DNA of 64,000 bases from an uncultured Clostridia bacterium (lineage in GTDB: Bacteria > Bacillota > Clostridia > Oscillospirales > Ruminococcaceae), in NCBI GenBank assembly GCA_947624555.1, contig CANQKW010000004.1:1-64000 (forward strand). Reading direction: 5' to 3'. Position 1 is the stretch's first letter. Every line of letters begins with the position of its first letter. Of this stretch, positions 1-64,000 are shown piece by piece. Below the pieces are notes generated by a model. The model was given only the letters and a program-made list of their open reading frames with translations, was not told the DNA's origin and did not search any database. A program made the position numbers and the translations under genes.

Positions 1-803
1 CCTGCGCAAAACAATCCTGCCGCTTTTGTTATTCCCGTTTCATCCGCTTTGATATAGCCGTTTTCATCTAAATCGACGATATTTTGCACTAATTCGGACG
101 CAGGCGTCATACCTGCCGCTATAAAAACTCCGTCGAGGAAAAGTCTGTGCCCGTTGTCGAGCATTATTGAGCTTATGCGGTTTTCGCCTGCAATTTCGGT
201 GACATTTGCCGAAGTGATTATCTCAATGTTTTCACGTGACATTATTTTGAGAACGCTTTTCTTTGAGCCTCTGAATTCGTTTCGTCTGTGAATAAGATAC
301 ACCTTTTTTGCAATGTCGGATAAATACAGCGCATCGTCGAGCGCCGTGTCGCCGCCGCCGATAACGGCTGCCGTTTTGCCGGAATACAATGCGCCGTCGC
401 ATATGGCACAATATGATACGCCCTTACCGATAAATTTTTCTTCGCCGCTTACATTCAATCTTTTGTGAGTTGCTCCTGCGGCATAGATAACGGTTTTTGC
501 TTCTATGACATCTCCGCTTTGGAGCGTGGTTATCCAGACGCCGTTTTTCTGTTCAAGGCTTATCGCCTCGCCCTCAAGAAATTCTGCGCCGAAACTTTCC
601 GCATCGTGCCTGAATTTCTCGCCGAGGTCAAATCCGCTTATGCCGCAAAGTCCCAAATAATTATCTACCCGTGTGCTTTCGGCGATCTGCCCCGTTCCGA
701 GATATTCCTTTTCTATAATGATAACGTCGAGATTTGCTCTTTTTGCATACAAAGCCGCAGACAGCCCCGCAGGTCCGCTGCCTATTACCGCAAGATCTTT
801 CAT
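1..803 (-). CDS. trxB: thioredoxin reductase-like FAD/NAD(P)H flavoprotein (3' end outside window)
   Basis: Reverse-strand translation begins MKDLAVIGSGPAGLSAALYAKRANLDVIIIEKEYLGTGQIAESTRVDNYLG (GxGxxG FAD motif). ATG at 803 overlaps the upstream stop (ATGA). Open to the window edge. Confidence 0.85.
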   Translation of the reverse strand, partial: MKDLAVIGSGPAGLSAALYAKRANLDVIIIEKEYLGTGQIAESTRVDNYLGLCGISGFDLGEKFRHDAESFGAEFLEGEAISLEQKNGVWITTLQSGDVIEAKTVIYAAGATHKRLNVSGEEKFIGKGVSYCAICDGALYSGKTAAVIGGGDTALDDALYLSDIAKKVYLIHRRNEFRGSKKSVLKIMSRENIEIITSANVTEIAGENRISSIMLDNGHRLFLDGVFIAAGMTPASELVQNIVDLDENGYIKADETGITKAAGLFCA

Positions 804-1222
804 AGCTTATTTTCCTTTATTACTAATTCCTCACGCTGTGTTTCAGCGCCGTCAATGTGAAAAGAATTGAGCACGGGCTTATCCTTGTCCATAAGCGACA
901 AAATAAGATAACTTGCCGTTTTGTCATAGGCAAGGCGCTTGTCCTCTTCGGACGGTCTTGACGGGGAAGAAGGGTGCGAATGCCAGTTTCCGAGCGGCAA
1001 AAGTCCAAGCTTGCGCATATCCCGAACGGCGGCTAATTGCTCTTTCGGGTCGAGCGAAAAATGCTCGTTCGACTTATCAATATTGCTTAGCAGGTACACT
1101 TTTTCGATAATTTTGTCATTCCCCTCAATTCTGCCTGCGATAAGACCGCAAGCCTCGTTCGGGAGTTCGGACAGAGCATAATCCGCTATTTTCTGAAAAT
1201 CGTCCTTTGATATTATTATCAT
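800..1222 (-). CDS. M67/JAMM (Mov34/MPN) metallopeptidase, copy 1
   Basis: NEACGLIAG...GNWHSHPSSPSRPSEED matches the JAMM E...HxHPx7SxxD zinc motif. Confidence 0.9.
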   Translation of the reverse strand: MIIISKDDFQKIADYALSELPNEACGLIAGRIEGNDKIIEKVYLLSNIDKSNEHFSLDPKEQLAAVRDMRKLGLLPLGNWHSHPSSPSRPSEEDKRLAYDKTASYLILSLMDKDKPVLNSFHIDGAETQREELVIKENKL

Positions 1223-1231
1223 AAAATTTCC

Positions 1232-2038
1232 TCACACGCCGTTACATTCCGCCTGCTCGTAATCTATAAGCTCGGTTATCGAAGGATTTTCGCCGCACAC
1301 CGCACATTTTCCGTTCGGTTTGGGGAGTTTTATCTTGCGAAATTCCATTTTCAGTGCGTTAAACGTCAATAAATATCCCGTAAGCAATTCGCCTGTGCCC
1401 GTTATGTATTTTATCGCCTCCATTGCCTGAAGAGAGCCGATAATGCCGCCCATTGCGCCGATTACTCCCGCCTGCTTGCAGGTAGGCACGGCGTCCTTGG
1501 GCGGAGGCTCTTTGAACACGCATCTGTAGCAGGGACCTTTTTCGGGAACGTAGGTCATAAGCTGCCCCTGAAAGCGAATTATTCCTGCATGGCAAAACGG
1601 TTTCTTTGCCATAACGCAAGCGTCGTTTATCAGAAATTTCGCAGGAAAATTATCCGTGCCGTCTATAATGAAATCGTAGTCTTTGATTATTTTCATTATG
1701 TTTTCCGAGGAAACAAACTCGTGATAGGTATTCACCGTGACATCGGGGTTCATTTTGTTTATCGTTTCCTTTGCCGACTGCACTTTGGGCTTTCCGACAT
1801 CCTCCGTCGCATGAATTATTTGACGCTGTAAATTCGACAAATCTACCTCGTCTGCGTCTGCAATTCCTATCGTTCCTACGCCTGTGGCGGCGAGATACAT
1901 AGCGCAAGGCGCACCCAGACCGCCTGCACCGATTATCAGCACTTTTGCGTTAAGAAGTTTTTTCTGACCTTTTACGCCTACTTCCTTTAAGATGATGTGC
2001 CGGGAATATCTTTCCAGCTGTTCGTTAGAGAATGACAT
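1232..2038 (-). CDS. ThiF/MoeB/HesA family E1-like adenylyltransferase
   Basis: MSFSNEQLERYSRHIILKEVGVKGQKKLLNAKVLIIGAGGLGAP...CYRCVFKEPPP...CAVCG. ATG at 2038 preferred over the longer ORF start. Confidence 0.92.
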   Translation of the reverse strand: MSFSNEQLERYSRHIILKEVGVKGQKKLLNAKVLIIGAGGLGAPCAMYLAATGVGTIGIADADEVDLSNLQRQIIHATEDVGKPKVQSAKETINKMNPDVTVNTYHEFVSSENIMKIIKDYDFIIDGTDNFPAKFLINDACVMAKKPFCHAGIIRFQGQLMTYVPEKGPCYRCVFKEPPPKDAVPTCKQAGVIGAMGGIIGSLQAMEAIKYITGTGELLTGYLLTFNALKMEFRKIKLPKPNGKCAVCGENPSITELIDYEQAECNGV

Positions 2039-2243
2039 AGCTGCCTCCTCCCATAAAATACAAAAATTCCACGGCGTCGCCGTCGTGCAGTTCAATTGAC
2101 GGAAAGTTTTCGTTATCCGCAAACTCGTCATTTACCGATACCGTGATATAATCGGGATTTTCGATGTTTTCCTGTCTGATGAGCTCGGCTATTGTCAAGC
2201 CTTCGTTAAATTCCTTTGTTTCGCCTGCTACTGTAATTTTCAT
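2025..2243 (-). CDS. ThiS/MoaD-like sulfur-carrier protein with residues after the GG motif
   Basis: MKITVAGETKEFNEGLTIAELIRQENIENPDYITVSVNDEF...DAVEFLYFMGGGSYVIL*. ATG at 2243. Overlaps the E1 gene start by 14 nt. Confidence 0.88.
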   Translation of the reverse strand: MKITVAGETKEFNEGLTIAELIRQENIENPDYITVSVNDEFADNENFPSIELHDGDAVEFLYFMGGGSYVIL

Positions 2244-2257
2244 CTCATACCTCCTGA

Positions 2258-2581
2258 TTATCTGTTTTCTTCGATTATATGTTCGAGTTCTTCCTTTTTT
2301 CGTGCGCCTGTAAAACGCTCGACCTCTGAGCCGTTTTTGAACAGCAAAAATGTCGGAGTAGCGGCGACGTCGTATTTCTCGCAAAGTTCGAGTTCATACG
2401 CAGCATTTACTTTCGCAATAAAAACTTCGGAGTATTTCCCGCTAAGTTCAGACAGTATCGGCGACATTCGCTTGCAGGGAACGCAAGTGTCCGTGTAAAA
2501 TTCCACAACGGAAAGCCCCGAAAAATTCAATACCTTTTCGGCAAAATCGTCGTTTCCTATTCTTTCCGTCAAGCTAATCAC
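2258..2581 (-). CDS. thioredoxin-family protein (CVPC active site)
   Basis: LSVVEFYTDTCVPCKRMSPILSELSGKYSEVFIAKVNAAYELELCEKYDVAATPTFLLFKNG. Start is GTG 2581 or TTG 2572; the start in the ORF track is probably too far upstream. Confidence 0.85.
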   Translation of the reverse strand: MISLTERIGNDDFAEKVLNFSGLSVVEFYTDTCVPCKRMSPILSELSGKYSEVFIAKVNAAYELELCEKYDVAATPTFLLFKNGSEVERFTGARKKEELEHIIEENR

Positions 2582-2819
2582 CTGCCTTTCTGACCAAAAG
2601 GTCGTATGTCCCGTCATCGTTTTGGGTAAACTCCAAAATCTCGTGACCTTCCTCTTTAAGACTTCTCGGCACGTTTTGTGCAGGTTCGCCGCTGTTCATA
2701 TGGACTTTAAGGATTTCCCCCTCGTCAAGTTCGTCAAGAGCTACTTTTGTCTTTACAAACGTGATAGGGCAGTTTACATCGGTTATATCTATCGTGTCGG
2801 TTATTTTGTATTCAGCCAT
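2574..2819 (-). CDS. TusA/SirA-like sulfurtransferase
   Basis: MAEYKITDTIDITDVNCPITFVKTKVALDELDEGEILKVHMNSGEPAQNVPRSLKEEGHEIL, TusA-like fold pattern with the conserved N-terminal Cys-Pro. Confidence 0.88.
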   Translation of the reverse strand: MAEYKITDTIDITDVNCPITFVKTKVALDELDEGEILKVHMNSGEPAQNVPRSLKEEGHEILEFTQNDDGTYDLLVRKAGD

Positions 2820-2823
2820 TTTT

Positions 2824-4062
2824 TCATTCCTTTCCGTTTACGCTTTCTATCGCTTGGGTAAAATCTTCGATAAGGTCGCAGGCGTCCTCAATTCCCACGC
2901 TTATGCGGATAGTATCGTCATACACGCCCGCGTTTATTCTCTGCTCTTCGGTGGAATTAAGATAAATGGTTGACGCAGGGTGAATGACGAGAGTTTTCGT
3001 GTCGCCGATATTTGTCGCATTCAGCGCATATTTCAGGGAGTTCATAAGCGCACAGGCTTTCTCCTTTGAACCTGCTCTCAGGGTCACTATACCGCCGCCC
3101 TTGCCGCCGAATTGCTTTTGGACTAAGGGATAATACGGATTGCTTGGGAGAGCAGGGTAATTTATCTTTACGCCGTTTATTTTCTCCAGTGCCTTTGCAA
3201 GCGCCAGAGCGTTTTCGCAGATACGTTCCACTCTTAATGCAAGCGTTTCAACGCCCAATAAATTCAGATATGCGTTCATCGGAGAAAGACAGCCGCCGAT
3301 ATTTCGCCATATGTCGTTTTTGAGCCGTGCGGTAAACGCAAGCCGACCGTATTTTTTATACGGCGCAAGTACGGGATATTTATCAAAATCCCATTTGAAA
3401 TTTCCGCTGTCTGTGATTATTCCGCTTATTGAATTACCGCTCCCGTTTATGTATTTCGACGAGGAATGTATAACAATGTCCGCACCGTATTCAATCGGGC
3501 GGATAAGATACGGCGTGGCGGTAGTGGCGTCTGCGAAAAGCGGAATTTTATTTTCGTGTGCAAGCTCTGATACGCTGCGAATATCCATAACGTCAAGACA
3601 AGGATTTCCGATTATCTCGCCGAAAATCACCTTTGTTTTGTCGGTGATTTGACTTTTTATCTCGTCTGTGGTCATATGCGTTACAAATTTTGTTGTAATG
3701 CCGTATTCTTTAAGGTCACGGAACAGGTCTACCGTTCCGCCGAACAGCCCTGCGCCTGCAATTATCTCGTCGCCCGTGCCTAAGATATTCAAAAGCGCCG
3801 ACGATATAGCCGCCATTCCCGATGAACAGGCTGTTGCGGCACGCCCGCCCTCAAGCTCGCAAATGCGCCTTTCAAAAGCGTCTACCGTAGGATTTGAAAT
3901 CCTTGTGTAGGCAAAGCCTGCCGCTTTCCCGGCAAACACCTTTTCGAGATCCTCCGCACTTTCATATGAGAATGCGCAGACCTGGCTTATCGGCGGAAGA
4001 GTTGCACCGTTTTGAAATCTCCCTGCCGATTTGCCGTGCAATAATTTTGTACAAAATTCCAT
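2824..4062 (-). CDS. Cys/Met metabolism PLP enzyme, O-acetylhomoserine sulfhydrylase-like (MetY), copy 1
   Basis: GKAAGFAYTRISNPTVDAFERRICELEGGRAATACSSGMAAISSALL...VIHSSSKYINGSGNS, PLP lysine context of the Cys_Met_Meta_PP family. Confidence 0.88.
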   Translation of the reverse strand: MEFCTKLLHGKSAGRFQNGATLPPISQVCAFSYESAEDLEKVFAGKAAGFAYTRISNPTVDAFERRICELEGGRAATACSSGMAAISSALLNILGTGDEIIAGAGLFGGTVDLFRDLKEYGITTKFVTHMTTDEIKSQITDKTKVIFGEIIGNPCLDVMDIRSVSELAHENKIPLFADATTATPYLIRPIEYGADIVIHSSSKYINGSGNSISGIITDSGNFKWDFDKYPVLAPYKKYGRLAFTARLKNDIWRNIGGCLSPMNAYLNLLGVETLALRVERICENALALAKALEKINGVKINYPALPSNPYYPLVQKQFGGKGGGIVTLRAGSKEKACALMNSLKYALNATNIGDTKTLVIHPASTIYLNSTEEQRINAGVYDDTIRISVGIEDACDLIEDFTQAIESVNGKE

Positions 4063-4076
4063 AATAAGTACCGTCT

Positions 4077-5804
4077 TTATATTGATCTTAACACTCTTAC
4101 CAAAGTATCAATATCTTCAAAAGTGTTATACAATGCCAAAGTAGGCCGTACAACGCCCTCAAGTCCGTAGTGCCGAAGAATGGGCTGTGCGCAATGATGA
4201 CCCACACGCACGGCAATTCCGTTTTGATCGAGAATTTGCCCTACGGTATCATTTGGCACGCCGTCTATTACGAAAGAAAGTGCGCTTGATTTAGAGAGAG
4301 CAGTGCCGACAAGATGAAGTCCGCTGACTTTTGCGAGTTCTTTCATTCCGTAGCTTACAAGCTCGTGTTCATATGCGCTGACAGCAGGCATACCTATCGA
4401 GCTGAGATATTCGAGCGCCGCACCTAAACCCACTGCGTCGGCGATGCTGCCTGTTCCTGCCTCAAATTTATTCGGCACGGGATTGTATATCGTTCTTTCA
4501 AACGTAACGTCCTTTATCATATTGCCGCCGCCGTGATAGGGCTTTGCGGTTTCGAGAACGTCCTTTTTGCCGTAGAGAGCGCCTATTCCCGTGGGAGCGT
4601 ATATTTTATGACCCGAAAACACGAAAAAATCAGCGTCAAGCGCAGAAACGTTCACGGGGATATGCGCTATAGACTGCGCACCGTCTATCATTATCCGCAC
4701 GCCGTGTCTGTGCGCAATTGCAATAAGCTCGGCTGCGGGCGTTATAGTGCCTAATACGTTTGAAACGTGGGTTACGGACACGAATTTTGTGCGTTTGGTA
4801 AACAGCTTTTCGTATTCGGAGAGTTTAAGCTGTCCCGAATCGTCCACGGGAATTACCTTTATTACCGCGCCCGTTTCCTGTGCAACCAGCTGCCACGGAA
4901 CGATATTTGCGTGATGCTCCAAAAGCGAAACGATTATCTCATCGCCCGGCTCTAAAAGCGGTTTTACATAAGACTGCGCCACGAGATTTATGCCCTCGGT
5001 CGTACCTCTTACGAATATGATGTTATTCTTTGACGGCGCACCGATAAAATCTGCAACAGTCTGACGAGCCTTTTCATATGCGTCCGTCGACCTTGCCGCC
5101 AACGTATGCGCTCCTCTGTGGACGTTTGAGTTTTCATGCTCGTAATAATAGCTAAGTCTATCTATTACGGCTTTCGGGCGCTGGGTAGTTGCGCCGTTGT
5201 CAAGCCATATAAGCGGATTTCCGTTTACCTTTTCCCGAAGTATGGGAAAATCCTCACGGATCTGTTCGAGCGTTTTCGTTCCGACAACTATTTTCGTGTT
5301 GTTTTTCTGACCGCCTACGGTTTCAAAACTCACGCCTTTGCTGTCCTTTTGCGGGATAACGTTGTTGTCATTTGCCGTTGTACGGACGTTTATGCTGTTA
5401 TTTTCATCAGCCTGCGCCTGCGATACTACTTTTGGTGAAAATCCAGAGTTATCGGCTTCCTTGCTCGTATTATCATTTTCAAGCTCGTGAAAAGCTCCGC
5501 CTATGTCGGTGAAAGCAGGAAACTCGCTGTTTACGCCCGAAAAACTGTCGAAATTCAATTCTTTGCCGAGCTGTCCGAGAATATTCTCATAATCGCTTGT
5601 TCCAAGCGCAGAAACGGCTTTGTTTGCGGCGGTATTGATAATTCCCGTATCACCCGTTGTCACGAGTTTTTGAATGCCGTCGGCGCATACGTCGGGTTCA
5701 AAATTGCCGCCCAAATCGCCGAAAAGGTCGTTGGCAAGCGTTTGCAGCTCGTATTCCGAAGGAAGTCCCGAATAATCGAAAACATCAAAATTATTCGTAG
5801 TCAT
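4077..5804 (-). CDS. SufS-type cysteine desulfurase with ~177-aa N-terminal extension; predicted encapsulin cargo (CyD)
   Basis: C-terminal part TLEQIREDFPILREKVNGNPLIWLDNGATTQRPKAVIDRLSYYYEHENSNVHRGAHTLAARST...FSGHKIYAPTGIGALYGKK...VRVGHHCAQPIL is SufS-like. N-terminal part MTTNNFDVFDYSGLPSEYELQTLANDLFGDLGGN... is Asn/Ser/Gly rich. ATG at 5804 lies inside the 3' end of the shell gene. Confidence 0.92.
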   Translation of the reverse strand: MTTNNFDVFDYSGLPSEYELQTLANDLFGDLGGNFEPDVCADGIQKLVTTGDTGIINTAANKAVSALGTSDYENILGQLGKELNFDSFSGVNSEFPAFTDIGGAFHELENDNTSKEADNSGFSPKVVSQAQADENNSINVRTTANDNNVIPQKDSKGVSFETVGGQKNNTKIVVGTKTLEQIREDFPILREKVNGNPLIWLDNGATTQRPKAVIDRLSYYYEHENSNVHRGAHTLAARSTDAYEKARQTVADFIGAPSKNNIIFVRGTTEGINLVAQSYVKPLLEPGDEIIVSLLEHHANIVPWQLVAQETGAVIKVIPVDDSGQLKLSEYEKLFTKRTKFVSVTHVSNVLGTITPAAELIAIAHRHGVRIMIDGAQSIAHIPVNVSALDADFFVFSGHKIYAPTGIGALYGKKDVLETAKPYHGGGNMIKDVTFERTIYNPVPNKFEAGTGSIADAVGLGAALEYLSSIGMPAVSAYEHELVSYGMKELAKVSGLHLVGTALSKSSALSFVIDGVPNDTVGQILDQNGIAVRVGHHCAQPILRHYGLEGVVRPTLALYNTFEDIDTLVRVLRSI

Positions 5805-6744
5805 AATACTCGCCCACCTCAACATCTTCCAATACCGCAATAGCGTCGTCCGCTAAAATCGCCGCAGAGCAGTAAAGACTCAGCAGATAGGACGCCGTGC
5901 CTTTGTCGTCAATGCCTCTGAAACGCACCGACAGACCTCTTGACTGTTCGTTTTTCATACCTGCCTGATAAAGTCCGATAACTCCTCGTTTAGCCTCTCC
6001 GGTACGCAGCAGGAGAATGTTGGTCTTTCCGCTTTTGCTCTTGGGATTTTTTAGCCCGTCTACAAGGAGCTTGTCGGTAGGGATTATCGGTATTCCTCTC
6101 CAGACTATGAATGTGCCGCCTGCGATGTTTGTTGTTACGGGAGGAACGCCTCTTTTCGTACATTCTCTTTCAAACGCCGCTATTGCACGGGGATGAGCGA
6201 GGAAGAATGACGGTTCTTTCCATACTTTTGTGATAAGCTCGTCAAGGTCGTCGGGAGTGGGCGCACCGTTGCTCTGAACAGGCTGTATCCTCTGCGAGTC
6301 GGCAACATTTTTGAGCAAGCCGTAATCATCGTTATTGATAAGCTGGCTCTCCTGACGTTCACGCAGGCTCTCGATGCCGAGCGAAAGCTGTTCCTTTACC
6401 TGATCGTAGGGTGCGCTGTAAACGTCCTCTATAGCAGTATTAACGTTGATAATCGTTGAAATGGAATTTAGGCGATACTCACGAGGTTCTTCCTCGTATT
6501 TTATGTAGCCGTCGGGGATAATGTCTGACTTCTTGGTCTGACTGCACAAAACGTCAAGCGGAGTATCTCCCTCAACGACCTTGTTCACACGGTAAATTCC
6601 CGTCGGCAAGCCCTTAAATTCCAAAAGCTTTGTCAGCCATTTCGGGGTAATTGCGCCGTATTGAGGCTTTGTTTTGTTTACGTCCGCCAGATTATAGGCG
6701 GCACGGGCGCCTAATGCCTTGATTGTCTGTTCTTCATTTGCCAT
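5791..6744 (-). CDS. srpI-like: Family 2A encapsulin shell protein (SrpI-like, HK97 fold)
   Basis: ALGARAAYNLADVNKTKPQYGAITPKWLTKLLEFKGLPTGIYRVNKV...PREYRLNSISTIINVNTAIEDVYSAPYDQVKEQLSLGIESLRERQESQLINNDDYGLL...TPDDLDELITKVWKEPSFFLAHPRAIAAFERECTKRGVPP...GLSVRFRGIDDKGTASYLLSLYCSAAIL resembles SrpI as recalled. No cyclic-nucleotide-binding insertion (317 aa). Adjacent to the cysteine desulfurase. Confidence 0.9.
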   Translation of the reverse strand: MANEEQTIKALGARAAYNLADVNKTKPQYGAITPKWLTKLLEFKGLPTGIYRVNKVVEGDTPLDVLCSQTKKSDIIPDGYIKYEEEPREYRLNSISTIINVNTAIEDVYSAPYDQVKEQLSLGIESLRERQESQLINNDDYGLLKNVADSQRIQPVQSNGAPTPDDLDELITKVWKEPSFFLAHPRAIAAFERECTKRGVPPVTTNIAGGTFIVWRGIPIIPTDKLLVDGLKNPKSKSGKTNILLLRTGEAKRGVIGLYQAGMKNEQSRGLSVRFRGIDDKGTASYLLSLYCSAAILADDAIAVLEDVEVGEYYDYE

Positions 6745-6780
6745 TGTTTTATTCTCCTTAAAATTATTTTATCGGAAAGC

Positions 6781-8220
6781 CTAAGCTTTCTCATTTGCAA
6801 AAAATATTTCCTTTGCAGCGTTCACGCCGCCGCTGAGGCTTAACATTCGTCCCGTATATCCTGCGTCTTTCAGCGTATTTATCGCCAAAATGCTGCGCTT
6901 GCCCTCGGTGCAGATGAAAACGGTATCTGTATTTGCGTCAAGTTCCTTCTGACGCCTTACAAGCTGCCCTATCGGAATATAAACTGCGTTCGGGAAACGG
7001 TAAATTGCACGCTCGTGCGGCTCTCTGATGTCAATTACAGTGAGCGGCTCGCCGCTGTCCATTCTCGCTTTAAGCTCGGCAGGCTCTATCGTTTCGACGG
7101 AATTTTCTTCTTCGCACGGTTTTAGTCCGCAGAAATCCTCGTAGTCAAATTCGGTTATTTCCGTAATAGACGGAGATTTTCCGCAGACGGGGCAATTTTC
7201 GTCCCTGCATATATTCAAGACCGACGTACGAAAATTCCAAGTATCCATAAGGAACAGCCTGCCCGTAAGAGTTTCTCCGCCGCCTATAATCAGCTTTAAG
7301 ACTTCGTTTGCCTGTATGCTGCCGATAATTCCCGAAAGAGGGCTTATCGTACCGCCTGCAGAGCAAGTGGGGACTAATCCTGCGGGCGGCGGCGCAGGAA
7401 ACTGACACCGAAAACACGGACTTTCGTTTTGTACGTCGAAAACGCTTACCTGTCCCTCGAACTGATAAATTGCCCCGAACACGAGCGGCTTTTTGCAAAG
7501 AACGCAGGCATCGTTAATAAGATAGCGTGACTGATAATTGTCCGTACAGTCGACTATCACGTCATAGCCGTCTATTATTTCTGCTATGTTGTCGGCAATT
7601 ATACGCTCGTTTATCGTTTCGATTTTGACATTAGGATTTACGGCTTTTATCTTATCCCTTGCGGACGCAGTTTTTGGTCGGTTTATATCTTTTATCGTGT
7701 GTATCACCTGGCTTTGCAGATTGCCGAGCGAAACCTCGTCAAAATCGGCTATGCCGAGCGTCCCCACTCCTGCTGTCGCCAGATACTGCACGACGGGAGC
7801 GCCGAGCGACCCCAATCCTATAACGAGCACTTTCGCCGCTTTAATGCGTTTTTGACCTTTTACTCCGATATTTCTCAGCATAAGGTGCTTGTTATAGCGT
7901 TCAATTTCCTTGTCGTCAAGCATCACCGCCTTGCGGCGTTCATCGGAAATAATGCCCGAAGCGCCTCCTGCGATCACAGGCAGCAGCAAAATGCGGTCGC
8001 CCTCTTTTAATTTTGCGTCGCTGTGTACTCGCATATCGTTTACGAAAATGCTGACAAACGGCTTTATTTTGCCGTTATCCTCGAAAATTTTCTTACATTC
8101 GGGATATTTTTCGCACAAGTCGCAAAGCGCCTCCTGCACAGTATTTCCCTCGACCTCGACTTCGGTTTTATGCTCTGCGAAAATGCGCAGAGTCGCCGAA
8201 ATGTACAACGTGTTCTTCAT
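6781..8220 (-). CDS. three-domain fusion: MoaD/ThiS-like sulfur carrier + MoeB/ThiF E1-like adenylyltransferase + rhodanese
   Basis: N-term MKNTLYISATLRIFAEHKTEVEVEG...GDRILLLPVIAGGASG (carrier with GG at residues 85-86). Middle KHLMLRNIGVKGQKRIKAAKVLVIGLGSLGAP...CPVCG (E1). C-term PLTVIDIREPHERAIYRFPNAVYIPI...VFICTEGKRS (rhodanese with active-site Cys). Confidence 0.92.
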   Translation of the reverse strand: MKNTLYISATLRIFAEHKTEVEVEGNTVQEALCDLCEKYPECKKIFEDNGKIKPFVSIFVNDMRVHSDAKLKEGDRILLLPVIAGGASGIISDERRKAVMLDDKEIERYNKHLMLRNIGVKGQKRIKAAKVLVIGLGSLGAPVVQYLATAGVGTLGIADFDEVSLGNLQSQVIHTIKDINRPKTASARDKIKAVNPNVKIETINERIIADNIAEIIDGYDVIVDCTDNYQSRYLINDACVLCKKPLVFGAIYQFEGQVSVFDVQNESPCFRCQFPAPPPAGLVPTCSAGGTISPLSGIIGSIQANEVLKLIIGGGETLTGRLFLMDTWNFRTSVLNICRDENCPVCGKSPSITEITEFDYEDFCGLKPCEEENSVETIEPAELKARMDSGEPLTVIDIREPHERAIYRFPNAVYIPIGQLVRRQKELDANTDTVFICTEGKRSILAINTLKDAGYTGRMLSLSGGVNAAKEIFFANEKA

Positions 8221-8659
8221 AATTTTTCTCGCTTTCTGTTATGAGATATTCTTCCCTACAGATATTTGTACCGATAATTTTTTCAAAGCTCGCAATTTTA
8301 AAATACAGTCCGTCTGCTCCCTCGTTTACCGAAACAATCGGATATGAATGATCGTAAAGCATATACCGTTCGTCGGTTTTTGAGAGGACAGCGGCGCAGT
8401 TTGGGTGCGAATGATAAAATCCGACTATCATAAGATCATGAGCAAAAGCTAAAAGCTCTGTCTTATGGATAACAAGCGGATCTAAAGCAAAATACGCCGA
8501 TTTATCCCTTGCGCTTTTATTTTCCAGACGCAGCGCTTGTTCTGCAAAGCGCTTATTGCTTATCTGCTTTCCGAGCAAAACGCCGCAGCATTCGTTCGGG
8601 TATTCGCTCTTTGCATGAGCTAAAAGCTCTCTTGTTACTTCATCATTAAGTACGAGCAT
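8168..8659 (-). CDS. M67/JAMM metallopeptidase, copy 2
   Basis: NECCGVLLG...IVGFYHSHPNCAAVLSKTDERYMLYD, JAMM HxHPx7SxxD. Overlaps the fusion gene by 53 nt. Confidence 0.88.
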   Translation of the reverse strand: MLVLNDEVTRELLAHAKSEYPNECCGVLLGKQISNKRFAEQALRLENKSARDKSAYFALDPLVIHKTELLAFAHDLMIVGFYHSHPNCAAVLSKTDERYMLYDHSYPIVSVNEGADGLYFKIASFEKIIGTNICREEYLITESEKNYEEHVVHFGDSAHFRRA

Positions 8660-8671
8660 AAAAATTACCTG

Positions 8672-8725
8672 TAAAAATAAAAAAGCCCGAGTTTTCTACA
8701 GAACACGTTCTGTAAAAACCTCCGG
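8672..8725 (-). terminator. intrinsic-terminator-like hairpin between yezD-like ORF and JAMM gene
   Basis: Reverse strand CCGGAGGTTTTTACAGAAC-GT-GTTCTGTAGAAAACTCGGG followed by CTTTTTTATTTTT. Core TACAGAAC-GT-GTTCTGTA is a perfect inverted repeat. Confidence 0.7.
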
Positions 8726-8771
8726 TTTTCCGGTCAGTTTAATCTGATAAAACTGTATAAAAAGTCAATCC

Positions 8772-8904
8772 TCAGACTGTAGAGAAAGTCCCAGCATGCA
8801 CGCATTATGCCCTTCGGGCAAAACGCTGAAGCGTGACTGCGGCTAGGCTTTGTGCCTGACGCAGTTGCGCTGACGACGCAGATGGGGCTTTATCTACAGT
8901 CTGA
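8772..8904. repeat. 133-bp structured element bounded by 22-bp imperfect terminal inverted repeats
   Basis: Left TCAGACTGTAGAGAAAGTCCCA (8772-8793). Right TGGGGCTTTATCTACAGTCTGA (8883-8904), whose reverse complement matches the left end at 20/22. Interior has nested hairpins (GCCCTTCGGGC, ACGCTGAAGCGT). Confidence 0.65.
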
Positions 8905-9040
8905 TTTTATCTGTTTTTTCTACTTGGATTACCTTTCCGTCCTGAATTACAGCAGTCACGGTCCCGTATTTCGTTTCCCGTATCAGCCTGTCTATAATTT
9001 CAAGGTAATTATCTTTTTTCACATCGTCGGTTTTCGGCAA
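8894..9040 (-). CDS. YezD-like (DUF2292) small protein
   Basis: Reverse-strand translation LPKTDDVKKDNYLEIIDRLIRETKYGTVTAVIQDGKVIQVEKTDKIRL*. Matches the YezD pattern (xxYGxVxxxIQDGKVVQIExTxKIR). TTG start 9040 (or GTG 9049) after GAGGGGG. Not in the supplied ORF track. Confidence 0.72.
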   Translation of the reverse strand: MPKTDDVKKDNYLEIIDRLIRETKYGTVTAVIQDGKVIQVEKTDKIRL

Positions 9041-9073
9041 TATCCACACCCCCTCGGTTTTTGTTATGTTTAC

Positions 9074-9102
9074 ATTATAACACAGTCCAAAGCGTTTGTC
9101 TA
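9074..9102 (-). promoter_or_regulatory. sigma-A-type promoter of the encapsulin/sulfur operon
   Basis: Reverse strand TAGACA - 17 nt - TATAAT just upstream of the YezD-like ORF. Confidence 0.6.
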
Positions 9103-9118
9103 ATACATAATAGGTATT
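9102..9118. promoter_or_regulatory. candidate LysR operator AATAC-N7-GTATT
   Basis: aatacataataggtatt, dyad of the ATAC-N7-GTAT (T-N11-A) type abutting the -35, directly downstream of a lysR gene. Confidence 0.45.
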
Positions 9119-9156
9119 CCGAGCTATAGATTGAATTTATAACTCCGAGCGTGTTT

Positions 9157-10095
9157 TTAATCCTTGCCGATAGCCTTATATTTTTCAAGATAACCCCGTA
9201 TTTCCTCAATATAAAGCCTTCCCATTGCGCTTATAGGCATATTTTTCCTTGTGATATAGCCTATGACCATTCTGTCGGCGTCGTCGGGCGTTTCATATTC
9301 AAACGGAACGGCGACAAAATCCGTACCGTTTAATTCCTCACAGATTATCCCCGAACACAACGTATAGCCGTTCAGTCCTATCATCAGATTTAACATCGTG
9401 GCTCGGTCGCTGGCTTTTATCGTCCTTGCATAATCCTTTGTACCTAAAATCTCCTCCGCAAAATAGAACGAACCGTTGTCGCCCTGTTCAAATGACAGGC
9501 AAGGATATTCGTTAAGCTCTTCAAATCGTATTGAACTGCGCTTTGCAAGCGGATGCTCACGCCACAGATATACATATGCGTCGCAGACGGCAAGCTCGTG
9601 AAATTCCAGATCTTTTGTATGCAGGAGTTTCATTATAACCGCACGGTTGAAGTCGCTGAGATAAATTATCCCGATCTCGCTTTTGCCTGTATTTACGTCG
9701 TCTATCACCTCTTTGGTCTTGGTTTCTCTGATTGCAAAATCGTATTCAGCTGTATTGAATTTTTTTGCTGTTTCTACAAAACTTTTTACTGCAAAAGAAT
9801 AATGCTGCGTTGAAATGCCGAATTTTTTCTTTAAATTTCCAAATTTTCCGTACTTTTGGACAATCTCTTCATATTGCTGATACAACTGCCTTGCGTACAG
9901 CAAAAACTCCATACCCTCGTTTGTAGGCGTAACGCCTCTGCCGCTGCGGTAAAAAATCGTTATCCCAAGCTCCTTTTCAAGCTCCTTTACAGAGCTTGTA
10001 AGCGACGGCTGCGATACATACAAAATTTCCGATGCCTTATTGAGAGAACCTGTTTCGGAAATCGTTATAATATAATGCAGTTGTTGTAAAGTCAT
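9157..10095 (-). CDS. LysR-family transcriptional regulator
   Basis: MTLQQLHYIITISETGSLNKASEILYVSQPSLTSSVKELEKELGITIFYRSGRGVTPTNEG, LysR HTH, followed by a substrate-binding domain. Confidence 0.93.
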   Translation of the reverse strand: MTLQQLHYIITISETGSLNKASEILYVSQPSLTSSVKELEKELGITIFYRSGRGVTPTNEGMEFLLYARQLYQQYEEIVQKYGKFGNLKKKFGISTQHYSFAVKSFVETAKKFNTAEYDFAIRETKTKEVIDDVNTGKSEIGIIYLSDFNRAVIMKLLHTKDLEFHELAVCDAYVYLWREHPLAKRSSIRFEELNEYPCLSFEQGDNGSFYFAEEILGTKDYARTIKASDRATMLNLMIGLNGYTLCSGIICEELNGTDFVAVPFEYETPDDADRMVIGYITRKNMPISAMGRLYIEEIRGYLEKYKAIGKD

Positions 10096-10125
10096 AACAT
10101 CCCTCCTTTTAAACGTCTGTAAATT

Positions 10126-10159
10126 ATTATAATACTATTTACCTACTATGTCAATAGGG
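10126..10159 (-). promoter_or_regulatory. lysR promoter with overlapping palindromic operator
   Basis: Reverse strand CCCTATTGACATAGTAGGTAAATAGTATTATAAT: TTGACA-17-TATAAT. Palindrome ACCTA-N9-TAGGG at 10141-10159 covers the -35. Confidence 0.65.
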
Positions 10160-10218
10160 ATTATGGCATATTTTAAATTTTTTATGATTTTTGGTGAATT
10201 TGGCGCAAAGCAAAGCAA

Positions 10219-10250
10219 AATAAGAGGTCAGAACCAAAATTCTGACCTCT
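10219..10250 (-). terminator. hairpin terminator downstream of tRNA-Thr
   Basis: Inverted repeat aagaggtcagaaccaaaattctgacctctt, followed on the reverse strand by ATTTTGC. Confidence 0.5.
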
Positions 10251-10296
10251 TACCTCTAAAGTGTTGAAACCCACCGTAAAGGTGGGCTTCAATGCG

Positions 10297-10372
10297 TGGA
10301 GCTGGTGAACGGACTCGAACCCCCGACCTGCGCATTACGAATGCGCTGCTCTACCGACTGAGCTACACCAGC
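10297..10372 (-). tRNA. tRNA-Thr (anticodon CGT), CCA encoded
   Basis: Reverse strand GCTGGTGTAGCTCAGTCGGTAGAGCAGCGCATTCGTAATGCGCAGGTCGGGGGTTCGAGTCCGTTCACCAGCTCCA. Loop TTCGTAA gives CGT; acceptor stem GCTGGTG/CACCAGC. Confidence 0.93.
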
Positions 10373-10484
10373 ATATTTTTTCTGCGTCGGACACCATATA
10401 TTATTCTATCACAACGGCGAAATTTTGTCAAGTACTTTTTTGCAAAAAAGAGAATCGGCGATTTCTCACCGACTCACTTCATAT

Positions 10485-11954
10485 TTACAAAATTATACAG
10501 ATAAGTCCCCCACAGCCGTCGTTTATTATCCTGCCTATCGTTTCCTGGAGTTTCATTCGGGCGTCCTGAGGCATTCGATTGAGCTTGTTGTGCAAGCCTT
10601 CGTTTACCAGATCGGACAACGATTTGCCGAAAATATTGCTCTCCCAGATCTTTGTGGGATTTTCCTCAAAATCGTTCAGCAGATAGTTTATCAGCTCCTC
10701 GGACTGTTTTTCGCTGCCGACTATAGGATTTATTTCCGTGGTAATATTTGCGCTCATCATATGTATCGACGGGGCTGACGCTTTTAAACGTACTCCGTAT
10801 TTACCGCCCTGCTTGATTATCTGCGGCTCTTCCAGGGTCAATTCGTCCATTTGCGGCAGCACTATTCCGTAGCCTGTCGCCTCGACTTCGTCAAGTGCAT
10901 TTTTGACTCTTTCGTATCTGCGCTTGATGTTTGCAAGCTCTATCATACACGGCATAAGGTCGTTTTCGCTGTTGAGAGGAAGTCCTGTCGCCTCTCCCAG
11001 AATTTTGTAGAAAAGCTCATTTTCAAGCGTTACGTCAATCACGCCCGAACCTGTGCCCAAATCAAGCTGCATAGGCTCGGCACGCTTTATGTGTTCACAC
11101 TCGTTTATTTTCTCTGCGCAGAGCTTTATGTCGTTTATTCCCCGAATATCCGCAGCGGCTGCTTTTATACAGCCGAAAACGTCTTTTTTAAGCCAATGCT
11201 CCTTGTCAAGCGCAGAAATCCAACGGGGCATTTTTATCTTTACTTCACGGACGGGGAATTTCAAGAGTACCTCTCCTAAAATTTCTTTGATTTTTTCTTC
11301 GTCCATATCAACGCAATTAAGCGGTATAACACGGGTTTCATACTTCTGCGAAAGCTCTTCCGAAAGCTTTTTGCTGTCGGCACTTTCGGGGTCGGTGCAG
11401 TTAAGGAGCACTACAAACGGCTTGTTTATCTCGTTAAGCTCGTTTATTATGCGTTCTTCAGCCTGCTCGTATTCTTCCCTGGGAATGTCCGTCACAGAAC
11501 CGTCTGTCGTTACCACTATTCCTATTGTCGAATGGTCGGTTATGACCTTTCTTGTGCCGACTTCAGCCGCCATATTAAACGGAATTTCCTCGTCGAACCA
11601 CGGCGTTACGACCATTCTCGGCGCCTCGTTTTCTATGTAGCCTATTGCGCTCGGAACAATATAGCCCACGCAGTCGATAAGGCGGACATTCATTTTTACG
11701 TCGTCTATAAGGACAGAAACTGCCTCTTCGGGGACGAATTTCGGCTCGGTGGTCATTATCGTCTTGCCTGCCGACGACTGAGGAAGTTCGTCATTGGCAC
11801 GCTCACGGCGGTATTCGTCGGGAATGTTCGGGATAACCAAATCGTTCATAAAACGGCTGATAAAAGTGGATTTTCCCGAACGCACGGGACCTACTACCCC
11901 AAGGTAAATATTACCTCCCGTGCGCCTGGCTATATCTGAGTAAATATTATTCAT
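10485..11954 (-). CDS. spoIVA: stage IV sporulation protein A (coat-morphogenesis ATPase)
   Basis: MNNIYSDIARRTGGNIYLGVVGPVRSGKSTFISRFMNDLVIPNI, Walker A and ...GRIINDGCGGLICIIL end. Confidence 0.95.
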   Translation of the reverse strand: MNNIYSDIARRTGGNIYLGVVGPVRSGKSTFISRFMNDLVIPNIPDEYRRERANDELPQSSAGKTIMTTEPKFVPEEAVSVLIDDVKMNVRLIDCVGYIVPSAIGYIENEAPRMVVTPWFDEEIPFNMAAEVGTRKVITDHSTIGIVVTTDGSVTDIPREEYEQAEERIINELNEINKPFVVLLNCTDPESADSKKLSEELSQKYETRVIPLNCVDMDEEKIKEILGEVLLKFPVREVKIKMPRWISALDKEHWLKKDVFGCIKAAAADIRGINDIKLCAEKINECEHIKRAEPMQLDLGTGSGVIDVTLENELFYKILGEATGLPLNSENDLMPCMIELANIKRRYERVKNALDEVEATGYGIVLPQMDELTLEEPQIIKQGGKYGVRLKASAPSIHMMSANITTEINPIVGSEKQSEELINYLLNDFEENPTKIWESNIFGKSLSDLVNEGLHNKLNRMPQDARMKLQETIGRIINDGCGGLICIIL

Positions 11955-11977
11955 TTTAATATGCTCCTTTCGACCGC

Positions 11978-13513
11978 TTATACCGTTGGAATTATTATCA
12001 TTCCCGAAAGCGTTTCCTGTTCGTCGATGATGCCGTTTTCTTCCATTAAGGCTTTTACGGTGGTATTGTATGCTTTGGCTATGCTCCAGCAGTCGGACTG
12101 CTCGTCGGTATAGCAAATTCTGAGCGCAAATTCTTCGGATTTGGCTTTCGGCTTATCTTCCTTCACGGTAATATCGCTCAAAGTGTCTGCGGTCACTACA
12201 TCGTGAAGAGCGCCTTTAAGCTCCGTAAGAGCAGATATTTCAATTGCGCCGTCCGATTTTATCGAAAAGTCGGTTTCTGTTACTCTTGCGGTAAACTGTG
12301 CCGAAGAATTTTCGTTTATGTCAGAAACAGGAATAATCTGCTGAAACGCCTCCTGTTTTTCCATATAAAACGGGATATTGTCGGTATTTTTTCCGTAGGC
12401 GGAGCAGCAGAGCAAACCTGAAAATTCGGGATTTTTGTCCTCGTTTATCCGAAAAACGGGATTTTTTATTTCAGCACGGCAATCCCACACAGAACGTATT
12501 TCGCTGTTCTCGGCGGCAAGGTTCATTTTGAGCGTGAGTGACTGCGAAAATGTCCTCGGATAGCTGTTAAGCCTAAGCGTGTTTGTGAGATATTCCGTTT
12601 CAAATTCCGTCGAATAAACGTCGTCGGGAATGGAAAGTTTCTCGGCTTTCCACGCTTTAACGCAGCACTCGGCGGTTAAACGGCAAGAAATTATGCCGCT
12701 GTCGGATTTGGGGATAAGCTCGAAATCAAGAATATTCAAGGAAGGCATTATTACATGGTCGTCGGTTATTCCGTAAATGTCGAGAATTGCGCTTATCGGT
12801 ATTTCGGCGGTCATTTTTTCAGCCTCGGAGCTGCCGTTTGTATCGGCGTCGGGCAAGCCGTAAAGCGCATTTACCACAACAGAGCCTTTTACGACCGCTT
12901 TATCCGCTACAATTCTTACATCGGTGACTTTTGGGCAGGCGGAACTGTCCATTATAAACGCTACTCCGCCCGAACCTGTTTCGATTTCTTCCGAGCTTAA
13001 AAGCTGTTTTTGTGCGTAAAGCGTTTTTCCGCAGCAATTTACGGTCTGCGTTCTTACCTGAAGTCCCTCGGGAATTTCACAGAGAGCGTGTTCACGGCAG
13101 GATTCTGCACGAATACGTCCCGAAACTGCTCCCCTTACGTCTATTCTTCGGGGAGAAACGGCTCGGCAGGTGCAGTAATCCTGTTTCATTTCAAAGCAGA
13201 CTGACGCTGCCGAAATGTCTTTTTTGCTGATGTCAATAAGCTTTGAATAGGTGTAGCGCTGGTCCACGCAGAATACATCGGAACTTCCTTCGGTAAGGTA
13301 CAGCACTTTTATGTATACCACGCCGTCAAGCGAAAGCCTTCCATCGCTTGATACGCTGTACGATACTATTTTCGGCGTCAGCGAACAGGACAGAATTTTA
13401 AAAATGTCGGGACAATAATCGGGCAGAATATAATCCAGCTCTACTCCCTGCTCTGTCTGACCGTCGAAAACCGTTTCATCGATATATACGGCGGATTTGT
13501 TTATTTCTTCCAT
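11978..13513 (-). CDS. DUF3794 (SPOCS) + LysM domain protein, spore-associated
   Basis: MEEINKSAVYIDETVFDGQTEQGVELDYILPDYCPDIFKIL...CYTDEQSDCWSIAKAYNTTVKALMEENGI. ATG 13513 has the RBS aaggagg. Confidence 0.85.
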   Translation of the reverse strand: MEEINKSAVYIDETVFDGQTEQGVELDYILPDYCPDIFKILSCSLTPKIVSYSVSSDGRLSLDGVVYIKVLYLTEGSSDVFCVDQRYTYSKLIDISKKDISAASVCFEMKQDYCTCRAVSPRRIDVRGAVSGRIRAESCREHALCEIPEGLQVRTQTVNCCGKTLYAQKQLLSSEEIETGSGGVAFIMDSSACPKVTDVRIVADKAVVKGSVVVNALYGLPDADTNGSSEAEKMTAEIPISAILDIYGITDDHVIMPSLNILDFELIPKSDSGIISCRLTAECCVKAWKAEKLSIPDDVYSTEFETEYLTNTLRLNSYPRTFSQSLTLKMNLAAENSEIRSVWDCRAEIKNPVFRINEDKNPEFSGLLCCSAYGKNTDNIPFYMEKQEAFQQIIPVSDINENSSAQFTARVTETDFSIKSDGAIEISALTELKGALHDVVTADTLSDITVKEDKPKAKSEEFALRICYTDEQSDCWSIAKAYNTTVKALMEENGIIDEQETLSGMIIIPTV

Positions 13514-13771
13514 TAATCGTTCCTCCTTATGGATATTTATTCGGGGATTTTCTTTTTTCATCTATACTGTATGCTTGGATTGTACAAAGTATGATTTAAT
13601 TTCGGGCAAAAGCTCTTGAAAAAAATTTACAGATATGATATAATGGAAGTTAGAGGTCATAAATTCCCCCGAAAATGACGTCGGCTGACTTCGGTTTTAT
13701 AATGTGCGCTTAAACGAATATTTTTCATCTCCTGCGGAATAATAATATAAAAACGTACAAGAGGTGTAAAA

Positions 13772-14668
13772 ATGGGTCACAAAAACGAGAACTCCGAAGA
13801 AAATAAGGCTCCTTTTACGGAGGAACAAAATCAGCAAATCATTGATATGGGCATTGTCGCAGCAAATAATTCGCCTTATAACATCCATTGTCTGTCGATT
13901 ATCGGTCAGATCGAAGGTCATTATATCCTGCCTCCTACCAACAAATCCACAAAATATGAGCATATTATTCCCGCTCTGGTGGCAATTGAACAGGATAACT
14001 CAATAGAAGGGCTTTTGATAATCCTCAATACCGTGGGCGGAGATGTCGAGGCCGGTCTTGCTTTAGCCGAACTTATTTCGGGAATTTCAAAGCCTACTGT
14101 GTCGATCGTGGTCGGCGGAGGTCACTCGATAGGCGTGCCGCTTGCCGTTTCCGCAAAGGAGAGCTTTATCGTCCCGTCCGCAACAATGACTATCCACCCT
14201 GTCCGTATGAACGGTATGATGCTCGGCGTGCCTCAGACTATGAATTATTTCGAGAAAATGCAGGACAGAATTACTTCTTTCGTTACCAAAAACAGCCATA
14301 TCGCACCTGAACGCTTTAAGGAGCTTATGATGGAACGCGACGAGCTGGTTCTCGATATAGGCACGGTTCTTGACGGGAAATCCGCCGTAAAGGAAGGTCT
14401 TATAGATAATCTCGGTTCTCTTTCTGACGCAGTAAAACGGCTGTATGAGATGATCGAAAAGGATAAATCGAAAAATCCCCAAAACGCAGCCGTAAAACAG
14501 ACAAAATCCTCAAACTCTTCGGGAAAGAAAACCGCCAAAGCCGTTAAATCTTCGGCAAAGGGCAAAAAAGAGCAAAAAGCAGCTGCAGTGAGGCTCAACA
14601 GCTCCGCTGTCAATGAGGCTTTATACGAGCAGAATACTCTTCTGAGAGATATGAGGGGGGAAATGTAA
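13772..14668 (+). CDS. tepA: ClpP-like translocation-enhancing protease TepA, with Lys/Ser-rich C-terminal tail
   Basis: GLLIILNTVGGDVEAGLALAELISGISKPTVSIVVGGGHSIGVPLAVSAKESFIVPSATMTIHPVRMNG. Confidence 0.85.
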   Translation: MGHKNENSEENKAPFTEEQNQQIIDMGIVAANNSPYNIHCLSIIGQIEGHYILPPTNKSTKYEHIIPALVAIEQDNSIEGLLIILNTVGGDVEAGLALAELISGISKPTVSIVVGGGHSIGVPLAVSAKESFIVPSATMTIHPVRMNGMMLGVPQTMNYFEKMQDRITSFVTKNSHIAPERFKELMMERDELVLDIGTVLDGKSAVKEGLIDNLGSLSDAVKRLYEMIEKDKSKNPQNAAVKQTKSSNSSGKKTAKAVKSSAKGKKEQKAAAVRLNSSAVNEALYEQNTLLRDMRGEM

Positions 14669-14808
14669 TGATTGATTTTGAAAATCTCAAAGGCGTTTTT
14701 TCCGAACTCCCCGACGAGCCTGAGCCTGTCGGTGACGAGGAAAAAAGAAATTTCAGGAGAATTATAGCGGCAGACCCTATGAGGCTGCTCCATTTTAACG
14801 GAAACTGA
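14668..14808 (+). CDS. 46-aa small protein translationally coupled to tepA
   Basis: TAATG overlap; MIDFENLKGVFSELPDEPEPVGDEEKRNFRRIIAADPMRLLHFNGN*. No recognisable family. Confidence 0.5.
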   Translation: MIDFENLKGVFSELPDEPEPVGDEEKRNFRRIIAADPMRLLHFNGN

Positions 14809-14816
14809 CAGTAACT

Positions 14817-14849
14817 CCTTGTTTTCCCGAAAAATACGGGAAAACAAGG
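14817..14849. terminator. 13-bp perfect hairpin between tepA/small ORF and uppP
   Basis: CCTTGTTTTCCCG-aaaaata-CGGGAAAACAAGG. Not followed by a T-run on the + strand. Confidence 0.4.
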
Positions 14850-14872
14850 CTGCTTTGAAAGGAACATATATT

Positions 14873-15745
14873 ATGGATTATATTACGGTCATAATTCAGG
14901 CGATTGTGCAGGGACTGACGGAATTTCTTCCCGTTTCAAGCTCGGGACATCTGTCGGTGGTGCAGCATATCACGGGTGTCGACGGAGAGGCTGCTCTGAT
15001 CTTATCAATCGTACTTCATCTCGGCACGCTTGCTGCGGTGTTTATAGCGTTCAGAAAGATTATTTTCGGAATGATCAAGGAATTTTTCCTGACTTTCAGG
15101 GATATTTTCACGGGAAAATTCTCCTGGAAAAATATGAACGCAGACCGCAGAATGATGTTTATGGTGATCATCGCAACCGCTGTTCTTGTGCCTGCTTATC
15201 TCGTAAAGGATTTCTTTACGGCTCGGCAGGGCGACGGAGATATTATTTTCGAGGGAGCAGCGTTCCTGTTTACGGCTATGCTGCTGTTTATGTGCGACCA
15301 TTGCAGCGGTACAAAAACGGGCGAAGAAATGTCTGTCAAGGACGGAATTATCGTGGGTCTTTTTCAATGCGTCGCTCTTTTCCCGGGAGTTTCTCGCTCG
15401 GGTTCGACCACAGCCGCAGGACTTTTTTGCGGTCTTGAAAAGGAAACGGCGGTTTCGTTTGCATTTATCCTCGGAATACCGGCAATTCTCGGCGGAAGCG
15501 TACTTGAAATTGGCGAAGCTTTGAAATCGGACGTTGAACTTAACTGGGCAGCTCTCGGAATAGGATTTGCAATTTCGGCTATCGTGGGATTTCTTGCGAT
15601 AAAGCTTGTAAAATGGCTTATCAGAAAAGACAGATTTAAAATCTTCGGCATTTATACCGCAATTATCGGCGCTGCCTGCATAGCAGGCGGTATATGGGAA
15701 AATATGACGGGAAACACTCTCGGTTCTCTTTTGGGGATAGGCTGA
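14873..15745 (+). CDS. uppP: undecaprenyl-diphosphatase
   Basis: MDYITVIIQAIVQGLTEFLPVSSSGHLSVV...GVSRSGSTTAAGL. Confidence 0.95.
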   Translation: MDYITVIIQAIVQGLTEFLPVSSSGHLSVVQHITGVDGEAALILSIVLHLGTLAAVFIAFRKIIFGMIKEFFLTFRDIFTGKFSWKNMNADRRMMFMVIIATAVLVPAYLVKDFFTARQGDGDIIFEGAAFLFTAMLLFMCDHCSGTKTGEEMSVKDGIIVGLFQCVALFPGVSRSGSTTAAGLFCGLEKETAVSFAFILGIPAILGGSVLEIGEALKSDVELNWAALGIGFAISAIVGFLAIKLVKWLIRKDRFKIFGIYTAIIGAACIAGGIWENMTGNTLGSLLGIG

Positions 15746-15790
15746 AATACAGACTGAAATCAGGACGACAAAATAATTTGGGGTGAAAAA

Positions 15791-18586
15791 ATGGCAGAGA
15801 AAAAAACCGTATCCCGTACAACAGGGAGCACGGGTAAATCAAAATCAACAGCACGTTCAAAAAAAGCGCTTGAAGAACAAAGACTTCGTGAGGAGGCGCT
15901 GAAAAAAAGCCTTAAAAAACGCAGAACAGCCTCGGTTATTTTGCTGGCGTTCGGCGTTGTTCTGACGCTTATCGCTATTATTTCGGGAAGTAAGGGCTGG
16001 GAAGTGCTGCACGACGTTATTCACGGACTTTTCGGCATACCTGCTTATACGGTAGGTCCTTTGATGATCACTCTTGCGATTTTAATTTCATCAAACAGAC
16101 CGAATATTACATATACGACAGTTAAATTTATCTTTGCACAGCTTATTCTTTGCGCTGCTTTTGAGATTTTCGGCACGGGCAGGATAAACGGCGCAGATTT
16201 CGGAGAAGTTGTCGCAGGACTGTACCAAAACGGCGTCAATCTTTCGGGCGGAGGTTTTTTTGCTCTTTTTTTAGGCGTGCCGCTGCTTTTTTTGGGTATG
16301 CCGGGAGCAGGCATCGTTATCGTAATTATTATGCTTGTGTGTGCGGTGCTTATCATTGATATGCCGCTGAACGAAATGTTCGGGAAAATCGGCAGAGGCG
16401 TGAAAAAAGCAGGCGCTAAAACTGCTGAAAAAATCGAATACCGCCGTGAAAAATCCGCCGCACTGAACGAAGAATACCGACGTATCCGAGAAGAGGAAAA
16501 AGAACGCAAGCGAGCCGCAGCTCAGACTGCAAGTCAAATTGAAAACGATTTGAATAAAGAGGTAAGAAAACGTTCTCAGCTGAAAGAAATGAAGGACGTT
16601 GTGGGAAGCGTCGGAAAAACCGAACCAAATGCTCCTCAAAAAGCAGAACCAGAAAACAAGTCCGCTGTAAAACTGCCTCCCGAACGTGACAACGCAAAGG
16701 TCATCGAAGAACAAAAGCAGGACTCTCTTGATTATCAGGAGGCTCTGAAAAAATATATGGAGAAAAAACACCCCATTATGCGCAGCCCCGAAAAGCCTGA
16801 CCCCGAACAATTCGTCGACAATGATGCCGACCTTATACCTATCACGGAGGCAATTAAAAAGCTTAATGAGGAAAAAACTCCCGCAAGAGTGTCTAAGATA
16901 ATGGACGCACCGCGTGAAAATATCGTTTTCTCGGACGAGCTGACCGAGCCGCAGACAAACGCCGCTCCTTCAAATGCAGATGATATTTCGGAGGTGGACG
17001 AGGGAGAACTGCCGTTTGATCTGGACGATATTTTAAGCGAAAATTCTCACGAAAAACAGGAGGCAAAAGCTGCCGAAAACGATACGGCTGAAAAAAAGCA
17101 GCTTACGCTTTCGGACGTGTATACTTTGCCGCCGATGACGCTGCTCAACGAGGTGAAAAAGCCCGTAAAGCCTGCGGATATTGAGAATGAAATTCGCCAG
17201 AACGCAGTTAAGCTCGTTGAAACCCTGAAGAGCTTTGGCGTTTCCACGACTTTTTTAGGCTCTTCAAGAGGTCCTTCGGTCACGAGATATGAGTTGCAGC
17301 CTGCGCCGGGCGTTAAAATTTCAAAAATTGCAGGTCTTGCCGACGACGTTGCGCTTAATCTTGCGGTTTCGGGCGTGAGAATTGCTCCCGTGCCCGATAA
17401 AGCGGCGGTGGGAATTGAAATCCCGAATAAGGTCAAGGATACCGTCTTTTTCAGAGAGCTTGTCGATACGGAAAGCTTTAAAAAGACGTTTGCAAATAAG
17501 CTGGACAGCGTTCTCGGAAAGGACATAAGCGGAGAAACGGTTCGGTGCAACGTTTCAAAAATGCCGCATTTGCTTATTGCAGGCACTACGGGTTCGGGCA
17601 AATCGGTGTGCGTAAACTCAATTATTATGAGTATTCTGATGAAATCAACTCCCTCTGATGTGCGGTTTATAATGGTTGACCCGAAACAGGTCGAGTTTAT
17701 GATGTATAACGGAATTCCGCATTTGCTCATTCCTGTTGTCACCGACCCGAAAAAGGCGGCAGGTGCGCTTGCATGGGCAGTCACGGAGATGGAAAACAGA
17801 TATACGCTCTTTTCGGAGAATAATGTCAGAAACATCGACGGCTATAACGAGCTTATTGAAAAGGGCGTTATTGACGGAAAGCCCATGCCCGGAATAGTCA
17901 TCTTTATAGACGAGCTTGCAGATTTGATGATGGCGTCCCCGAAGGACGTTGAGGACAGCATTGTCCGTCTGGCACAAAAAGCAAGAGCCGCAGGAATGCA
18001 CCTCGTTATTGCAACGCAAAAGCCTACTGTTCAGGTCGTGACGGGACTTATCAAGGGCAATATTCCGTCGAGAATTGCGCTTATGGTCGCCTCGCAGATA
18101 GACAGCCGTGTTATTCTGGACGCATCGGGCGCAGAAAAGCTCCTCGGAAACGGCGATATGCTGTATATGCCCGTCGGTTCTCCGAAACCTATCAGACTTC
18201 AGGGATGCTATGTTTCGGACGATGAAGTGGAACGCGTCGTCGAATTTATCAAGCAGACGTTCAGCGCAGAATACGACGAGGGCATTATGGCTGAAATCGA
18301 ACGCCGTGCAGAGGCTGCCGCAAGCAGCGAAAAATCCTCGGCAGAGGACGATATTGAGGGCGATGACTCGGACGAAAAGCTCGACGAGGCTATCGAATTT
18401 GTTGTAACGGCAGGACAAGCCAGCACATCCTCTCTTCAGAGAAAATTTAAGCTTGGATACGGACGTGCGGCAAGACTTATTGATACTATGGAAAAAATGG
18501 GAATAGTCGGTCCGTATGAGGGCAGCAAGCCCCGAACTGTTCTTATGACAAAGCAAGAGTGGTATGAAAGAAAACTAAGGAACTGA
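15791..18586 (+). CDS. ftsK: DNA translocase FtsK/SpoIIIE
   Basis: N-terminal TM segments; GTTGSGKSVCVNSIIMSILM...DPKQVEFMMYNGIPHLL...RLAQKARAAGMHLVIATQKPTVQVVTG; C-terminal gamma winged helix. Confidence 0.95.
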   Translation: MAEKKTVSRTTGSTGKSKSTARSKKALEEQRLREEALKKSLKKRRTASVILLAFGVVLTLIAIISGSKGWEVLHDVIHGLFGIPAYTVGPLMITLAILISSNRPNITYTTVKFIFAQLILCAAFEIFGTGRINGADFGEVVAGLYQNGVNLSGGGFFALFLGVPLLFLGMPGAGIVIVIIMLVCAVLIIDMPLNEMFGKIGRGVKKAGAKTAEKIEYRREKSAALNEEYRRIREEEKERKRAAAQTASQIENDLNKEVRKRSQLKEMKDVVGSVGKTEPNAPQKAEPENKSAVKLPPERDNAKVIEEQKQDSLDYQEALKKYMEKKHPIMRSPEKPDPEQFVDNDADLIPITEAIKKLNEEKTPARVSKIMDAPRENIVFSDELTEPQTNAAPSNADDISEVDEGELPFDLDDILSENSHEKQEAKAAENDTAEKKQLTLSDVYTLPPMTLLNEVKKPVKPADIENEIRQNAVKLVETLKSFGVSTTFLGSSRGPSVTRYELQPAPGVKISKIAGLADDVALNLAVSGVRIAPVPDKAAVGIEIPNKVKDTVFFRELVDTESFKKTFANKLDSVLGKDISGETVRCNVSKMPHLLIAGTTGSGKSVCVNSIIMSILMKSTPSDVRFIMVDPKQVEFMMYNGIPHLLIPVVTDPKKAAGALAWAVTEMENRYTLFSENNVRNIDGYNELIEKGVIDGKPMPGIVIFIDELADLMMASPKDVEDSIVRLAQKARAAGMHLVIATQKPTVQVVTGLIKGNIPSRIALMVASQIDSRVILDASGAEKLLGNGDMLYMPVGSPKPIRLQGCYVSDDEVERVVEFIKQTFSAEYDEGIMAEIERRAEAAASSEKSSAEDDIEGDDSDEKLDEAIEFVVTAGQASTSSLQRKFKLGYGRAARLIDTMEKMGIVGPYEGSKPRTVLMTKQEWYERKLRN

Positions 18587-18587
18587 T

Positions 18588-20447
18588 ATGTACAGAAACG
18601 ATGAAATGATGAAAAAGCTTGACGAATTTCTGCCGGATGTGCAAAAACCGTCACGCTATATCGGAGGCGAAAGCGGCAGCGTTGTCAAGGACAGGGAAAA
18701 TGTCGATATAAGATTTGCTTTTTGCTTTCCCGATACGTATGAGATAGGTATGTCGCATCTCGGTATGAAAATACTCTACGGACTGAAAAATAAAGTGCCG
18801 AATTATTGGTGCGAAAGAGTTTTTATGCCTCTTCCCGATATGGAGGAGAAAATGCGTGAAAACGGCGTTTTGCTGTACGCTCTGGAAAGCCTTGACCCTA
18901 TCAGGGATTTCGATTTTATCGGATTTACCGTTCAATATGAGCTTTGCTATACGACAATACTTGAAATGCTGGATCTGGCAGGACTTCCCGTTCTTGCAAA
19001 GGAAAGAACTTCGCTTACGCCTATCGTTATGGGCGGAGGTCCTTGCTGCTGCAACGCAGAACCGCTTGCGGATTTTTTTGATATTTTCGCAATAGGCGAA
19101 GGCGAGGAAATGAACCTTGAGGTTATGCGGCTTATGGAAGAATGTAAGAAAAACGGCTCGTCAAAGGCTGAATTTCTCGAAAAAGCCGCACAGATTGAGG
19201 GAATTTATGTCCCGTCGCTGTATGATATTTCTTATAATGATGACGGGACGGTCAAGGCGATAACTGCGAAAAAAAATGCCCCCGAAAAGGTCAAAAAACG
19301 CATTGTAAAAGACTTTGACAGCGTTTATTCTCCTGAGAATTTCGTCGTTCCGTTTACGGATATTGTGCATAACAGAGCCGTTGTCGAGGTGCTGAGAGGC
19401 TGTATACGAGGCTGCCGTTTCTGTCAGGCGGGTTTTATTTACCGACCGTTCCGTGAGAAAAAATCCGAAACGGTTCTTCGTCAGACAAAGACGCTTTGCG
19501 AGAACACGGGATATGACGAGGTTTCGCTTTCTTCGCTTTCTACAAGCGATTTTTCGGATATTGAGGGATTGCTTTCCACTCTTACGGACTATACCTCAAA
19601 AAACAGGATAAATTTGTCGCTGCCGTCGCTTAGAGTAGACCGTTTCAGCGAGAAAATTTTCGAGGAAATTTCTTCTGTCAGGAAAAGCGGTCTTACGTTT
19701 GCGCCCGAAGCAGGAACACAGCGTCTGCGTGACGTTATCAACAAGAATATCACGGAAAGCGATGTTTTAAACAGCGTGAAAATCGCTTTTGAGGGCGGTT
19801 ATAACGCAATAAAGCTGTATTTTATGCTGGGACTTCCCACTGAAACAAACGAGGATATAAGGGGAATTTATTCGCTTGCAAAGGCGGTTATCGAGGAGTT
19901 TTACAACAATCCTAACCGAAAAAAAGGAAAAGCGCCGAGCGTTTCAATTTCTCTGTCTACGTTTATTCCAAAACCGTTTACTCCGTTTGAATTTGAACCG
20001 CAGGCAAGCGAAGAGGAAATCAAGGCTAAGCAAAAGCTGATAATGGAGATCTGCGTTGACAAAAAAATCAGCATTTCAAGGTCAAAATATGACGTTTCTC
20101 TGCTTGAGGCTGTTCTCGCACGGGGCGACAGACGTGTCGGAAAAGCAATTTATCTCGCCTGGAAAAAAGGCTGCGTTCTTGACGGATGGGACGAATATTT
20201 CGATTTCGGGAAATGGAAGGAGGCGTTTTTTGAATGCGGTCTGGAAATGGAATTTTACGCTAACAGAAAACGCTCTTACGACGAGATCTCTCCGTGGAGC
20301 CACATAAATATGCTGGTTTCTCACGAATTTTTCGTCGAGGAAAACAAGCGCGCTCATTCGGGAATTACTACCCCGAACTGCCGTGAAAAATGCGCAGACT
20401 GCGGAGTTATCAGAAATATAGGCGCAGACTGCTGCAAAAGGATATGA
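18588..20447 (+). CDS. TIGR03960-family B12-binding/radical SAM protein
   Basis: RPSRYIGGE-type N-terminus and VEVLRGCIRGCRFCQAGFIYRPFREK radical SAM cysteines. Confidence 0.92.
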   Translation: MYRNDEMMKKLDEFLPDVQKPSRYIGGESGSVVKDRENVDIRFAFCFPDTYEIGMSHLGMKILYGLKNKVPNYWCERVFMPLPDMEEKMRENGVLLYALESLDPIRDFDFIGFTVQYELCYTTILEMLDLAGLPVLAKERTSLTPIVMGGGPCCCNAEPLADFFDIFAIGEGEEMNLEVMRLMEECKKNGSSKAEFLEKAAQIEGIYVPSLYDISYNDDGTVKAITAKKNAPEKVKKRIVKDFDSVYSPENFVVPFTDIVHNRAVVEVLRGCIRGCRFCQAGFIYRPFREKKSETVLRQTKTLCENTGYDEVSLSSLSTSDFSDIEGLLSTLTDYTSKNRINLSLPSLRVDRFSEKIFEEISSVRKSGLTFAPEAGTQRLRDVINKNITESDVLNSVKIAFEGGYNAIKLYFMLGLPTETNEDIRGIYSLAKAVIEEFYNNPNRKKGKAPSVSISLSTFIPKPFTPFEFEPQASEEEIKAKQKLIMEICVDKKISISRSKYDVSLLEAVLARGDRRVGKAIYLAWKKGCVLDGWDEYFDFGKWKEAFFECGLEMEFYANRKRSYDEISPWSHINMLVSHEFFVEENKRAHSGITTPNCREKCADCGVIRNIGADCCKRI

Positions 20448-20458
20448 GGTGAAATTTT

Positions 20459-21088
20459 ATGCCGAATGTAAATACCAGAGTTTTTTTCAGCAAGACAGAC
20501 AGGGCAAAATACATCTCACATCTTGACTTGTACCGTGTTTTTCAGCGTGCGCTTATAAAATCAAAGCTCCCCGTATGGTACACGGAGGGGTTTAATCCTC
20601 ACCTTTACATTCAGTTTATGCTGCCGCTGTCGTTGGGTCAGGAGGGCATCAGAGAAGCCGCTGATTTCAAACTCACCGAAAACGTGCCTTACGAAGAGGT
20701 CACGCAAAGGCTTAATTCGGGTCTGCCGCTTGATTTGAGGATTATCGAAACCACCTGCCCCGTGATGAAAAATACCGACATAACACAAGCAGAGTACGAA
20801 ATTCAAGCGGAATTGAATATTGATAAATTCAGGGAATTTGCAAAAAGCGAGAAAATCCTCGTTGAGAAAAAAACCAAAAACGGCGTTTCAGAAGTAGATT
20901 TAAAGCCGAATATAAGCAAACTTGAAATCGGTGATAAAATTATTCTGCGTCTGCCCGCAGGAAACAATTTTAATCTCAATCCTTCCCTGCTCTTTGAGGC
21001 TTACGAGAAGTTCTCTGAGGAGAAAATAAAACGATTGAAAATCGTCAGAACCAATATTTATAATCAAAACGGAGAAATTTTTAGGTAA
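20459..21088 (+). CDS. TIGR03936/DUF2344 radical-SAM-associated protein
   Basis: VFFSKTDRAKYISHLDLYRVFQRALIKSKLPVWYTEGFNPHLYIQFMLPLSLGQEG. Confidence 0.9.
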   Translation: MPNVNTRVFFSKTDRAKYISHLDLYRVFQRALIKSKLPVWYTEGFNPHLYIQFMLPLSLGQEGIREAADFKLTENVPYEEVTQRLNSGLPLDLRIIETTCPVMKNTDITQAEYEIQAELNIDKFREFAKSEKILVEKKTKNGVSEVDLKPNISKLEIGDKIILRLPAGNNFNLNPSLLFEAYEKFSEEKIKRLKIVRTNIYNQNGEIFR

Positions 21089-21187
21089 ATTGAAATAAAA
21101 TTGAAATAATTTTTTTAGTAAAATTTCTTGATTTTTTTGATGAAATATGTTACAATATACAATAATCAGGGGAATAGGGGGATAATT

Positions 21188-22093
21188 ATGACTTCAAATA
21201 ACGGACAAAGAAAATATCCGAAACCGAAAATGCCTCGCTCGGTTATCGCAATGTACATATCAATGATGATCATTTTGCTGGTAATCTGCGTTGTGGTTTT
21301 CATTATTATGTTCAACAATGTGACAGGCAATTCGGGGGAAGAAAGCAAAAACAGCGGCTCATATCAGCTGATAAATCCGCCACACAGCTCTTCAAAATCA
21401 TCGGAAAGTTTTTCGGAAAGCTCGTTTGAAAGTTCAGAGGAAACAACGGCAAGCAGTTCTTCGGAAGAAAGCAGCTCAAATACATCCGCTGAAAGCTCTT
21501 CGGACGGTTCAACCGTTTCTCATAGTCAGGATTTTGACGTTTCGTTCTTTGACGAGGATTTGTTTATCGGCGACAGCATTTTTACGGGACTTTATCTGTA
21601 CGGCTATCTCGATCAGCCAAGAGTCGCCGCAGGTGTCGGCTATACGCCTTACGGGGCTGTAAATAAGGTCCTTGACGATAAGGGAATGACAGCCTTGGAT
21701 TATGCGGAGCAAATTCAGCCGAAACGAATTTATATCCTGCTCGGCAGCAACGCTATGGCAGGAAGCGACCACAGTGGTCTGGAGGACAGCTATCGTGAGC
21801 TTGTAAGCAGAATAATGGGCGCCTGCCCCGACACGGATATATGCTGCATCTCGATCACTCCTACCGCACGAAAAACCGACTACACGAGCATTGATAACGA
21901 AGAGGTACGCTCGGTAAACAAATATATCAAAAATATGTGCTCGGAGCTGGGTCTTACCTACTGCGACCTGTACAGCATAATTTCCGATGAGGAAGGATAT
22001 TTCCTTGACGAATATTCAGAGATAGACGGAATGCATTTCGTAAGCAAAACCTATAAGGTCCTTCTTTCGGAGCTGCAAAGACTAATGTCCTGA
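21188..22093 (+). CDS. membrane-anchored SGNH/GDSL-like hydrolase with Ser-rich linker
   Basis: N-terminal TM, SSSEESSSNTSAESSS linker, FIGDSIFTGLYLYG...ILLGSNAM...DGMHF. Confidence 0.8.
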   Translation: MTSNNGQRKYPKPKMPRSVIAMYISMMIILLVICVVVFIIMFNNVTGNSGEESKNSGSYQLINPPHSSSKSSESFSESSFESSEETTASSSSEESSSNTSAESSSDGSTVSHSQDFDVSFFDEDLFIGDSIFTGLYLYGYLDQPRVAAGVGYTPYGAVNKVLDDKGMTALDYAEQIQPKRIYILLGSNAMAGSDHSGLEDSYRELVSRIMGACPDTDICCISITPTARKTDYTSIDNEEVRSVNKYIKNMCSELGLTYCDLYSIISDEEGYFLDEYSEIDGMHFVSKTYKVLLSELQRLMS

Positions 22094-22123
22094 ATAACAT
22101 AAAACAGAATAGGAGAACATATT

Positions 22124-22600
22124 ATGAAGAAAATAATTTTAGCTTTGGCAACAGCGGCGCTTGCCTGCACTTTTTGCGGCTGCGGCTCTTCCGAGAGCGC
22201 TCCGAACAGCTCGGAGCAGCAAAGCAGTATTTCGATTGGCGAAAAAACCCAAAATCTTCTGAACGAAGTAGAATTTCCGTCAATGGTAGAGGTTGAGGCG
22301 GACAGACTTGATATTTACTACGGAATTGCAGAGGATATGATAACCGAATTTTCTGCTTTTATATGCGGTTCGGGCGCTATGCCCGACGAGTTCGGCATCT
22401 TCGTTGCAAAGGACGCCGATACCGCCGCTGAAATCAAAAGCCTGGTGGAAGACAGAATAAGCTCTCAGAAAGACCTCTATGCGGACTATACGCCCAAAGA
22501 GCTTTACAAGTTTGACGACAGCTTTGTAAATATTAACGGAAACGCTGTTTATTACGCTATCTGCGCAGATAACTCAAAAGCAAATGAAATTCTGAAATAA
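22124..22600 (+). CDS. DUF4358-like lipoprotein
   Basis: Lipobox TAALACTFCGCGSS; MITEFSAFICGSGAMPDEFGIFVAKDADTAAEIKSLVEDR. Confidence 0.7.
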   Translation: MKKIILALATAALACTFCGCGSSESAPNSSEQQSSISIGEKTQNLLNEVEFPSMVEVEADRLDIYYGIAEDMITEFSAFICGSGAMPDEFGIFVAKDADTAAEIKSLVEDRISSQKDLYADYTPKELYKFDDSFVNINGNAVYYAICADNSKANEILK

Positions 22601-22619
22601 TCGACCGTGAGGTGATGAT

Positions 22620-22991
22620 ATGGGCATAGAATGTGCCGTTATTGCAGGAATTTTTGTAATTTTTATCCTCGTATGTTTTTGCACTAAACGCACAGCATGG
22701 GCGTGGGCAACTCTTCCGCTGCTGCTCGTTCCGCTTACTGACTTTATTATCGAAAATCTTCTTATCACAACTATGAAAATGGAAGTTACTGCTTTCGGCG
22801 CAATCACCGCACTGGTCGTTGCTGTCGCAATTACAGCGGCGTGGGTCGGTTTTTATTCGGGTCATCTTGACCATAAGCGCTATAAGGCGACCTATATCGG
22901 TATTACAAACGTCTTTAACGTGGCTCTTGCGGCTATTCTGATAGAAAATATTCTGTCAAGAGCTGCGCTTGATTCTGTAATACCTGCTTAA
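22620..22991 (+). CDS. small integral membrane protein
   Basis: Multiple hydrophobic segments; no recognised family. Confidence 0.6.
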   Translation: MGIECAVIAGIFVIFILVCFCTKRTAWAWATLPLLLVPLTDFIIENLLITTMKMEVTAFGAITALVVAVAITAAWVGFYSGHLDHKRYKATYIGITNVFNVALAAILIENILSRAALDSVIPA

Positions 22992-23003
22992 ACGAGGTAT
23001 TTT

Positions 23004-23498
23004 ATGTTTACTGTATCCTTCACAGGCTATCGTCCCGAAAAACTGCCGTTTCCTATCGGCGACAATCCGTTGTTTCTGGACTTGAAAAAGCGTCTTAAAG
23101 ATCAAATCGAAAAGCTTGTAAATGACGGCGCAGACTGCTTTTACAGCGGAATGGCGCGGGGGGTCGATATTATTTGCGCCGAGATAGTCCTTGAGCTGAA
23201 GGAAAAATATCCGCATATTGTTCTTAATGCGCTTATTCCCTGCCGCACTCAGGCAAACGGCTGGAAGGATGACGAAAAGCTTACTTATGAGAAAATTATC
23301 AGTCAATGTCTGAAGAAAATTTATATTAAAGATAAATACACAAAAGGCTGTATGATGGAACGCAACCGTGCGCTTGTCGAATGCTGCGATATTCTTGTGG
23401 CAGTTTTCGACGGACAGACGGGCGGCACGGCAAATACCGTCAGATACGCTGAAAAAAGAGGCAGAAAAATCATTATTATTCCGCCGTGCGTTTCATGA
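23004..23498 (+). CDS. SLOG/DUF1273-type (YpsA-like) protein
   Basis: MFTVSFTGYRPEKLPF...DGADCFYSGMARGVDIICAEIVLELK...ALIPCRTQANGW. Confidence 0.85.
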   Translation: MFTVSFTGYRPEKLPFPIGDNPLFLDLKKRLKDQIEKLVNDGADCFYSGMARGVDIICAEIVLELKEKYPHIVLNALIPCRTQANGWKDDEKLTYEKIISQCLKKIYIKDKYTKGCMMERNRALVECCDILVAVFDGQTGGTANTVRYAEKRGRKIIIIPPCVS

Positions 23499-23524
23499 AA
23501 AGGCTAAAATTCGACAAAATATCT

Positions 23525-23562
23525 TTCGGTGCTGTAAAGCCGTAATTTTTTTCAGCACCGAA
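23525..23562. terminator. hairpin after SLOG gene
   Basis: TTCGGTGCTG...CAGCACCGAA followed by TTATTATTT. Confidence 0.55.
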
Positions 23563-23570
23563 TTATTATT

Positions 23571-23610
23571 TCCCCCTTGTCCGAATAAAATCAGACAAGG
23601 GGGATTTTTT
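23571..23610 (+). promoter_or_regulatory. hairpin + T6 that contains the RBS of the downstream symporter
   Basis: TCCCCCTTGTC-12 nt-GACAAGGGGGA-TTTTTT-ATG. AAGGGGG is the only plausible Shine-Dalgarno sequence for ATG 23611. Confidence 0.6.
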
Positions 23611-25164
23611 ATGCATTTCATTTCTTTTCTGAACAACAAAATCATATGGGGTGCGCCTATGCTGTGCGCAATGCTGTTTACCGGAATTTATTTCAGCGTT
23701 AAATCCCGTTTTTTTCAGGTGAGAAAGTTTTTCTATGTTCTTAGATCAACTATTTTCTCGAAAAGCGAAAAAGGAAAAAACGGCACAACTCCGTTTCAGT
23801 CGATGTGTCAGGCGCTTGCGGCAACGCTTGGTACGGGAAATATCGCAGGAGTAGGCTCTGCTCTCGCAATAGGAGGAGCAGGTGCAGTTTTCTGGATGTG
23901 GATATGCTCGATCTTCGGTATGATGACGGGATTTGCAGAAAACGCTCTCGGATTTCTTTACAGGAAAAAAGACGAAAACGGGGTTTTCCACGGCGGCGCT
24001 ATGTATTACATTAAGGACGGACTTGAAAAAAAGCGTTTTACAAGGCATATCGCCGCACCGCTTTCTATGATATATGCAGCACTTTGCCTGCTTGCAGGTT
24101 TCGGTATGGGAAACGCTGCGCAGATGAACTCCTCCGCCGAGGCATTAAGGGTGAGTTTCAATATACCGCCGATCGTCACGGGTATTGTGCTTGCGCTGCT
24201 TGCCGCAGCAGTTGTTTTCGGTGGCGTGAAAAGAATAGCCTCTTTTTCGGCAAAAATAGTGCCGATAATGTCGGGATTTTACATCATCGGCTCTGTGTAT
24301 ATCCTGATAAGAAACGCTGAAAAGCTGCCTGATATTTTCGGCGAGATATTTTCTTCGGCATTCGGTTTTTCGGCTGTCGGCGGAGGAATTTTCGGATCTG
24401 CCGTGAAAACAGCAGTTTCTATGGGTTTTAAGCGAGGTGCTTTCTCCAACGAGGCAGGTCTTGGAACATCGGTTTTCGCCCACACGGCAAGCGATATGAA
24501 AAGCGCTAAAGTCTGCGGAATGTGGAGCATTTTCGAGATATTCTTCGATACTGTCGTTATGTGCGGATTAACTGCGGTCGTACTGCTTGCAAGCGGCTGC
24601 AATCTTCCCGATAAAAACGAGGTTTTAAGCTCGGTTGGCACAGAAACTGAATATTTCAGGCTTTGCGATAATGACGAAATTATTACACACGGCAATAATC
24701 TCAACGGCAAAATCCTATGCAGGGGCATACACGGGGAGATTATTTTCGCTGAAACAACAGGATCGGTCACTTATTCAAATGTTATGCAGGTGACGGGTAT
24801 TTCACGGGACGGGAAAATCGTTTCCGCTGTGATTGAGCCTGTTTCGGGCGCAGGACTTGCCTCTTTGGCTTTTTCGGACACTTTCGGGAGCTGGGCAGGC
24901 GGCGTTCTTTCTGTTCTGGTGACTATGTTTGCATTTTCGACGGTTATCGGCTGGTCTTATTTCGGTAGCGAGGCTGTGCGCTATCTCTTCGGAGAACGTT
25001 CGGTAAAGCCGTTTACGGTGATTTTTACCGCTTTTTCCGTGGTAGGAGCAGCTGTTAATATGCAGGTCGCCTGGGGAATAGCAGATATTCTGAACGGACT
25101 TATGGCTTTGCCGAACCTTTTTGCCGTTTTTATTCTCCGCAAAGAGGCGCTGGAGCAATTATAG
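23611..25164 (+). CDS. sodium:alanine/glycine symporter (AgcS/AlsT family)
   Basis: IIWGAPMLCAMLFTGIYFSVKSRFFQVRKF...ALAATLGTGNIAGVGSALAIGGAGAVFWMW...GAFSNEAGLGTS. Confidence 0.92.
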   Translation: MHFISFLNNKIIWGAPMLCAMLFTGIYFSVKSRFFQVRKFFYVLRSTIFSKSEKGKNGTTPFQSMCQALAATLGTGNIAGVGSALAIGGAGAVFWMWICSIFGMMTGFAENALGFLYRKKDENGVFHGGAMYYIKDGLEKKRFTRHIAAPLSMIYAALCLLAGFGMGNAAQMNSSAEALRVSFNIPPIVTGIVLALLAAAVVFGGVKRIASFSAKIVPIMSGFYIIGSVYILIRNAEKLPDIFGEIFSSAFGFSAVGGGIFGSAVKTAVSMGFKRGAFSNEAGLGTSVFAHTASDMKSAKVCGMWSIFEIFFDTVVMCGLTAVVLLASGCNLPDKNEVLSSVGTETEYFRLCDNDEIITHGNNLNGKILCRGIHGEIIFAETTGSVTYSNVMQVTGISRDGKIVSAVIEPVSGAGLASLAFSDTFGSWAGGVLSVLVTMFAFSTVIGWSYFGSEAVRYLFGERSVKPFTVIFTAFSVVGAAVNMQVAWGIADILNGLMALPNLFAVFILRKEALEQL

Positions 25165-25229
25165 CAAAATTCCGCATCACTATGCGGAAAATGAGCATTT
25201 CTAATAAAAAAATCAAAAAATATCCAAAA

Positions 25230-25289
25230 ACCTATTGACAAAGTAGGTAAAAGGTGTTATAATTCAAATAACCTACCAATTGAATAGGT
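25230..25289 (+). promoter_or_regulatory. promoter with two ACCTA-N9-TAGGT palindromes upstream of metY-cysK-rrf2
   Basis: TTGACA 25235-25240, 17 nt, TATAAT 25258-25263. Palindromes ACCTATTGACAAAGTAGGT (25230-25248) and ACCTACCAATTGAATAGGT (25271-25289). Confidence 0.8.
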
Positions 25290-25322
25290 GATTTGAACTA
25301 AACAAACAAGGAGGAAACAGAA

Positions 25323-26624
25323 ATGGCTGATATAAAAAATTCGGAAAACTGGAGCTTTGAAACAAAACAGCTCCACATAGGACAGGAAAATGCCGACCCC
25401 GTTACCGACGCAAGGGCAGTGCCGATCTACGCAAGCACGTCGTATGTTTTCCACAACAGTCAGCACGCCGCCGACCGTTTCGGTCTGCGTGACGCAGGCA
25501 ATATCTACGGCAGACTTACAAATCCTACTCAGGATATTTTTGAGCGCAGAATTGCCGCTCTTGAGGGCGGAACGGCGGCTCTTGCTACTGCATCGGGCGC
25601 AGCGGCTATAAATTACACGCTGTCGGCTCTTGCAAGGAGCGGAGAGCATATAGTTGCGTCAAAAACCATCTACGGAGGAACGTATAATCTTCTCGCTCAT
25701 ACTTTGCCGCTTTCTTCGGGCATTACCACGACTTTTGTTGACCCTGAGCAGGAAAATTCCTTTGAAAACGCTATACGGGAAAACACAAAGGCTATTTTCA
25801 TTGAAACCCTCGGAAATCCCAATTCAAACATTATTGATATTGAGGAAATTGCTAAAATCGCACACAAGCACAATATTCCGCTTGTTGTAGATTCGACGTT
25901 TGCAACGCCTTATCTTGTAAATCCTCTGAAATACGGCGCTGATATAGTGGTTCATTCGGCGACTAAGTTTATCGGTGGTCACGGCACGGCTATCGGCGGA
26001 GTTATCGTTGACGGAGGATTTGACTGGAAATCTTCGGGCAAGTATCCGTGGATTTCCGAACCAAACCCAAGCTATCACGGAGTATCCTTTGCAGACGCCG
26101 CAGGAAAGGCAGCATTCGTGACTTATATCCGTGCAATTCTTCTGCGTGATACAGGCGCTACTCTTTCTCCGTTCCACGCATTTTTGTTCCTTCAAGGACT
26201 TGAAACGCTGTCACTTCGCGTGGAGCGTCACGTTGAAAATGCGCTTAAAATCGTCGAATACCTCAATAATCACCCACAGGTCGAGGCAGTACATCACCCG
26301 TCGCTTGAAAGCGAACCGAGCCACAGACTGTACAAGAAGTATTTCCCGAACGGCGGCGGCTCTATTTTCACGTTTGAAATCAAGGGAGATGCTCAAACCG
26401 CACAGAAGTTTATTGATAATCTTGCTATTTTCTCGCTGCTTGCAAATGTCGCCGATGTAAAATCGCTGGTTATTCACCCTGCAAGCACTACTCACTCGCA
26501 GCTCACTGACGAGGAACTTATCGACCAGGGAATTAAGCCGAATACTATCAGGCTTTCAATAGGAATTGAGAATATAAATGACCTTATTGCTGCTCTTGAC
26601 GAGGCTTTTAAAGCCGTTCAATAA
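25323..26624 (+). CDS. metY: O-acetylhomoserine aminocarboxypropyltransferase (sulfhydrylase), copy 2
   Basis: WSFETKQLHIGQENADPVTDARAVPIYASTSYVFHNSQHAADRFGLRDAGNIYGRLTNPTQDIFERRIAALEGG...VVHSATKFIGGHG. Confidence 0.93.
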   Translation: MADIKNSENWSFETKQLHIGQENADPVTDARAVPIYASTSYVFHNSQHAADRFGLRDAGNIYGRLTNPTQDIFERRIAALEGGTAALATASGAAAINYTLSALARSGEHIVASKTIYGGTYNLLAHTLPLSSGITTTFVDPEQENSFENAIRENTKAIFIETLGNPNSNIIDIEEIAKIAHKHNIPLVVDSTFATPYLVNPLKYGADIVVHSATKFIGGHGTAIGGVIVDGGFDWKSSGKYPWISEPNPSYHGVSFADAAGKAAFVTYIRAILLRDTGATLSPFHAFLFLQGLETLSLRVERHVENALKIVEYLNNHPQVEAVHHPSLESEPSHRLYKKYFPNGGGSIFTFEIKGDAQTAQKFIDNLAIFSLLANVADVKSLVIHPASTTHSQLTDEELIDQGIKPNTIRLSIGIENINDLIAALDEAFKAVQ

Positions 26625-26646
26625 ATTTTTACAAGGAGAGAATATT

Positions 26647-27579
26647 ATGTCCGGAATTTACAAATCCGCTGATGAGCTTATCGGCAAAACTCCGCTTTTG
26701 GAGCTTACTCACATTGAAAAAGAACTCGGTCTGAATGCGAAAATTATCGCTAAGCTGGAATATTTCAACCCGGCAGGCTCTGTCAAGGACAGAGTTGCAA
26801 AGGCGATGATTGACGACGCTGAAAAAAGAGGCGTTCTGGGAAAAAATTCCGTTATAATTGAGCCGACAAGCGGTAATACCGGAATAGGTCTTGCCTCGGT
26901 CGCTGCGGCAAGAGGCTACCGCATTATAATCGTAATGCCCGATACTATGTCGGTAGAGCGCAGACAGCTTATGAAGGCTTTCGGCGCAGAACTTATACTG
27001 ACAGAGGGCGCAAAGGGTATGAAAGGCGCTATCGAAAAGGCGAAAGAGCTTGCAGAGGAAATTCCCGAAAGCTTTATTCCCTCGCAGTTTACAAATCCTG
27101 CTAACCCCGAAGCTCACCGCAAAACGACAGGTCCCGAAATATGGGAAGATACGGACGGCGCTGTGGACATTTTCGTCGCGGGAGTAGGTACGGGCGGCAC
27201 TGTTTCGGGTGTGGGAGAATATCTCAAATCCAAAAATCCGAATGTGAAAATCGCTGCCGTTGAGCCGAAAAGCTCTCCTGTTCTTTCCGAGGGAAAAGCA
27301 GGCGCACATAAAATTCAGGGTATCGGCGCAGGATTTGTGCCTGAGGTGCTGAACACCGAAATCTATGATGAGGTGATAGCCGTTGAAAACGAGGACGCTT
27401 TTGCAGCAGGAAAGCTTGTCGGAAGAAAAGAGGGCGTTCTTGTGGGGATTTCTTCGGGTGCGGCGCTGTGGGCTGCCGTACAGCTTGCAAAACGCCCCGA
27501 AAATGCCGGAAAAAATATCGTGGTGCTTTTCCCCGACACGGGCGACAGGTATTTGTCGACGCCTCTCTTTGAGGATTAA
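26647..27579 (+). CDS. cysK: cysteine synthase A
   Basis: IYKSADELIGKTPLLELTHIEKE...KLEYFNPAGSVKDRVAKAMI...EPTSGNTGIGLA. Confidence 0.95.
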   Translation: MSGIYKSADELIGKTPLLELTHIEKELGLNAKIIAKLEYFNPAGSVKDRVAKAMIDDAEKRGVLGKNSVIIEPTSGNTGIGLASVAAARGYRIIIVMPDTMSVERRQLMKAFGAELILTEGAKGMKGAIEKAKELAEEIPESFIPSQFTNPANPEAHRKTTGPEIWEDTDGAVDIFVAGVGTGGTVSGVGEYLKSKNPNVKIAAVEPKSSPVLSEGKAGAHKIQGIGAGFVPEVLNTEIYDEVIAVENEDAFAAGKLVGRKEGVLVGISSGAALWAAVQLAKRPENAGKNIVVLFPDTGDRYLSTPLFED

Positions 27580-27608
27580 GCAAGCAATAATTCAAACGGG
27601 GGACTGAA

Positions 27609-28031
27609 ATGATAACAACAAGAGGTCGCTACGCATTGAGGGTTCTTATTGACCTTGCACAGCAGAACAGCGGAAAATATATCCCGATGAAGGAAATCGC
27701 TGCCCGTCAGGGAATTTCTCAAAAGTATCTTGAACAGATAATGCCTGTTCTTATCAAGAACAAAATTGTTGAGGGCGTAAGCGGAAAAGGCGGCGGCTAT
27801 CGGCTCAGCCGTGCTCCCGAAGAATACAATATCGGAGAAATTTTAATGCTTACGGAGGGCAGTCTTGCGCCCGTTGCATGTCTGGAATGCGGCGCAGAAA
27901 AATGCAGCCGTTCCGACGACTGCAAAACTTTGCCGATGTGGAAAAAGTACAGCGAACTTACAAGCGATTTTTTCAGCAAAATCAATATTGCCGACCTGCT
28001 GAACTCCGAAAGCAACGAAAAATTCAAATAA
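27609..28031 (+). CDS. Rrf2-family regulator (CymR/IscR-like)
   Basis: MITTRGRYALRVLIDLAQQNSGKYIPMKEIAARQGISQKYLEQIMPVLIKNKIVEGVSGKGGGYRLSRAPEEYNIGEI; Cys residues CLECGAEKC. Confidence 0.92.
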   Translation: MITTRGRYALRVLIDLAQQNSGKYIPMKEIAARQGISQKYLEQIMPVLIKNKIVEGVSGKGGGYRLSRAPEEYNIGEILMLTEGSLAPVACLECGAEKCSRSDDCKTLPMWKKYSELTSDFFSKINIADLLNSESNEKFK

Positions 28032-28035
28032 AAAT

Positions 28036-28067
28036 AAGGCAGCACCGCTTATTGTCGGTACTGCCTT
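28036..28067. terminator. convergent terminator between rrf2 and NUDIX gene
   Basis: AAGGCAGCACCG...CGGTACTGCCTT followed by AAAAATT / preceded by A-rich sequence on the other side. Confidence 0.65.
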
Positions 28068-28540
28068 AAAAATTCCGATAAAAACCTGTGAGCCAGACTT
28101 CCCTGAAAAATCTCTTTTTCCACCTCGTCAATTGTGTACCACGCAGCAAAATCCACCTCTTTTTCGGCTATGTGCAGCTCTTCGGATCTTGCCGTGCAGG
28201 AGAAATTCAGCATAAGCGTATTGCTGGGTCCGTAATATTCGCTCTTGTTAAATCTGATTTCGTCGACTTCAAGTCCAAGCTCTTCGAGAACCTCGCGGGC
28301 AACTGTTTCCTCGGCATTTTCTCCTTTATTGATATAGCCTGCCACAAGAATATTTTTATCTTTTCCGTACTGCTTTATCAGCACGATTTTGTCCTTCGAG
28401 GGGTTAAGTACTTCCATACTCACCGCCGTATTGAAAATCGGGAAACGAAAGGCTTTACAGCTTTCGCAATATGGAATTTCGCCCTCGTTGTCAAGGTGTT
28501 TTTTTATGAGTTTTGTGCCGCATTCAAAGCAAAAATTCAT
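28049..28540 (-). CDS. NUDIX hydrolase with N-terminal zinc-ribbon
   Basis: CFECGTKL...CESCKAFRFP zinc ribbon; GYINKGENAEETVAREVLEELGLEVDE Nudix box. Confidence 0.88.
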   Translation of the reverse strand: MNFCFECGTKLIKKHLDNEGEIPYCESCKAFRFPIFNTAVSMEVLNPSKDKIVLIKQYGKDKNILVAGYINKGENAEETVAREVLEELGLEVDEIRFNKSEYYGPSNTLMLNFSCTARSEELHIAEKEVDFAAWYTIDEVEKEIFQGSLAHRFLSEFLRQYRQ

Positions 28541-28551
28541 TGGTAATGCTC

Positions 28552-28917
28552 CTAAATAAAGATTTGCCAGTAAAATTTTCTTTCAGACTGAGGAAAATCC
28601 GTCAGAACACCGTGTTCTGGGTCGTAAAACACTCCCTCGGCGTACAATGACCAATGCCAGCAGCGAGGTGTTTCCAGGCTCAACAGGGCGAAATTCGGCA
28701 GATCTGCTGCGGAAAACGCCTGTTTTCGCTCCTGCGATAGGGTAATTCCTCTGTCGGAAAGATACTGTTTCATTTCACGGAATGTCGTTTCACGGCAATT
28801 GCAAAGCTCCTTGCAGACGCTCTCTGCCGTTGTACCGGAAATCATTGCCAGCACAGCCTGTCCGCACTGAAGGTCTGTAGGCTCGTGTATATATTTTATT
28901 TCCGTAATATCACTCTT
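28552..28917 (-). CDS. papain-like/C39-type cysteine-peptidase-like protein (start codon unclear)
   Basis: Frame open from the in-frame stop at 28918: KSDITEIKYIHEPTDLQCGQAVLAMISGTT... DLQCGQAVLAM resembles a C39-type catalytic Cys motif. No ATG/GTG/TTG precedes it. Confidence 0.45.
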   Translation of the reverse strand, partial: KSDITEIKYIHEPTDLQCGQAVLAMISGTTAESVCKELCNCRETTFREMKQYLSDRGITLSQERKQAFSAADLPNFALLSLETPRCWHWSLYAEGVFYDPEHGVLTDFPQSERKFYWQIFI

Positions 28918-28974
28918 TTATACCGATCAATATTTTTCCGCTGTACCGAACAGCAGAAATTATAACAAAAATTA

Positions 28975-29005
28975 TGCTCACCCGTTTATGACGAGTGAGC
29001 AAATT
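28975..29005 (-). terminator. terminator after the MCP gene
   Basis: Reverse strand TTGCTCACTCGTCATAAACGGGTGAGCATAATTTTTG. Confidence 0.6.
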
Positions 29006-30976
29006 TTAATTTTTAAATCTTGCCAAAAGCTCGTCAAGCATCTTTGCCTGGTCATTAAGCTCTTTGCTTGAATCAGCAATCATCTGAGCTGCCTCGGAAT
29101 TATTATGGGTAACTCCCGAAATAGCCTCGAGCTTTTCGTTTATCTGGGCAACGCCCTCGCTCTGCTCGCTGCAAACCTCGCTGATATGCGCAACAAGCAA
29201 ATCCACTTCCTTGGATTTTTCTGTTACCGACTCGAGAGAGTCCGCAGTTTCGTGCGCTATCTTTGAGCCTCTTTCAATAGCCTCGGTCGTGCTGAGGATA
29301 AGCTCTGATGTTCCCTGAACAGCGTCAGCCGATTTAGACGCAAGATTTCTTACCTCGTCTGCAACGACTGCAAAGCCCTTGCCTGCGTTTCCTGCTCTTG
29401 CCGCCTCTATTGATGCGTTAAGTGCAAGAATATTCGTCTGGAATGCTATATCGTCGATCGTCTTGATGATTTTTTCAATCTGCACGGACATTTCGGTGAT
29501 AACCGACATAGAGTCAAGCAGCTCTTTCATACTCTCGTTGCTGGCAGCGACAGCCTCGCCTGTCTGATTTGAGAAGAACAGAGCCTTTTCTGCGCTGTCG
29601 CCGTTTTCCTTTGTGAGCGACATAAACTTATCGGCAATAACGCTTACCTCGTTTACCGTATCAGTCTGCTCCTGTGCACCGACAGCAAGCGTATCGGCAT
29701 TTTCGGAAACGTGCTCTGCACTGAGATTGACCTTTTCGGACGCACTGTTTATTCCGTCTATAACAGAACCGATAGTCATGGAAATCTCGCTGATTGAGTC
29801 TTTTATAGGGGCAAAATCTCCCACATAATCTGCGCCGAAACTTACGTTGAAATTGCCGTCCTTCATTCTGCTGAGATTTTCGGAAATATCGTCAATGTAG
29901 CTCTTCAGAGCCTTATTTGTATCGGCAAGATTGCTGCTGAGATTGCCTATGCTGTCGTTGCCGTTGTAACTTAATTCGTAGCTGAGATTGCCCCTGCCCA
30001 TATTTTCTGCGGCGATATTCAGGCTGTCAATGGGTTTCAGGCAGCTCTTTACAACGACAGCGCAAAGCGCTGCAACCACAAGCACGGAAACTACCACTAT
30101 CGCAAGCTGTATAACAAGAAGTCCCGTAAGTCCGCTTACGAAGGTGTTGTAATCTATTGCGTAACCCAATGTCCAGCCGTTGGAAAGCTCAACTGTGCCG
30201 ATTATGCGCTTTACTCCGTCGTAGTCGTTTTTAACGGTCATCGCACCTACTTCGGTTTTTTCCTGATATGCGGGAATATCGCCTATATTGGTGAAAACCG
30301 TATCTTCGCCGACTATTTTGGGAAGATATTCGTCGTTATGATGAACAAGGATATTTCCGTCAGAGTCTATAAGGAAAGGATATGCGTTATCGAAGATATG
30401 TATTGACTCGCAGTTTTGTATAAGCTGGTCGATATACACGTCGCCGCCGCCTAGCGCATACAGCGAACCGTCTGAATTGTATCCTGCCGCAGCTACCGTG
30501 ATAATCATTTTGCCCGTGTTAAAGTCAATATACGGCGAAGTGCAGATAGGCTCTCCTTTTGCCGCCTCTGCCGCTATATACCAGCCTCTTTCCATTACGA
30601 TAAAATCGGGCGGAAGCTCTATATCTGCATTATCGAAATATGTGATATTTTCGGGGTAGGATATGTATGAAGAGTACATTACTCCGTCAGAACCTTCGCA
30701 CGCAGCAACAAGCATCTCCCTGATTTCCGTTTCGTTGGGGTGGAATGACGCAGAGAAACTCGCTATATCCGATACGATTATCTGCTGTTTTTCTATCCAG
30801 CCGTCAAGTATCGACGACTGATACTTCAGCTCGTTGATTACCTTTTCCTCGCTTTCACTGAAAACCATATCTCTGGAAACAAAAAAGCCCACAAAAGATG
30901 AAATCATAAGCACGATTGCCGTGAGAATACTTACACAGATGATTATTTTTTTATTAAGACCCAACTTTTTCTTCAT
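29006..30976 (-). CDS. methyl-accepting chemotaxis protein (dCache sensor)
   Basis: N-terminal TM, extracellular Cache-like region, HAMP, and [43 protein letters not shown]. Confidence 0.95.
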
Positions 30977-31140
30977 ATTTCCTCCTTAAAGCACACACAA
31001 GACCTGTTTTTCATAATACGAAACTTAAGCACTCGTATATATATTTTACAATAATTTGTCGAATTTGTCAATAAAAATATTTCCGAACGTTTAAAGGTGC
31101 AAAAAGAATTATCCGATTACACAAAATTTTTAAAAAACCG

Positions 31141-31169
31141 TTGACAAAAAATGTGAAAAATGATATAAT
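31141..31169 (+). promoter_or_regulatory. sigma-A promoter for the alcohol dehydrogenase gene
   Basis: TTGACA-17-TATAAT. Confidence 0.75.
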
Positions 31170-31289
31170 GAGTCTGTGGCATAAGGTGATATAAATTCAT
31201 CATATGTTATGTTTGCGCATACGCTTGCTGCTGTCCGACGGGGCGGCGGCGAGCCGAAAAATATACTGAAAACAGAAAGGATTTTTACC

Positions 31290-32435
31290 ATGAACCGTTT
31301 TATCCTCAACGAAACATCTTATCACGGCAAAGGCGCTCTTGCGGCTGTTGCCGAAGAGGCAAAGAACAGAGGCTTTAAAAAGGCGCTTATTTGCTCGGAC
31401 CCGGACCTCATTAAATTCGGAGTGACCAAAAAAGTCACCGATATTCTTGACAAAGCAGGTCTGGCTTACGAAATATACAGCGATATAAAGGCAAATCCTA
31501 CCATAAAGAACGTACAGCACGGCGTTGAGGAGTTTAAGAAGTGCGGCGCAGATTATCTTATAGCCGTAGGCGGCGGTTCTTCAATGGATACTTCAAAGGG
31601 TATCGGAATTATCATCAATAACCCCGAATTTTCGGACGTGAGAAGTCTTGAGGGCGTTGCGCCCACAAAAAAGCCTTCTGTACCGATTATTGCTGTTCCT
31701 ACGACAGCAGGCACGGCAGCAGAGGTTACTATAAACTACGTCATTACCGACGAGGAAAAGAACAGAAAAATGGTTTGCGTAGACCCGCACGATATTCCCG
31801 TTGTAGCGGTAGTAGACCCCGATATGATGAGTACAATGCCGAAAGGACTTACTGCGGCTACGGGTATGGACGCTCTTACTCACGCTATTGAAGGCTATAT
31901 CACAAAGGGTGCTTGGGAGCTTTCGGATATGTTCCACCTCAAAGCTATCGAAATTATCGCAAGGTCGCTCAGAGGCGCTGTTGACAATACTCCCGACGGC
32001 AGAGAAGGTATGGCTCTGGGTCAGTATGTTGCCGGAATGGGATTTTCCAATGTAGGTCTGGGCATAGTTCATTCTATGGCGCATCCGCTCGGCGCTCTCT
32101 ACGACACGCCTCACGGAATTGCCAACGCTATCATTCTTCCTACCGTTATGGAATATAACGCTCCTGTTACGGGCGAAAAATACCGTGATATTGCAAAGGC
32201 AATGGGCGTCAAAAATACCGAGAATATGTCGCAGGAGGAATACAGAAAAGCTGCTGTGGACGCTGTAAAACAGCTTTCAAAGGACGTCGGAATTCCCGAT
32301 AATCTCCGTGATATTGTCAAAGAGGAAGATATTCAGTTCCTTTCGGAGTCCGCTTTCGCAGACGCCTGCCGCCCCGGAAATCCCAGAGATACTTCTGTTG
32401 AGGAAATTGCAGAGCTTTACAGAAAACTGCTTTAA
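31290..32435 (+). CDS. iron-containing alcohol dehydrogenase
   Basis: IAVGGGSSMDTSKGIGIIINNP...GMDALTHAIEGYI...GIVHSMAHPLGALYDTPHGIANA. Confidence 0.93.
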   Translation: MNRFILNETSYHGKGALAAVAEEAKNRGFKKALICSDPDLIKFGVTKKVTDILDKAGLAYEIYSDIKANPTIKNVQHGVEEFKKCGADYLIAVGGGSSMDTSKGIGIIINNPEFSDVRSLEGVAPTKKPSVPIIAVPTTAGTAAEVTINYVITDEEKNRKMVCVDPHDIPVVAVVDPDMMSTMPKGLTAATGMDALTHAIEGYITKGAWELSDMFHLKAIEIIARSLRGAVDNTPDGREGMALGQYVAGMGFSNVGLGIVHSMAHPLGALYDTPHGIANAIILPTVMEYNAPVTGEKYRDIAKAMGVKNTENMSQEEYRKAAVDAVKQLSKDVGIPDNLRDIVKEEDIQFLSESAFADACRPGNPRDTSVEEIAELYRKLL

Positions 32436-32446
32436 TACTGCGTAAA

Positions 32447-32484
32447 AAATACCCGCACGCTTTAATCAAGCGGACGGGTATTTG
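32447..32484 (+). terminator. terminator-like hairpin between adh and trpD
   Basis: AAATACCCGCACGCTT-taatc-AAGCGGACGGGTATTT. Confidence 0.55.
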
Positions 32485-32513
32485 AAATTTATACTATAAA
32501 GGAGACGGATAAT

Positions 32514-33530
32514 ATGATAAAGGAAGCAATTGAAAAAGTCGTAAACAAGCAGGATTTGACCTATGACGAGGCTTATTCCGTTATGAACGAGATTATGAGC
32601 GGTCAGTCTACGCCTACTCAGAATGCGGCATTTCTCGCCTCGCTTTCCACGAAAAGCGCAAAGGCTGAAACTATCGACGAAATAGCAGGCTGTGCGGCGG
32701 CTATGCGCGACCACGCAACAAAAGTCGACACGGGTATGGATATTTTCGAGATAGTCGGTACAGGCGGAGATAACGCTCACAGCTTTAATATTTCCACTAC
32801 TTCGGCTCTGGTGGCAGCGGCAGGCGGTATGAAGGTCGCTAAGCACGGAAACCGTGCCGCCTCATCAAAATGCGGTACGGCGGACTGCCTTGAGGCGCTG
32901 GGCGTTAATATCCAGCAGGAACCCGAAAAGTGCGTTGAGCTGCTCGAAAAGGTAGGAATGTGTTTCTTCTTCGCACAGAAATACCATACTTCAATGAAAT
33001 ATGTCGGCGCAATACGCAAAGAACTCGGTTTCAGGACGGTTTTCAATATTTTAGGTCCGCTTACCAATCCCGGAAGTCCCAAATCACAGCTCCTCGGCGT
33101 TTATGACGAGTATCTGGTAGAACCGCTGGCGCAGGTCCTCATAAGCCTCGGCGTAAAACGGGGAATGGTCGTTTACGGCAAGGATAAACTGGACGAGATT
33201 TCTCTCTCGGCGCCGACTGCCGTTTGTGAGTTTAAGGACGGCTGGTTCAAGACCTACACTATCTCTCCCGAAGATTTCGGGCTTGAACGCTGCATGAAAT
33301 CCGACCTTGTGGGCGGTTCTCCCGAAGAAAACGCAGAAATAACAAGAAAAATCCTCAAAGGCGAAAAAGGTCACAAGAGAAACGCTGTCCTGATGAATGC
33401 GGGCGCTGCGCTGCTCATCGGCGGAAAAGCTGAAACGATGAAAGACGGCATAAAGCTCGCAGCGGAAATAATCGACTCAGGCAAGGCGTTTGAAACTCTT
33501 GAAAAGTTTATCGAAGTCAGCAATTCTTAA
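32514..33530 (+). CDS. trpD: anthranilate phosphoribosyltransferase
   Basis: [54 protein letters not shown]...[13 protein letters not shown]. Confidence 0.93.
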
Positions 33531-33847
33531 AAAAATTGCATTAAAAATTCTGTCAGGAAAACGCCGCCGCAGGCGAAGACCGCTACTGTGAGCAGTCCTC
33601 TCTCAAAAAACGCCAAAATCACCGCAACGACAACTCCTGCCGCAGCGCCTATAACGCTGTTTCCGCTGTAAAAAACGGCAGGGATTGTCATGGCGCTCAG
33701 CACGGCATACGGCACATAATACAGAAAATCAAGGATAAATTTTGACTTTATCTTCTTTCTGAAAACCGTCAGCGGTATCATTCTTATCAGATATGTAACC
33801 ACCGCCATAACGGCTATGCTGAGATAAAGATACGCAGCGTCAGACAT
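33527..33847 (-). CDS. azlD: branched-chain amino acid exporter subunit AzlD
   Basis: Small 4-TM protein, [45 protein letters not shown], downstream of AzlC. Confidence 0.88.
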
Positions 33848-34571
33848 TTTGTTCCTCCTCTTTTTCCTTTCGGGGGAATAAAAGTGCGCCGACTGCCGCC
33901 GCTATTACCGTGCAGATTATTACGGATATTCCCGAAGAAATGCCCTGAAAAAGCGGCACGTAATAAATAAGGCAGCTTAGAGCCGCTGCGGCGGCGGCTG
34001 TCACGAGCACTCCTTTGCTTTTTTTGGCAGGAGGAATGACTATCGCTATAAACATACCGTAAATCGCTATTCCTAAGGCGGATTTGATGTTTTCGGGAAG
34101 GACTTTTCCCAAAAATGCGCCGGCCGCCGTTCCTGCTGCCCAAAAAATGTACGGGAGAGTTATAAGTCCGTACATATATTTCGGGCTTATTTCTCCGCTC
34201 TTGCCCGAGGCTACGGCAAAAATCTCGTCGGTTATCCCGAAAGAGCTTATTATGCGGTGGAGCGTGCTGTATTTGCCATTCAGCTTTTGCGAGAGCGACA
34301 GGCTCATCAGCGCATAGCGAAGATTTATTATAAACTGCGCTAATGCTGTTTCAAGAAAACCGCCGCCTGCCGATATTATCGTCACTCCCGCAAGCTGTCC
34401 TGCGGAGGTGAGGTTCGTCATTGAGATAAGCACCGCCGCAAGCGGAGGTATGCCCATACCGACGGCTGTTATCCCGAACGTAAATGACACCGAAAGATAC
34501 CCCAAAGCAATCGGCAGACCGTCTTTAAATCCGGTTAAATAGCGGTCGGGCGCTGTTTTATTATGTTTCAT
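33840..34571 (-). CDS. azlC: branched-chain amino acid exporter subunit AzlC
   Basis: GFKDGLPIALGYLSVSFTFGITAVGMGIPPLAAVLISMTNLTSAGQLAGV. Confidence 0.9.
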   Translation of the reverse strand: MKHNKTAPDRYLTGFKDGLPIALGYLSVSFTFGITAVGMGIPPLAAVLISMTNLTSAGQLAGVTIISAGGGFLETALAQFIINLRYALMSLSLSQKLNGKYSTLHRIISSFGITDEIFAVASGKSGEISPKYMYGLITLPYIFWAAGTAAGAFLGKVLPENIKSALGIAIYGMFIAIVIPPAKKSKGVLVTAAAAAALSCLIYYVPLFQGISSGISVIICTVIAAAVGALLFPRKEKEEEQNV

Positions 34572-34760
34572 TTTATCAATCCTCAATAAAATAATATCCC
34601 GATTTTTTGAATTTATCGCCGCTGTAAAACGGGACAGATACAAATTACGGACGAATTTGCAAAATATGATCGGAACAAAACAATTATACACCTTGGACTG
34701 TGTTTTGTCAAGATTTTATGTCGGCACTGCCGCAGGACGATACGTTTAAAGGAGCGTTTT

Positions 34761-35303
34761 ATGAAAAATCATTCCGAAGAAAAAGCGCAAAAGGCACTGC
34801 TTGTCATAAAGACGGCTATAGGCGTTGTCATCTGCGCCGCTTTTGTGCTTGTTTTTTCAAGAAACGCTTTCCCCGAAGTCAAACAGGCGGTCGTTCTTGA
34901 CGTTGTGGAAATTTCGGACTCATCGGGGACTGTTTCGGAACAGCAAAGCGAAGAAAAAACTCTTCCCGTTTACGGCAAAAACACCGAAGAAAGCTCTTCC
35001 GAAACAAGCAGTTCGGCGGAAAAATCCGCTGAAGAAAGTTCTTCCGAAATGAATAACGACGTTTCTTCGTCCGAAATTATTCCCGATAAATCACCCGTTT
35101 CAGACACCGACGATAAAATCAACATAAATACTGCGACTGCCGGAGAGCTTTTACGGCTTGACGGGATAGGCGAAGGAAAATCCGCCGCAATCATTCAATA
35201 CAGAAATGAAAACGGCGGATTTAAAAGCATTGAAGAAATTATCAACGTTTCGGGAATAGGACAGAAAACGTTTGATAAAATTCGGGATTTTATCACGGTT
35301 TAA
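34761..35303 (+). CDS. ComEA-like helix-hairpin-helix protein with Ser-rich linker
   Basis: N-terminal TM, Ser/Glu-rich linker, DKININTATAGELLRLDGIGEGKSAAIIQYRNENGGFKSIEEIINVSGIGQKTFDKIRDFI. Confidence 0.88.
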   Translation: MKNHSEEKAQKALLVIKTAIGVVICAAFVLVFSRNAFPEVKQAVVLDVVEISDSSGTVSEQQSEEKTLPVYGKNTEESSSETSSSAEKSAEESSSEMNNDVSSSEIIPDKSPVSDTDDKININTATAGELLRLDGIGEGKSAAIIQYRNENGGFKSIEEIINVSGIGQKTFDKIRDFITV

Positions 35304-35614
35304 CTTTTGAGCATTTCCTCGATTTTTTCCTTTGGAACAAAACCTACCGAATTATTTTCGGGTTTTCCGTTCCTGAATACTATCAGCGTGGGAATATATT
35401 CCACGCTGTATTTTTGTGCAAGCGACGGCTCTTCGTCAATATTGAGCTTGCAGACTTTTACTTTGCCGCTGTATTCTTCTGCTATCTCGGAAACCACCGG
35501 CGAAAGCATTTTGCACGGTCCGCACCATTCCGCCCAAAAATCCACCAGCACGGGCTTATCGGAATTTAAGACCTCTGCGTCAAAATTGCTCTTGTTCAGC
35601 TTGATTTCGGACAT
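35300..35614 (-). CDS. trxA: thioredoxin
   Basis: VDFWAEWCGPCKMLSPVVSEIAEEYSGKVKVCKLNIDEEPSLAQKYSVEYIPTLIVFRNG. Confidence 0.95.
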   Translation of the reverse strand: MSEIKLNKSNFDAEVLNSDKPVLVDFWAEWCGPCKMLSPVVSEIAEEYSGKVKVCKLNIDEEPSLAQKYSVEYIPTLIVFRNGKPENNSVGFVPKEKIEEMLKS

Positions 35615-35632
35615 AATTTTCTCCTCCCACAA

Positions 35633-35830
35633 TCACAATGATTTATAATAAAGCATACAATGACAAAAACCCTCAAAATTCGGGTCGTCAAGCTGCTTTT
35701 TAAATTCAGTACACATACATTTTGTGTCCTCGTTCTTTTCTCTCCTGCACGGACAATAGCCGCCCGTGCGCTTTAAGCCTTCCTTTACCGTCTTTACTAC
35801 CTCTTTGTCGGGATTAAGCGTTACTTTCAT
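35633..35830 (-). CDS. ferredoxin-thioredoxin reductase catalytic-chain-like protein
   Basis: MKVTLNPDKEVVKTVKEGLKRTGGYCPCRREKNEDTKCMCTEFKKQLDDPNFEGFCHCMLYYKSL with the CPC...CxC...CHC cysteine pattern. Confidence 0.88.
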   Translation of the reverse strand: MKVTLNPDKEVVKTVKEGLKRTGGYCPCRREKNEDTKCMCTEFKKQLDDPNFEGFCHCMLYYKSL

Positions 35831-36027
35831 AGCTCCTCCTTTCATATTGAATATAAACAGATTATAGCACATTATTCGTGATTTGTCAACGATATTCGAA
35901 GAAATGCAAAGTCAGCCCTCTTGATTTTTTTGCAGAAATATGCTATAATACGGTTGGTTATCCGAAAAGCCTGTCGGCTTTTTGCATTTTTACTGCAATT
36001 ACGGACAATATCTTGGGAGTGAAAATT

Positions 36028-36981
36028 GTGTCAGATTATATAAAACCGGACTTTGAAGAGTCTATTCCCGTCGAAGTGTGGCTTTGGCTCCTTATCGTTA
36101 TGGGTCCTTATAATCCGAAAACTATGCTTATTCTGTCAATGTATGATTATGACGTTACAGAGGCGGCAAAAGCGGTGCGTGACGGAAAAATCGAATTTCT
36201 CTCCGATGATGAAACAAGCCGTGCCAAAGAAACAAGAAACAGCTCAATTTACGAAATTATGAGCCTCTGCAAAAAGAATAATGTCAAAATCGTTACTCTT
36301 GACAGCAAGGATTATCCGAAACTTCTCAGAAATATTGAAAATCCGCCTGTCGTTCTTTTCTGTGCAGGCGATTTAAGCGGTCTGGACAAGGCTCTGACCG
36401 TTTCGGCGGTAGGAACGAGAGATGCCTCGGAATACAGCTATAACGTGACCAAAACGCTGATTTCTCCGCTTGTAAAACTGGGCGTAGTTGTCACGAGCGG
36501 ACTTGCTTTCGGGCTGGACACGGCTGTACATAAAGCCTGTCTTGACGCAGGCGGAAGAACTATCGGAGTATGCGGCTGCGGTATTCTGGTGGATTACCCG
36601 AAAGGGAGCGGCAATTTAAAGCGCAGGATTGTCGAAAGCGGCGGCGCTGTTATAAGCGAGCTTCTTCCGTTTGCAAAGACTTGGGGCGGCTATTTTCAGC
36701 ACAGAAACCGTATTATTTCGGGATTATCCTACGGAACGGTCGTTATTGAGGCAGGAGAGGTAAGCGGCTGTCTGCTGACGGCTCAGCACGCTGTCGAACA
36801 GGGACGGGAGGTTTTTGCAGTTCCTCCGCACAGTATTCTTGAGGCAAGATATGCCGGTACTGCGGCTCTTTGCAGGGAAGGCGCTGTCCCCGTTTTCGGA
36901 TATATTGATATTGTAAACGCTCTGATGAAGGACAAAGACGCAAGCGAATATTTTAAAAAAGTCCTCGGCAGAAAAATGTAA
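36028..36981 (+). CDS. dprA: DNA-processing protein DprA (GTG start)
   Basis: DYPKLLRNIENPPVVLFCAGDLS...VSAVGTRDASEYSYNVTKTLISPLVKLGVVVTSGLAFGLDTAVHKACLDAGGRTIGVCGCG. Confidence 0.9.
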   Translation: MSDYIKPDFEESIPVEVWLWLLIVMGPYNPKTMLILSMYDYDVTEAAKAVRDGKIEFLSDDETSRAKETRNSSIYEIMSLCKKNNVKIVTLDSKDYPKLLRNIENPPVVLFCAGDLSGLDKALTVSAVGTRDASEYSYNVTKTLISPLVKLGVVVTSGLAFGLDTAVHKACLDAGGRTIGVCGCGILVDYPKGSGNLKRRIVESGGAVISELLPFAKTWGGYFQHRNRIISGLSYGTVVIEAGEVSGCLLTAQHAVEQGREVFAVPPHSILEARYAGTAALCREGAVPVFGYIDIVNALMKDKDASEYFKKVLGRKM

Positions 36982-37018
36982 CCGGAAGTTACCAATTTTA
37001 TTTTAAGGAAGTTTTTGA

Positions 37019-38407
37019 ATGTTGGAAAATGAAAAAGATAATCCGCTCGGCTCGGAAACTGTTTCAAAGCTTATGGTGAAATTTGCCGTACCAAGCATTA
37101 TTGCTATGCTTGTCGGCGCACTGTACAATATTGTTGACCAGCTTTTTATCGGACAGGCAGTAGGTCTGCTCGGAAACTCCGCCACAAATATCGCCTTTCC
37201 CCTGTCAACGTCCTGCATATCGCTTTCGCTGCTCTTCGGAATAGGCGGCGCGTCCTGTTTCAATCTTTCTATGGGAAGAGGCGAAAACGACAAAGCCCCG
37301 TTCTTTATCGGAAATGCAGTCACAATGCTGACTATATGCGGACTGGTACTGGCGGCTGTCACGATGTGCTTTCTGACGCCGCTTTTGAAATTGTTCGGCT
37401 CGCCCGACGACGTTCTCCCGTATGCGCAGGACTATGTAAGCATAACCTCGATAGGTTTTCCGTTTCTGGTCTTATCAACGGGTGGAGGTCATATAATAAG
37501 GGCGGACGGCAGCCCTCGGTTTGCAATGCTTAGCAATCTTGTCGGCGCTGTTATAAATACGATCCTTGACGCCGTTTTTGTACTCGGTCTTGATCAGGGA
37601 ATGAAAGGCGCTGCGCTTGCCACTATTATCGGACAGTTTATATCTGCGGTTATGGTAGCGGTTTACCTCTTTCATTTCAAGACAGTAAAGCTTACTTTGG
37701 CTCACTTTAAAATAAAGCTCGGTTACACGCTGAAAATTGCGTCGATCGGAATGGCGTCGTTCTTTAATCAGATCGCTATGATGGTCGTGCAGATAGTTCT
37801 TAACAACTCTCTGAAAAATTACGGCGCAGCCTCGGTTTACGGGGAAGCAATACCGCTTGCCTGTGCGGGGATTGTTATGAAGGTAAATCAGGTGATTTTC
37901 TCGGTGGTGATAGGTCTGGGACAAGGCTCGCAGCCGATTGAAAGCTATAATTACGGCGCTCGAAAATATGACAGAGTAAGAAAGGCATACAGGCTGGCTA
38001 TGACAGTCGCAGCGGCTATCTCGATCGTTTCGTTTATAATGTTCCAGGTTTTCCCGAAAGAGATACTTTCGCTTTTCGGCAGCGATGAACCGGATATTTA
38101 TTTTGAATTCGGCTCGAAATTTTTCAGGATTTTTCTTATGCTGACGCCTATGGTTTGTATTCAGCCGATAACTTCAACATTCTTTACATCAATAGGAAAG
38201 CCTATCAAGGGCGTGTTTCTGTCGCTTACAAGACAGATCATATTCTTTTTGCCGCTGCTTATCGTGCTGCCGATTTTCTTCGGAATAGACGGAATTTTGT
38301 TTACGGGTCCTATTGCGGACTTTATTTCCGCCGTTATCGGAATAATTATGGCAGCGGTTGAGTTCAAATCTATGAAAAAACTTCAGGAAACGGCTGCCGC
38401 CGAATAA
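37019..38407 (+). CDS. MATE-family efflux transporter 1
   Basis: KFAVPSIIAMLVGALYNIVDQLFIGQAVG...GLGQGSQPIESYNYGA. Confidence 0.92.
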   Translation: MLENEKDNPLGSETVSKLMVKFAVPSIIAMLVGALYNIVDQLFIGQAVGLLGNSATNIAFPLSTSCISLSLLFGIGGASCFNLSMGRGENDKAPFFIGNAVTMLTICGLVLAAVTMCFLTPLLKLFGSPDDVLPYAQDYVSITSIGFPFLVLSTGGGHIIRADGSPRFAMLSNLVGAVINTILDAVFVLGLDQGMKGAALATIIGQFISAVMVAVYLFHFKTVKLTLAHFKIKLGYTLKIASIGMASFFNQIAMMVVQIVLNNSLKNYGAASVYGEAIPLACAGIVMKVNQVIFSVVIGLGQGSQPIESYNYGARKYDRVRKAYRLAMTVAAAISIVSFIMFQVFPKEILSLFGSDEPDIYFEFGSKFFRIFLMLTPMVCIQPITSTFFTSIGKPIKGVFLSLTRQIIFFLPLLIVLPIFFGIDGILFTGPIADFISAVIGIIMAAVEFKSMKKLQETAAAE

Positions 38408-38453
38408 AATGAAGGGTGAAACTAAGATATGATCCCAAAAAAGAAGGGTTTTT

Positions 38454-39812
38454 ATGACTAACGACTTTTCAAAAGGCTCGGTAAAGAAGAATATTGTTTC
38501 TCAGGCAATACCGCTGGTACTGGCGCAGCTTACACAGCTTATGTATAACGTTGTCGACCGTATCTATATTGGGCATCTCTCGGATACGGACAATCTCGCT
38601 CTTACGGGAATAGGACTGGTTTTCCCGATAACTATGCTTATTGCTGCGTTTACAAACCTCTTCGGTATGGGCGGTACGCCGCTCTTCGCTATCGCAAGAG
38701 GTGCTAAGGAAGAGGACAGAGCGTGCAAAATCCTCGGAAACACCTTTTCCCTGCTGTTATGCTGTTCGGTGGTATTAACGGCTTTATGCTTTATTTTCAG
38801 AAAACCTATACTTTATCTCTTCGGTGCAAGCGATGACTCTTACGTTTACGCAGACGATTATCTGAAGATATATCTTATGGGAACGCCTTTTCTTATGCTG
38901 TCCACGGGCTTGAACGGATTTATAAACGCACAGGGCTTTCCCAAAACTGGAATGCTTACAACTATCATCGGTGCAGGACTTAATATTGCGCTTGACCAGC
39001 TTTTTATAATCGTATTCGGTATGGGCATTTCGGGAGCTGCTATTGCTACGGTCATAAGTCAGGCAGTATCGGCGGTATGGGTGGTAAAATTTCTCACGGG
39101 CAAAAAAGCTCTGCTGAAAATACAGAAAAAATATCTCAAAATAGACCCGCGGCTTGCAGGAAAAATAACGACGCTGGGTCTGTCGGGATTTATCGTTCAG
39201 GGTACGAACTGTGCGGTACAGGTCGTCTGCAATTCTATGCTGAAAATTTACGGCGGAGATTTGTATATCGGAATTATGACTGTAATAAGCTCGGTGAGGG
39301 ATATTCTTCAGCTCCCCGTACAAGGCATTACTCACGGAGCGCACCCTGTTCTCGGTTATAACTACGGCGCAAATGAATTCGACCGTGTAAGGCAAGGCAT
39401 AAAATTTACAGCCTTTCTGGGGTTCATTTATACGGCGGTTGCGTGGATTTTTGTCCTGCTTGAGCCGAAATTCCTCATGAACATCTTCACTGACGATACT
39501 CAGATGCTCGAAAACGGCGTGAATGCTCTTCATATTTACTTCTTCGGATTTATTTTTATGGCTTTTCAGTTTACGGGACAGTCAACATATCAGGCTCTGG
39601 GCTATTCGGGAAAGGCTATTTTCTTCTCGCTGCTGAGAAAAGCTATCATTGTTATACCGCTTACGATAATTCTTCCGCAGGCAGGTTTCGGCGTCAACGG
39701 AGTTTTCCTCGCAGAACCTATCTCAAATGCGATCGGCGGCATAGCCTGCTTTACCACAATGTACATCACGGTTTACCGGCGATTGGGAAAACCGAAAAAA
39801 TCCCGTGTGTAA
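38454..39812 (+). CDS. MATE-family efflux transporter 2
   Basis: SQAIPLVLAQLTQLMYNVVDRIYIGHLSD...GITHGAHPVLGYNYGANEFDRVRQG. Confidence 0.92.
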   Translation: MTNDFSKGSVKKNIVSQAIPLVLAQLTQLMYNVVDRIYIGHLSDTDNLALTGIGLVFPITMLIAAFTNLFGMGGTPLFAIARGAKEEDRACKILGNTFSLLLCCSVVLTALCFIFRKPILYLFGASDDSYVYADDYLKIYLMGTPFLMLSTGLNGFINAQGFPKTGMLTTIIGAGLNIALDQLFIIVFGMGISGAAIATVISQAVSAVWVVKFLTGKKALLKIQKKYLKIDPRLAGKITTLGLSGFIVQGTNCAVQVVCNSMLKIYGGDLYIGIMTVISSVRDILQLPVQGITHGAHPVLGYNYGANEFDRVRQGIKFTAFLGFIYTAVAWIFVLLEPKFLMNIFTDDTQMLENGVNALHIYFFGFIFMAFQFTGQSTYQALGYSGKAIFFSLLRKAIIVIPLTIILPQAGFGVNGVFLAEPISNAIGGIACFTTMYITVYRRLGKPKKSRV

Positions 39813-39814
39813 GG

Positions 39815-40819
39815 CTATTCGGCGTTGTCTATGCAAAAGACTGCTCTTTCGGAGGAAAAATCTCCGAATATCCCGTCTGTAACGAAAATATTTCCGCTTT
39901 TTTCTATCATTATCATCTCAAAGCCGCCGACTGCTTTCCAGTAATCTGCGGCTTTATCTTTGCCCATAACGAAAAGTGCCGTGGAAAGCGTGTCGCAAAG
40001 ACGTCCTTCCTCTGAAACTACTGTGACCGACAGCAGGTCGTTATCCGCAGGAAAGCCTGTTTTCGGGTCGATAATGTGTCCGTAGGTTTTTCCGTTTAGC
40101 GTGAAATTTCGCTCGTAGTTTCCCGAAGTAACGACAGCGCGATCTGAAACGTCAAGTATTCCCGCATTTTCCGAAGGATTTTCGGGGTCGGCTATTCCTA
40201 TCCGCCACTTTTTACCGTCAGTGCGTTCCCCGAGAGCATAAATATTTCCGCCCAGATTTATCAGAGCCGATTTTATGCCGTTTTCACGCATAATTTCCGC
40301 ACAGTAATCGCTTGCCGCACCCTTTGCGGAACCGCCGAAATCAAGCATCATTCCCCTTTTCAGGACGATTTTTTCTCCGTCAATTACTACATTTTTATAG
40401 CCGACATTTCCGAGCAGTTCGGACAGTTCGCCGCTGTCGGGAATTCGATAATTTTCGGTTGTAAATCCCCACGCAGTCAAAACGGGATATATCGTCGGGT
40501 CAAATGCGCCGTCTGTTTTCTCAGACATCTCCAGGGAATATTTCGCCAAATCAAGAGTTTCTTTTGAAAGTTCGGGGTCTTTGCCGTGATTGAGAGCGTA
40601 AATCTCGCTGTTTTCATCGGTCGCAGACCAGAGCTTTTCAAGATATTCTACCCGTGAACGCACCTCTCTTACCGCTTTATCGGAATTTTCACCGTAAGCC
40701 TCGACTGTAATGTATGTGTCCATCGCAGGAAAATGCTCCTCTGACTTTTTTGGAGATTTTGCACAGGAAACAAGCAAAAACGACGATAAAATTATCAGCA
40801 AAGCTGTTGCTCTTTTCAA
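39815..40819 (-). CDS. apbE: FAD:protein FMN transferase
   Basis: Lipobox LLVSCAKSP; MDTYITVEAYG; DFGGSAKGAASDYCAEIM; TSGNYERNFTLNGKTYGHIIDPKTGFP. Confidence 0.93.
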   Translation of the reverse strand: MKRATALLIILSSFLLVSCAKSPKKSEEHFPAMDTYITVEAYGENSDKAVREVRSRVEYLEKLWSATDENSEIYALNHGKDPELSKETLDLAKYSLEMSEKTDGAFDPTIYPVLTAWGFTTENYRIPDSGELSELLGNVGYKNVVIDGEKIVLKRGMMLDFGGSAKGAASDYCAEIMRENGIKSALINLGGNIYALGERTDGKKWRIGIADPENPSENAGILDVSDRAVVTSGNYERNFTLNGKTYGHIIDPKTGFPADNDLLSVTVVSEEGRLCDTLSTALFVMGKDKAADYWKAVGGFEMIMIEKSGNIFVTDGIFGDFSSERAVFCIDNAE

Positions 40820-40896
40820 AAAAACACCGCCTTTCGGTCATCTTCATATATTTTAGAACAATTTTCAAAAAAAGTCAAGTTTTTTTGAAAAAACTA

Positions 40897-40925
40897 TTGA
40901 CAAATTCGGGTCAACGTGGTATAAT
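40897..40925 (+). promoter_or_regulatory. rplJL promoter
   Basis: TTGACA-17-TATAAT. Confidence 0.75.
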
Positions 40926-40930
40926 AATCT

Positions 40931-41065
40931 TGCTGTTCTAAAGACAGCAGGTGGAAGAAATTCTATAATGCGGCTATACGCCTCGCCTGCCGAAGAACGG
41001 GATTTGATTTTTGCGAAATCTGTTCTCCCTTTCTGTCTTTTACAGAGGGGTTTTTGTTTTTTGAC
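40931..41065 (+). ncRNA. ribosomal protein L10 leader
   Basis: Structured leader upstream of rplJ: TGCTGTTCTAAAGACAGCAGGTG...CGCCTGCCGAAG... then CCCTTTCTGTCTTTTACAGAGGGGTTTTT terminator. Confidence 0.75.
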
Positions 41066-41096
41066 AGCAAATTATTCTGTGTAAGGAGTGAATAAA

Positions 41097-41603
41097 ATGC
41101 CCAGTCAGAGCGTTATCGCTAAAAAGCAGCAGTTCGTCGAGGAATTGACGGAAAAGCTGAAAAAGGCTGCCGGCGGCGTACTTGTCGACTACAAGGGAAT
41201 TTCCGTTGAAGACGATACAAAGCTTCGTAAAGAGCTTCGTGAAAACGGCGTGGAATATTTTGTAGTTAAGAATACTCTGCTAAAGCGTGCCTGCAACGCC
41301 GCAGGAATTGAGGGACTTGACGCTGCTCTTTCGGGAACGACCGCTATTGCGCTGTCCGAAGAGGATATAATTGCAGCTCCGAAGGTCCTCAACAAAAAGG
41401 CTGAGGACTCTAAGGGTCAGTTCTCTATCAAGCTAGGTTTCGTGGACGGTAAGGTCATCTCCAAGGAAGAGGTTGAGGCTTACGCTAAGCTGCCTTCCAA
41501 GGAAACTCTGCTTTCTCAGCTGGTATTTATGCTGCAGTCGCCTATGCAGCGTCTTGCTATCGCTATCAGCGAAATCGAGAAAAAACAGGGCGAGTCCGCT
41601 TGA
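41097..41603 (+). CDS. rplJ: 50S ribosomal protein L10
   Basis: MPSQSVIAKKQQFVEELTEKLKKAAGGVLVDYKGISVEDDTKLRKELRENGVEYFVVKNTLLKRA. Confidence 0.97.
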   Translation: MPSQSVIAKKQQFVEELTEKLKKAAGGVLVDYKGISVEDDTKLRKELRENGVEYFVVKNTLLKRACNAAGIEGLDAALSGTTAIALSEEDIIAAPKVLNKKAEDSKGQFSIKLGFVDGKVISKEEVEAYAKLPSKETLLSQLVFMLQSPMQRLAIAISEIEKKQGESA

Positions 41604-41671
41604 CTTGCGGAAAAATCGGCTTGATTGCCGCTTAAATCAACTTAAAAAACATATTATGGAGGTAAATTGAA

Positions 41672-42052
41672 ATGGCTTCTGAAAAGATTACTAAGATTAT
41701 TGACGAAGTAAAAGAGCTTTCTGTTCTTGAACTTAACGAGCTTGTAAAGGCTCTCGAAGAGGAATTCGGCGTATCCGCTGCTGCTGTCGCTGCTGCTCCT
41801 GCCGCAGGTGCTGCCGCTGGCGGTGCTGCTGCTGAGGAAAAGACCGAATTTGACGTTGTTCTTACTTCTTTCGGTGACGCTAAGATGGCTGTTATCAAGG
41901 CTGTTAAGGACGTTTGCGGTCTGGGACTTAAAGAGGCTAAGGAGCTTGTTGAGGCTGCTCCTAAGGCTATCAAGGAAGGCGTTGCAAAGGCTGAGGCTGA
42001 AGAGCTCAAGGCTAAGCTCGAAGAGGCAGGCGCTAAGATCGAACTCAAGTAA
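41672..42052 (+). CDS. rplL: 50S ribosomal protein L7/L12
   Basis: [71 protein letters not shown]. Confidence 0.98.
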
Positions 42053-42073
42053 TTTCACGAAATTACAAGTTAT

Positions 42074-42108
42074 AATTCTCCCCGATTTTGGTCGGGGAGA
42101 ATTTTTTT
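42074..42108 (+). terminator. rplL terminator
   Basis: AATTCTCCCCGA-TTTTGG-TCGGGGAGAATT-TTTTT. Confidence 0.9.
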
Positions 42109-42128
42109 CTAAAATTTTTTAAAAACTA

Positions 42129-42183
42129 TTGACAAACGAAAATTTTAGTGTTATAATGCAACTGTACTAATACAAGTAATACA
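42129..42183 (+). promoter_or_regulatory. promoter and candidate YtrA-type GntR operator
   Basis: TTGACA-17-TATAAT, followed by TGTACTAATACAAGTAATACA (42163-42183). Confidence 0.55.
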
Positions 42184-42234
42184 GATTAGAGAAATTTGCG
42201 GTTATAAACCGAAATTAACGGAAGGATAATATAT

Positions 42235-42603
42235 ATGTTTACAATGCGGCTAAAGGGAGGGGCACCGATATACGAGCAGCTGCGCATGAGAATAACGGAG
42301 CTTATCATAAGCGGAGAAATGAAAGAGGGAGAAAAACTCCCTGCGGTAAGAGAAATAGCAAAAGAGCTTACCATAAACCCGAATACTGTGCAGAAAACTT
42401 ATGCTGAGCTTGAACGGCAGGGACTTATCTACTCTGTTCCTGCAAAGGGAAGTTATGTTTCTCCTCATTCAAAATATATAGTAAATCTTAATCAGCAGAT
42501 GTCGGAAGAGTTTGTAAAAGCGGTAAAGCTTGCTCTCTCTCAGGGACTTTCAAAGGACGAGCTGATAAAAATTGTAAACGATATTTCATCTGAACAGGAG
42601 TGA
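42235..42603 (+). CDS. GntR-family (YtrA-like) transcriptional regulator
   Basis: PIYEQLRMRITELIISGEMKEGEKLPAVREIAKELTINPNTVQKTYAELERQGLIYSVPAKGSYV. Confidence 0.93.
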   Translation: MFTMRLKGGAPIYEQLRMRITELIISGEMKEGEKLPAVREIAKELTINPNTVQKTYAELERQGLIYSVPAKGSYVSPHSKYIVNLNQQMSEEFVKAVKLALSQGLSKDELIKIVNDISSEQE

Positions 42604-42610
42604 TTTTTGA

Positions 42611-44605
42611 ATGAAAAACAGCTTTTTCGCCAAATATTTTATCTATAAACTGAACAGCCTTCGAGGCATTATGATTGCAAATATCATATTGACCCTTGCA
42701 GGAATTCCGACAATACTTACGCTGGTCGATATTCTTGTCCGCAATACGGATAACGGACCTTTACTAATGAATCTTGAAATATTTATCGCTATTTACAACT
42801 ATACTTTGTTTATTGCTTTTCTGATTGCTCTTGTCATACTTGCGCTGATAACGCCTATCGTTTCGTTTGATTTTTACAACAGACACGCACGCATTGATAT
42901 GATAGGCAGTCTTCCGCTCAACTACAGGGAAAGATTTTTCGGAGATTTTCTTTCGGGACTTACGGCGGCTGCCGTGCCGTTTGCGCTGTCTATGCCGTAT
43001 ATTCTGATAATGGCACAGGATATATCATCATTGGATCCGGAAAGATATGCGTATTTTTTCAGCTATATGTCGCAAAGTGCTCTTGTTTTACTGATAGTTC
43101 TGGTTTCGGCATATACCCTATCGTCACTTGTCGTTTCCTGCTGCGGAAAAATAAGCTCTTCGGTATTATTTTCACTTTTGGGTTTTTTCTTAACGGCAGG
43201 AATTGTATTGCTGTACAGCATTTTTGTTTCTGCAAACGCTTTGGGAGTTGACAGCAGCGCTATCGAAAATATCTCAGCAATAACCGCGCTTGCTCCGGCA
43301 GGACCTTTTTTCAGTTTATACACGATGTGGTTCGGCTTGGAGAACGGTGGAAACGTATTTTTCGGAACAGCGGACAGTTTTTCGCCTGTTTCTCCCGCAC
43401 AATATGCCGTGATGATTGCTCTTACCGTAATTTATGCAGCAGGAGCGTTTTTCCTCGGAAAATACCGAAAAGCCGAACTTGTAGGAAAAGATTTCGTATA
43501 CAAAGGCGCTTACGCAGTATTTTCAACGCTTTTGGTCATCGGTGTTATGGGATTCACGTTTATGATAGACGCAAACGATTTCACCAATACGGGACTTATT
43601 GTAGGAACTTTGGCAGGTCTGGCGATTTTCTTCGTAATTGAAACCGAACACAACGGCAGCTTAAAAAAGCTCCCGAAAAGTATTTTGAAATATGCGGCGA
43701 TATGTGCTGTGTGTTTTGCGTTTTACGGCATAACAAAATCCACGGGCGGTCTTGGGATTGCAGAAATCGTGCCGAATGCAGACGAGGTTTACAGCATTGA
43801 AATGGAAAGCAATTTCATACCCGCAACGGAAAGAGAAAACAAATTTATATATGACGACAAGTCGACGATCGAAACTATTATTTCCGGGCACAAAAAGCTC
43901 CTTTCGGACAAGTCAAAAATCGAAACTGGATATGATATATCTATAACCTATCATCTGAAAAGCGGATATAAGCTGAAAAGAGTGTATTCCTCTTCAAAGG
44001 GAAACGATGCTGTAAGAGAGTTTTTCAATATTTTTGCTGACCTGCCTACAAGCGGAACAAACCTCTACGGAGTTTTAAACAGCGAGGACTATTCAAAACT
44101 CAGATTTACGGGTTCAATTACATCCGACTCGAAGGCCGTCACTTTCGCCATAAAGCCCTCAAAAAACGATGAATTCAGACAAATACTGCTGAACGATATA
44201 AAGGAACATTTTTCGACCGAACTTCAGCAAAAAGGCACGTCATATGTGATAACTGCTCGTTACACGAAGAACGGCGCCGAACAGGCGGATAATTACTATA
44301 TCTATGCTCCGTATGAAAAAACGCTTGCGTTTATCAGCAATCCCGAAAATATCACAGAAAACGCAGATATTGAACAGGGAGAACACCGCACCTATACTGC
44401 AAAGATAGTAAACGGCGACGATTATCTGTATTTTGATTTCACATCCGACAGCGAAATTGCAAAAGAGCTTTTGTCGCTCGCCGAAAATTCTGAGAAAGAG
44501 GAGCTGTCTGAAAGAGTTTTAATAATGGACAACACAATGATTTACAAAATAGCAAAATCCGATGAAAAACGGGCAGTCGAACTTATTCTCAAACTCGCAG
44601 AATAA
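42611..44605 (+). CDS. ABC-2-type transporter permease with C-terminal soluble domain
   Basis: N-terminal half with multiple TM segments, soluble C-terminal half; adjacent to ATPase. Confidence 0.75.
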   Translation: MKNSFFAKYFIYKLNSLRGIMIANIILTLAGIPTILTLVDILVRNTDNGPLLMNLEIFIAIYNYTLFIAFLIALVILALITPIVSFDFYNRHARIDMIGSLPLNYRERFFGDFLSGLTAAAVPFALSMPYILIMAQDISSLDPERYAYFFSYMSQSALVLLIVLVSAYTLSSLVVSCCGKISSSVLFSLLGFFLTAGIVLLYSIFVSANALGVDSSAIENISAITALAPAGPFFSLYTMWFGLENGGNVFFGTADSFSPVSPAQYAVMIALTVIYAAGAFFLGKYRKAELVGKDFVYKGAYAVFSTLLVIGVMGFTFMIDANDFTNTGLIVGTLAGLAIFFVIETEHNGSLKKLPKSILKYAAICAVCFAFYGITKSTGGLGIAEIVPNADEVYSIEMESNFIPATERENKFIYDDKSTIETIISGHKKLLSDKSKIETGYDISITYHLKSGYKLKRVYSSSKGNDAVREFFNIFADLPTSGTNLYGVLNSEDYSKLRFTGSITSDSKAVTFAIKPSKNDEFRQILLNDIKEHFSTELQQKGTSYVITARYTKNGAEQADNYYIYAPYEKTLAFISNPENITENADIEQGEHRTYTAKIVNGDDYLYFDFTSDSEIAKELLSLAENSEKEELSERVLIMDNTMIYKIAKSDEKRAVELILKLAE

Positions 44606-44637
44606 AATATCAGGCAATATTTTTTGAGGTGATGTAT

Positions 44638-45537
44638 ATGATAAAATTTGAAAATGTTACGAAAAAATTTGACGGATTTACCGCTCTTGATGATATTACT
44701 CTTGAAATACCAAAGGGAACGGCTTACGGACTTTTAGGCTCGAACGGCGCAGGAAAATCCACAATGCTGAGACTTCTTACGGGCGTTTATAAAGCCGATA
44801 AGGGGATTGTTTCAATTGACGGAGCGCCTGTTTTTGACAATGCCAAGGTAAAGCAAAAGCTCATTTTCATAAGCGATGAAACTGCGCAGTATTCAAATAT
44901 GACGCTCAATCAAATGAAGAAATTCTACAAGACTTTCTACCCTAATTTTTCGGACGAAATTTTCAATCGTCTTCACGGAGTATTGGAACTTCCGCTTAAC
45001 AAGAAAACCTCGTCGTTCTCAAAAGGAATGAAACGTCAGGCGGCGGTTATATGCGCTATTTCCGCAAGACCAGATTATCTTTTCCTCGATGAGGCGTTTG
45101 ACGGACTTGACCCGTCTATGCGAATAGCCGTTAAAAAAATGATGATAGAGGCTATGTCGGACAGCGAAATGACAATCGTTATCTCCTCGCATAATCTCAA
45201 AGAAGTAGAGGAATTTTGCAATATGGTGGGTATGCTGCACAAGGGTAAAATAATCTTCACAAAGGATCTGTCAGAGCTTAAAGGAAATATCCACAAAATT
45301 CAGGCGTCCTTTGACAAAGAGGTCACAAAAGACGATTTTCCAAATCTCGATATTCTTCTTGTGGAACACAAGGCAGGACTTACCTATATTATCGCCAAGG
45401 GCGACGCAGACAGGAGTTTAAACTCTGTAAAGGCGGAAAATCCGTCATTTTGTGACCTTATACCGCTTTCGCTTGAGGAAATATTCATCTACGAAATGGA
45501 GGCGCTGGGCTATGATAAAACCCAACTCGACAGCTGA
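44638..45537 (+). CDS. ABC transporter ATP-binding protein
   Basis: GLLGSNGAGKSTMLRLLTG...SSFSKGMKRQAAVICAISARPDYLFLDEAFDGLD. Confidence 0.95.
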   Translation: MIKFENVTKKFDGFTALDDITLEIPKGTAYGLLGSNGAGKSTMLRLLTGVYKADKGIVSIDGAPVFDNAKVKQKLIFISDETAQYSNMTLNQMKKFYKTFYPNFSDEIFNRLHGVLELPLNKKTSSFSKGMKRQAAVICAISARPDYLFLDEAFDGLDPSMRIAVKKMMIEAMSDSEMTIVISSHNLKEVEEFCNMVGMLHKGKIIFTKDLSELKGNIHKIQASFDKEVTKDDFPNLDILLVEHKAGLTYIIAKGDADRSLNSVKAENPSFCDLIPLSLEEIFIYEMEALGYDKTQLDS

Positions 45538-47539
45538 TTTTTTCCTGAAATATTTTCGCTACAAGCTTTCGGTAAGCAAGACCTTGCCGATACTCAGCGC
45601 CATACTCGGTCTGCTGTCCTTTGTGCAGCTCTCGGCGGTAATTCTCGTAAAAGCGTCGGGCGTATATGATTTTGGTTGGCGATACGAATATTTTACGTAC
45701 TCAACGACAATTTTTTGCATAGCTTTGGTGATAATGTCGTTCTACACGATATTAACAGCGTTAACGAGCTTTGATTTCTTCCTTTGCAAGCACAGGACGG
45801 ATATGCTGGGAAGTCTGCCCTTAACTCACAGTATGCGCTTTTGGGGAGATTTTATTTCGGGATATGCGATAAGCGTTCTGCCGTTTTTCTTGCTGTCGGC
45901 AATATCTGTCCCGATAGTATCGGCAGCAGCGGACTTTTTACAATCGCAGTTTTTTGTCAAATACTACTTTTATGTAGTAATAACAGTGTTTTTTGCTCTT
46001 ACTTTACTGTATGTAATAGGAGCGGCGGCTGCTTCGATATGCGGAAAAAGGTCGGGTGCTGCCGCCTGTGCAATAATTCTCATAATTGCGTCGATATACC
46101 TTATACCCTGTATCGCAGGTTTTTTCACAAACAGCATAACGGGATACAATAACCAAGCCCTCTATGATAATTCCATAGGTCTTACGCCTTCGCCTTTGGT
46201 CGCTTTCAATACTGTCAAGGGTTTTTTTGAAAAATTTCTGCCGATAGATTCCAACACAGACTATGATGCTGTTTACCTTGAGAATATTTCCGCAGTTTAC
46301 GCCGCAAAAATGCCGAATATGTTAATATGGATTCTTGAAACGATTTTTCTTGCTGCGGGGGCATTTTTCCTCACAAAATTCAGAAAAACAGAACGCACGA
46401 GAAACGTTTTCGGGCACAAATACGGATATTATGCCGTATTATTCGGCACGGTCTTTATTGCGGAGAGTATGATTTTCGGTTCATTTTTCGGCTTAATGAC
46501 TGTTTCTTTTTCTGTAAATTTTTCCGAGCGACTTATCTCATCGGCAATATTATGTACCGTGATATTTCTGGCATTTGAAATTTCAATGCGCCGAGGCCGG
46601 AAGAATTTCGCAAAGGGTGCGGCGGTTTATGCAGGTTCTTTTGCGGTAATTTCGGGCTTTATGCTTATAATCGACTGCACAGGCACATTCGGATTGAAAT
46701 ATAAACTGCCCGAATTAAACGATATAGAATATGTCGAAACAATCGGTATCAGATACACCGAAAGCGAGGATATTGAGCAGTTCCGCAAAAATCACGCCGA
46801 ACTTCTGGAGGAATACGGAAATAAACTTACCACAGGCGGAATTGCGTTTGAATATAAGCTGAAAGACGGCACAAGCTTTATCAGGAGCTACACTCCGCAG
46901 TACAGACTTATAAGCGACGGAGGCGAATACGAGAAATGCAGCGACGCAATAGACAGAGTTATAACCAATGTCGGCAGCTATAAATCAAAAAACAGCCAGA
47001 AAATCCTGTCCGAAGGATATACGGAATGTACCGTATGGCTTAAAGACGTTTTCGGCGGTATTACCATAAAACCCGAAAAGATAAATGAATTTTTAAAGGT
47101 GTTTACCGACGAATATAAAAGCGCCGGGGACGCAAAATCAATCGGTAATATAGATCTTAGAAAAAACGTTGTAAATGCGGATTTTTTCTCTTTAAATGAA
47201 AATTACACCAAGACCCTTGAATTTATAAAAGACAAGCGCAACGTCATTGTTCCCGAAATCGACGAGGAAACGGTTTGCTACAGAATTTATTTTTACCGAA
47301 GCGATTACGATAAAGTCAACTACAACCTTTACATTCGCAAAAAAGACCTTGAAAACGAAAAAGTCAAAGAGCTTATCTCGCTGCTTGTCGAAGAAGATGA
47401 AATCAGCGGAAAAATCGCAGATAATATTGTTGCTGAAAAAAACGACTCAACAGGTCAAATGTATGTGCTTGCTGAAAATCTTGAAAAAATTAACAGACTG
47501 GCAAGGGAGATAATTGCCGAAAAGCTGTTTGAAAGCTGA
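45512..47539 (+). CDS. second ABC-2-type permease paralogous to the first
   Basis: Same layout and shared motif (SFDFFLCKHRTDMLGSLPLTHSMRFWGDFISG vs SFDFYNRHARIDMIGSLPLNYRERFFGDFLSG). Confidence 0.75.
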   Translation: MIKPNSTADFFLKYFRYKLSVSKTLPILSAILGLLSFVQLSAVILVKASGVYDFGWRYEYFTYSTTIFCIALVIMSFYTILTALTSFDFFLCKHRTDMLGSLPLTHSMRFWGDFISGYAISVLPFFLLSAISVPIVSAAADFLQSQFFVKYYFYVVITVFFALTLLYVIGAAAASICGKRSGAAACAIILIIASIYLIPCIAGFFTNSITGYNNQALYDNSIGLTPSPLVAFNTVKGFFEKFLPIDSNTDYDAVYLENISAVYAAKMPNMLIWILETIFLAAGAFFLTKFRKTERTRNVFGHKYGYYAVLFGTVFIAESMIFGSFFGLMTVSFSVNFSERLISSAILCTVIFLAFEISMRRGRKNFAKGAAVYAGSFAVISGFMLIIDCTGTFGLKYKLPELNDIEYVETIGIRYTESEDIEQFRKNHAELLEEYGNKLTTGGIAFEYKLKDGTSFIRSYTPQYRLISDGGEYEKCSDAIDRVITNVGSYKSKNSQKILSEGYTECTVWLKDVFGGITIKPEKINEFLKVFTDEYKSAGDAKSIGNIDLRKNVVNADFFSLNENYTKTLEFIKDKRNVIVPEIDEETVCYRIYFYRSDYDKVNYNLYIRKKDLENEKVKELISLLVEEDEISGKIADNIVAEKNDSTGQMYVLAENLEKINRLAREIIAEKLFES

Positions 47540-47562
47540 CCTTCCGTTTCACCTTTTATATA

Positions 47563-47592
47563 CCCGCACTTTTAAAAGTGCGGGACTTTTTT
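47563..47592 (+). terminator. terminator of ABC operon
   Basis: CCCGCACTTTTAAAAGTGCGGG + ACTTTTTT. Confidence 0.85.
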
Positions 47593-47962
47593 ATGCTTTT
47601 TTTGCGTCTTTGGCAGGGTTTGCCGAAAACAGCTCTCTAAGCCCGAAAGCTATCAAAAACAGCGCAAAAAGCTTTCTCAGCAAGTCGTTTGCGATAAGAT
47701 TTGAACCCACCGTGCCGATTATCGCCCCCAATATGCCGCCGAACAGCATTTTCTTTACAAGCGTTTTATTGACAAGATGATTTTTCAGATGTAAAATCAA
47801 CGCTATAAACGCTATCGGTAGGAAAAAAAGCACGTTTATCCCCTGCGCCGATTTCTGTCCGACGTTTTCAAAAAGAGTCAGCCAGACTACCAGAATAAAT
47901 CCGCCGCCTAACCCCATTGACGCAAGTATTCCCGTTAAAAAACCGATTATTGCCTCTGTCAT
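47591..47962 (-). CDS. half-size TauE/SafE (TSUP) membrane protein B
   Basis: FLTGILASMGLGGGFILVVWLT, 4-TM-like pattern, 123 aa. Confidence 0.78.
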   Translation of the reverse strand: MTEAIIGFLTGILASMGLGGGFILVVWLTLFENVGQKSAQGINVLFFLPIAFIALILHLKNHLVNKTLVKKMLFGGILGAIIGTVGSNLIANDLLRKLFALFLIAFGLRELFSANPAKDAKKA

Positions 47963-48300
47963 ACAAACAATATCCTCACAGCCGCCGCGATTATTATGCC
48001 GCCGAATATCCTTTTAAGCCAGACGGATTTTATCTTTTTCAGGAAAAAAGCGCCGCAAAGCGCTCCTGCTATGCCGTACGGTATATATTTCAGCGCTCCC
48101 GAAAAGTCAAGATTTCCCGAAAAACCGTAAGACACCGCTGTCACCAAAGTCAATGCAAATATAAAAGCCACAGAAGTTGCGTGCGCCTCGTTCGTTTCAC
48201 AGCCTTCCTTTTCAAGAACAGGTACGGCAAGAACTCCGCCGCCGCTGCCGAAAAAGCCGTTTAAAAAGCCGCAGAGCGTTCCTTCCCAGAAATTCTTCAT
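47959..48300 (-). CDS. half-size TauE/SafE (TSUP) membrane protein A
   Basis: LCGFLNGFFGSGGGVLAVPVLEKEGCETNEAHATSVAFIF, 113 aa; ATGA overlap with the next gene. Confidence 0.8.
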   Translation of the reverse strand: MKNFWEGTLCGFLNGFFGSGGGVLAVPVLEKEGCETNEAHATSVAFIFALTLVTAVSYGFSGNLDFSGALKYIPYGIAGALCGAFFLKKIKSVWLKRIFGGIIIAAAVRILFV

Positions 48301-48368
48301 AAAATCACCTCGGAATTAGTTTGCTCCGATAGTTTTCTTTAATTCGCAAAAAAAATTGATTTTTGTCG

Positions 48369-48397
48369 TTGACAGAAACGCTCAATTATGATACAAT
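48369..48397 (+). promoter_or_regulatory. ilvBN promoter
   Basis: TTGACA-17-TACAAT. Confidence 0.7.
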
Positions 48398-48505
48398 AGT
48401 AATGTAATTCGCCGTATGGCAAAGGAACTGCACGAAGATAAATACGTTTTCGGGTATAAATAATACGATACAATATAAAGCAAAAAAAGAGAGAGGGGTT
48501 TTTAA

Positions 48506-50191
48506 ATGATTTTATCGGGTTCGGATATAATTGTCGAGTGCCTTTTGGAAGAGGGTGCGGATACTGTTTTCGGTTATCCGGGCGGAGCTGTCCTTAATAT
48601 CTACGACAGCCTTTATAAGTACAGCGACAAAATCCGTCACATAATAACCTCGCACGAGCAGGGCGCCTGCCACGCAGCAGACGGATTTGCAAGAGCAACA
48701 GGCAAAACTGGCGTTGTTATCGCCACTTCGGGTCCCGGTGCAACAAATCTCACCACAGGTCTTGCTACGGCTTATATGGACTCAATTCCGCTGGTTGCTA
48801 TCACGGGCAACGTTTCCTGCAATCTGCTGGGTCTGGACAGCTTTCAGGAGGTAGATATTACAGGCGTTACAATGCCGATTACCAAGCATAATTTTATCGT
48901 AAAAAATATTAAAGATCTGGCTTTGACGCTTAAACTTGCATTTAAAATTGCAGGCAGCGGAAGAAAAGGTCCTGTGCTGGTAGATATTCCGAAGGATATT
49001 ACGGCGGCTGAAATCGAATATACTCCGCTCGGAAAGTCTGAACCTGAGCGTTTTGACGACATTTCCGAAAAGGAAATAGAAGAGGCGGCAAAGCTTATCG
49101 CACAGTGCGAACGTCCTTATATTTACGCAGGAGGAGGAGTTATCTCGTCCGACGCCGAAAAAGAGCTTGCAAGGCTCGCAGAGCTTTGCGACGCACCCGT
49201 TTCCTGCTCGCTTATGGGTCAGGGCGCTTTCAATCAGCTTGACAGACGCTATATCGGTATGCTCGGTATGCACGGCACGGTAAAGGCAGCCGCTGCGCTC
49301 AATTCCTGCGATTTATTTATCGGCGTGGGCACACGTTTCTCCGACAGAGTTATAGGCGATCCGAATGTTTTCGGAAAAAATGCAAAAATCATTCATATTG
49401 ATATAGACCCTGCCGAATTTAACAAAAACGTCGAGGTCTACACGACTGTTATGGGAGATGTCAAAACCGCTCTGTCAAGGCTTTGCGATAAAATCTCCCA
49501 AAAGAAAAACGCCTGGACGGACGAAATAATCGCAAAGGATTTCGGCGAGCCTGTTCTTAAGGGCACAGAGGCGTTTCCCGTTACCCCCGAAGCGGTCATA
49601 AGAAAGCTGGACGAGCTTACGGGCGGAGAGGCTGTCATCTCCACGGAGGTCGGTCAAAATCAGATGTGGGCGGCTCAGTATTACCGTTTCAAAAACGCAA
49701 GGAGCTTTGTTTCATCGGGCGGTCTGGGCACTATGGGATTTGGTCTGGGAGCGTCTATCGGCGCTAAAGTCGGCTGCCCCGAAAAAACCGTTGTAAATAT
49801 CGCAGGCGACGGCAGTTTTGCTATGAATTTGAACGAGCTTATCACGGCTTATGCCCATAATATACCGATTATCGAGATGGTTATTAACAACAATGTTCTC
49901 GGAATGGTCCGTCAGTGGCAAAGATTATTCTACAACAAGCATTTCTCGCAGACTACCCTTGATAACCGTCATATAGACTATGTAAAGCTCGGCGAGGCGT
50001 TCGGCATAGAAACTTTTGTTATCGAAAAGAACGAGGATATAGAGCCTGTCCTTAAAAAAGCGCTTGAAATTTCAAAAAGCAAGCCTTGTATGATAGAGGT
50101 AAAAATTGACCGGGATATAAACGTTCTGCCGATGATACCGGCGGGAAAACCCGTAGTTGACCCGATTACTGAAATTGACTTGGAGGCGTGA
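48506..50191 (+). CDS. ilvB: acetolactate synthase large subunit
   Basis: GSDIIVECLLEEGADTVFGYPGGAVLNIYDSL...GDGSFAMNLNELITAYAHNIPI ThDP motif. Confidence 0.96.
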   Translation: MILSGSDIIVECLLEEGADTVFGYPGGAVLNIYDSLYKYSDKIRHIITSHEQGACHAADGFARATGKTGVVIATSGPGATNLTTGLATAYMDSIPLVAITGNVSCNLLGLDSFQEVDITGVTMPITKHNFIVKNIKDLALTLKLAFKIAGSGRKGPVLVDIPKDITAAEIEYTPLGKSEPERFDDISEKEIEEAAKLIAQCERPYIYAGGGVISSDAEKELARLAELCDAPVSCSLMGQGAFNQLDRRYIGMLGMHGTVKAAAALNSCDLFIGVGTRFSDRVIGDPNVFGKNAKIIHIDIDPAEFNKNVEVYTTVMGDVKTALSRLCDKISQKKNAWTDEIIAKDFGEPVLKGTEAFPVTPEAVIRKLDELTGGEAVISTEVGQNQMWAAQYYRFKNARSFVSSGGLGTMGFGLGASIGAKVGCPEKTVVNIAGDGSFAMNLNELITAYAHNIPIIEMVINNNVLGMVRQWQRLFYNKHFSQTTLDNRHIDYVKLGEAFGIETFVIEKNEDIEPVLKKALEISKSKPCMIEVKIDRDINVLPMIPAGKPVVDPITEIDLEA

Positions 50192-50196
50192 TTATA

Positions 50197-50670
50197 ATGG
50201 AACAGGAATATGTACTTTCAGTTAAAGCAAATAACAATAACGGCGTACTTCTGCGTATTTCAGGTCTTTTCAGCAGACGCTGTTTCAATATCACCAGCAT
50301 TAACGCCGCTGAAACGGAAGAGCCTAATATTTCCAGACTTACTATCGTTGTAACGGCGGATTTAAAGGTGCTTAATCAGATAAAAAACCAACTTCTTAAA
50401 CTCTACGACGTGCACGAAGTAAGGATTATGGAGGACGCTGTTAAGCGTGAGCATATCCTTATCAGGGCAGGACGCTCCGAAGAGGACCGTCATAAAATCA
50501 TTGAGATAGCCAATCTCTACCGGGCAAAGCCCGTTGATGTGGGCAAAGACTCCATTATGCTTGAGCTTACGGGAGAACCTCTCAAAATAGACAGTTTTCT
50601 CGACCTGCTTAAACCGTTTGGAATTATCAAAATGGTTCGTTCGGGAATTACCGCACTCGAAAGAGATTAA
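50197..50670 (+). CDS. ilvN: acetolactate synthase small subunit
   Basis: YVLSVKANNNNGVLLRISGLFSRRCFNITSINAAETEEPNISRLTIVV ACT domain. Confidence 0.95.
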   Translation: MEQEYVLSVKANNNNGVLLRISGLFSRRCFNITSINAAETEEPNISRLTIVVTADLKVLNQIKNQLLKLYDVHEVRIMEDAVKREHILIRAGRSEEDRHKIIEIANLYRAKPVDVGKDSIMLELTGEPLKIDSFLDLLKPFGIIKMVRSGITALERD

Positions 50671-50672
50671 AA

Positions 50673-50707
50673 AAGGGCTGTGCTTTGATTTGCACAGCCC
50701 TTATTTT
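50673..50707. terminator. bidirectional terminator ilvN/marR
   Basis: AAGGGCTGTGC-TTTGATT-TGCACAGCCCTT-ATTTT. Confidence 0.8.
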
Positions 50708-51164
50708 ACTTTAGTACGTCCGTTAAATTCAACCGCATTTTTTCTATCCAGACATTCAACGTTTTAAGCTCTTTTTCGCTTATGCCCTTGAATAAGATTT
50801 TTTCGGATTTTTCAAGAATATCAACGACCTTTGAATACATCTTTCTTCCCTTTTCGGTCAAAGAAACGTGCGTTTCACGGCGGTCGCCGTCATTCTTTGA
50901 ACGGGTAACTATCCCGTCGCGTTCCATATTTCTCAATGTAATGCTTATTGTCGGCGGTTTCTGACCCGTAATCCTGACAAGCTCAAGCTGCGTCAGACTC
51001 TCGTTATCTATCAGCGGTTTCAGAATATATCTGTAGGAATATCTCATTCCTATTTTTTCCATTTCCGAATTTATCAATTCTCCGTACAGATAAGAGGCTT
51101 CATTGAAATTTAGCAATGTAGGGTTTCCGTTATGAGTGATAAAATTATTGTTTGCAGCCCTCAT
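50706..51164 (-). CDS. MarR-family transcriptional regulator
   Basis: LTQLELVRITGQKPPTISITLRNMERDGIVTRSKNDGDRRETHVSLTEKGRKMYSKV. Confidence 0.92.
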   Translation of the reverse strand: MRAANNNFITHNGNPTLLNFNEASYLYGELINSEMEKIGMRYSYRYILKPLIDNESLTQLELVRITGQKPPTISITLRNMERDGIVTRSKNDGDRRETHVSLTEKGRKMYSKVVDILEKSEKILFKGISEKELKTLNVWIEKMRLNLTDVLK

Positions 51165-51426
51165 AATATTAATCCTTTCAAAAACTTTCGGCAATATGCC
51201 GAAAAAAACCAAAACTACTTTATTATATTATACCCGATATAATTTTAATGTCAAGGGAAATTTGCCGAAAAAGGCATTATAAACGTAAATTTTGTAAATT
51301 ATCATCAATAATTATTTTTGGAAACTATAATGTATTTTTTCCCCTTGACTTGACAAACAGTCGAAAAAAGATTAAAATAAGCATAATGACGGAAATTTAC
51401 CTTATTTTAAATCATTTTTTTACTTT

Positions 51427-51456
51427 AATATTATGTAACTGCTGTTACATAATATT
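51427..51456. repeat. 13-bp perfect inverted repeat upstream of YkgJ-family gene
   Basis: AATATTATGTAAC-TGCT-GTTACATAATATT. Confidence 0.8.
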
Positions 51457-51498
51457 GGTAAAAAAGACGAAAGAAAACCATTATGGGGGAAAATTTTT

Positions 51499-51972
51499 AT
51501 GTTAAGAAATATTTTATCGGAAAATCAGTGCGGAAAATGCCGTGTTTGCTGCGGTTTTGTTGAGAGCGACAAGTGGGAAATACCGCTGATTTTCAGGGAA
51601 TTTAAGGAAGAAATCGAGCAGAAATTAGGTATTTCTTTAAAAAAACAGGGAAACGAATATGTTATGCCGATGGAATTTGACGGAGAAAATGTGGTATTCT
51701 GCCCTGCTCTCTCCGAAAACGGCTGCACTCTCGGAGAGCTGAAACCGTTTGACTGTGCGATCTGGCCTTTTCGGGTAAATTCCCTCAAAGATCTTCTTGT
51801 GATAACGGTATCACCCGTCTGCAAAAGCGTGTCGGACCTGCCGCTAAGTAGGCTGTGTGAGTTTCTCCGTGAGGACGGCTTTGCCGAAAAGCTGTTCGCT
51901 GCCGCAGAATGTCACCCGGATATGATAAAGCCCTATATCGGCGGTTATCCGATTCTTCTTGTAAAAGAATAA
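51499..51972 (+). CDS. YkgJ-family cysteine-cluster protein
   Basis: CGKCRVCCGF...CPALSENGCTLGELKPFDCAIWPFRV. Confidence 0.85.
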   Translation: MLRNILSENQCGKCRVCCGFVESDKWEIPLIFREFKEEIEQKLGISLKKQGNEYVMPMEFDGENVVFCPALSENGCTLGELKPFDCAIWPFRVNSLKDLLVITVSPVCKSVSDLPLSRLCEFLREDGFAEKLFAAAECHPDMIKPYIGGYPILLVKE

Positions 51973-51996
51973 CAGCCTTACCGGGAGAATTATTTA

Positions 51997-52025
51997 TTGA
52001 CAAAACTACAGAAAAATGATATAAT
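51997..52025 (+). promoter_or_regulatory. promoter for the HisRS-like gene cluster
   Basis: TTGACA-17-TATAAT. Confidence 0.75.
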
Positions 52026-52080
52026 GAGAGAAAATATGGCAGATGTGCGGCATCTGTCCCGAATATGAAAGGATCTTGCA

Positions 52081-53292
52081 ATGAAAATAAAGTGCGTTAA
52101 AGGAACACGCGACTACCTCCCCGAAGAGGCGGAGCTGCGCGAAAACATTCGGAATACTATTTTTGAAATTTACCGCAGAAACGGGTTTTCTGCAATTATG
52201 ACGCCTGCCGTTGAGGACGCCGAAAATCTCGACAAGAGCGACGGCGGCGACAATCTCAACCTTATTTTCAGGATTTTAAAGCGGGGAGAAAAGCTCCAAA
52301 GCGCACTTTCAAGCGGCGGAGAGCTTTGCGACCTGGGTCTTAGATATGACCTTACTCTTCCCTTGACAAGATATTTTGCGGCTAACCGGCAAAATCTCAC
52401 CATGCCGTTCAAGGCAATTCAAATGGACAAGGTATACCGTGCGGAAAATCCTCAAAAGGGGCGTTTGCGTGAGTTTATGCAGTGCGATATAGACGTTATC
52501 GGCGACCCTTCGCCCGAATGTGAGATCGAGCTTATCGCAGTCACGGCAAAGGCGCTAAAGGCACTTGATATTGGCGATTTTACCGTGAGAATAAATGACA
52601 GGACAGTACTTAACGCAATGCTTTCAAGCTGCGGATTTGCACAAGAACAGCTCTCCTCCGTATGCGTAAGCTTTGATAAACTGGATAAAATTGGCGAAAA
52701 TGGCGTTGTCGGGGAGCTTTGCGAAAAGGGTTTTGACCAAAAAGCAGTCGATAAGTTCGCCGATATTTTAAAGCAATTGCCGCTTGACATTGACAAAGTG
52801 AGTGAAATCGTCGGCGAGGACGCCACAGAACGTCTGTCGGGGATTATTTCGGCAAGCAAACAGATAGCAGACGGCAAATACGGCATTGAATTTGACATTT
52901 CGCTGGTCAGAGGACAAGGCTATTATACGGGAACGGTTTTCGAGGTGCGCAGCGAAAACTTCGGCAGTTCTGTTGCAGGCGGCGGAAGATACGATAAGCT
53001 TATCGGCAAGTTTTTGGGAGAGGACATTCCTGCGTGCGGCTTTTCAATAGGCTTTGAGAGGATTTTCAGCATTCTTTCCGATATGAAACGCAAAACCTCC
53101 GAAAGAGAAAAAATAGCTGTTCTTTATGAGGAGAATTTTCTTCAGGCTTATCAGAAGGCAGACGAACTTCGCAGTCAGTACGACGTTGCTCTCTTTAAAA
53201 AGCCGAAGAAGATGAAGGCTTTTCTGGACAGGCTTCAGGCAGGAGGATATATCGGTTTTTCTTATGAGGACGGAAATATCAGGACTTTCTGA
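52081..53292 (+). CDS. histidyl-tRNA synthetase-like class II protein (HisS/HisZ family, short C-terminal region)
   Basis: KGTRDYLPEEAELRENIRNTIFEIYRRNGFSAIMTPAVEDAENL...LRYDLTLPLTRYFA...VRGQGYYTGTVFEV...GGGRYDKLIGKF. Confidence 0.82.
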   Translation: MKIKCVKGTRDYLPEEAELRENIRNTIFEIYRRNGFSAIMTPAVEDAENLDKSDGGDNLNLIFRILKRGEKLQSALSSGGELCDLGLRYDLTLPLTRYFAANRQNLTMPFKAIQMDKVYRAENPQKGRLREFMQCDIDVIGDPSPECEIELIAVTAKALKALDIGDFTVRINDRTVLNAMLSSCGFAQEQLSSVCVSFDKLDKIGENGVVGELCEKGFDQKAVDKFADILKQLPLDIDKVSEIVGEDATERLSGIISASKQIADGKYGIEFDISLVRGQGYYTGTVFEVRSENFGSSVAGGGRYDKLIGKFLGEDIPACGFSIGFERIFSILSDMKRKTSEREKIAVLYEENFLQAYQKADELRSQYDVALFKKPKKMKAFLDRLQAGGYIGFSYEDGNIRTF

Positions 53293-53318
53293 TATTGCGA
53301 AAAGAAAACGAGGGAACT

Positions 53319-54119
53319 ATGTATAAAGCTTTAATTTTATGCAAGGCTTATTCGGACGGAAAAAAAGTTGGCAGCGACGGTATCTACACGGCAGCGGCAC
53401 TTTCAAGGTTGGGCATTTCAACATCTGTTTCCTCAAAAATTGATGAAAATTTTTCGGAAACTATCCGTGAAATGCTGATAAAAAACGGCATCGACGACAG
53501 CTTTGTTTCCGCAGACGAAGAAGAATGCTTTGCTTTTTCTCCCGAAGATTTTGACGTTATTTTTATAACGGGCAGATTTGTCATAGAAAACGAAAACTGC
53601 TTTAATTTTGCAAAAAAGCTCTGCGCCGAATGCAGAAAACTTGAAATACCTGTGGTTTTCGACCCGGGCAGCGACTGCGGTAAGGACGGTTTCAATGTCA
53701 TTGAGGAAATCGCCGTGCACTCAGAGGTGTTTGTTCCCTCTGCAAAGGACGCAGCTGTTCTGTTTGGAGAGTCTGAGCCCGAAAAAATTGCGGAATTATT
53801 TCGCTCGTACGGCGGAAATAAGATAGTTGTTACTCTCGGAAAAGCGGGCGCTTTCTATAAAAGCAACGTGGAAAGCGGCACGACGCCTACTTTCCGTGCG
53901 GAAAAGGTGGTTGACCTCACGGGAGCAGGCGACGCTTTCGCAGCAGGTCTTATCAGCGGAATTGTCGAGAAAATCCCTCTCGGAGAGGCTGTTGTAAGAG
54001 CAAATGCCTGCGGCTGCTGTGCTATTCAGAGCGAGGGATTCAGTTTCCCCGATTATCAGGAGCTGAGGGAATATATGCTTACTCACAGATTTGTGGTAGA
54101 AGGCTGCAAGGATTATTGA
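53319..54119 (+). CDS. PfkB-family sugar kinase
   Basis: VDLTGAGDAFAAGLISGI PfkB signature; SDCGKDGFNVIEEIAVHSEVFVPSAKDAAVLFG. Confidence 0.88.
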   Translation: MYKALILCKAYSDGKKVGSDGIYTAAALSRLGISTSVSSKIDENFSETIREMLIKNGIDDSFVSADEEECFAFSPEDFDVIFITGRFVIENENCFNFAKKLCAECRKLEIPVVFDPGSDCGKDGFNVIEEIAVHSEVFVPSAKDAAVLFGESEPEKIAELFRSYGGNKIVVTLGKAGAFYKSNVESGTTPTFRAEKVVDLTGAGDAFAAGLISGIVEKIPLGEAVVRANACGCCAIQSEGFSFPDYQELREYMLTHRFVVEGCKDY

Positions 54120-54120
54120 T

Positions 54121-55668
54121 ATGACGCTTTATGTAACCGACCTTGACGGAACGCTTTTAAAAAACGACGCTTCAATATCGCCTTTTTCGGTAAATACTCT
54201 TAATTCTCTTATCGAAAAAGGCGTTATGTTTACTTATGCTACGGCACGTTCGTTTTCAAGCGCCTTGCCGCTGGTCAGAAAATTGAATATCAACTGCCCC
54301 GCTGTAACGTTCAACGGGGTTTTCGTGATAAATCCGCAAACAGGAGAGCATATCATCGAAAACACTTTTACGAAAAAAGCATTGAAATCGGCGTGTGATT
54401 TTATTTCGGAAAATAACTTCGCACCGCTTGTCTATTCGTACATTGACGGCGCAGAGCGTGTTTCTTATCTCAAAAGCAAGACTGACAGCGTTATCAATTA
54501 TCTCAATGCGAGAAAAGGCGACAAACGGCTCCGTGCAGCCGAAAACTATAAGGATTTATTCGAGGGAAATATCTTCTATTTAACGGTTCTCAATGCAAAA
54601 AATACAAAGGAGCTTGACAGCTTTTTTACGGAAGAAAACGGGTTCGCTCACAACTGCCAGTCGGACACCTACGACGACACTGTCTGGTATGAAATTTACG
54701 ACAAAAAAGCAGGAAAAGCAGCCGCAGTTCTTCAGATCAAAGAGCTGCTTAATGCCGATAAGCTCGTGTGTTTCGGCGATAACAACAACGATATTTCAAT
54801 GCTCAAAGCTGCGGACTTAGGAGCAGCGGTGGTCAATTCATCCGAAAAGCTGAAAAAATCGGCGGATATTATCATCGGCGAAAATGAAAACGACGCAGTT
54901 GCAAGATTTATCGAGCAGCGTGAAACCGAAACCACCGACCGCTTTAAATTGGCTCTGGAAAAGGCTTTGAGTCGTGTGAAAAGCACAGTTGGAACGCAAA
55001 ACGAAAAGCTTATACATTCGGTTCTGAAAAATTATTACGCACCTTTTTCCGATGAACAGGAAATAAAAATCGGCAATTTTTATGCTGACGCTGTCAATGA
55101 AAACGGGATTTTTGAAATACAGACAAAACAGCTCTACAAGCTGCGTGAGAAACTTTCACTGTTTCTTGAAAACGCCTGCGTGAACCTTGTTCATCCGTTT
55201 ATTTGCGAAAGCCGTACTCTCTACATAAATGAAGAAAGCGGAGAAATCGTAAGATCCGAAAAAGCACGCAAAAAAGAGTCGTGGCTTGCGGTTTTTGAAG
55301 AATTATATTCGATAAGAGATTTTCTCAGAAACGAAAGACTGAAAATTATAATAGTAAAACTAAAGGCTGTAAAAAAGATTTATTTTCACGGGGAAATCCC
55401 CGATATTCGGAGAAAAAATGAACGCAGAAAATGCGTTATCGAAAAAATTCCTACCGAAATCGTTGAAGAGATTGTTTTTGAAAATACGGAAAATTATTAC
55501 GGATTGCTGCCCGAAAATCTTCCCGAAAAATTCACAAAAAAAGAATTTTGCAAAGCTGCAAAGGAATCCGACAGCTCTTTAAGACTTGAAGTCCTTAGAG
55601 CGGCGGGGGTTCTTGAAAAGGCAGGAAAGCAAAAAAACGCTTTTGTTTACTCGATTGTAAGGAGATAA
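54121..55668 (+). CDS. HAD phosphatase (Cof-like) fused to a PD-(D/E)XK-like C-terminal domain (DUF8091-like)
   Basis: N-term YVTDLDGTLLKNDASIS...VCFGDNNNDISMLKAADLGAAVVNS (HAD). C-term NEKLIHSVLKNYYAPFSDEQEIKIGNFYADAVNENGIFEIQTKQLYKLREKLSLFLENACVNLVHPF. Confidence 0.78.
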   Translation: MTLYVTDLDGTLLKNDASISPFSVNTLNSLIEKGVMFTYATARSFSSALPLVRKLNINCPAVTFNGVFVINPQTGEHIIENTFTKKALKSACDFISENNFAPLVYSYIDGAERVSYLKSKTDSVINYLNARKGDKRLRAAENYKDLFEGNIFYLTVLNAKNTKELDSFFTEENGFAHNCQSDTYDDTVWYEIYDKKAGKAAAVLQIKELLNADKLVCFGDNNNDISMLKAADLGAAVVNSSEKLKKSADIIIGENENDAVARFIEQRETETTDRFKLALEKALSRVKSTVGTQNEKLIHSVLKNYYAPFSDEQEIKIGNFYADAVNENGIFEIQTKQLYKLREKLSLFLENACVNLVHPFICESRTLYINEESGEIVRSEKARKKESWLAVFEELYSIRDFLRNERLKIIIVKLKAVKKIYFHGEIPDIRRKNERRKCVIEKIPTEIVEEIVFENTENYYGLLPENLPEKFTKKEFCKAAKESDSSLRLEVLRAAGVLEKAGKQKNAFVYSIVRR

Positions 55669-55672
55669 TTCT

Positions 55673-58600
55673 ATGGTCAAAATTATTGCAAACAACGCAA
55701 ATTATGATATTTCGGGAGCTTTGACAAACGACATCTGCGAGCTGCTGTGCGGCAGTTCCTGCGAGAAAAAAATCATAATCATCGTGCCAGAACAGTTTGA
55801 ATTTGAAACCGAAAAATTGATTTACAAAAAGCTCTCCGAAAGAGATTTGCTCACGAGATACCGTGAAATAAAAATCGAAACATTCTCTTCACTTTCAAAG
55901 AAAATACTGGCGGACATCGGCGAAAAAAGACCTCCTGCAAACGATACGATAAAAAATATCCTTATGCACAAGGCTGTCCGGGAGCAAAAAGATACTCTCA
56001 CTTCGCTTGCAAGACAGGCTAATAAAAACGGTTTCTGCAAAAAAATGGTGAACACGGTTTCTGTCCTGAAATCGGCAGGTCTGTCCGCTGCTGATTTTGA
56101 CGAAAAGGCAATTAAAAAACGTATCGAGGAAAACGAAAATCTGAAAAATCACCTGCCCGTAATCAACAAGCTTTGCGATGTCGGAAAGATACAAACGGGC
56201 TATGAAAGCTATCTGAGCCGTTATATAGACAGTCTTAACGCCGTCGGAGAGGCTGCTGACGCTGTCACGGAAAAAAGCGGTTATTTTAGAAATGCCGAAG
56301 TCTTTGTGGACGGATTTAACGATTTTACGGGAAATCAGCTTTATTTTCTGAAAAAAATAACGGGAAAAGCGAAAAATATAACGTTTGGTTTTACCGTTGA
56401 GCTTGATGAAAATTCACGTGAAAATCTGTTTTTTAATCTCAGAAATCAGATAGAAAAAATAAAAATTTCTGCGTATGAAAACGGTGAAGAAACGGTAACT
56501 GTCACTCGTGACATTCCCGAAAAAAAATCGGGAAACAGCTCTCTGAAACAGCTTTCTGACAAGATTTTCGGCAGCAGCAGGAGCGATAGTCCGCTTGACG
56601 GGAGCTGCGTTATCGTAAAAGCGTCCGATATTTTCGAAGAGGCGGATTATGTCTGCGCCGAAATAAAAAGACTGTGCGTTGACAAGGAATTTCTGTACCG
56701 TGAGATCGCTGTGCTGTGCGCCGACCCAAAATGCTCAAAACACATTAAAAGCGCATTTGAAAAGTACGAAATTCCTGCTTTTTTTGATATACCCGAAACG
56801 ATTTTATATCACCCTGCCGTGAATTTGTTTTTATCGCTGATAAACGTTCTTCGGGATTTTTCTGCCGAAAATGTCCTGAGCCTTATCAAAACAGGATTTT
56901 TAAGTAAGCCTGCCGATGAAAATTCAGGCAATAAATCGGGCAAAACCGCACTCTCGAAAAAGGATATTGATACTTTTGAGTCGTACATTTACGAGTGGAA
57001 TTTAAAAGCAAAACACCTCAAAAAACCGTTTGATTTTGCCGACAGAGATTCCTCAGCGGCTGTTTGTGCGGAAGAAATCAGAAAGGCTGTTGCAGATCCT
57101 CTTTTAAAGCTGCAAAAAGAGCTTAAAAACTGCGACGGAGCAGAAATCACACGCAAAATATACGAATTTGCAGCCGATGAAATAGGAATTGAAAGAGCGC
57201 TGTACAGCCGCTGCTTAAAGCAGGAGTCGGGCGAAATCGACACGGAGCTTTTGCGTGTAAATCAAATGGTGTGGGACTCTCTTGCGGAAATTCTTGAAAC
57301 GCTTGAAAGAGAGCTTACGGGGGATAATATTTCTCTTGACGAGTATTTCCGCCTGTTTTACGATATTTGTTCGGGAACGGTCCTGGCAAAGCCTCCGCAG
57401 TTTCAGGACTGCGTTCTTGTAGGAGATATTGACAGGACACGAGCGGTCGGCATAAAAGCCGCATTTATCGTTGGAGCTGCATATGATTATTTCCCGACAT
57501 CAAACGAAGGAACAGGAATTTTTTCCGAAAACGAAACAGAATTTATAAGAGAAAATCTCGACGGATTGGGTTTTACCGAAACAACCGGTTCTCTTAAAAC
57601 ACGCAAGGAACAGTACTGCCTGTCGGTTTATCGTGCTTACAAAGCGATTTCCCTGCCAAACGATTTTCTTTCGATAAGCTATTCGGAAAACGATGAAAAA
57701 GGCTCGACCGTCCAGCGCTCGCAAATCATAAACGATATACTGAATATTTTTCCTCAAACGGAAATCATAAGTGCGTCAGGCTTTTCGGACAGCTTTTTCT
57801 GCCGTTCCGTAAAATCCGCAAAGCAGCGTTATACAAAAATTCTTAAGGAAAATTCCCGAAGAAAAGCACTTCTGAAAAAAACGCTTATAGAGTTGGGCTG
57901 CAAGGATTTTACCGATAAGCTCGACGAAATTTCAAAAATAAAATCCAAAAACCGACCCGCAGAAACAATAGGCAGTCACAAACTTTCCCGTGAAACTGCG
58001 CAGAATATTTTTGACAGAAAGCTGGGCGCTACCTCCGCTGAAAAATTAAATCTCTGCAAATTCAGATATTTCTGCGAGTTCGGGCTGAAAATCAAGGAAA
58101 AAAATCAAAGAATTTTCAATGTCGGCAACAGAGGAAACGCCATACATTTTGTACTGCAAAAAATCCTTGGAAAATACTGCGGAAATATTTTGGCATTTTT
58201 CAAGCTCAACAGAAATGATTTTACAGCTTTGGCGGCGTATTATTTGCAGGAGTTCTGCCTTTGTGAAACAAACGGCGATTTTGAGGACGACAAAAGGACA
58301 AAATTTTTGTTCGCTAATCTTGCGAATGTCGCCGCAGACGTTCTGATAATACTTCAGGCGGAATTTGCCTCCCGTGATTACAGACCGAAATTCTTTGAGC
58401 TTAATCTTTCGGATGAAACCCAAAAATTTATCGTCAGCAACGACGAAAAACCCGAAAGCGCTCTTCCCGAGGCTGCTTTATTCTCTGATATAAGCGACGT
58501 AAAAATTGATGAAGTTTCTGATGACTTTCTCTTCCCAAACAAGGATTATATTCTCACAAAGCCGCTTGAAATAACGCTTGACGACAACTCAAAAGTCATT

Positions 58601-59299
58601 ATCTCCGGACGCATAGACAGAATTGATATGTTCTTTACAAGCGATGAAAACGGCGAAAAGCGCTCGTATCTCCGTGTTGTGGATTATAAATTCAATGCGA
58701 AAAGCTTTGATGTCAGCAACGCAAAAAACGGCATAAATATTCAGATGCTGCTTTATCTTTTTGCTTTGTGTGACGCAAATCAAAGCAACAAAACCGCCGT
58801 TCTCCCCGGAGGAATATGCTATGTTCCTTCGGCAAGCTCAGGCGCTGTCGACAGCAAAACCTCCGCTTTCAGACTGCTTGCGCTCAATCATCATCAAAAC
58901 GGCTTGTATGTAAAAGATGAATTTACCGACGAAGAGGCAAAAAAATATGCAGATTTTCTTATCGAAAAACTCGCCTTAAACAATGAAAAAGCCGAAAAGT
59001 CAATTCTGAAGGCATTTATTCCCGAAGGCAAAAACGCACCTACTCCCGAAGAATTTGACGCCTTGCGCAGCGACTGTCTTGCGCTTTTAAAAGACAATCT
59101 TGAAAGTATCTTTAACGGAGAAATAGACGCTGTTCCCGTAAAATATTCCGAGTCAAATATCGGAATTGACGGCAAAAGCAAAAAAACCCATAAGATTTCC
59201 TGCGACTATTGCAGATTTTCAGCTATTTGCAATAACCGTATGGAAAGGGTAACAGACATAGAAAATAACGATAAAGGAGTAAACAGCGGTGAGCAATAA
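55673..59299 (+). CDS. addB: ATP-dependent nuclease subunit B
   Basis: IIIIVPEQFEFETEKLIYKK; C-terminal RVVDYKFNAKSF nuclease motif and Cys residues LCKFRYFCEFGL...CDYCRFSAIC. Confidence 0.93.
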   Translation: MVKIIANNANYDISGALTNDICELLCGSSCEKKIIIIVPEQFEFETEKLIYKKLSERDLLTRYREIKIETFSSLSKKILADIGEKRPPANDTIKNILMHKAVREQKDTLTSLARQANKNGFCKKMVNTVSVLKSAGLSAADFDEKAIKKRIEENENLKNHLPVINKLCDVGKIQTGYESYLSRYIDSLNAVGEAADAVTEKSGYFRNAEVFVDGFNDFTGNQLYFLKKITGKAKNITFGFTVELDENSRENLFFNLRNQIEKIKISAYENGEETVTVTRDIPEKKSGNSSLKQLSDKIFGSSRSDSPLDGSCVIVKASDIFEEADYVCAEIKRLCVDKEFLYREIAVLCADPKCSKHIKSAFEKYEIPAFFDIPETILYHPAVNLFLSLINVLRDFSAENVLSLIKTGFLSKPADENSGNKSGKTALSKKDIDTFESYIYEWNLKAKHLKKPFDFADRDSSAAVCAEEIRKAVADPLLKLQKELKNCDGAEITRKIYEFAADEIGIERALYSRCLKQESGEIDTELLRVNQMVWDSLAEILETLERELTGDNISLDEYFRLFYDICSGTVLAKPPQFQDCVLVGDIDRTRAVGIKAAFIVGAAYDYFPTSNEGTGIFSENETEFIRENLDGLGFTETTGSLKTRKEQYCLSVYRAYKAISLPNDFLSISYSENDEKGSTVQRSQIINDILNIFPQTEIISASGFSDSFFCRSVKSAKQRYTKILKENSRRKALLKKTLIELGCKDFTDKLDEISKIKSKNRPAETIGSHKLSRETAQNIFDRKLGATSAEKLNLCKFRYFCEFGLKIKEKNQRIFNVGNRGNAIHFVLQKILGKYCGNILAFFKLNRNDFTALAAYYLQEFCLCETNGDFEDDKRTKFLFANLANVAADVLIILQAEFASRDYRPKFFELNLSDETQKFIVSNDEKPESALPEAALFSDISDVKIDEVSDDFLFPNKDYILTKPLEITLDDNSKVIISGRIDRIDMFFTSDENGEKRSYLRVVDYKFNAKSFDVSNAKNGINIQMLLYLFALCDANQSNKTAVLPGGICYVPSASSGAVDSKTSAFRLLALNHHQNGLYVKDEFTDEEAKKYADFLIEKLALNNEKAEKSILKAFIPEGKNAPTPEEFDALRSDCLALLKDNLESIFNGEIDAVPVKYSESNIGIDGKSKKTHKISCDYCRFSAICNNRMERVTDIENNDKGVNSGEQ

Positions 59300-62200
59300 T
59301 TTCAATCCCACAAAGGAACAGATAAATGCAATAGAATTTCCGCACGACCGCCCCGCTGTTGTCACGGCTGCGGCAGGCAGCGGAAAAACCACTCTTCTTG
59401 CAGAAAGAGTTATCAGAATAATTTCGGATATGGAAAATCCCATAAACGCAGGCACGCTTGCGGTCGTGACTTTTACCGTAAACGCAACTCAAAGCATACG
59501 AGAAAAGCTTAATCTCGCTCTGCAAAGCCGTATTTCCGAGCTGCTGAACGGTACGGGTAATTACGAGCAGATAGAATATCTTTCCGAGCAGATGTTAAAC
59601 CTCAGAAACGCCTCAATTTCCACGATAAACGCATTCTGCCTTAATTTTCTTCGTGAAAATTTTCAGGCGTTTGATTTGCCGATAAACTTTACAATTGCGG
59701 ACGAAACCAAAAAAACCTCTATGCAGATGTCGTCAATTCAGCTCGCTATGCGTGACTTTTACGATGAAAATTCAAAAGACGGTTTTTCTCCCGAAGAACG
59801 AAATACGTTGTTTTTCTCGTTTAATTTTGAAAACGACAAAGCTCTTTTTGACGCAGTAGTTAATACCGCAGAAAAATTATGCTCCTGCGAAAATGCCGAA
59901 GAATGGCTCAACAAAGCCACAAATGTTTACAGCAGCATAAATTCTCTTGAAAAAAATTACATAAATATTTATGTTGATTACATCTCAAAAAAATACAAAA
60001 AGCTGAAAAAATGCCTTGAAAGAATTGAAAATCTTCTTGAGGATTATGAAACCGAAACAGACCTTGAAAAAAACGAACAAAAGCACGAAAAAAAGATAAC
60101 CGTCCTTGAAAATCTTTCCGAACACACAGATTTCGACTGCGAACGATTTACGAATTTTGAAAGCGCTTTTAAAGGATTTGCCGACGCTCCGTCTATAAAT
60201 TCTCTTGAAATCCTGCTTGACACAATGCGCCAAACGCCCGAAAATACCGTGTCCGTAAGCCGTCTTGACCCGCAAAACTCCGTGAAAAAACGGTTCAATG
60301 CCGCTTGTAAGGATTTTCAGAAAACATATTCCGATATCCTCGAAATTAACGTTACAGTTTCGGAGGAGGAGCTTACTCTTCCGCAGCAAAAGCTTGCGGC
60401 AGACGCTTTTGCAAAGCTTGTAAGAAAATACATCGCCTATTACTGCGAAATCAAGCGCACACAGGGCTGCATCGACTTTTCCGACTGCGAGCTGCTTTTG
60501 CTGGATAAGCTGAAAAATGACCCGGATTTTCGCAGTCAGCTTTCGCAGAAATTTTCCTGCATTATCGTCGATGAATTTCAGGATTCCAACGACGTTCAGG
60601 CTGAAATTTTCAGACTTATAGGCGGAAATCATTTGTTTTTTGTCGGCGACGTAAAGCAGTCAATTTACGCTTTTCGAGGCGGCAATCCTATGATTATGTC
60701 ACGGCTCTGCAAGGGCGGCGACGGTTTTACGCCTCTTCCTCTGAACAAAAATTTCAGAAGTCGAAAGCAAATTATCGACGTTGTAAATGCGGCTTTTTCC
60801 GACCTTATGACCGAGGAATACGGCGGAGTAGATTACGCTGACAAAAACGCCCTTGATTACGGAGCAGACTATCCCGATGACAGCGACAGCTTTGACGTTG
60901 AAATCTGCGCTCTTGATTTTGATGAAAAGGACGAAACGGCAAGCGCCCGTTACACCGCCGAACTGATAAAAAAATACATAAACGACGAAAATTTTTACAT
61001 TACAAAAAAGGACAAAAAGGTTCGTCCGACATATTCGGATTTTACGATACTTATGCGGAAAAACGGCAAAATAAAGCTCTATCGGGAGGCTCTTGCCGAA
61101 CTTAATATCCCGTCGGTTGCTCCGAAAGGAAGTAATTTTCTCTTGTCGGAAGAAATTGTTTTGATGATAAATCTGCTGAAAGTCATCGACGATCCTCTTC
61201 GTGACGAAGAAACGCTGAATGTACTGATGTCGCCGCTTTACCGACTGTCCGCAGAAGAAGTCGCAGAAATGAAACTCGGAATTCTCGGTCTGCCGACGGA
61301 TAAAATTTCAAAGGAGGAGATAAAAAATATTTCTTCCTGCACAAAAAAATACTCGCTTTATAACTGTGCAGTTTTTTGCGTAAAATCGCACGAAAGAAAG
61401 AGCCTGTATCAGAAAAGCGAAGCTGCCGCTCTTGCAGAAAAAACCGAAAACGAGCTTAATTCCCGAAATATTTTCCGTGAGATAAACGGGAAAGCAAAAG
61501 CCTTTTTAAGCGACATTGACAGTTTCCGCTGTTATATGAGCAATAATTCTCTTGAAGATTTGCTTTGCAGAGTGTTTGACGTTACGGATATTTTCGCAGT
61601 CGTAAGCGCATTTGATGACAGCCGTCAGCGCATATCCAATCTTCATCTTCTGGAAACTATCGCCTCTGATTTCGTTTCAAGAGAGTGCGGAAATTTAAGC
61701 GATTTCCTGAGATTTCTGGACAAATCGCTGCAAAATGACCGTGACATTGAAGGAACTTCTCCGCCCGAAGACGCCGCAAATTCGGTTAAAATAATGACCT
61801 TCCACGGCAGCAAAGGACTTGAATCTCCGATATGCATTCTCACAGAGCTTGACAGCGCAATAAATCTGACAGACTCGTCCGGCTCTTTTCTTATCAATCA
61901 CCAATACTATTTTTCAATGGATTATGTCGACAGGAAAAACCGTTTCAGAGAAAAAACATTCAGCGGTCAGGCATTGAAAATCGCTAACCGGAAAAGTCCT
62001 ATAGGCGAAGAATTAAGGCTGCTTTATGTCGCTATGACCCGTGCACGGGAAAAACTGATTATGATAGGACGTTTCAACGAGAAAACCGTCACGGAGCTTT
62101 GCGAGAATGATTACATTCCCGAAGAGATTTTTGAAAAAAACGTGCCTTTTTACTGGATATTAAGCTCGCTGTGCAGACGGCTCAACGGTGAAACGATAAT

Positions 62201-62987
62201 TGAGAACTGCAAAGTAAAATTCTCGGACAAAATACCGCTAAGGCTGATTATAACGAACAGCGCGCCTGTTTTGCCCGTTTCGGACAATGAAAATGAGATA
62301 GAATACGATATTCCCGCAGAAGAGGTAAAAGAGCTTGCAAAAATCATTTCAAAGCCGTACAAAAACGCTGCGGAAACAAAGCGTCAGGCGAAATTTTCCG
62401 CAACAGAGCTTGCTCATAAAAAATCGCAGATACCCTTTACGCTCACAAAGCCCGCCTTTGCACTTTCCGACAAAAAAAGAGGTACAGACGTGGGAAACGC
62501 ATATCATCACTTTATGCAGCATATTTCCATAGACGCCGTGAAAAACTCTCCCGACGAAGAGCTTGACAATTTTGTTGCTTCAGAGCTTTACAGGATTTGC
62601 GACGAGGGAAAAATAACCGAAGATGAATCTCAAAGCATTGACACGGAAAAAATCTGCGAGTTTTTCCGCAGTAATATCGGAAAACGCCTGCTCAAAAGCG
62701 ATGAAATCGAACGTGAATTTCCGTTCTACGCAGAAATCGAAAGCAGCGAAATCGACGAGGATCTAAGCGGCACGGTCGGCATTCAGGGACAAATCGACCT
62801 GTTTTTCACCGAAAACGGCAAAATTATTGTCGTGGATTATAAAACAGATTTTGACGCTGCCCCCGAAAAAGACGCCTATTCAAAGCAGGTAAAAATCTAT
62901 GCAAAGGTTTTGCCTCTGCTGACAGGAAAACAGGTTTCACAAACCTATTTATATTTATTTTCAAACGGAGAAACTGTTGAATTATGA
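59289..62987 (+). CDS. addA: ATP-dependent helicase/nuclease subunit A (GTG start)
   Basis: FNPTKEQINAIEFPHDRPAVVTAAAGSGKTTLLAERVIR; IIVDEFQDSNDVQAEIFRLIGGNHLFFVGDVKQSIYAFRGGNP; KIIVVDYKTD. Confidence 0.95.
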   Translation: MSNNFNPTKEQINAIEFPHDRPAVVTAAAGSGKTTLLAERVIRIISDMENPINAGTLAVVTFTVNATQSIREKLNLALQSRISELLNGTGNYEQIEYLSEQMLNLRNASISTINAFCLNFLRENFQAFDLPINFTIADETKKTSMQMSSIQLAMRDFYDENSKDGFSPEERNTLFFSFNFENDKALFDAVVNTAEKLCSCENAEEWLNKATNVYSSINSLEKNYINIYVDYISKKYKKLKKCLERIENLLEDYETETDLEKNEQKHEKKITVLENLSEHTDFDCERFTNFESAFKGFADAPSINSLEILLDTMRQTPENTVSVSRLDPQNSVKKRFNAACKDFQKTYSDILEINVTVSEEELTLPQQKLAADAFAKLVRKYIAYYCEIKRTQGCIDFSDCELLLLDKLKNDPDFRSQLSQKFSCIIVDEFQDSNDVQAEIFRLIGGNHLFFVGDVKQSIYAFRGGNPMIMSRLCKGGDGFTPLPLNKNFRSRKQIIDVVNAAFSDLMTEEYGGVDYADKNALDYGADYPDDSDSFDVEICALDFDEKDETASARYTAELIKKYINDENFYITKKDKKVRPTYSDFTILMRKNGKIKLYREALAELNIPSVAPKGSNFLLSEEIVLMINLLKVIDDPLRDEETLNVLMSPLYRLSAEEVAEMKLGILGLPTDKISKEEIKNISSCTKKYSLYNCAVFCVKSHERKSLYQKSEAAALAEKTENELNSRNIFREINGKAKAFLSDIDSFRCYMSNNSLEDLLCRVFDVTDIFAVVSAFDDSRQRISNLHLLETIASDFVSRECGNLSDFLRFLDKSLQNDRDIEGTSPPEDAANSVKIMTFHGSKGLESPICILTELDSAINLTDSSGSFLINHQYYFSMDYVDRKNRFREKTFSGQALKIANRKSPIGEELRLLYVAMTRAREKLIMIGRFNEKTVTELCENDYIPEEIFEKNVPFYWILSSLCRRLNGETIIENCKVKFSDKIPLRLIITNSAPVLPVSDNENEIEYDIPAEEVKELAKIISKPYKNAAETKRQAKFSATELAHKKSQIPFTLTKPAFALSDKKRGTDVGNAYHHFMQHISIDAVKNSPDEELDNFVASELYRICDEGKITEDESQSIDTEKICEFFRSNIGKRLLKSDEIEREFPFYAEIESSEIDEDLSGTVGIQGQIDLFFTENGKIIVVDYKTDFDAAPEKDAYSKQVKIYAKVLPLLTGKQVSQTYLYLFSNGETVEL

Positions 62988-64000
62988 AAAAAATTATATC
63001 ATTGATTTTATCTGCCGCTTTGTCTGTGTGTTTATCGGCAGCCGCTGCCGCCGACAGCGCAGGATTTGCCTGTGAGGACGAGCTTGTTCTTCCGGCAAAA
63101 ACTCCTTACGACAAGAAATATGTTGAAATTATCTGGCACACAGACGAGGCATCAGATGCAGGCGTACCGATAAGCGAAAATGAGTTTTTGTTCTTCCCTG
63201 TATCGAATAAAATCCGTAAAATCGGCGAAAACGACGGAAAAACGATCGTTTCAGCCGAATTGGAGGAAAAGGTTTCTGAAAATTTCAAAGGCGCAATTGT
63301 CAAAGAAAAGCTTGTCCAGCCGACAAGAACAGGTATCTGCGTTGTCGATACGGAAGATATGAGCGTTCTTCAATACAAAAAATTCGGTCAGATTTCAACC
63401 GATGTCGCCGTTATCGACGATTTTGTATTTTTCGGCTGCTCGTCAGAAGAATCATTTTGCTTTTATTGTGTTGATATTAACACTCTCGAAGTGCTTTCGG
63501 AATTTAAATCCGAAAGCAAACCGTCCTCGCCTGCCCTTATGGGAGATTATGTGGTTTTTTCCTGCGGAGAAAAACTCGTCTGCTATTCAAAATCAAAAAA
63601 TAATTTCATCGAAAACAGCATAGGCGCTGAAATCAACTATGTTTTCGCAGGAGAATACGCCGTCTTTATGAGCGGCAGCGACGGCTTTATGTACAAGGTT
63701 CGGCTTAACAGCGACGGTACTGTCGAAAAAAATTCTCTTATGAAGTGCGAGGCAGGCGGAGAACTTACAGCTCCCGCAGAGTCGGGAAACAGGCTGTATG
63801 TCGGCTCTTCGGAGGGATTTTTTATCCTTGACGGTCTTAATATGGAGATCGAAAAGCATTACACCGAAATGAAAAATGCCTGTGCGCCCGTCATCACCTA
63901 CGGAAACGGATTTCGTGTCTATACAGCTGCTCCCGTGGAAAGCGACGGCGGAAAATGGTATCTGTACGGAATTCAGGATATGGAAACGGAGCAGAATATA
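62984..64000 (+). CDS. secreted beta-propeller-like protein (3' end outside window)
   Basis: Signal peptide MKKIISLILSAALSVCLSAAAAA; repeated FVFFGCSSEESFCFYCVDINTLE / AVFMSGSDGFMYKV / LYVGSSEGFFIL blades. ATGA overlap with addA stop. Confidence 0.65.
   Translation, partial: MKKIISLILSAALSVCLSAAAAADSAGFACEDELVLPAKTPYDKKYVEIIWHTDEASDAGVPISENEFLFFPVSNKIRKIGENDGKTIVSAELEEKVSENFKGAIVKEKLVQPTRTGICVVDTEDMSVLQYKKFGQISTDVAVIDDFVFFGCSSEESFCFYCVDINTLEVLSEFKSESKPSSPALMGDYVVFSCGEKLVCYSKSKNNFIENSIGAEINYVFAGEYAVFMSGSDGFMYKVRLNSDGTVEKNSLMKCEAGGELTAPAESGNRLYVGSSEGFFILDGLNMEIEKHYTEMKNACAPVITYGNGFRVYTAAPVESDGGKWYLYGIQDMETEQNI

Follow-up and report, generated by a model that had tools for sequence, protein, structure and literature searches.

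A gut bacterial fusion of sulfur carrier, E1 and rhodanese in a family 2A encapsulin operon as a candidate precursor for JAMM-mediated carrier release

The window, the whole stretch of 64,000 nucleotides that was analysed, carries on its reverse strand a single open reading frame that joins a MoaD/ThiS sulfur carrier, a MoeB-like E1 and a rhodanese (FUS; Table 1). Pfam places all three domains in this frame, as originally predicted, and all matches exceed the curated cut-offs: ThiS at residues 8–86 (E 4e-10), ThiF at 109–345 (E 1e-77) and Rhodanese at 380–468 (E 3e-12). The beta-grasp carrier domain has its C-terminal Gly-Gly, and the Pfam match ends exactly on the second glycine, at the position that had been given for it. 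The E1-rhodanese part keeps the ThiF fold, the nucleotide-binding loop and the equivalents of Lys86, Asp130, the zinc cysteines and the C-terminal rhodanese cysteine, which lies in the expected CTEGKRS loop. A JAMM gene immediately upstream, also part of the original prediction, overlaps the fusion by 53 nt. Its product, JAMM2, is a Prok-JAB protein with the full E..HxH..SxxD motif; E23, H83, H85, S93 and D96 are invariant in 18 orthologs. It has the JAMM (MPN) fold, with Rpn11 and Pyrococcus PfJAMM1 among the best PDB matches.

Downstream on the same strand follow an encapsulin shell protein, its cargo cysteine desulfurase, a METY-like enzyme, TusA, thioredoxin, a separate ThiS, a second E1 (E1b) and a second JAMM protease (JAMM1). 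The encapsulin shell, the cargo desulfurase and the second carrier, E1 and JAMM were absent from the original prediction. With a 2A shell and a cargo cysteine desulfurase, the window contains a family 2A encapsulin operon. The unfused set at 800–2243 is of the Wolinella hcy type and belongs to the same operon as FUS. A LysR-type regulator, named from its sequence, is encoded upstream on the same strand (9157–10095) and possibly controls the operon. Rfam found no riboswitch or leader at the operon; its sole matches in the window were a tRNA gene (10300–10372) and a ribosomal protein L10 leader (40920–41065).

Table 1. Coordinates of the fusion gene, its domains and the neighbouring operon genes in the window.
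Feature	Position	Strand	Basis
FUS, MoaD/ThiS – MoeB-like E1 – rhodanese triple fusion, 479 aa	6781..8220	-	single ORF
FUS carrier domain, residues 1–86	7963..8220	-	PF02597 8–86; computed mass 9.7 kDa if released
FUS internal Gly85-Gly86; predicted cleavage after Gly86	7963..7968	-	invariant in 66/66 fused orthologs
FUS linker, residues 87–102, motif (S)IISDERRK	7915..7962	-	alignment; resembles N-terminus MSIIPEER of the separate E1 of L073
FUS E1 adenylation domain, residues 103–350	7171..7914	-	Pfam ThiF 109–345; alignment to MoeB
FUS rhodanese domain, persulfide Cys437 in CTEGKRS	6784..7110	-	Pfam Rhodanese 380–468
JAMM2 metalloprotease, presumed to cut FUS after Gly-Gly	8168..8659	-	PF14464 Prok-JAB, E 1e-17
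Family 2A encapsulin shell protein	5791..6744	-	NF041162, 474 bits (cut-off 380); PF19307
Encapsulin cargo cysteine desulfurase, SufS-type, long N-terminal extension	4077..5840	-	NF041166, 779 bits, just below cut-off 800
METY-like O-acetylhomoserine/O-acetylserine sulfhydrylase family enzyme	2824..4062	-	PF01053; TIGR01326 subfamily model 406 bits, below cut-off
TusA-like sulfurtransferase	2574..2819	-	PF01206
Thioredoxin	2258..2617	-	PF00085
Separate ThiS-type carrier ending FMGGGSYVIL (tail past Gly-Gly)	2025..2243	-	family search, C-terminal sequence
E1b, separate MoeB-like E1, Arg14 and Arg73 intact	1232..2038	-	PF00899
JAMM1, second JAMM metalloprotease	800..1222	-	PF14464; HSHP..S..D motif

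A scan of species genomes showed that the triple fusion is common to more than 60 near full-length orthologs with 53–91% identity. They come from Bacillota, Fibrobacterota, Spirochaetota, Planctomycetota and Pseudomonadota, mostly from rumen or gut MAGs; a few loci represent one genome fetched twice, and the phylum labels of the MAGs are open to mis-binning. Three fused records (L015, L062, L064) have no MAG label, the hosts being Lachnospiraceae KH1P17 and G41 and Treponema zioleckii kT3. Profile searching of 391 genomes across the class added just one further fusion (G507). The Gly-Gly is kept in 66/66 fused sequences, and the PxIAGG tail is invariant too. Comparison with close relatives indicates purifying selection on the carrier domain (dN 0.06–0.07, dS 0.24–0.41). 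A missed stop codon or an assembly error might be suspected, as one relative, L073, has a split version. The conservation of Gly-Gly and architecture in all 66 fused orthologs, including the records without MAG label, excludes chance or such an error, and the spread of more than 60 fusions over five phyla makes an artefact a negligible option. Behind the Gly-Gly, the linker varies in length and leads to a SIISDERRK-like motif, which is conserved across phyla despite its varying distance from the glycines.

The neighbourhood is conserved as well. In loci with enough flanking sequence, an encapsulin gene lies downstream of the fusion in 59/59 and a cargo desulfurase in 50/50 cases. JAMM2 is encoded immediately upstream in 58/64 loci. 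The six exceptions are two Fibrobacter loci (L034, L038), a short contig (L033), L060, which has JAMM1 on a contig ending just upstream, and L054 and L071, which represent one genome (G097) with JAMM1 only. The Fibrobacter loci have JAMM2 at a distance of about 1.7–2 kb from the fusion. A JAMM was found in 7/7 genomes checked. JAMM2 is a fast-evolving protein, with about 30–37% identity to most orthologs. Given this fast evolution and a genome with JAMM1 only, the releasing protease may differ between lineages, and JAMM1 may do the cutting in G097.

In two relatives, the carrier has a gene of its own. The L073 carrier terminates in AIAGGK and a stop codon, and the separate E1 begins with MSIIPEER, a match to the linker motif seen in the fusions. 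As this genome is just 54% complete and the sister L074 is fused, the split in L073 could be a later fission. The second case is on the complete plasmid pACIB of Aliarcobacter cibarius (L161). Its carrier ends with SIAGGI, and the stop codon overlaps the E1 start (TAATG). The gene order is cysteine synthase, JAMM, carrier, E1, rhodanese, 2A encapsulin and desulfurase. The locus (4032–12444) is on a mobilizable plasmid and is interrupted twice: IS110 separates JAMM from carrier, and an IS5 element separates E1 from rhodanese. The tree places the E1 of pACIB directly outside the fused clade, weakly supported (58/94), and a single fused clade was not rejected (AU p 0.43). Close fusions were absent from plasmids, with the split pACIB relative the only find, and spread by plasmids was discarded as an explanation.

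Both split carriers extend one residue past the Gly-Gly. These ends, GGK and GGI, suggest that the carrier was already a precursor that needed a trim after Gly-Gly. The simplest reading of the sequences is that trimming by JAMM came first; loss of the stop codon would then have swapped a one-residue tail for a whole E1-rhodanese. Split, fused and Arg73-less stages (see below) all survive today, which makes the evolution of a carrier–E1 fusion directly testable. The separate ThiS proteins have a short tail beyond Gly-Gly in nearly all loci. In L042, the open frame of the separate ThiS extends more than 20 residues past FMGGG, compared with the usual 1–5; this may be a genuine extension or an effect of the frame.

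The original prediction held that the carrier is freed by a JAMM cut after the buried Gly-Gly. This idea gains support from the strict conservation of the Gly-Gly, the linkage with JAMM, the split relatives with one additional residue and the precedent of Deinococcus, where DRJAMM cuts a MoaD-MoaE fusion (PMC8832034). MoaX of Mycobacterium was also argued to need cutting (PMC3227635). The AlphaFold model of FUS has a mean pLDDT of 82 and a pTM of 0.62, and its confidence is among the lowest at the Gly-Gly (stretch 82–87 in model numbering, 83–88 in FUS). Such low confidence is expected for, and fits, a flexible and reachable stretch. An internal translation start behind the Gly-Gly was considered and rejected. 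An SD-like GGAGG occurs at these codons in just 16/65 sequences, no more often than glycine codon use would predict, and a conserved start codon is absent. In the split L073, the Gly-Gly codons do resemble a ribosome site.

The fusion might also stay uncut, with the tethered carrier in a structural or regulatory role and the separate ThiS as the only working carrier. The presence of that ThiS in the same operon agrees with this, and other bacteria have Ubl-ThiF fusions that were proposed to differ in role (PMC1779556). An invariant Gly-Gly and PxIAGG tail, the JAMM linkage and the split relatives, in which this carrier is a protein on its own, argue against it. So does G137, a genome without any other ThiS-family carrier. 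A permanently tethered carrier is thus improbable.

Aligned to MoeB (1jw9), the fused E1 of the window has serine (S170) in place of Arg73 and lysine (K111) in place of Arg14. Both ATP-contacting arginines of MoeB and MoeZ are thus missing; K86, D130, the catalytic-type C286 and the four zinc cysteines are retained. In the family, position 73 is occupied by serine (52), asparagine (7), cysteine (2) or arginine (6). The phylogeny indicates that Arg73 was lost a single time, in the ancestor of a clade supported by 98 in one tree and 100/100 in another. Arg73 is kept by the basal members L054, L060, L072, L073, L074 and L154. An intact E1b (76–85% identity) was present in 24/25 genomes examined; the search in the Arg73-less genome G589 gave no E1b match. 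L054 and L060 keep Arg73, yet also have E1b.

These observations bear on the originally proposed ‘self-contained polyprotein’, in which JAMM2 would free the carrier and the fused E1-rhodanese alone would adenylate and thiolate it. The catalytic residues speak in its favour: GxGxxG, the equivalents of Lys86 and Asp130 (the latter in 66/67), C286 and the zinc and rhodanese cysteines are conserved in all or nearly all family sequences. The basal genome G137 (100% complete), which keeps Arg73, encodes no other ThiS-family carrier that could be found. The fusion is also its only E1 match at E <= 1e-60, and the JAMM2 beside it is the only Prok-JAB, so nothing else found in G137 could serve. For the window's clade, the replacement of Arg73 by Ser, Asn or Cys, accompanied in the window by Arg14 to Lys, and the widespread intact E1b weigh against it. 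In yeast, Tcd2 requires its Arg73 equivalent (R128A, -91%), not its Arg14-type finger, and Tcd1, which is without the Arg73 equivalent, works as a partner of Tcd2 (PMC13139853). Self-containment is thus doubtful for the window, where the operon supplies an intact second E1, a carrier and a JAMM, and maybe applies in G137. As a general explanation it is unlikely. Self-containment may be the basal condition, from which that of the window was derived, a polarity drawn from one evolutionary event. With the ATP-contacting Arg73 lost from the fused E1, adenylation in the window's clade probably depends on E1b of the same operon, which likewise builds on that one event.

Yeast Tcd1–Tcd2 (PMC13139853) resembles this situation in that one paralog lost the equivalent of MoeB Arg73 and the other keeps it; Tcd1–Tcd2 is a heterodimer, and for the two E1s of the window pairing is hypothetical. 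By analogy, the Arg73-less fused E1 might be a half-dead E1 pairing with the intact E1b. Two carriers, two E1s and two JAMMs would then form one encapsulin-fed system, in which proteolysis would set a carrier:E1:rhodanese ratio of 1:1:1. This extension is tentative and less likely than not.

We infer that FUS is a pro-carrier, with a probability of roughly 0.65 for the complete reading. A JAMM protease would cut after Gly86, the simplest candidate being JAMM2 from the overlapping gene. The products would be a 9.7 kDa MoaD-like carrier ending with Gly-Gly and an E1-rhodanese. The rhodanese Cys437 would receive persulfide sulfur originating from the encapsulin cysteine desulfurase. The C-terminus of the carrier would be adenylated, in the window's clade probably with the second, intact E1 of the operon, and then converted to a thiocarboxylate. 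Finally, the sulfur would be handed to an amino-acid sulfhydrylase, METY-like in the window and cysteine synthase-like in basal loci.

The final step is suggested by gene content. Upstream of JAMM2, the basal loci L099, L100 and L101 encode a protein resembling cysteine synthase, and many derived loci encode a METY-like one. In the window, the METY-like enzyme presumably performs the sulfur acceptor step. As sulfhydrylase-type genes stand together with desulfurase and rhodanese, the sequences point to a role in cysteine or homocysteine synthesis from carrier-bound sulfur. Molybdopterin and thiazole synthesis are poor alternatives, since MoaE was found in none of 8 genomes (control matches in 11/14) and G000 encodes a separate ThiS and ThiG for thiazole on a different contig. 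Like ubiquitin, the released carrier could also be conjugated to proteins such as the encapsulin shell and be removed by JAMM, as known for SAMPs. Desampylases are known among JAMM proteins, HvJAMM1 cleaves both isopeptide and linear SAMP1 fusions (PMC8832034), and the only NCBIfam match of JAMM2 is to a desampylase model, below the cut-off. The sulfur context throughout, with rhodanese, desulfurase, TusA, sulfhydrylase and, in basal loci, cysteine synthase, makes conjugation very improbable.

The pro-carrier reading has several relatives among known systems. Deinococcus DR2607/DRJAMM and mycobacterial MoaX also have a carrier with internal Gly-Gly fused to a partner and a need for release by proteolysis, as predicted for FUS (PMC8832034; PMC3227635). 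Unlike in these MoaD-MoaE fusions, the partner in FUS is the activating E1-rhodanese, the gene resides in an encapsulin operon, and the genomes checked are devoid of MoaE. The parts of the locus correspond to the three-gene operons of ThiS/MoaD, JAB and E1-rhodanese, some with cysteine synthase, in rows 4b/4c of Iyer et al. 2006 (PMC1779556). They are also those of the CysO-CysM-Mec-MoeZ pathway of Mycobacterium; basal loci and pACIB likewise have a cysteine synthase by JAMM. In contrast to both, carrier and E1 are fused here, encapsulin and desulfurase always adjoin, and the window's clade, devoid of Arg73, encodes a METY-like enzyme in place of the cysteine synthase. The Ubl domain in the Ubl-ThiF fusions of Iyer et al. 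2006 is distinct from ThiS, and the FUS domain is a PF02597 domain with Gly-Gly. A comparison search with PF14453 gave no match anywhere, controls included.

The second half of the operon, with tailed ThiS, rhodanese-less E1, JAMM, TusA/SirA and a member of the OAH sulfhydrylase family, is like the Wolinella-type HcyS-HcyD-HcyF-MetY system (type of Iyer row 4e). Unlike in that system, the hcy-like unfused half is linked here to a fusion and encapsulin half. The mechanism of the Wolinella-type homocysteine pathway was reportedly described by Krishnamoorthy and Begley in 2011.

Literature searches gave nothing relevant on MoaD-MoeB or ThiS-ThiF fusions or on encapsulins joined with such carriers; subscription journals were thinly covered, which makes this absence weak. 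The parts are known; the searchable literature seems to contain no description of the fusion, its link to encapsulin or the loss of Arg73. One conserved cluster would join protease-released carriers, thiocarboxylate-based amino-acid synthesis and an encapsulin cysteine desulfurase, which points to a novel route from stored sulfur to the synthesis of amino acids. The cluster gives a testable proposal for the fate of the sulfur that the 2A encapsulin cargo releases in gut bacteria. Shell and cargo are those of the family 2A encapsulin with cysteine desulfurase cargo (SrpI), for which serine acetyltransferase and rhodanese are the published accessory genes (PMC8049743, PMC8346489). The text of the encapsulin paper has no mention of ThiF, MoeB or a sulfur carrier (PMC8346489). 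Family 2A loci also occur without the fusion, five of them in Bacillota. Eleven Pseudomonadota 2A loci have serine acetyltransferase, shell and desulfurase without carrier, E1 and JAMM and, unlike the FUS loci, show the published arrangement (PMC8346489).
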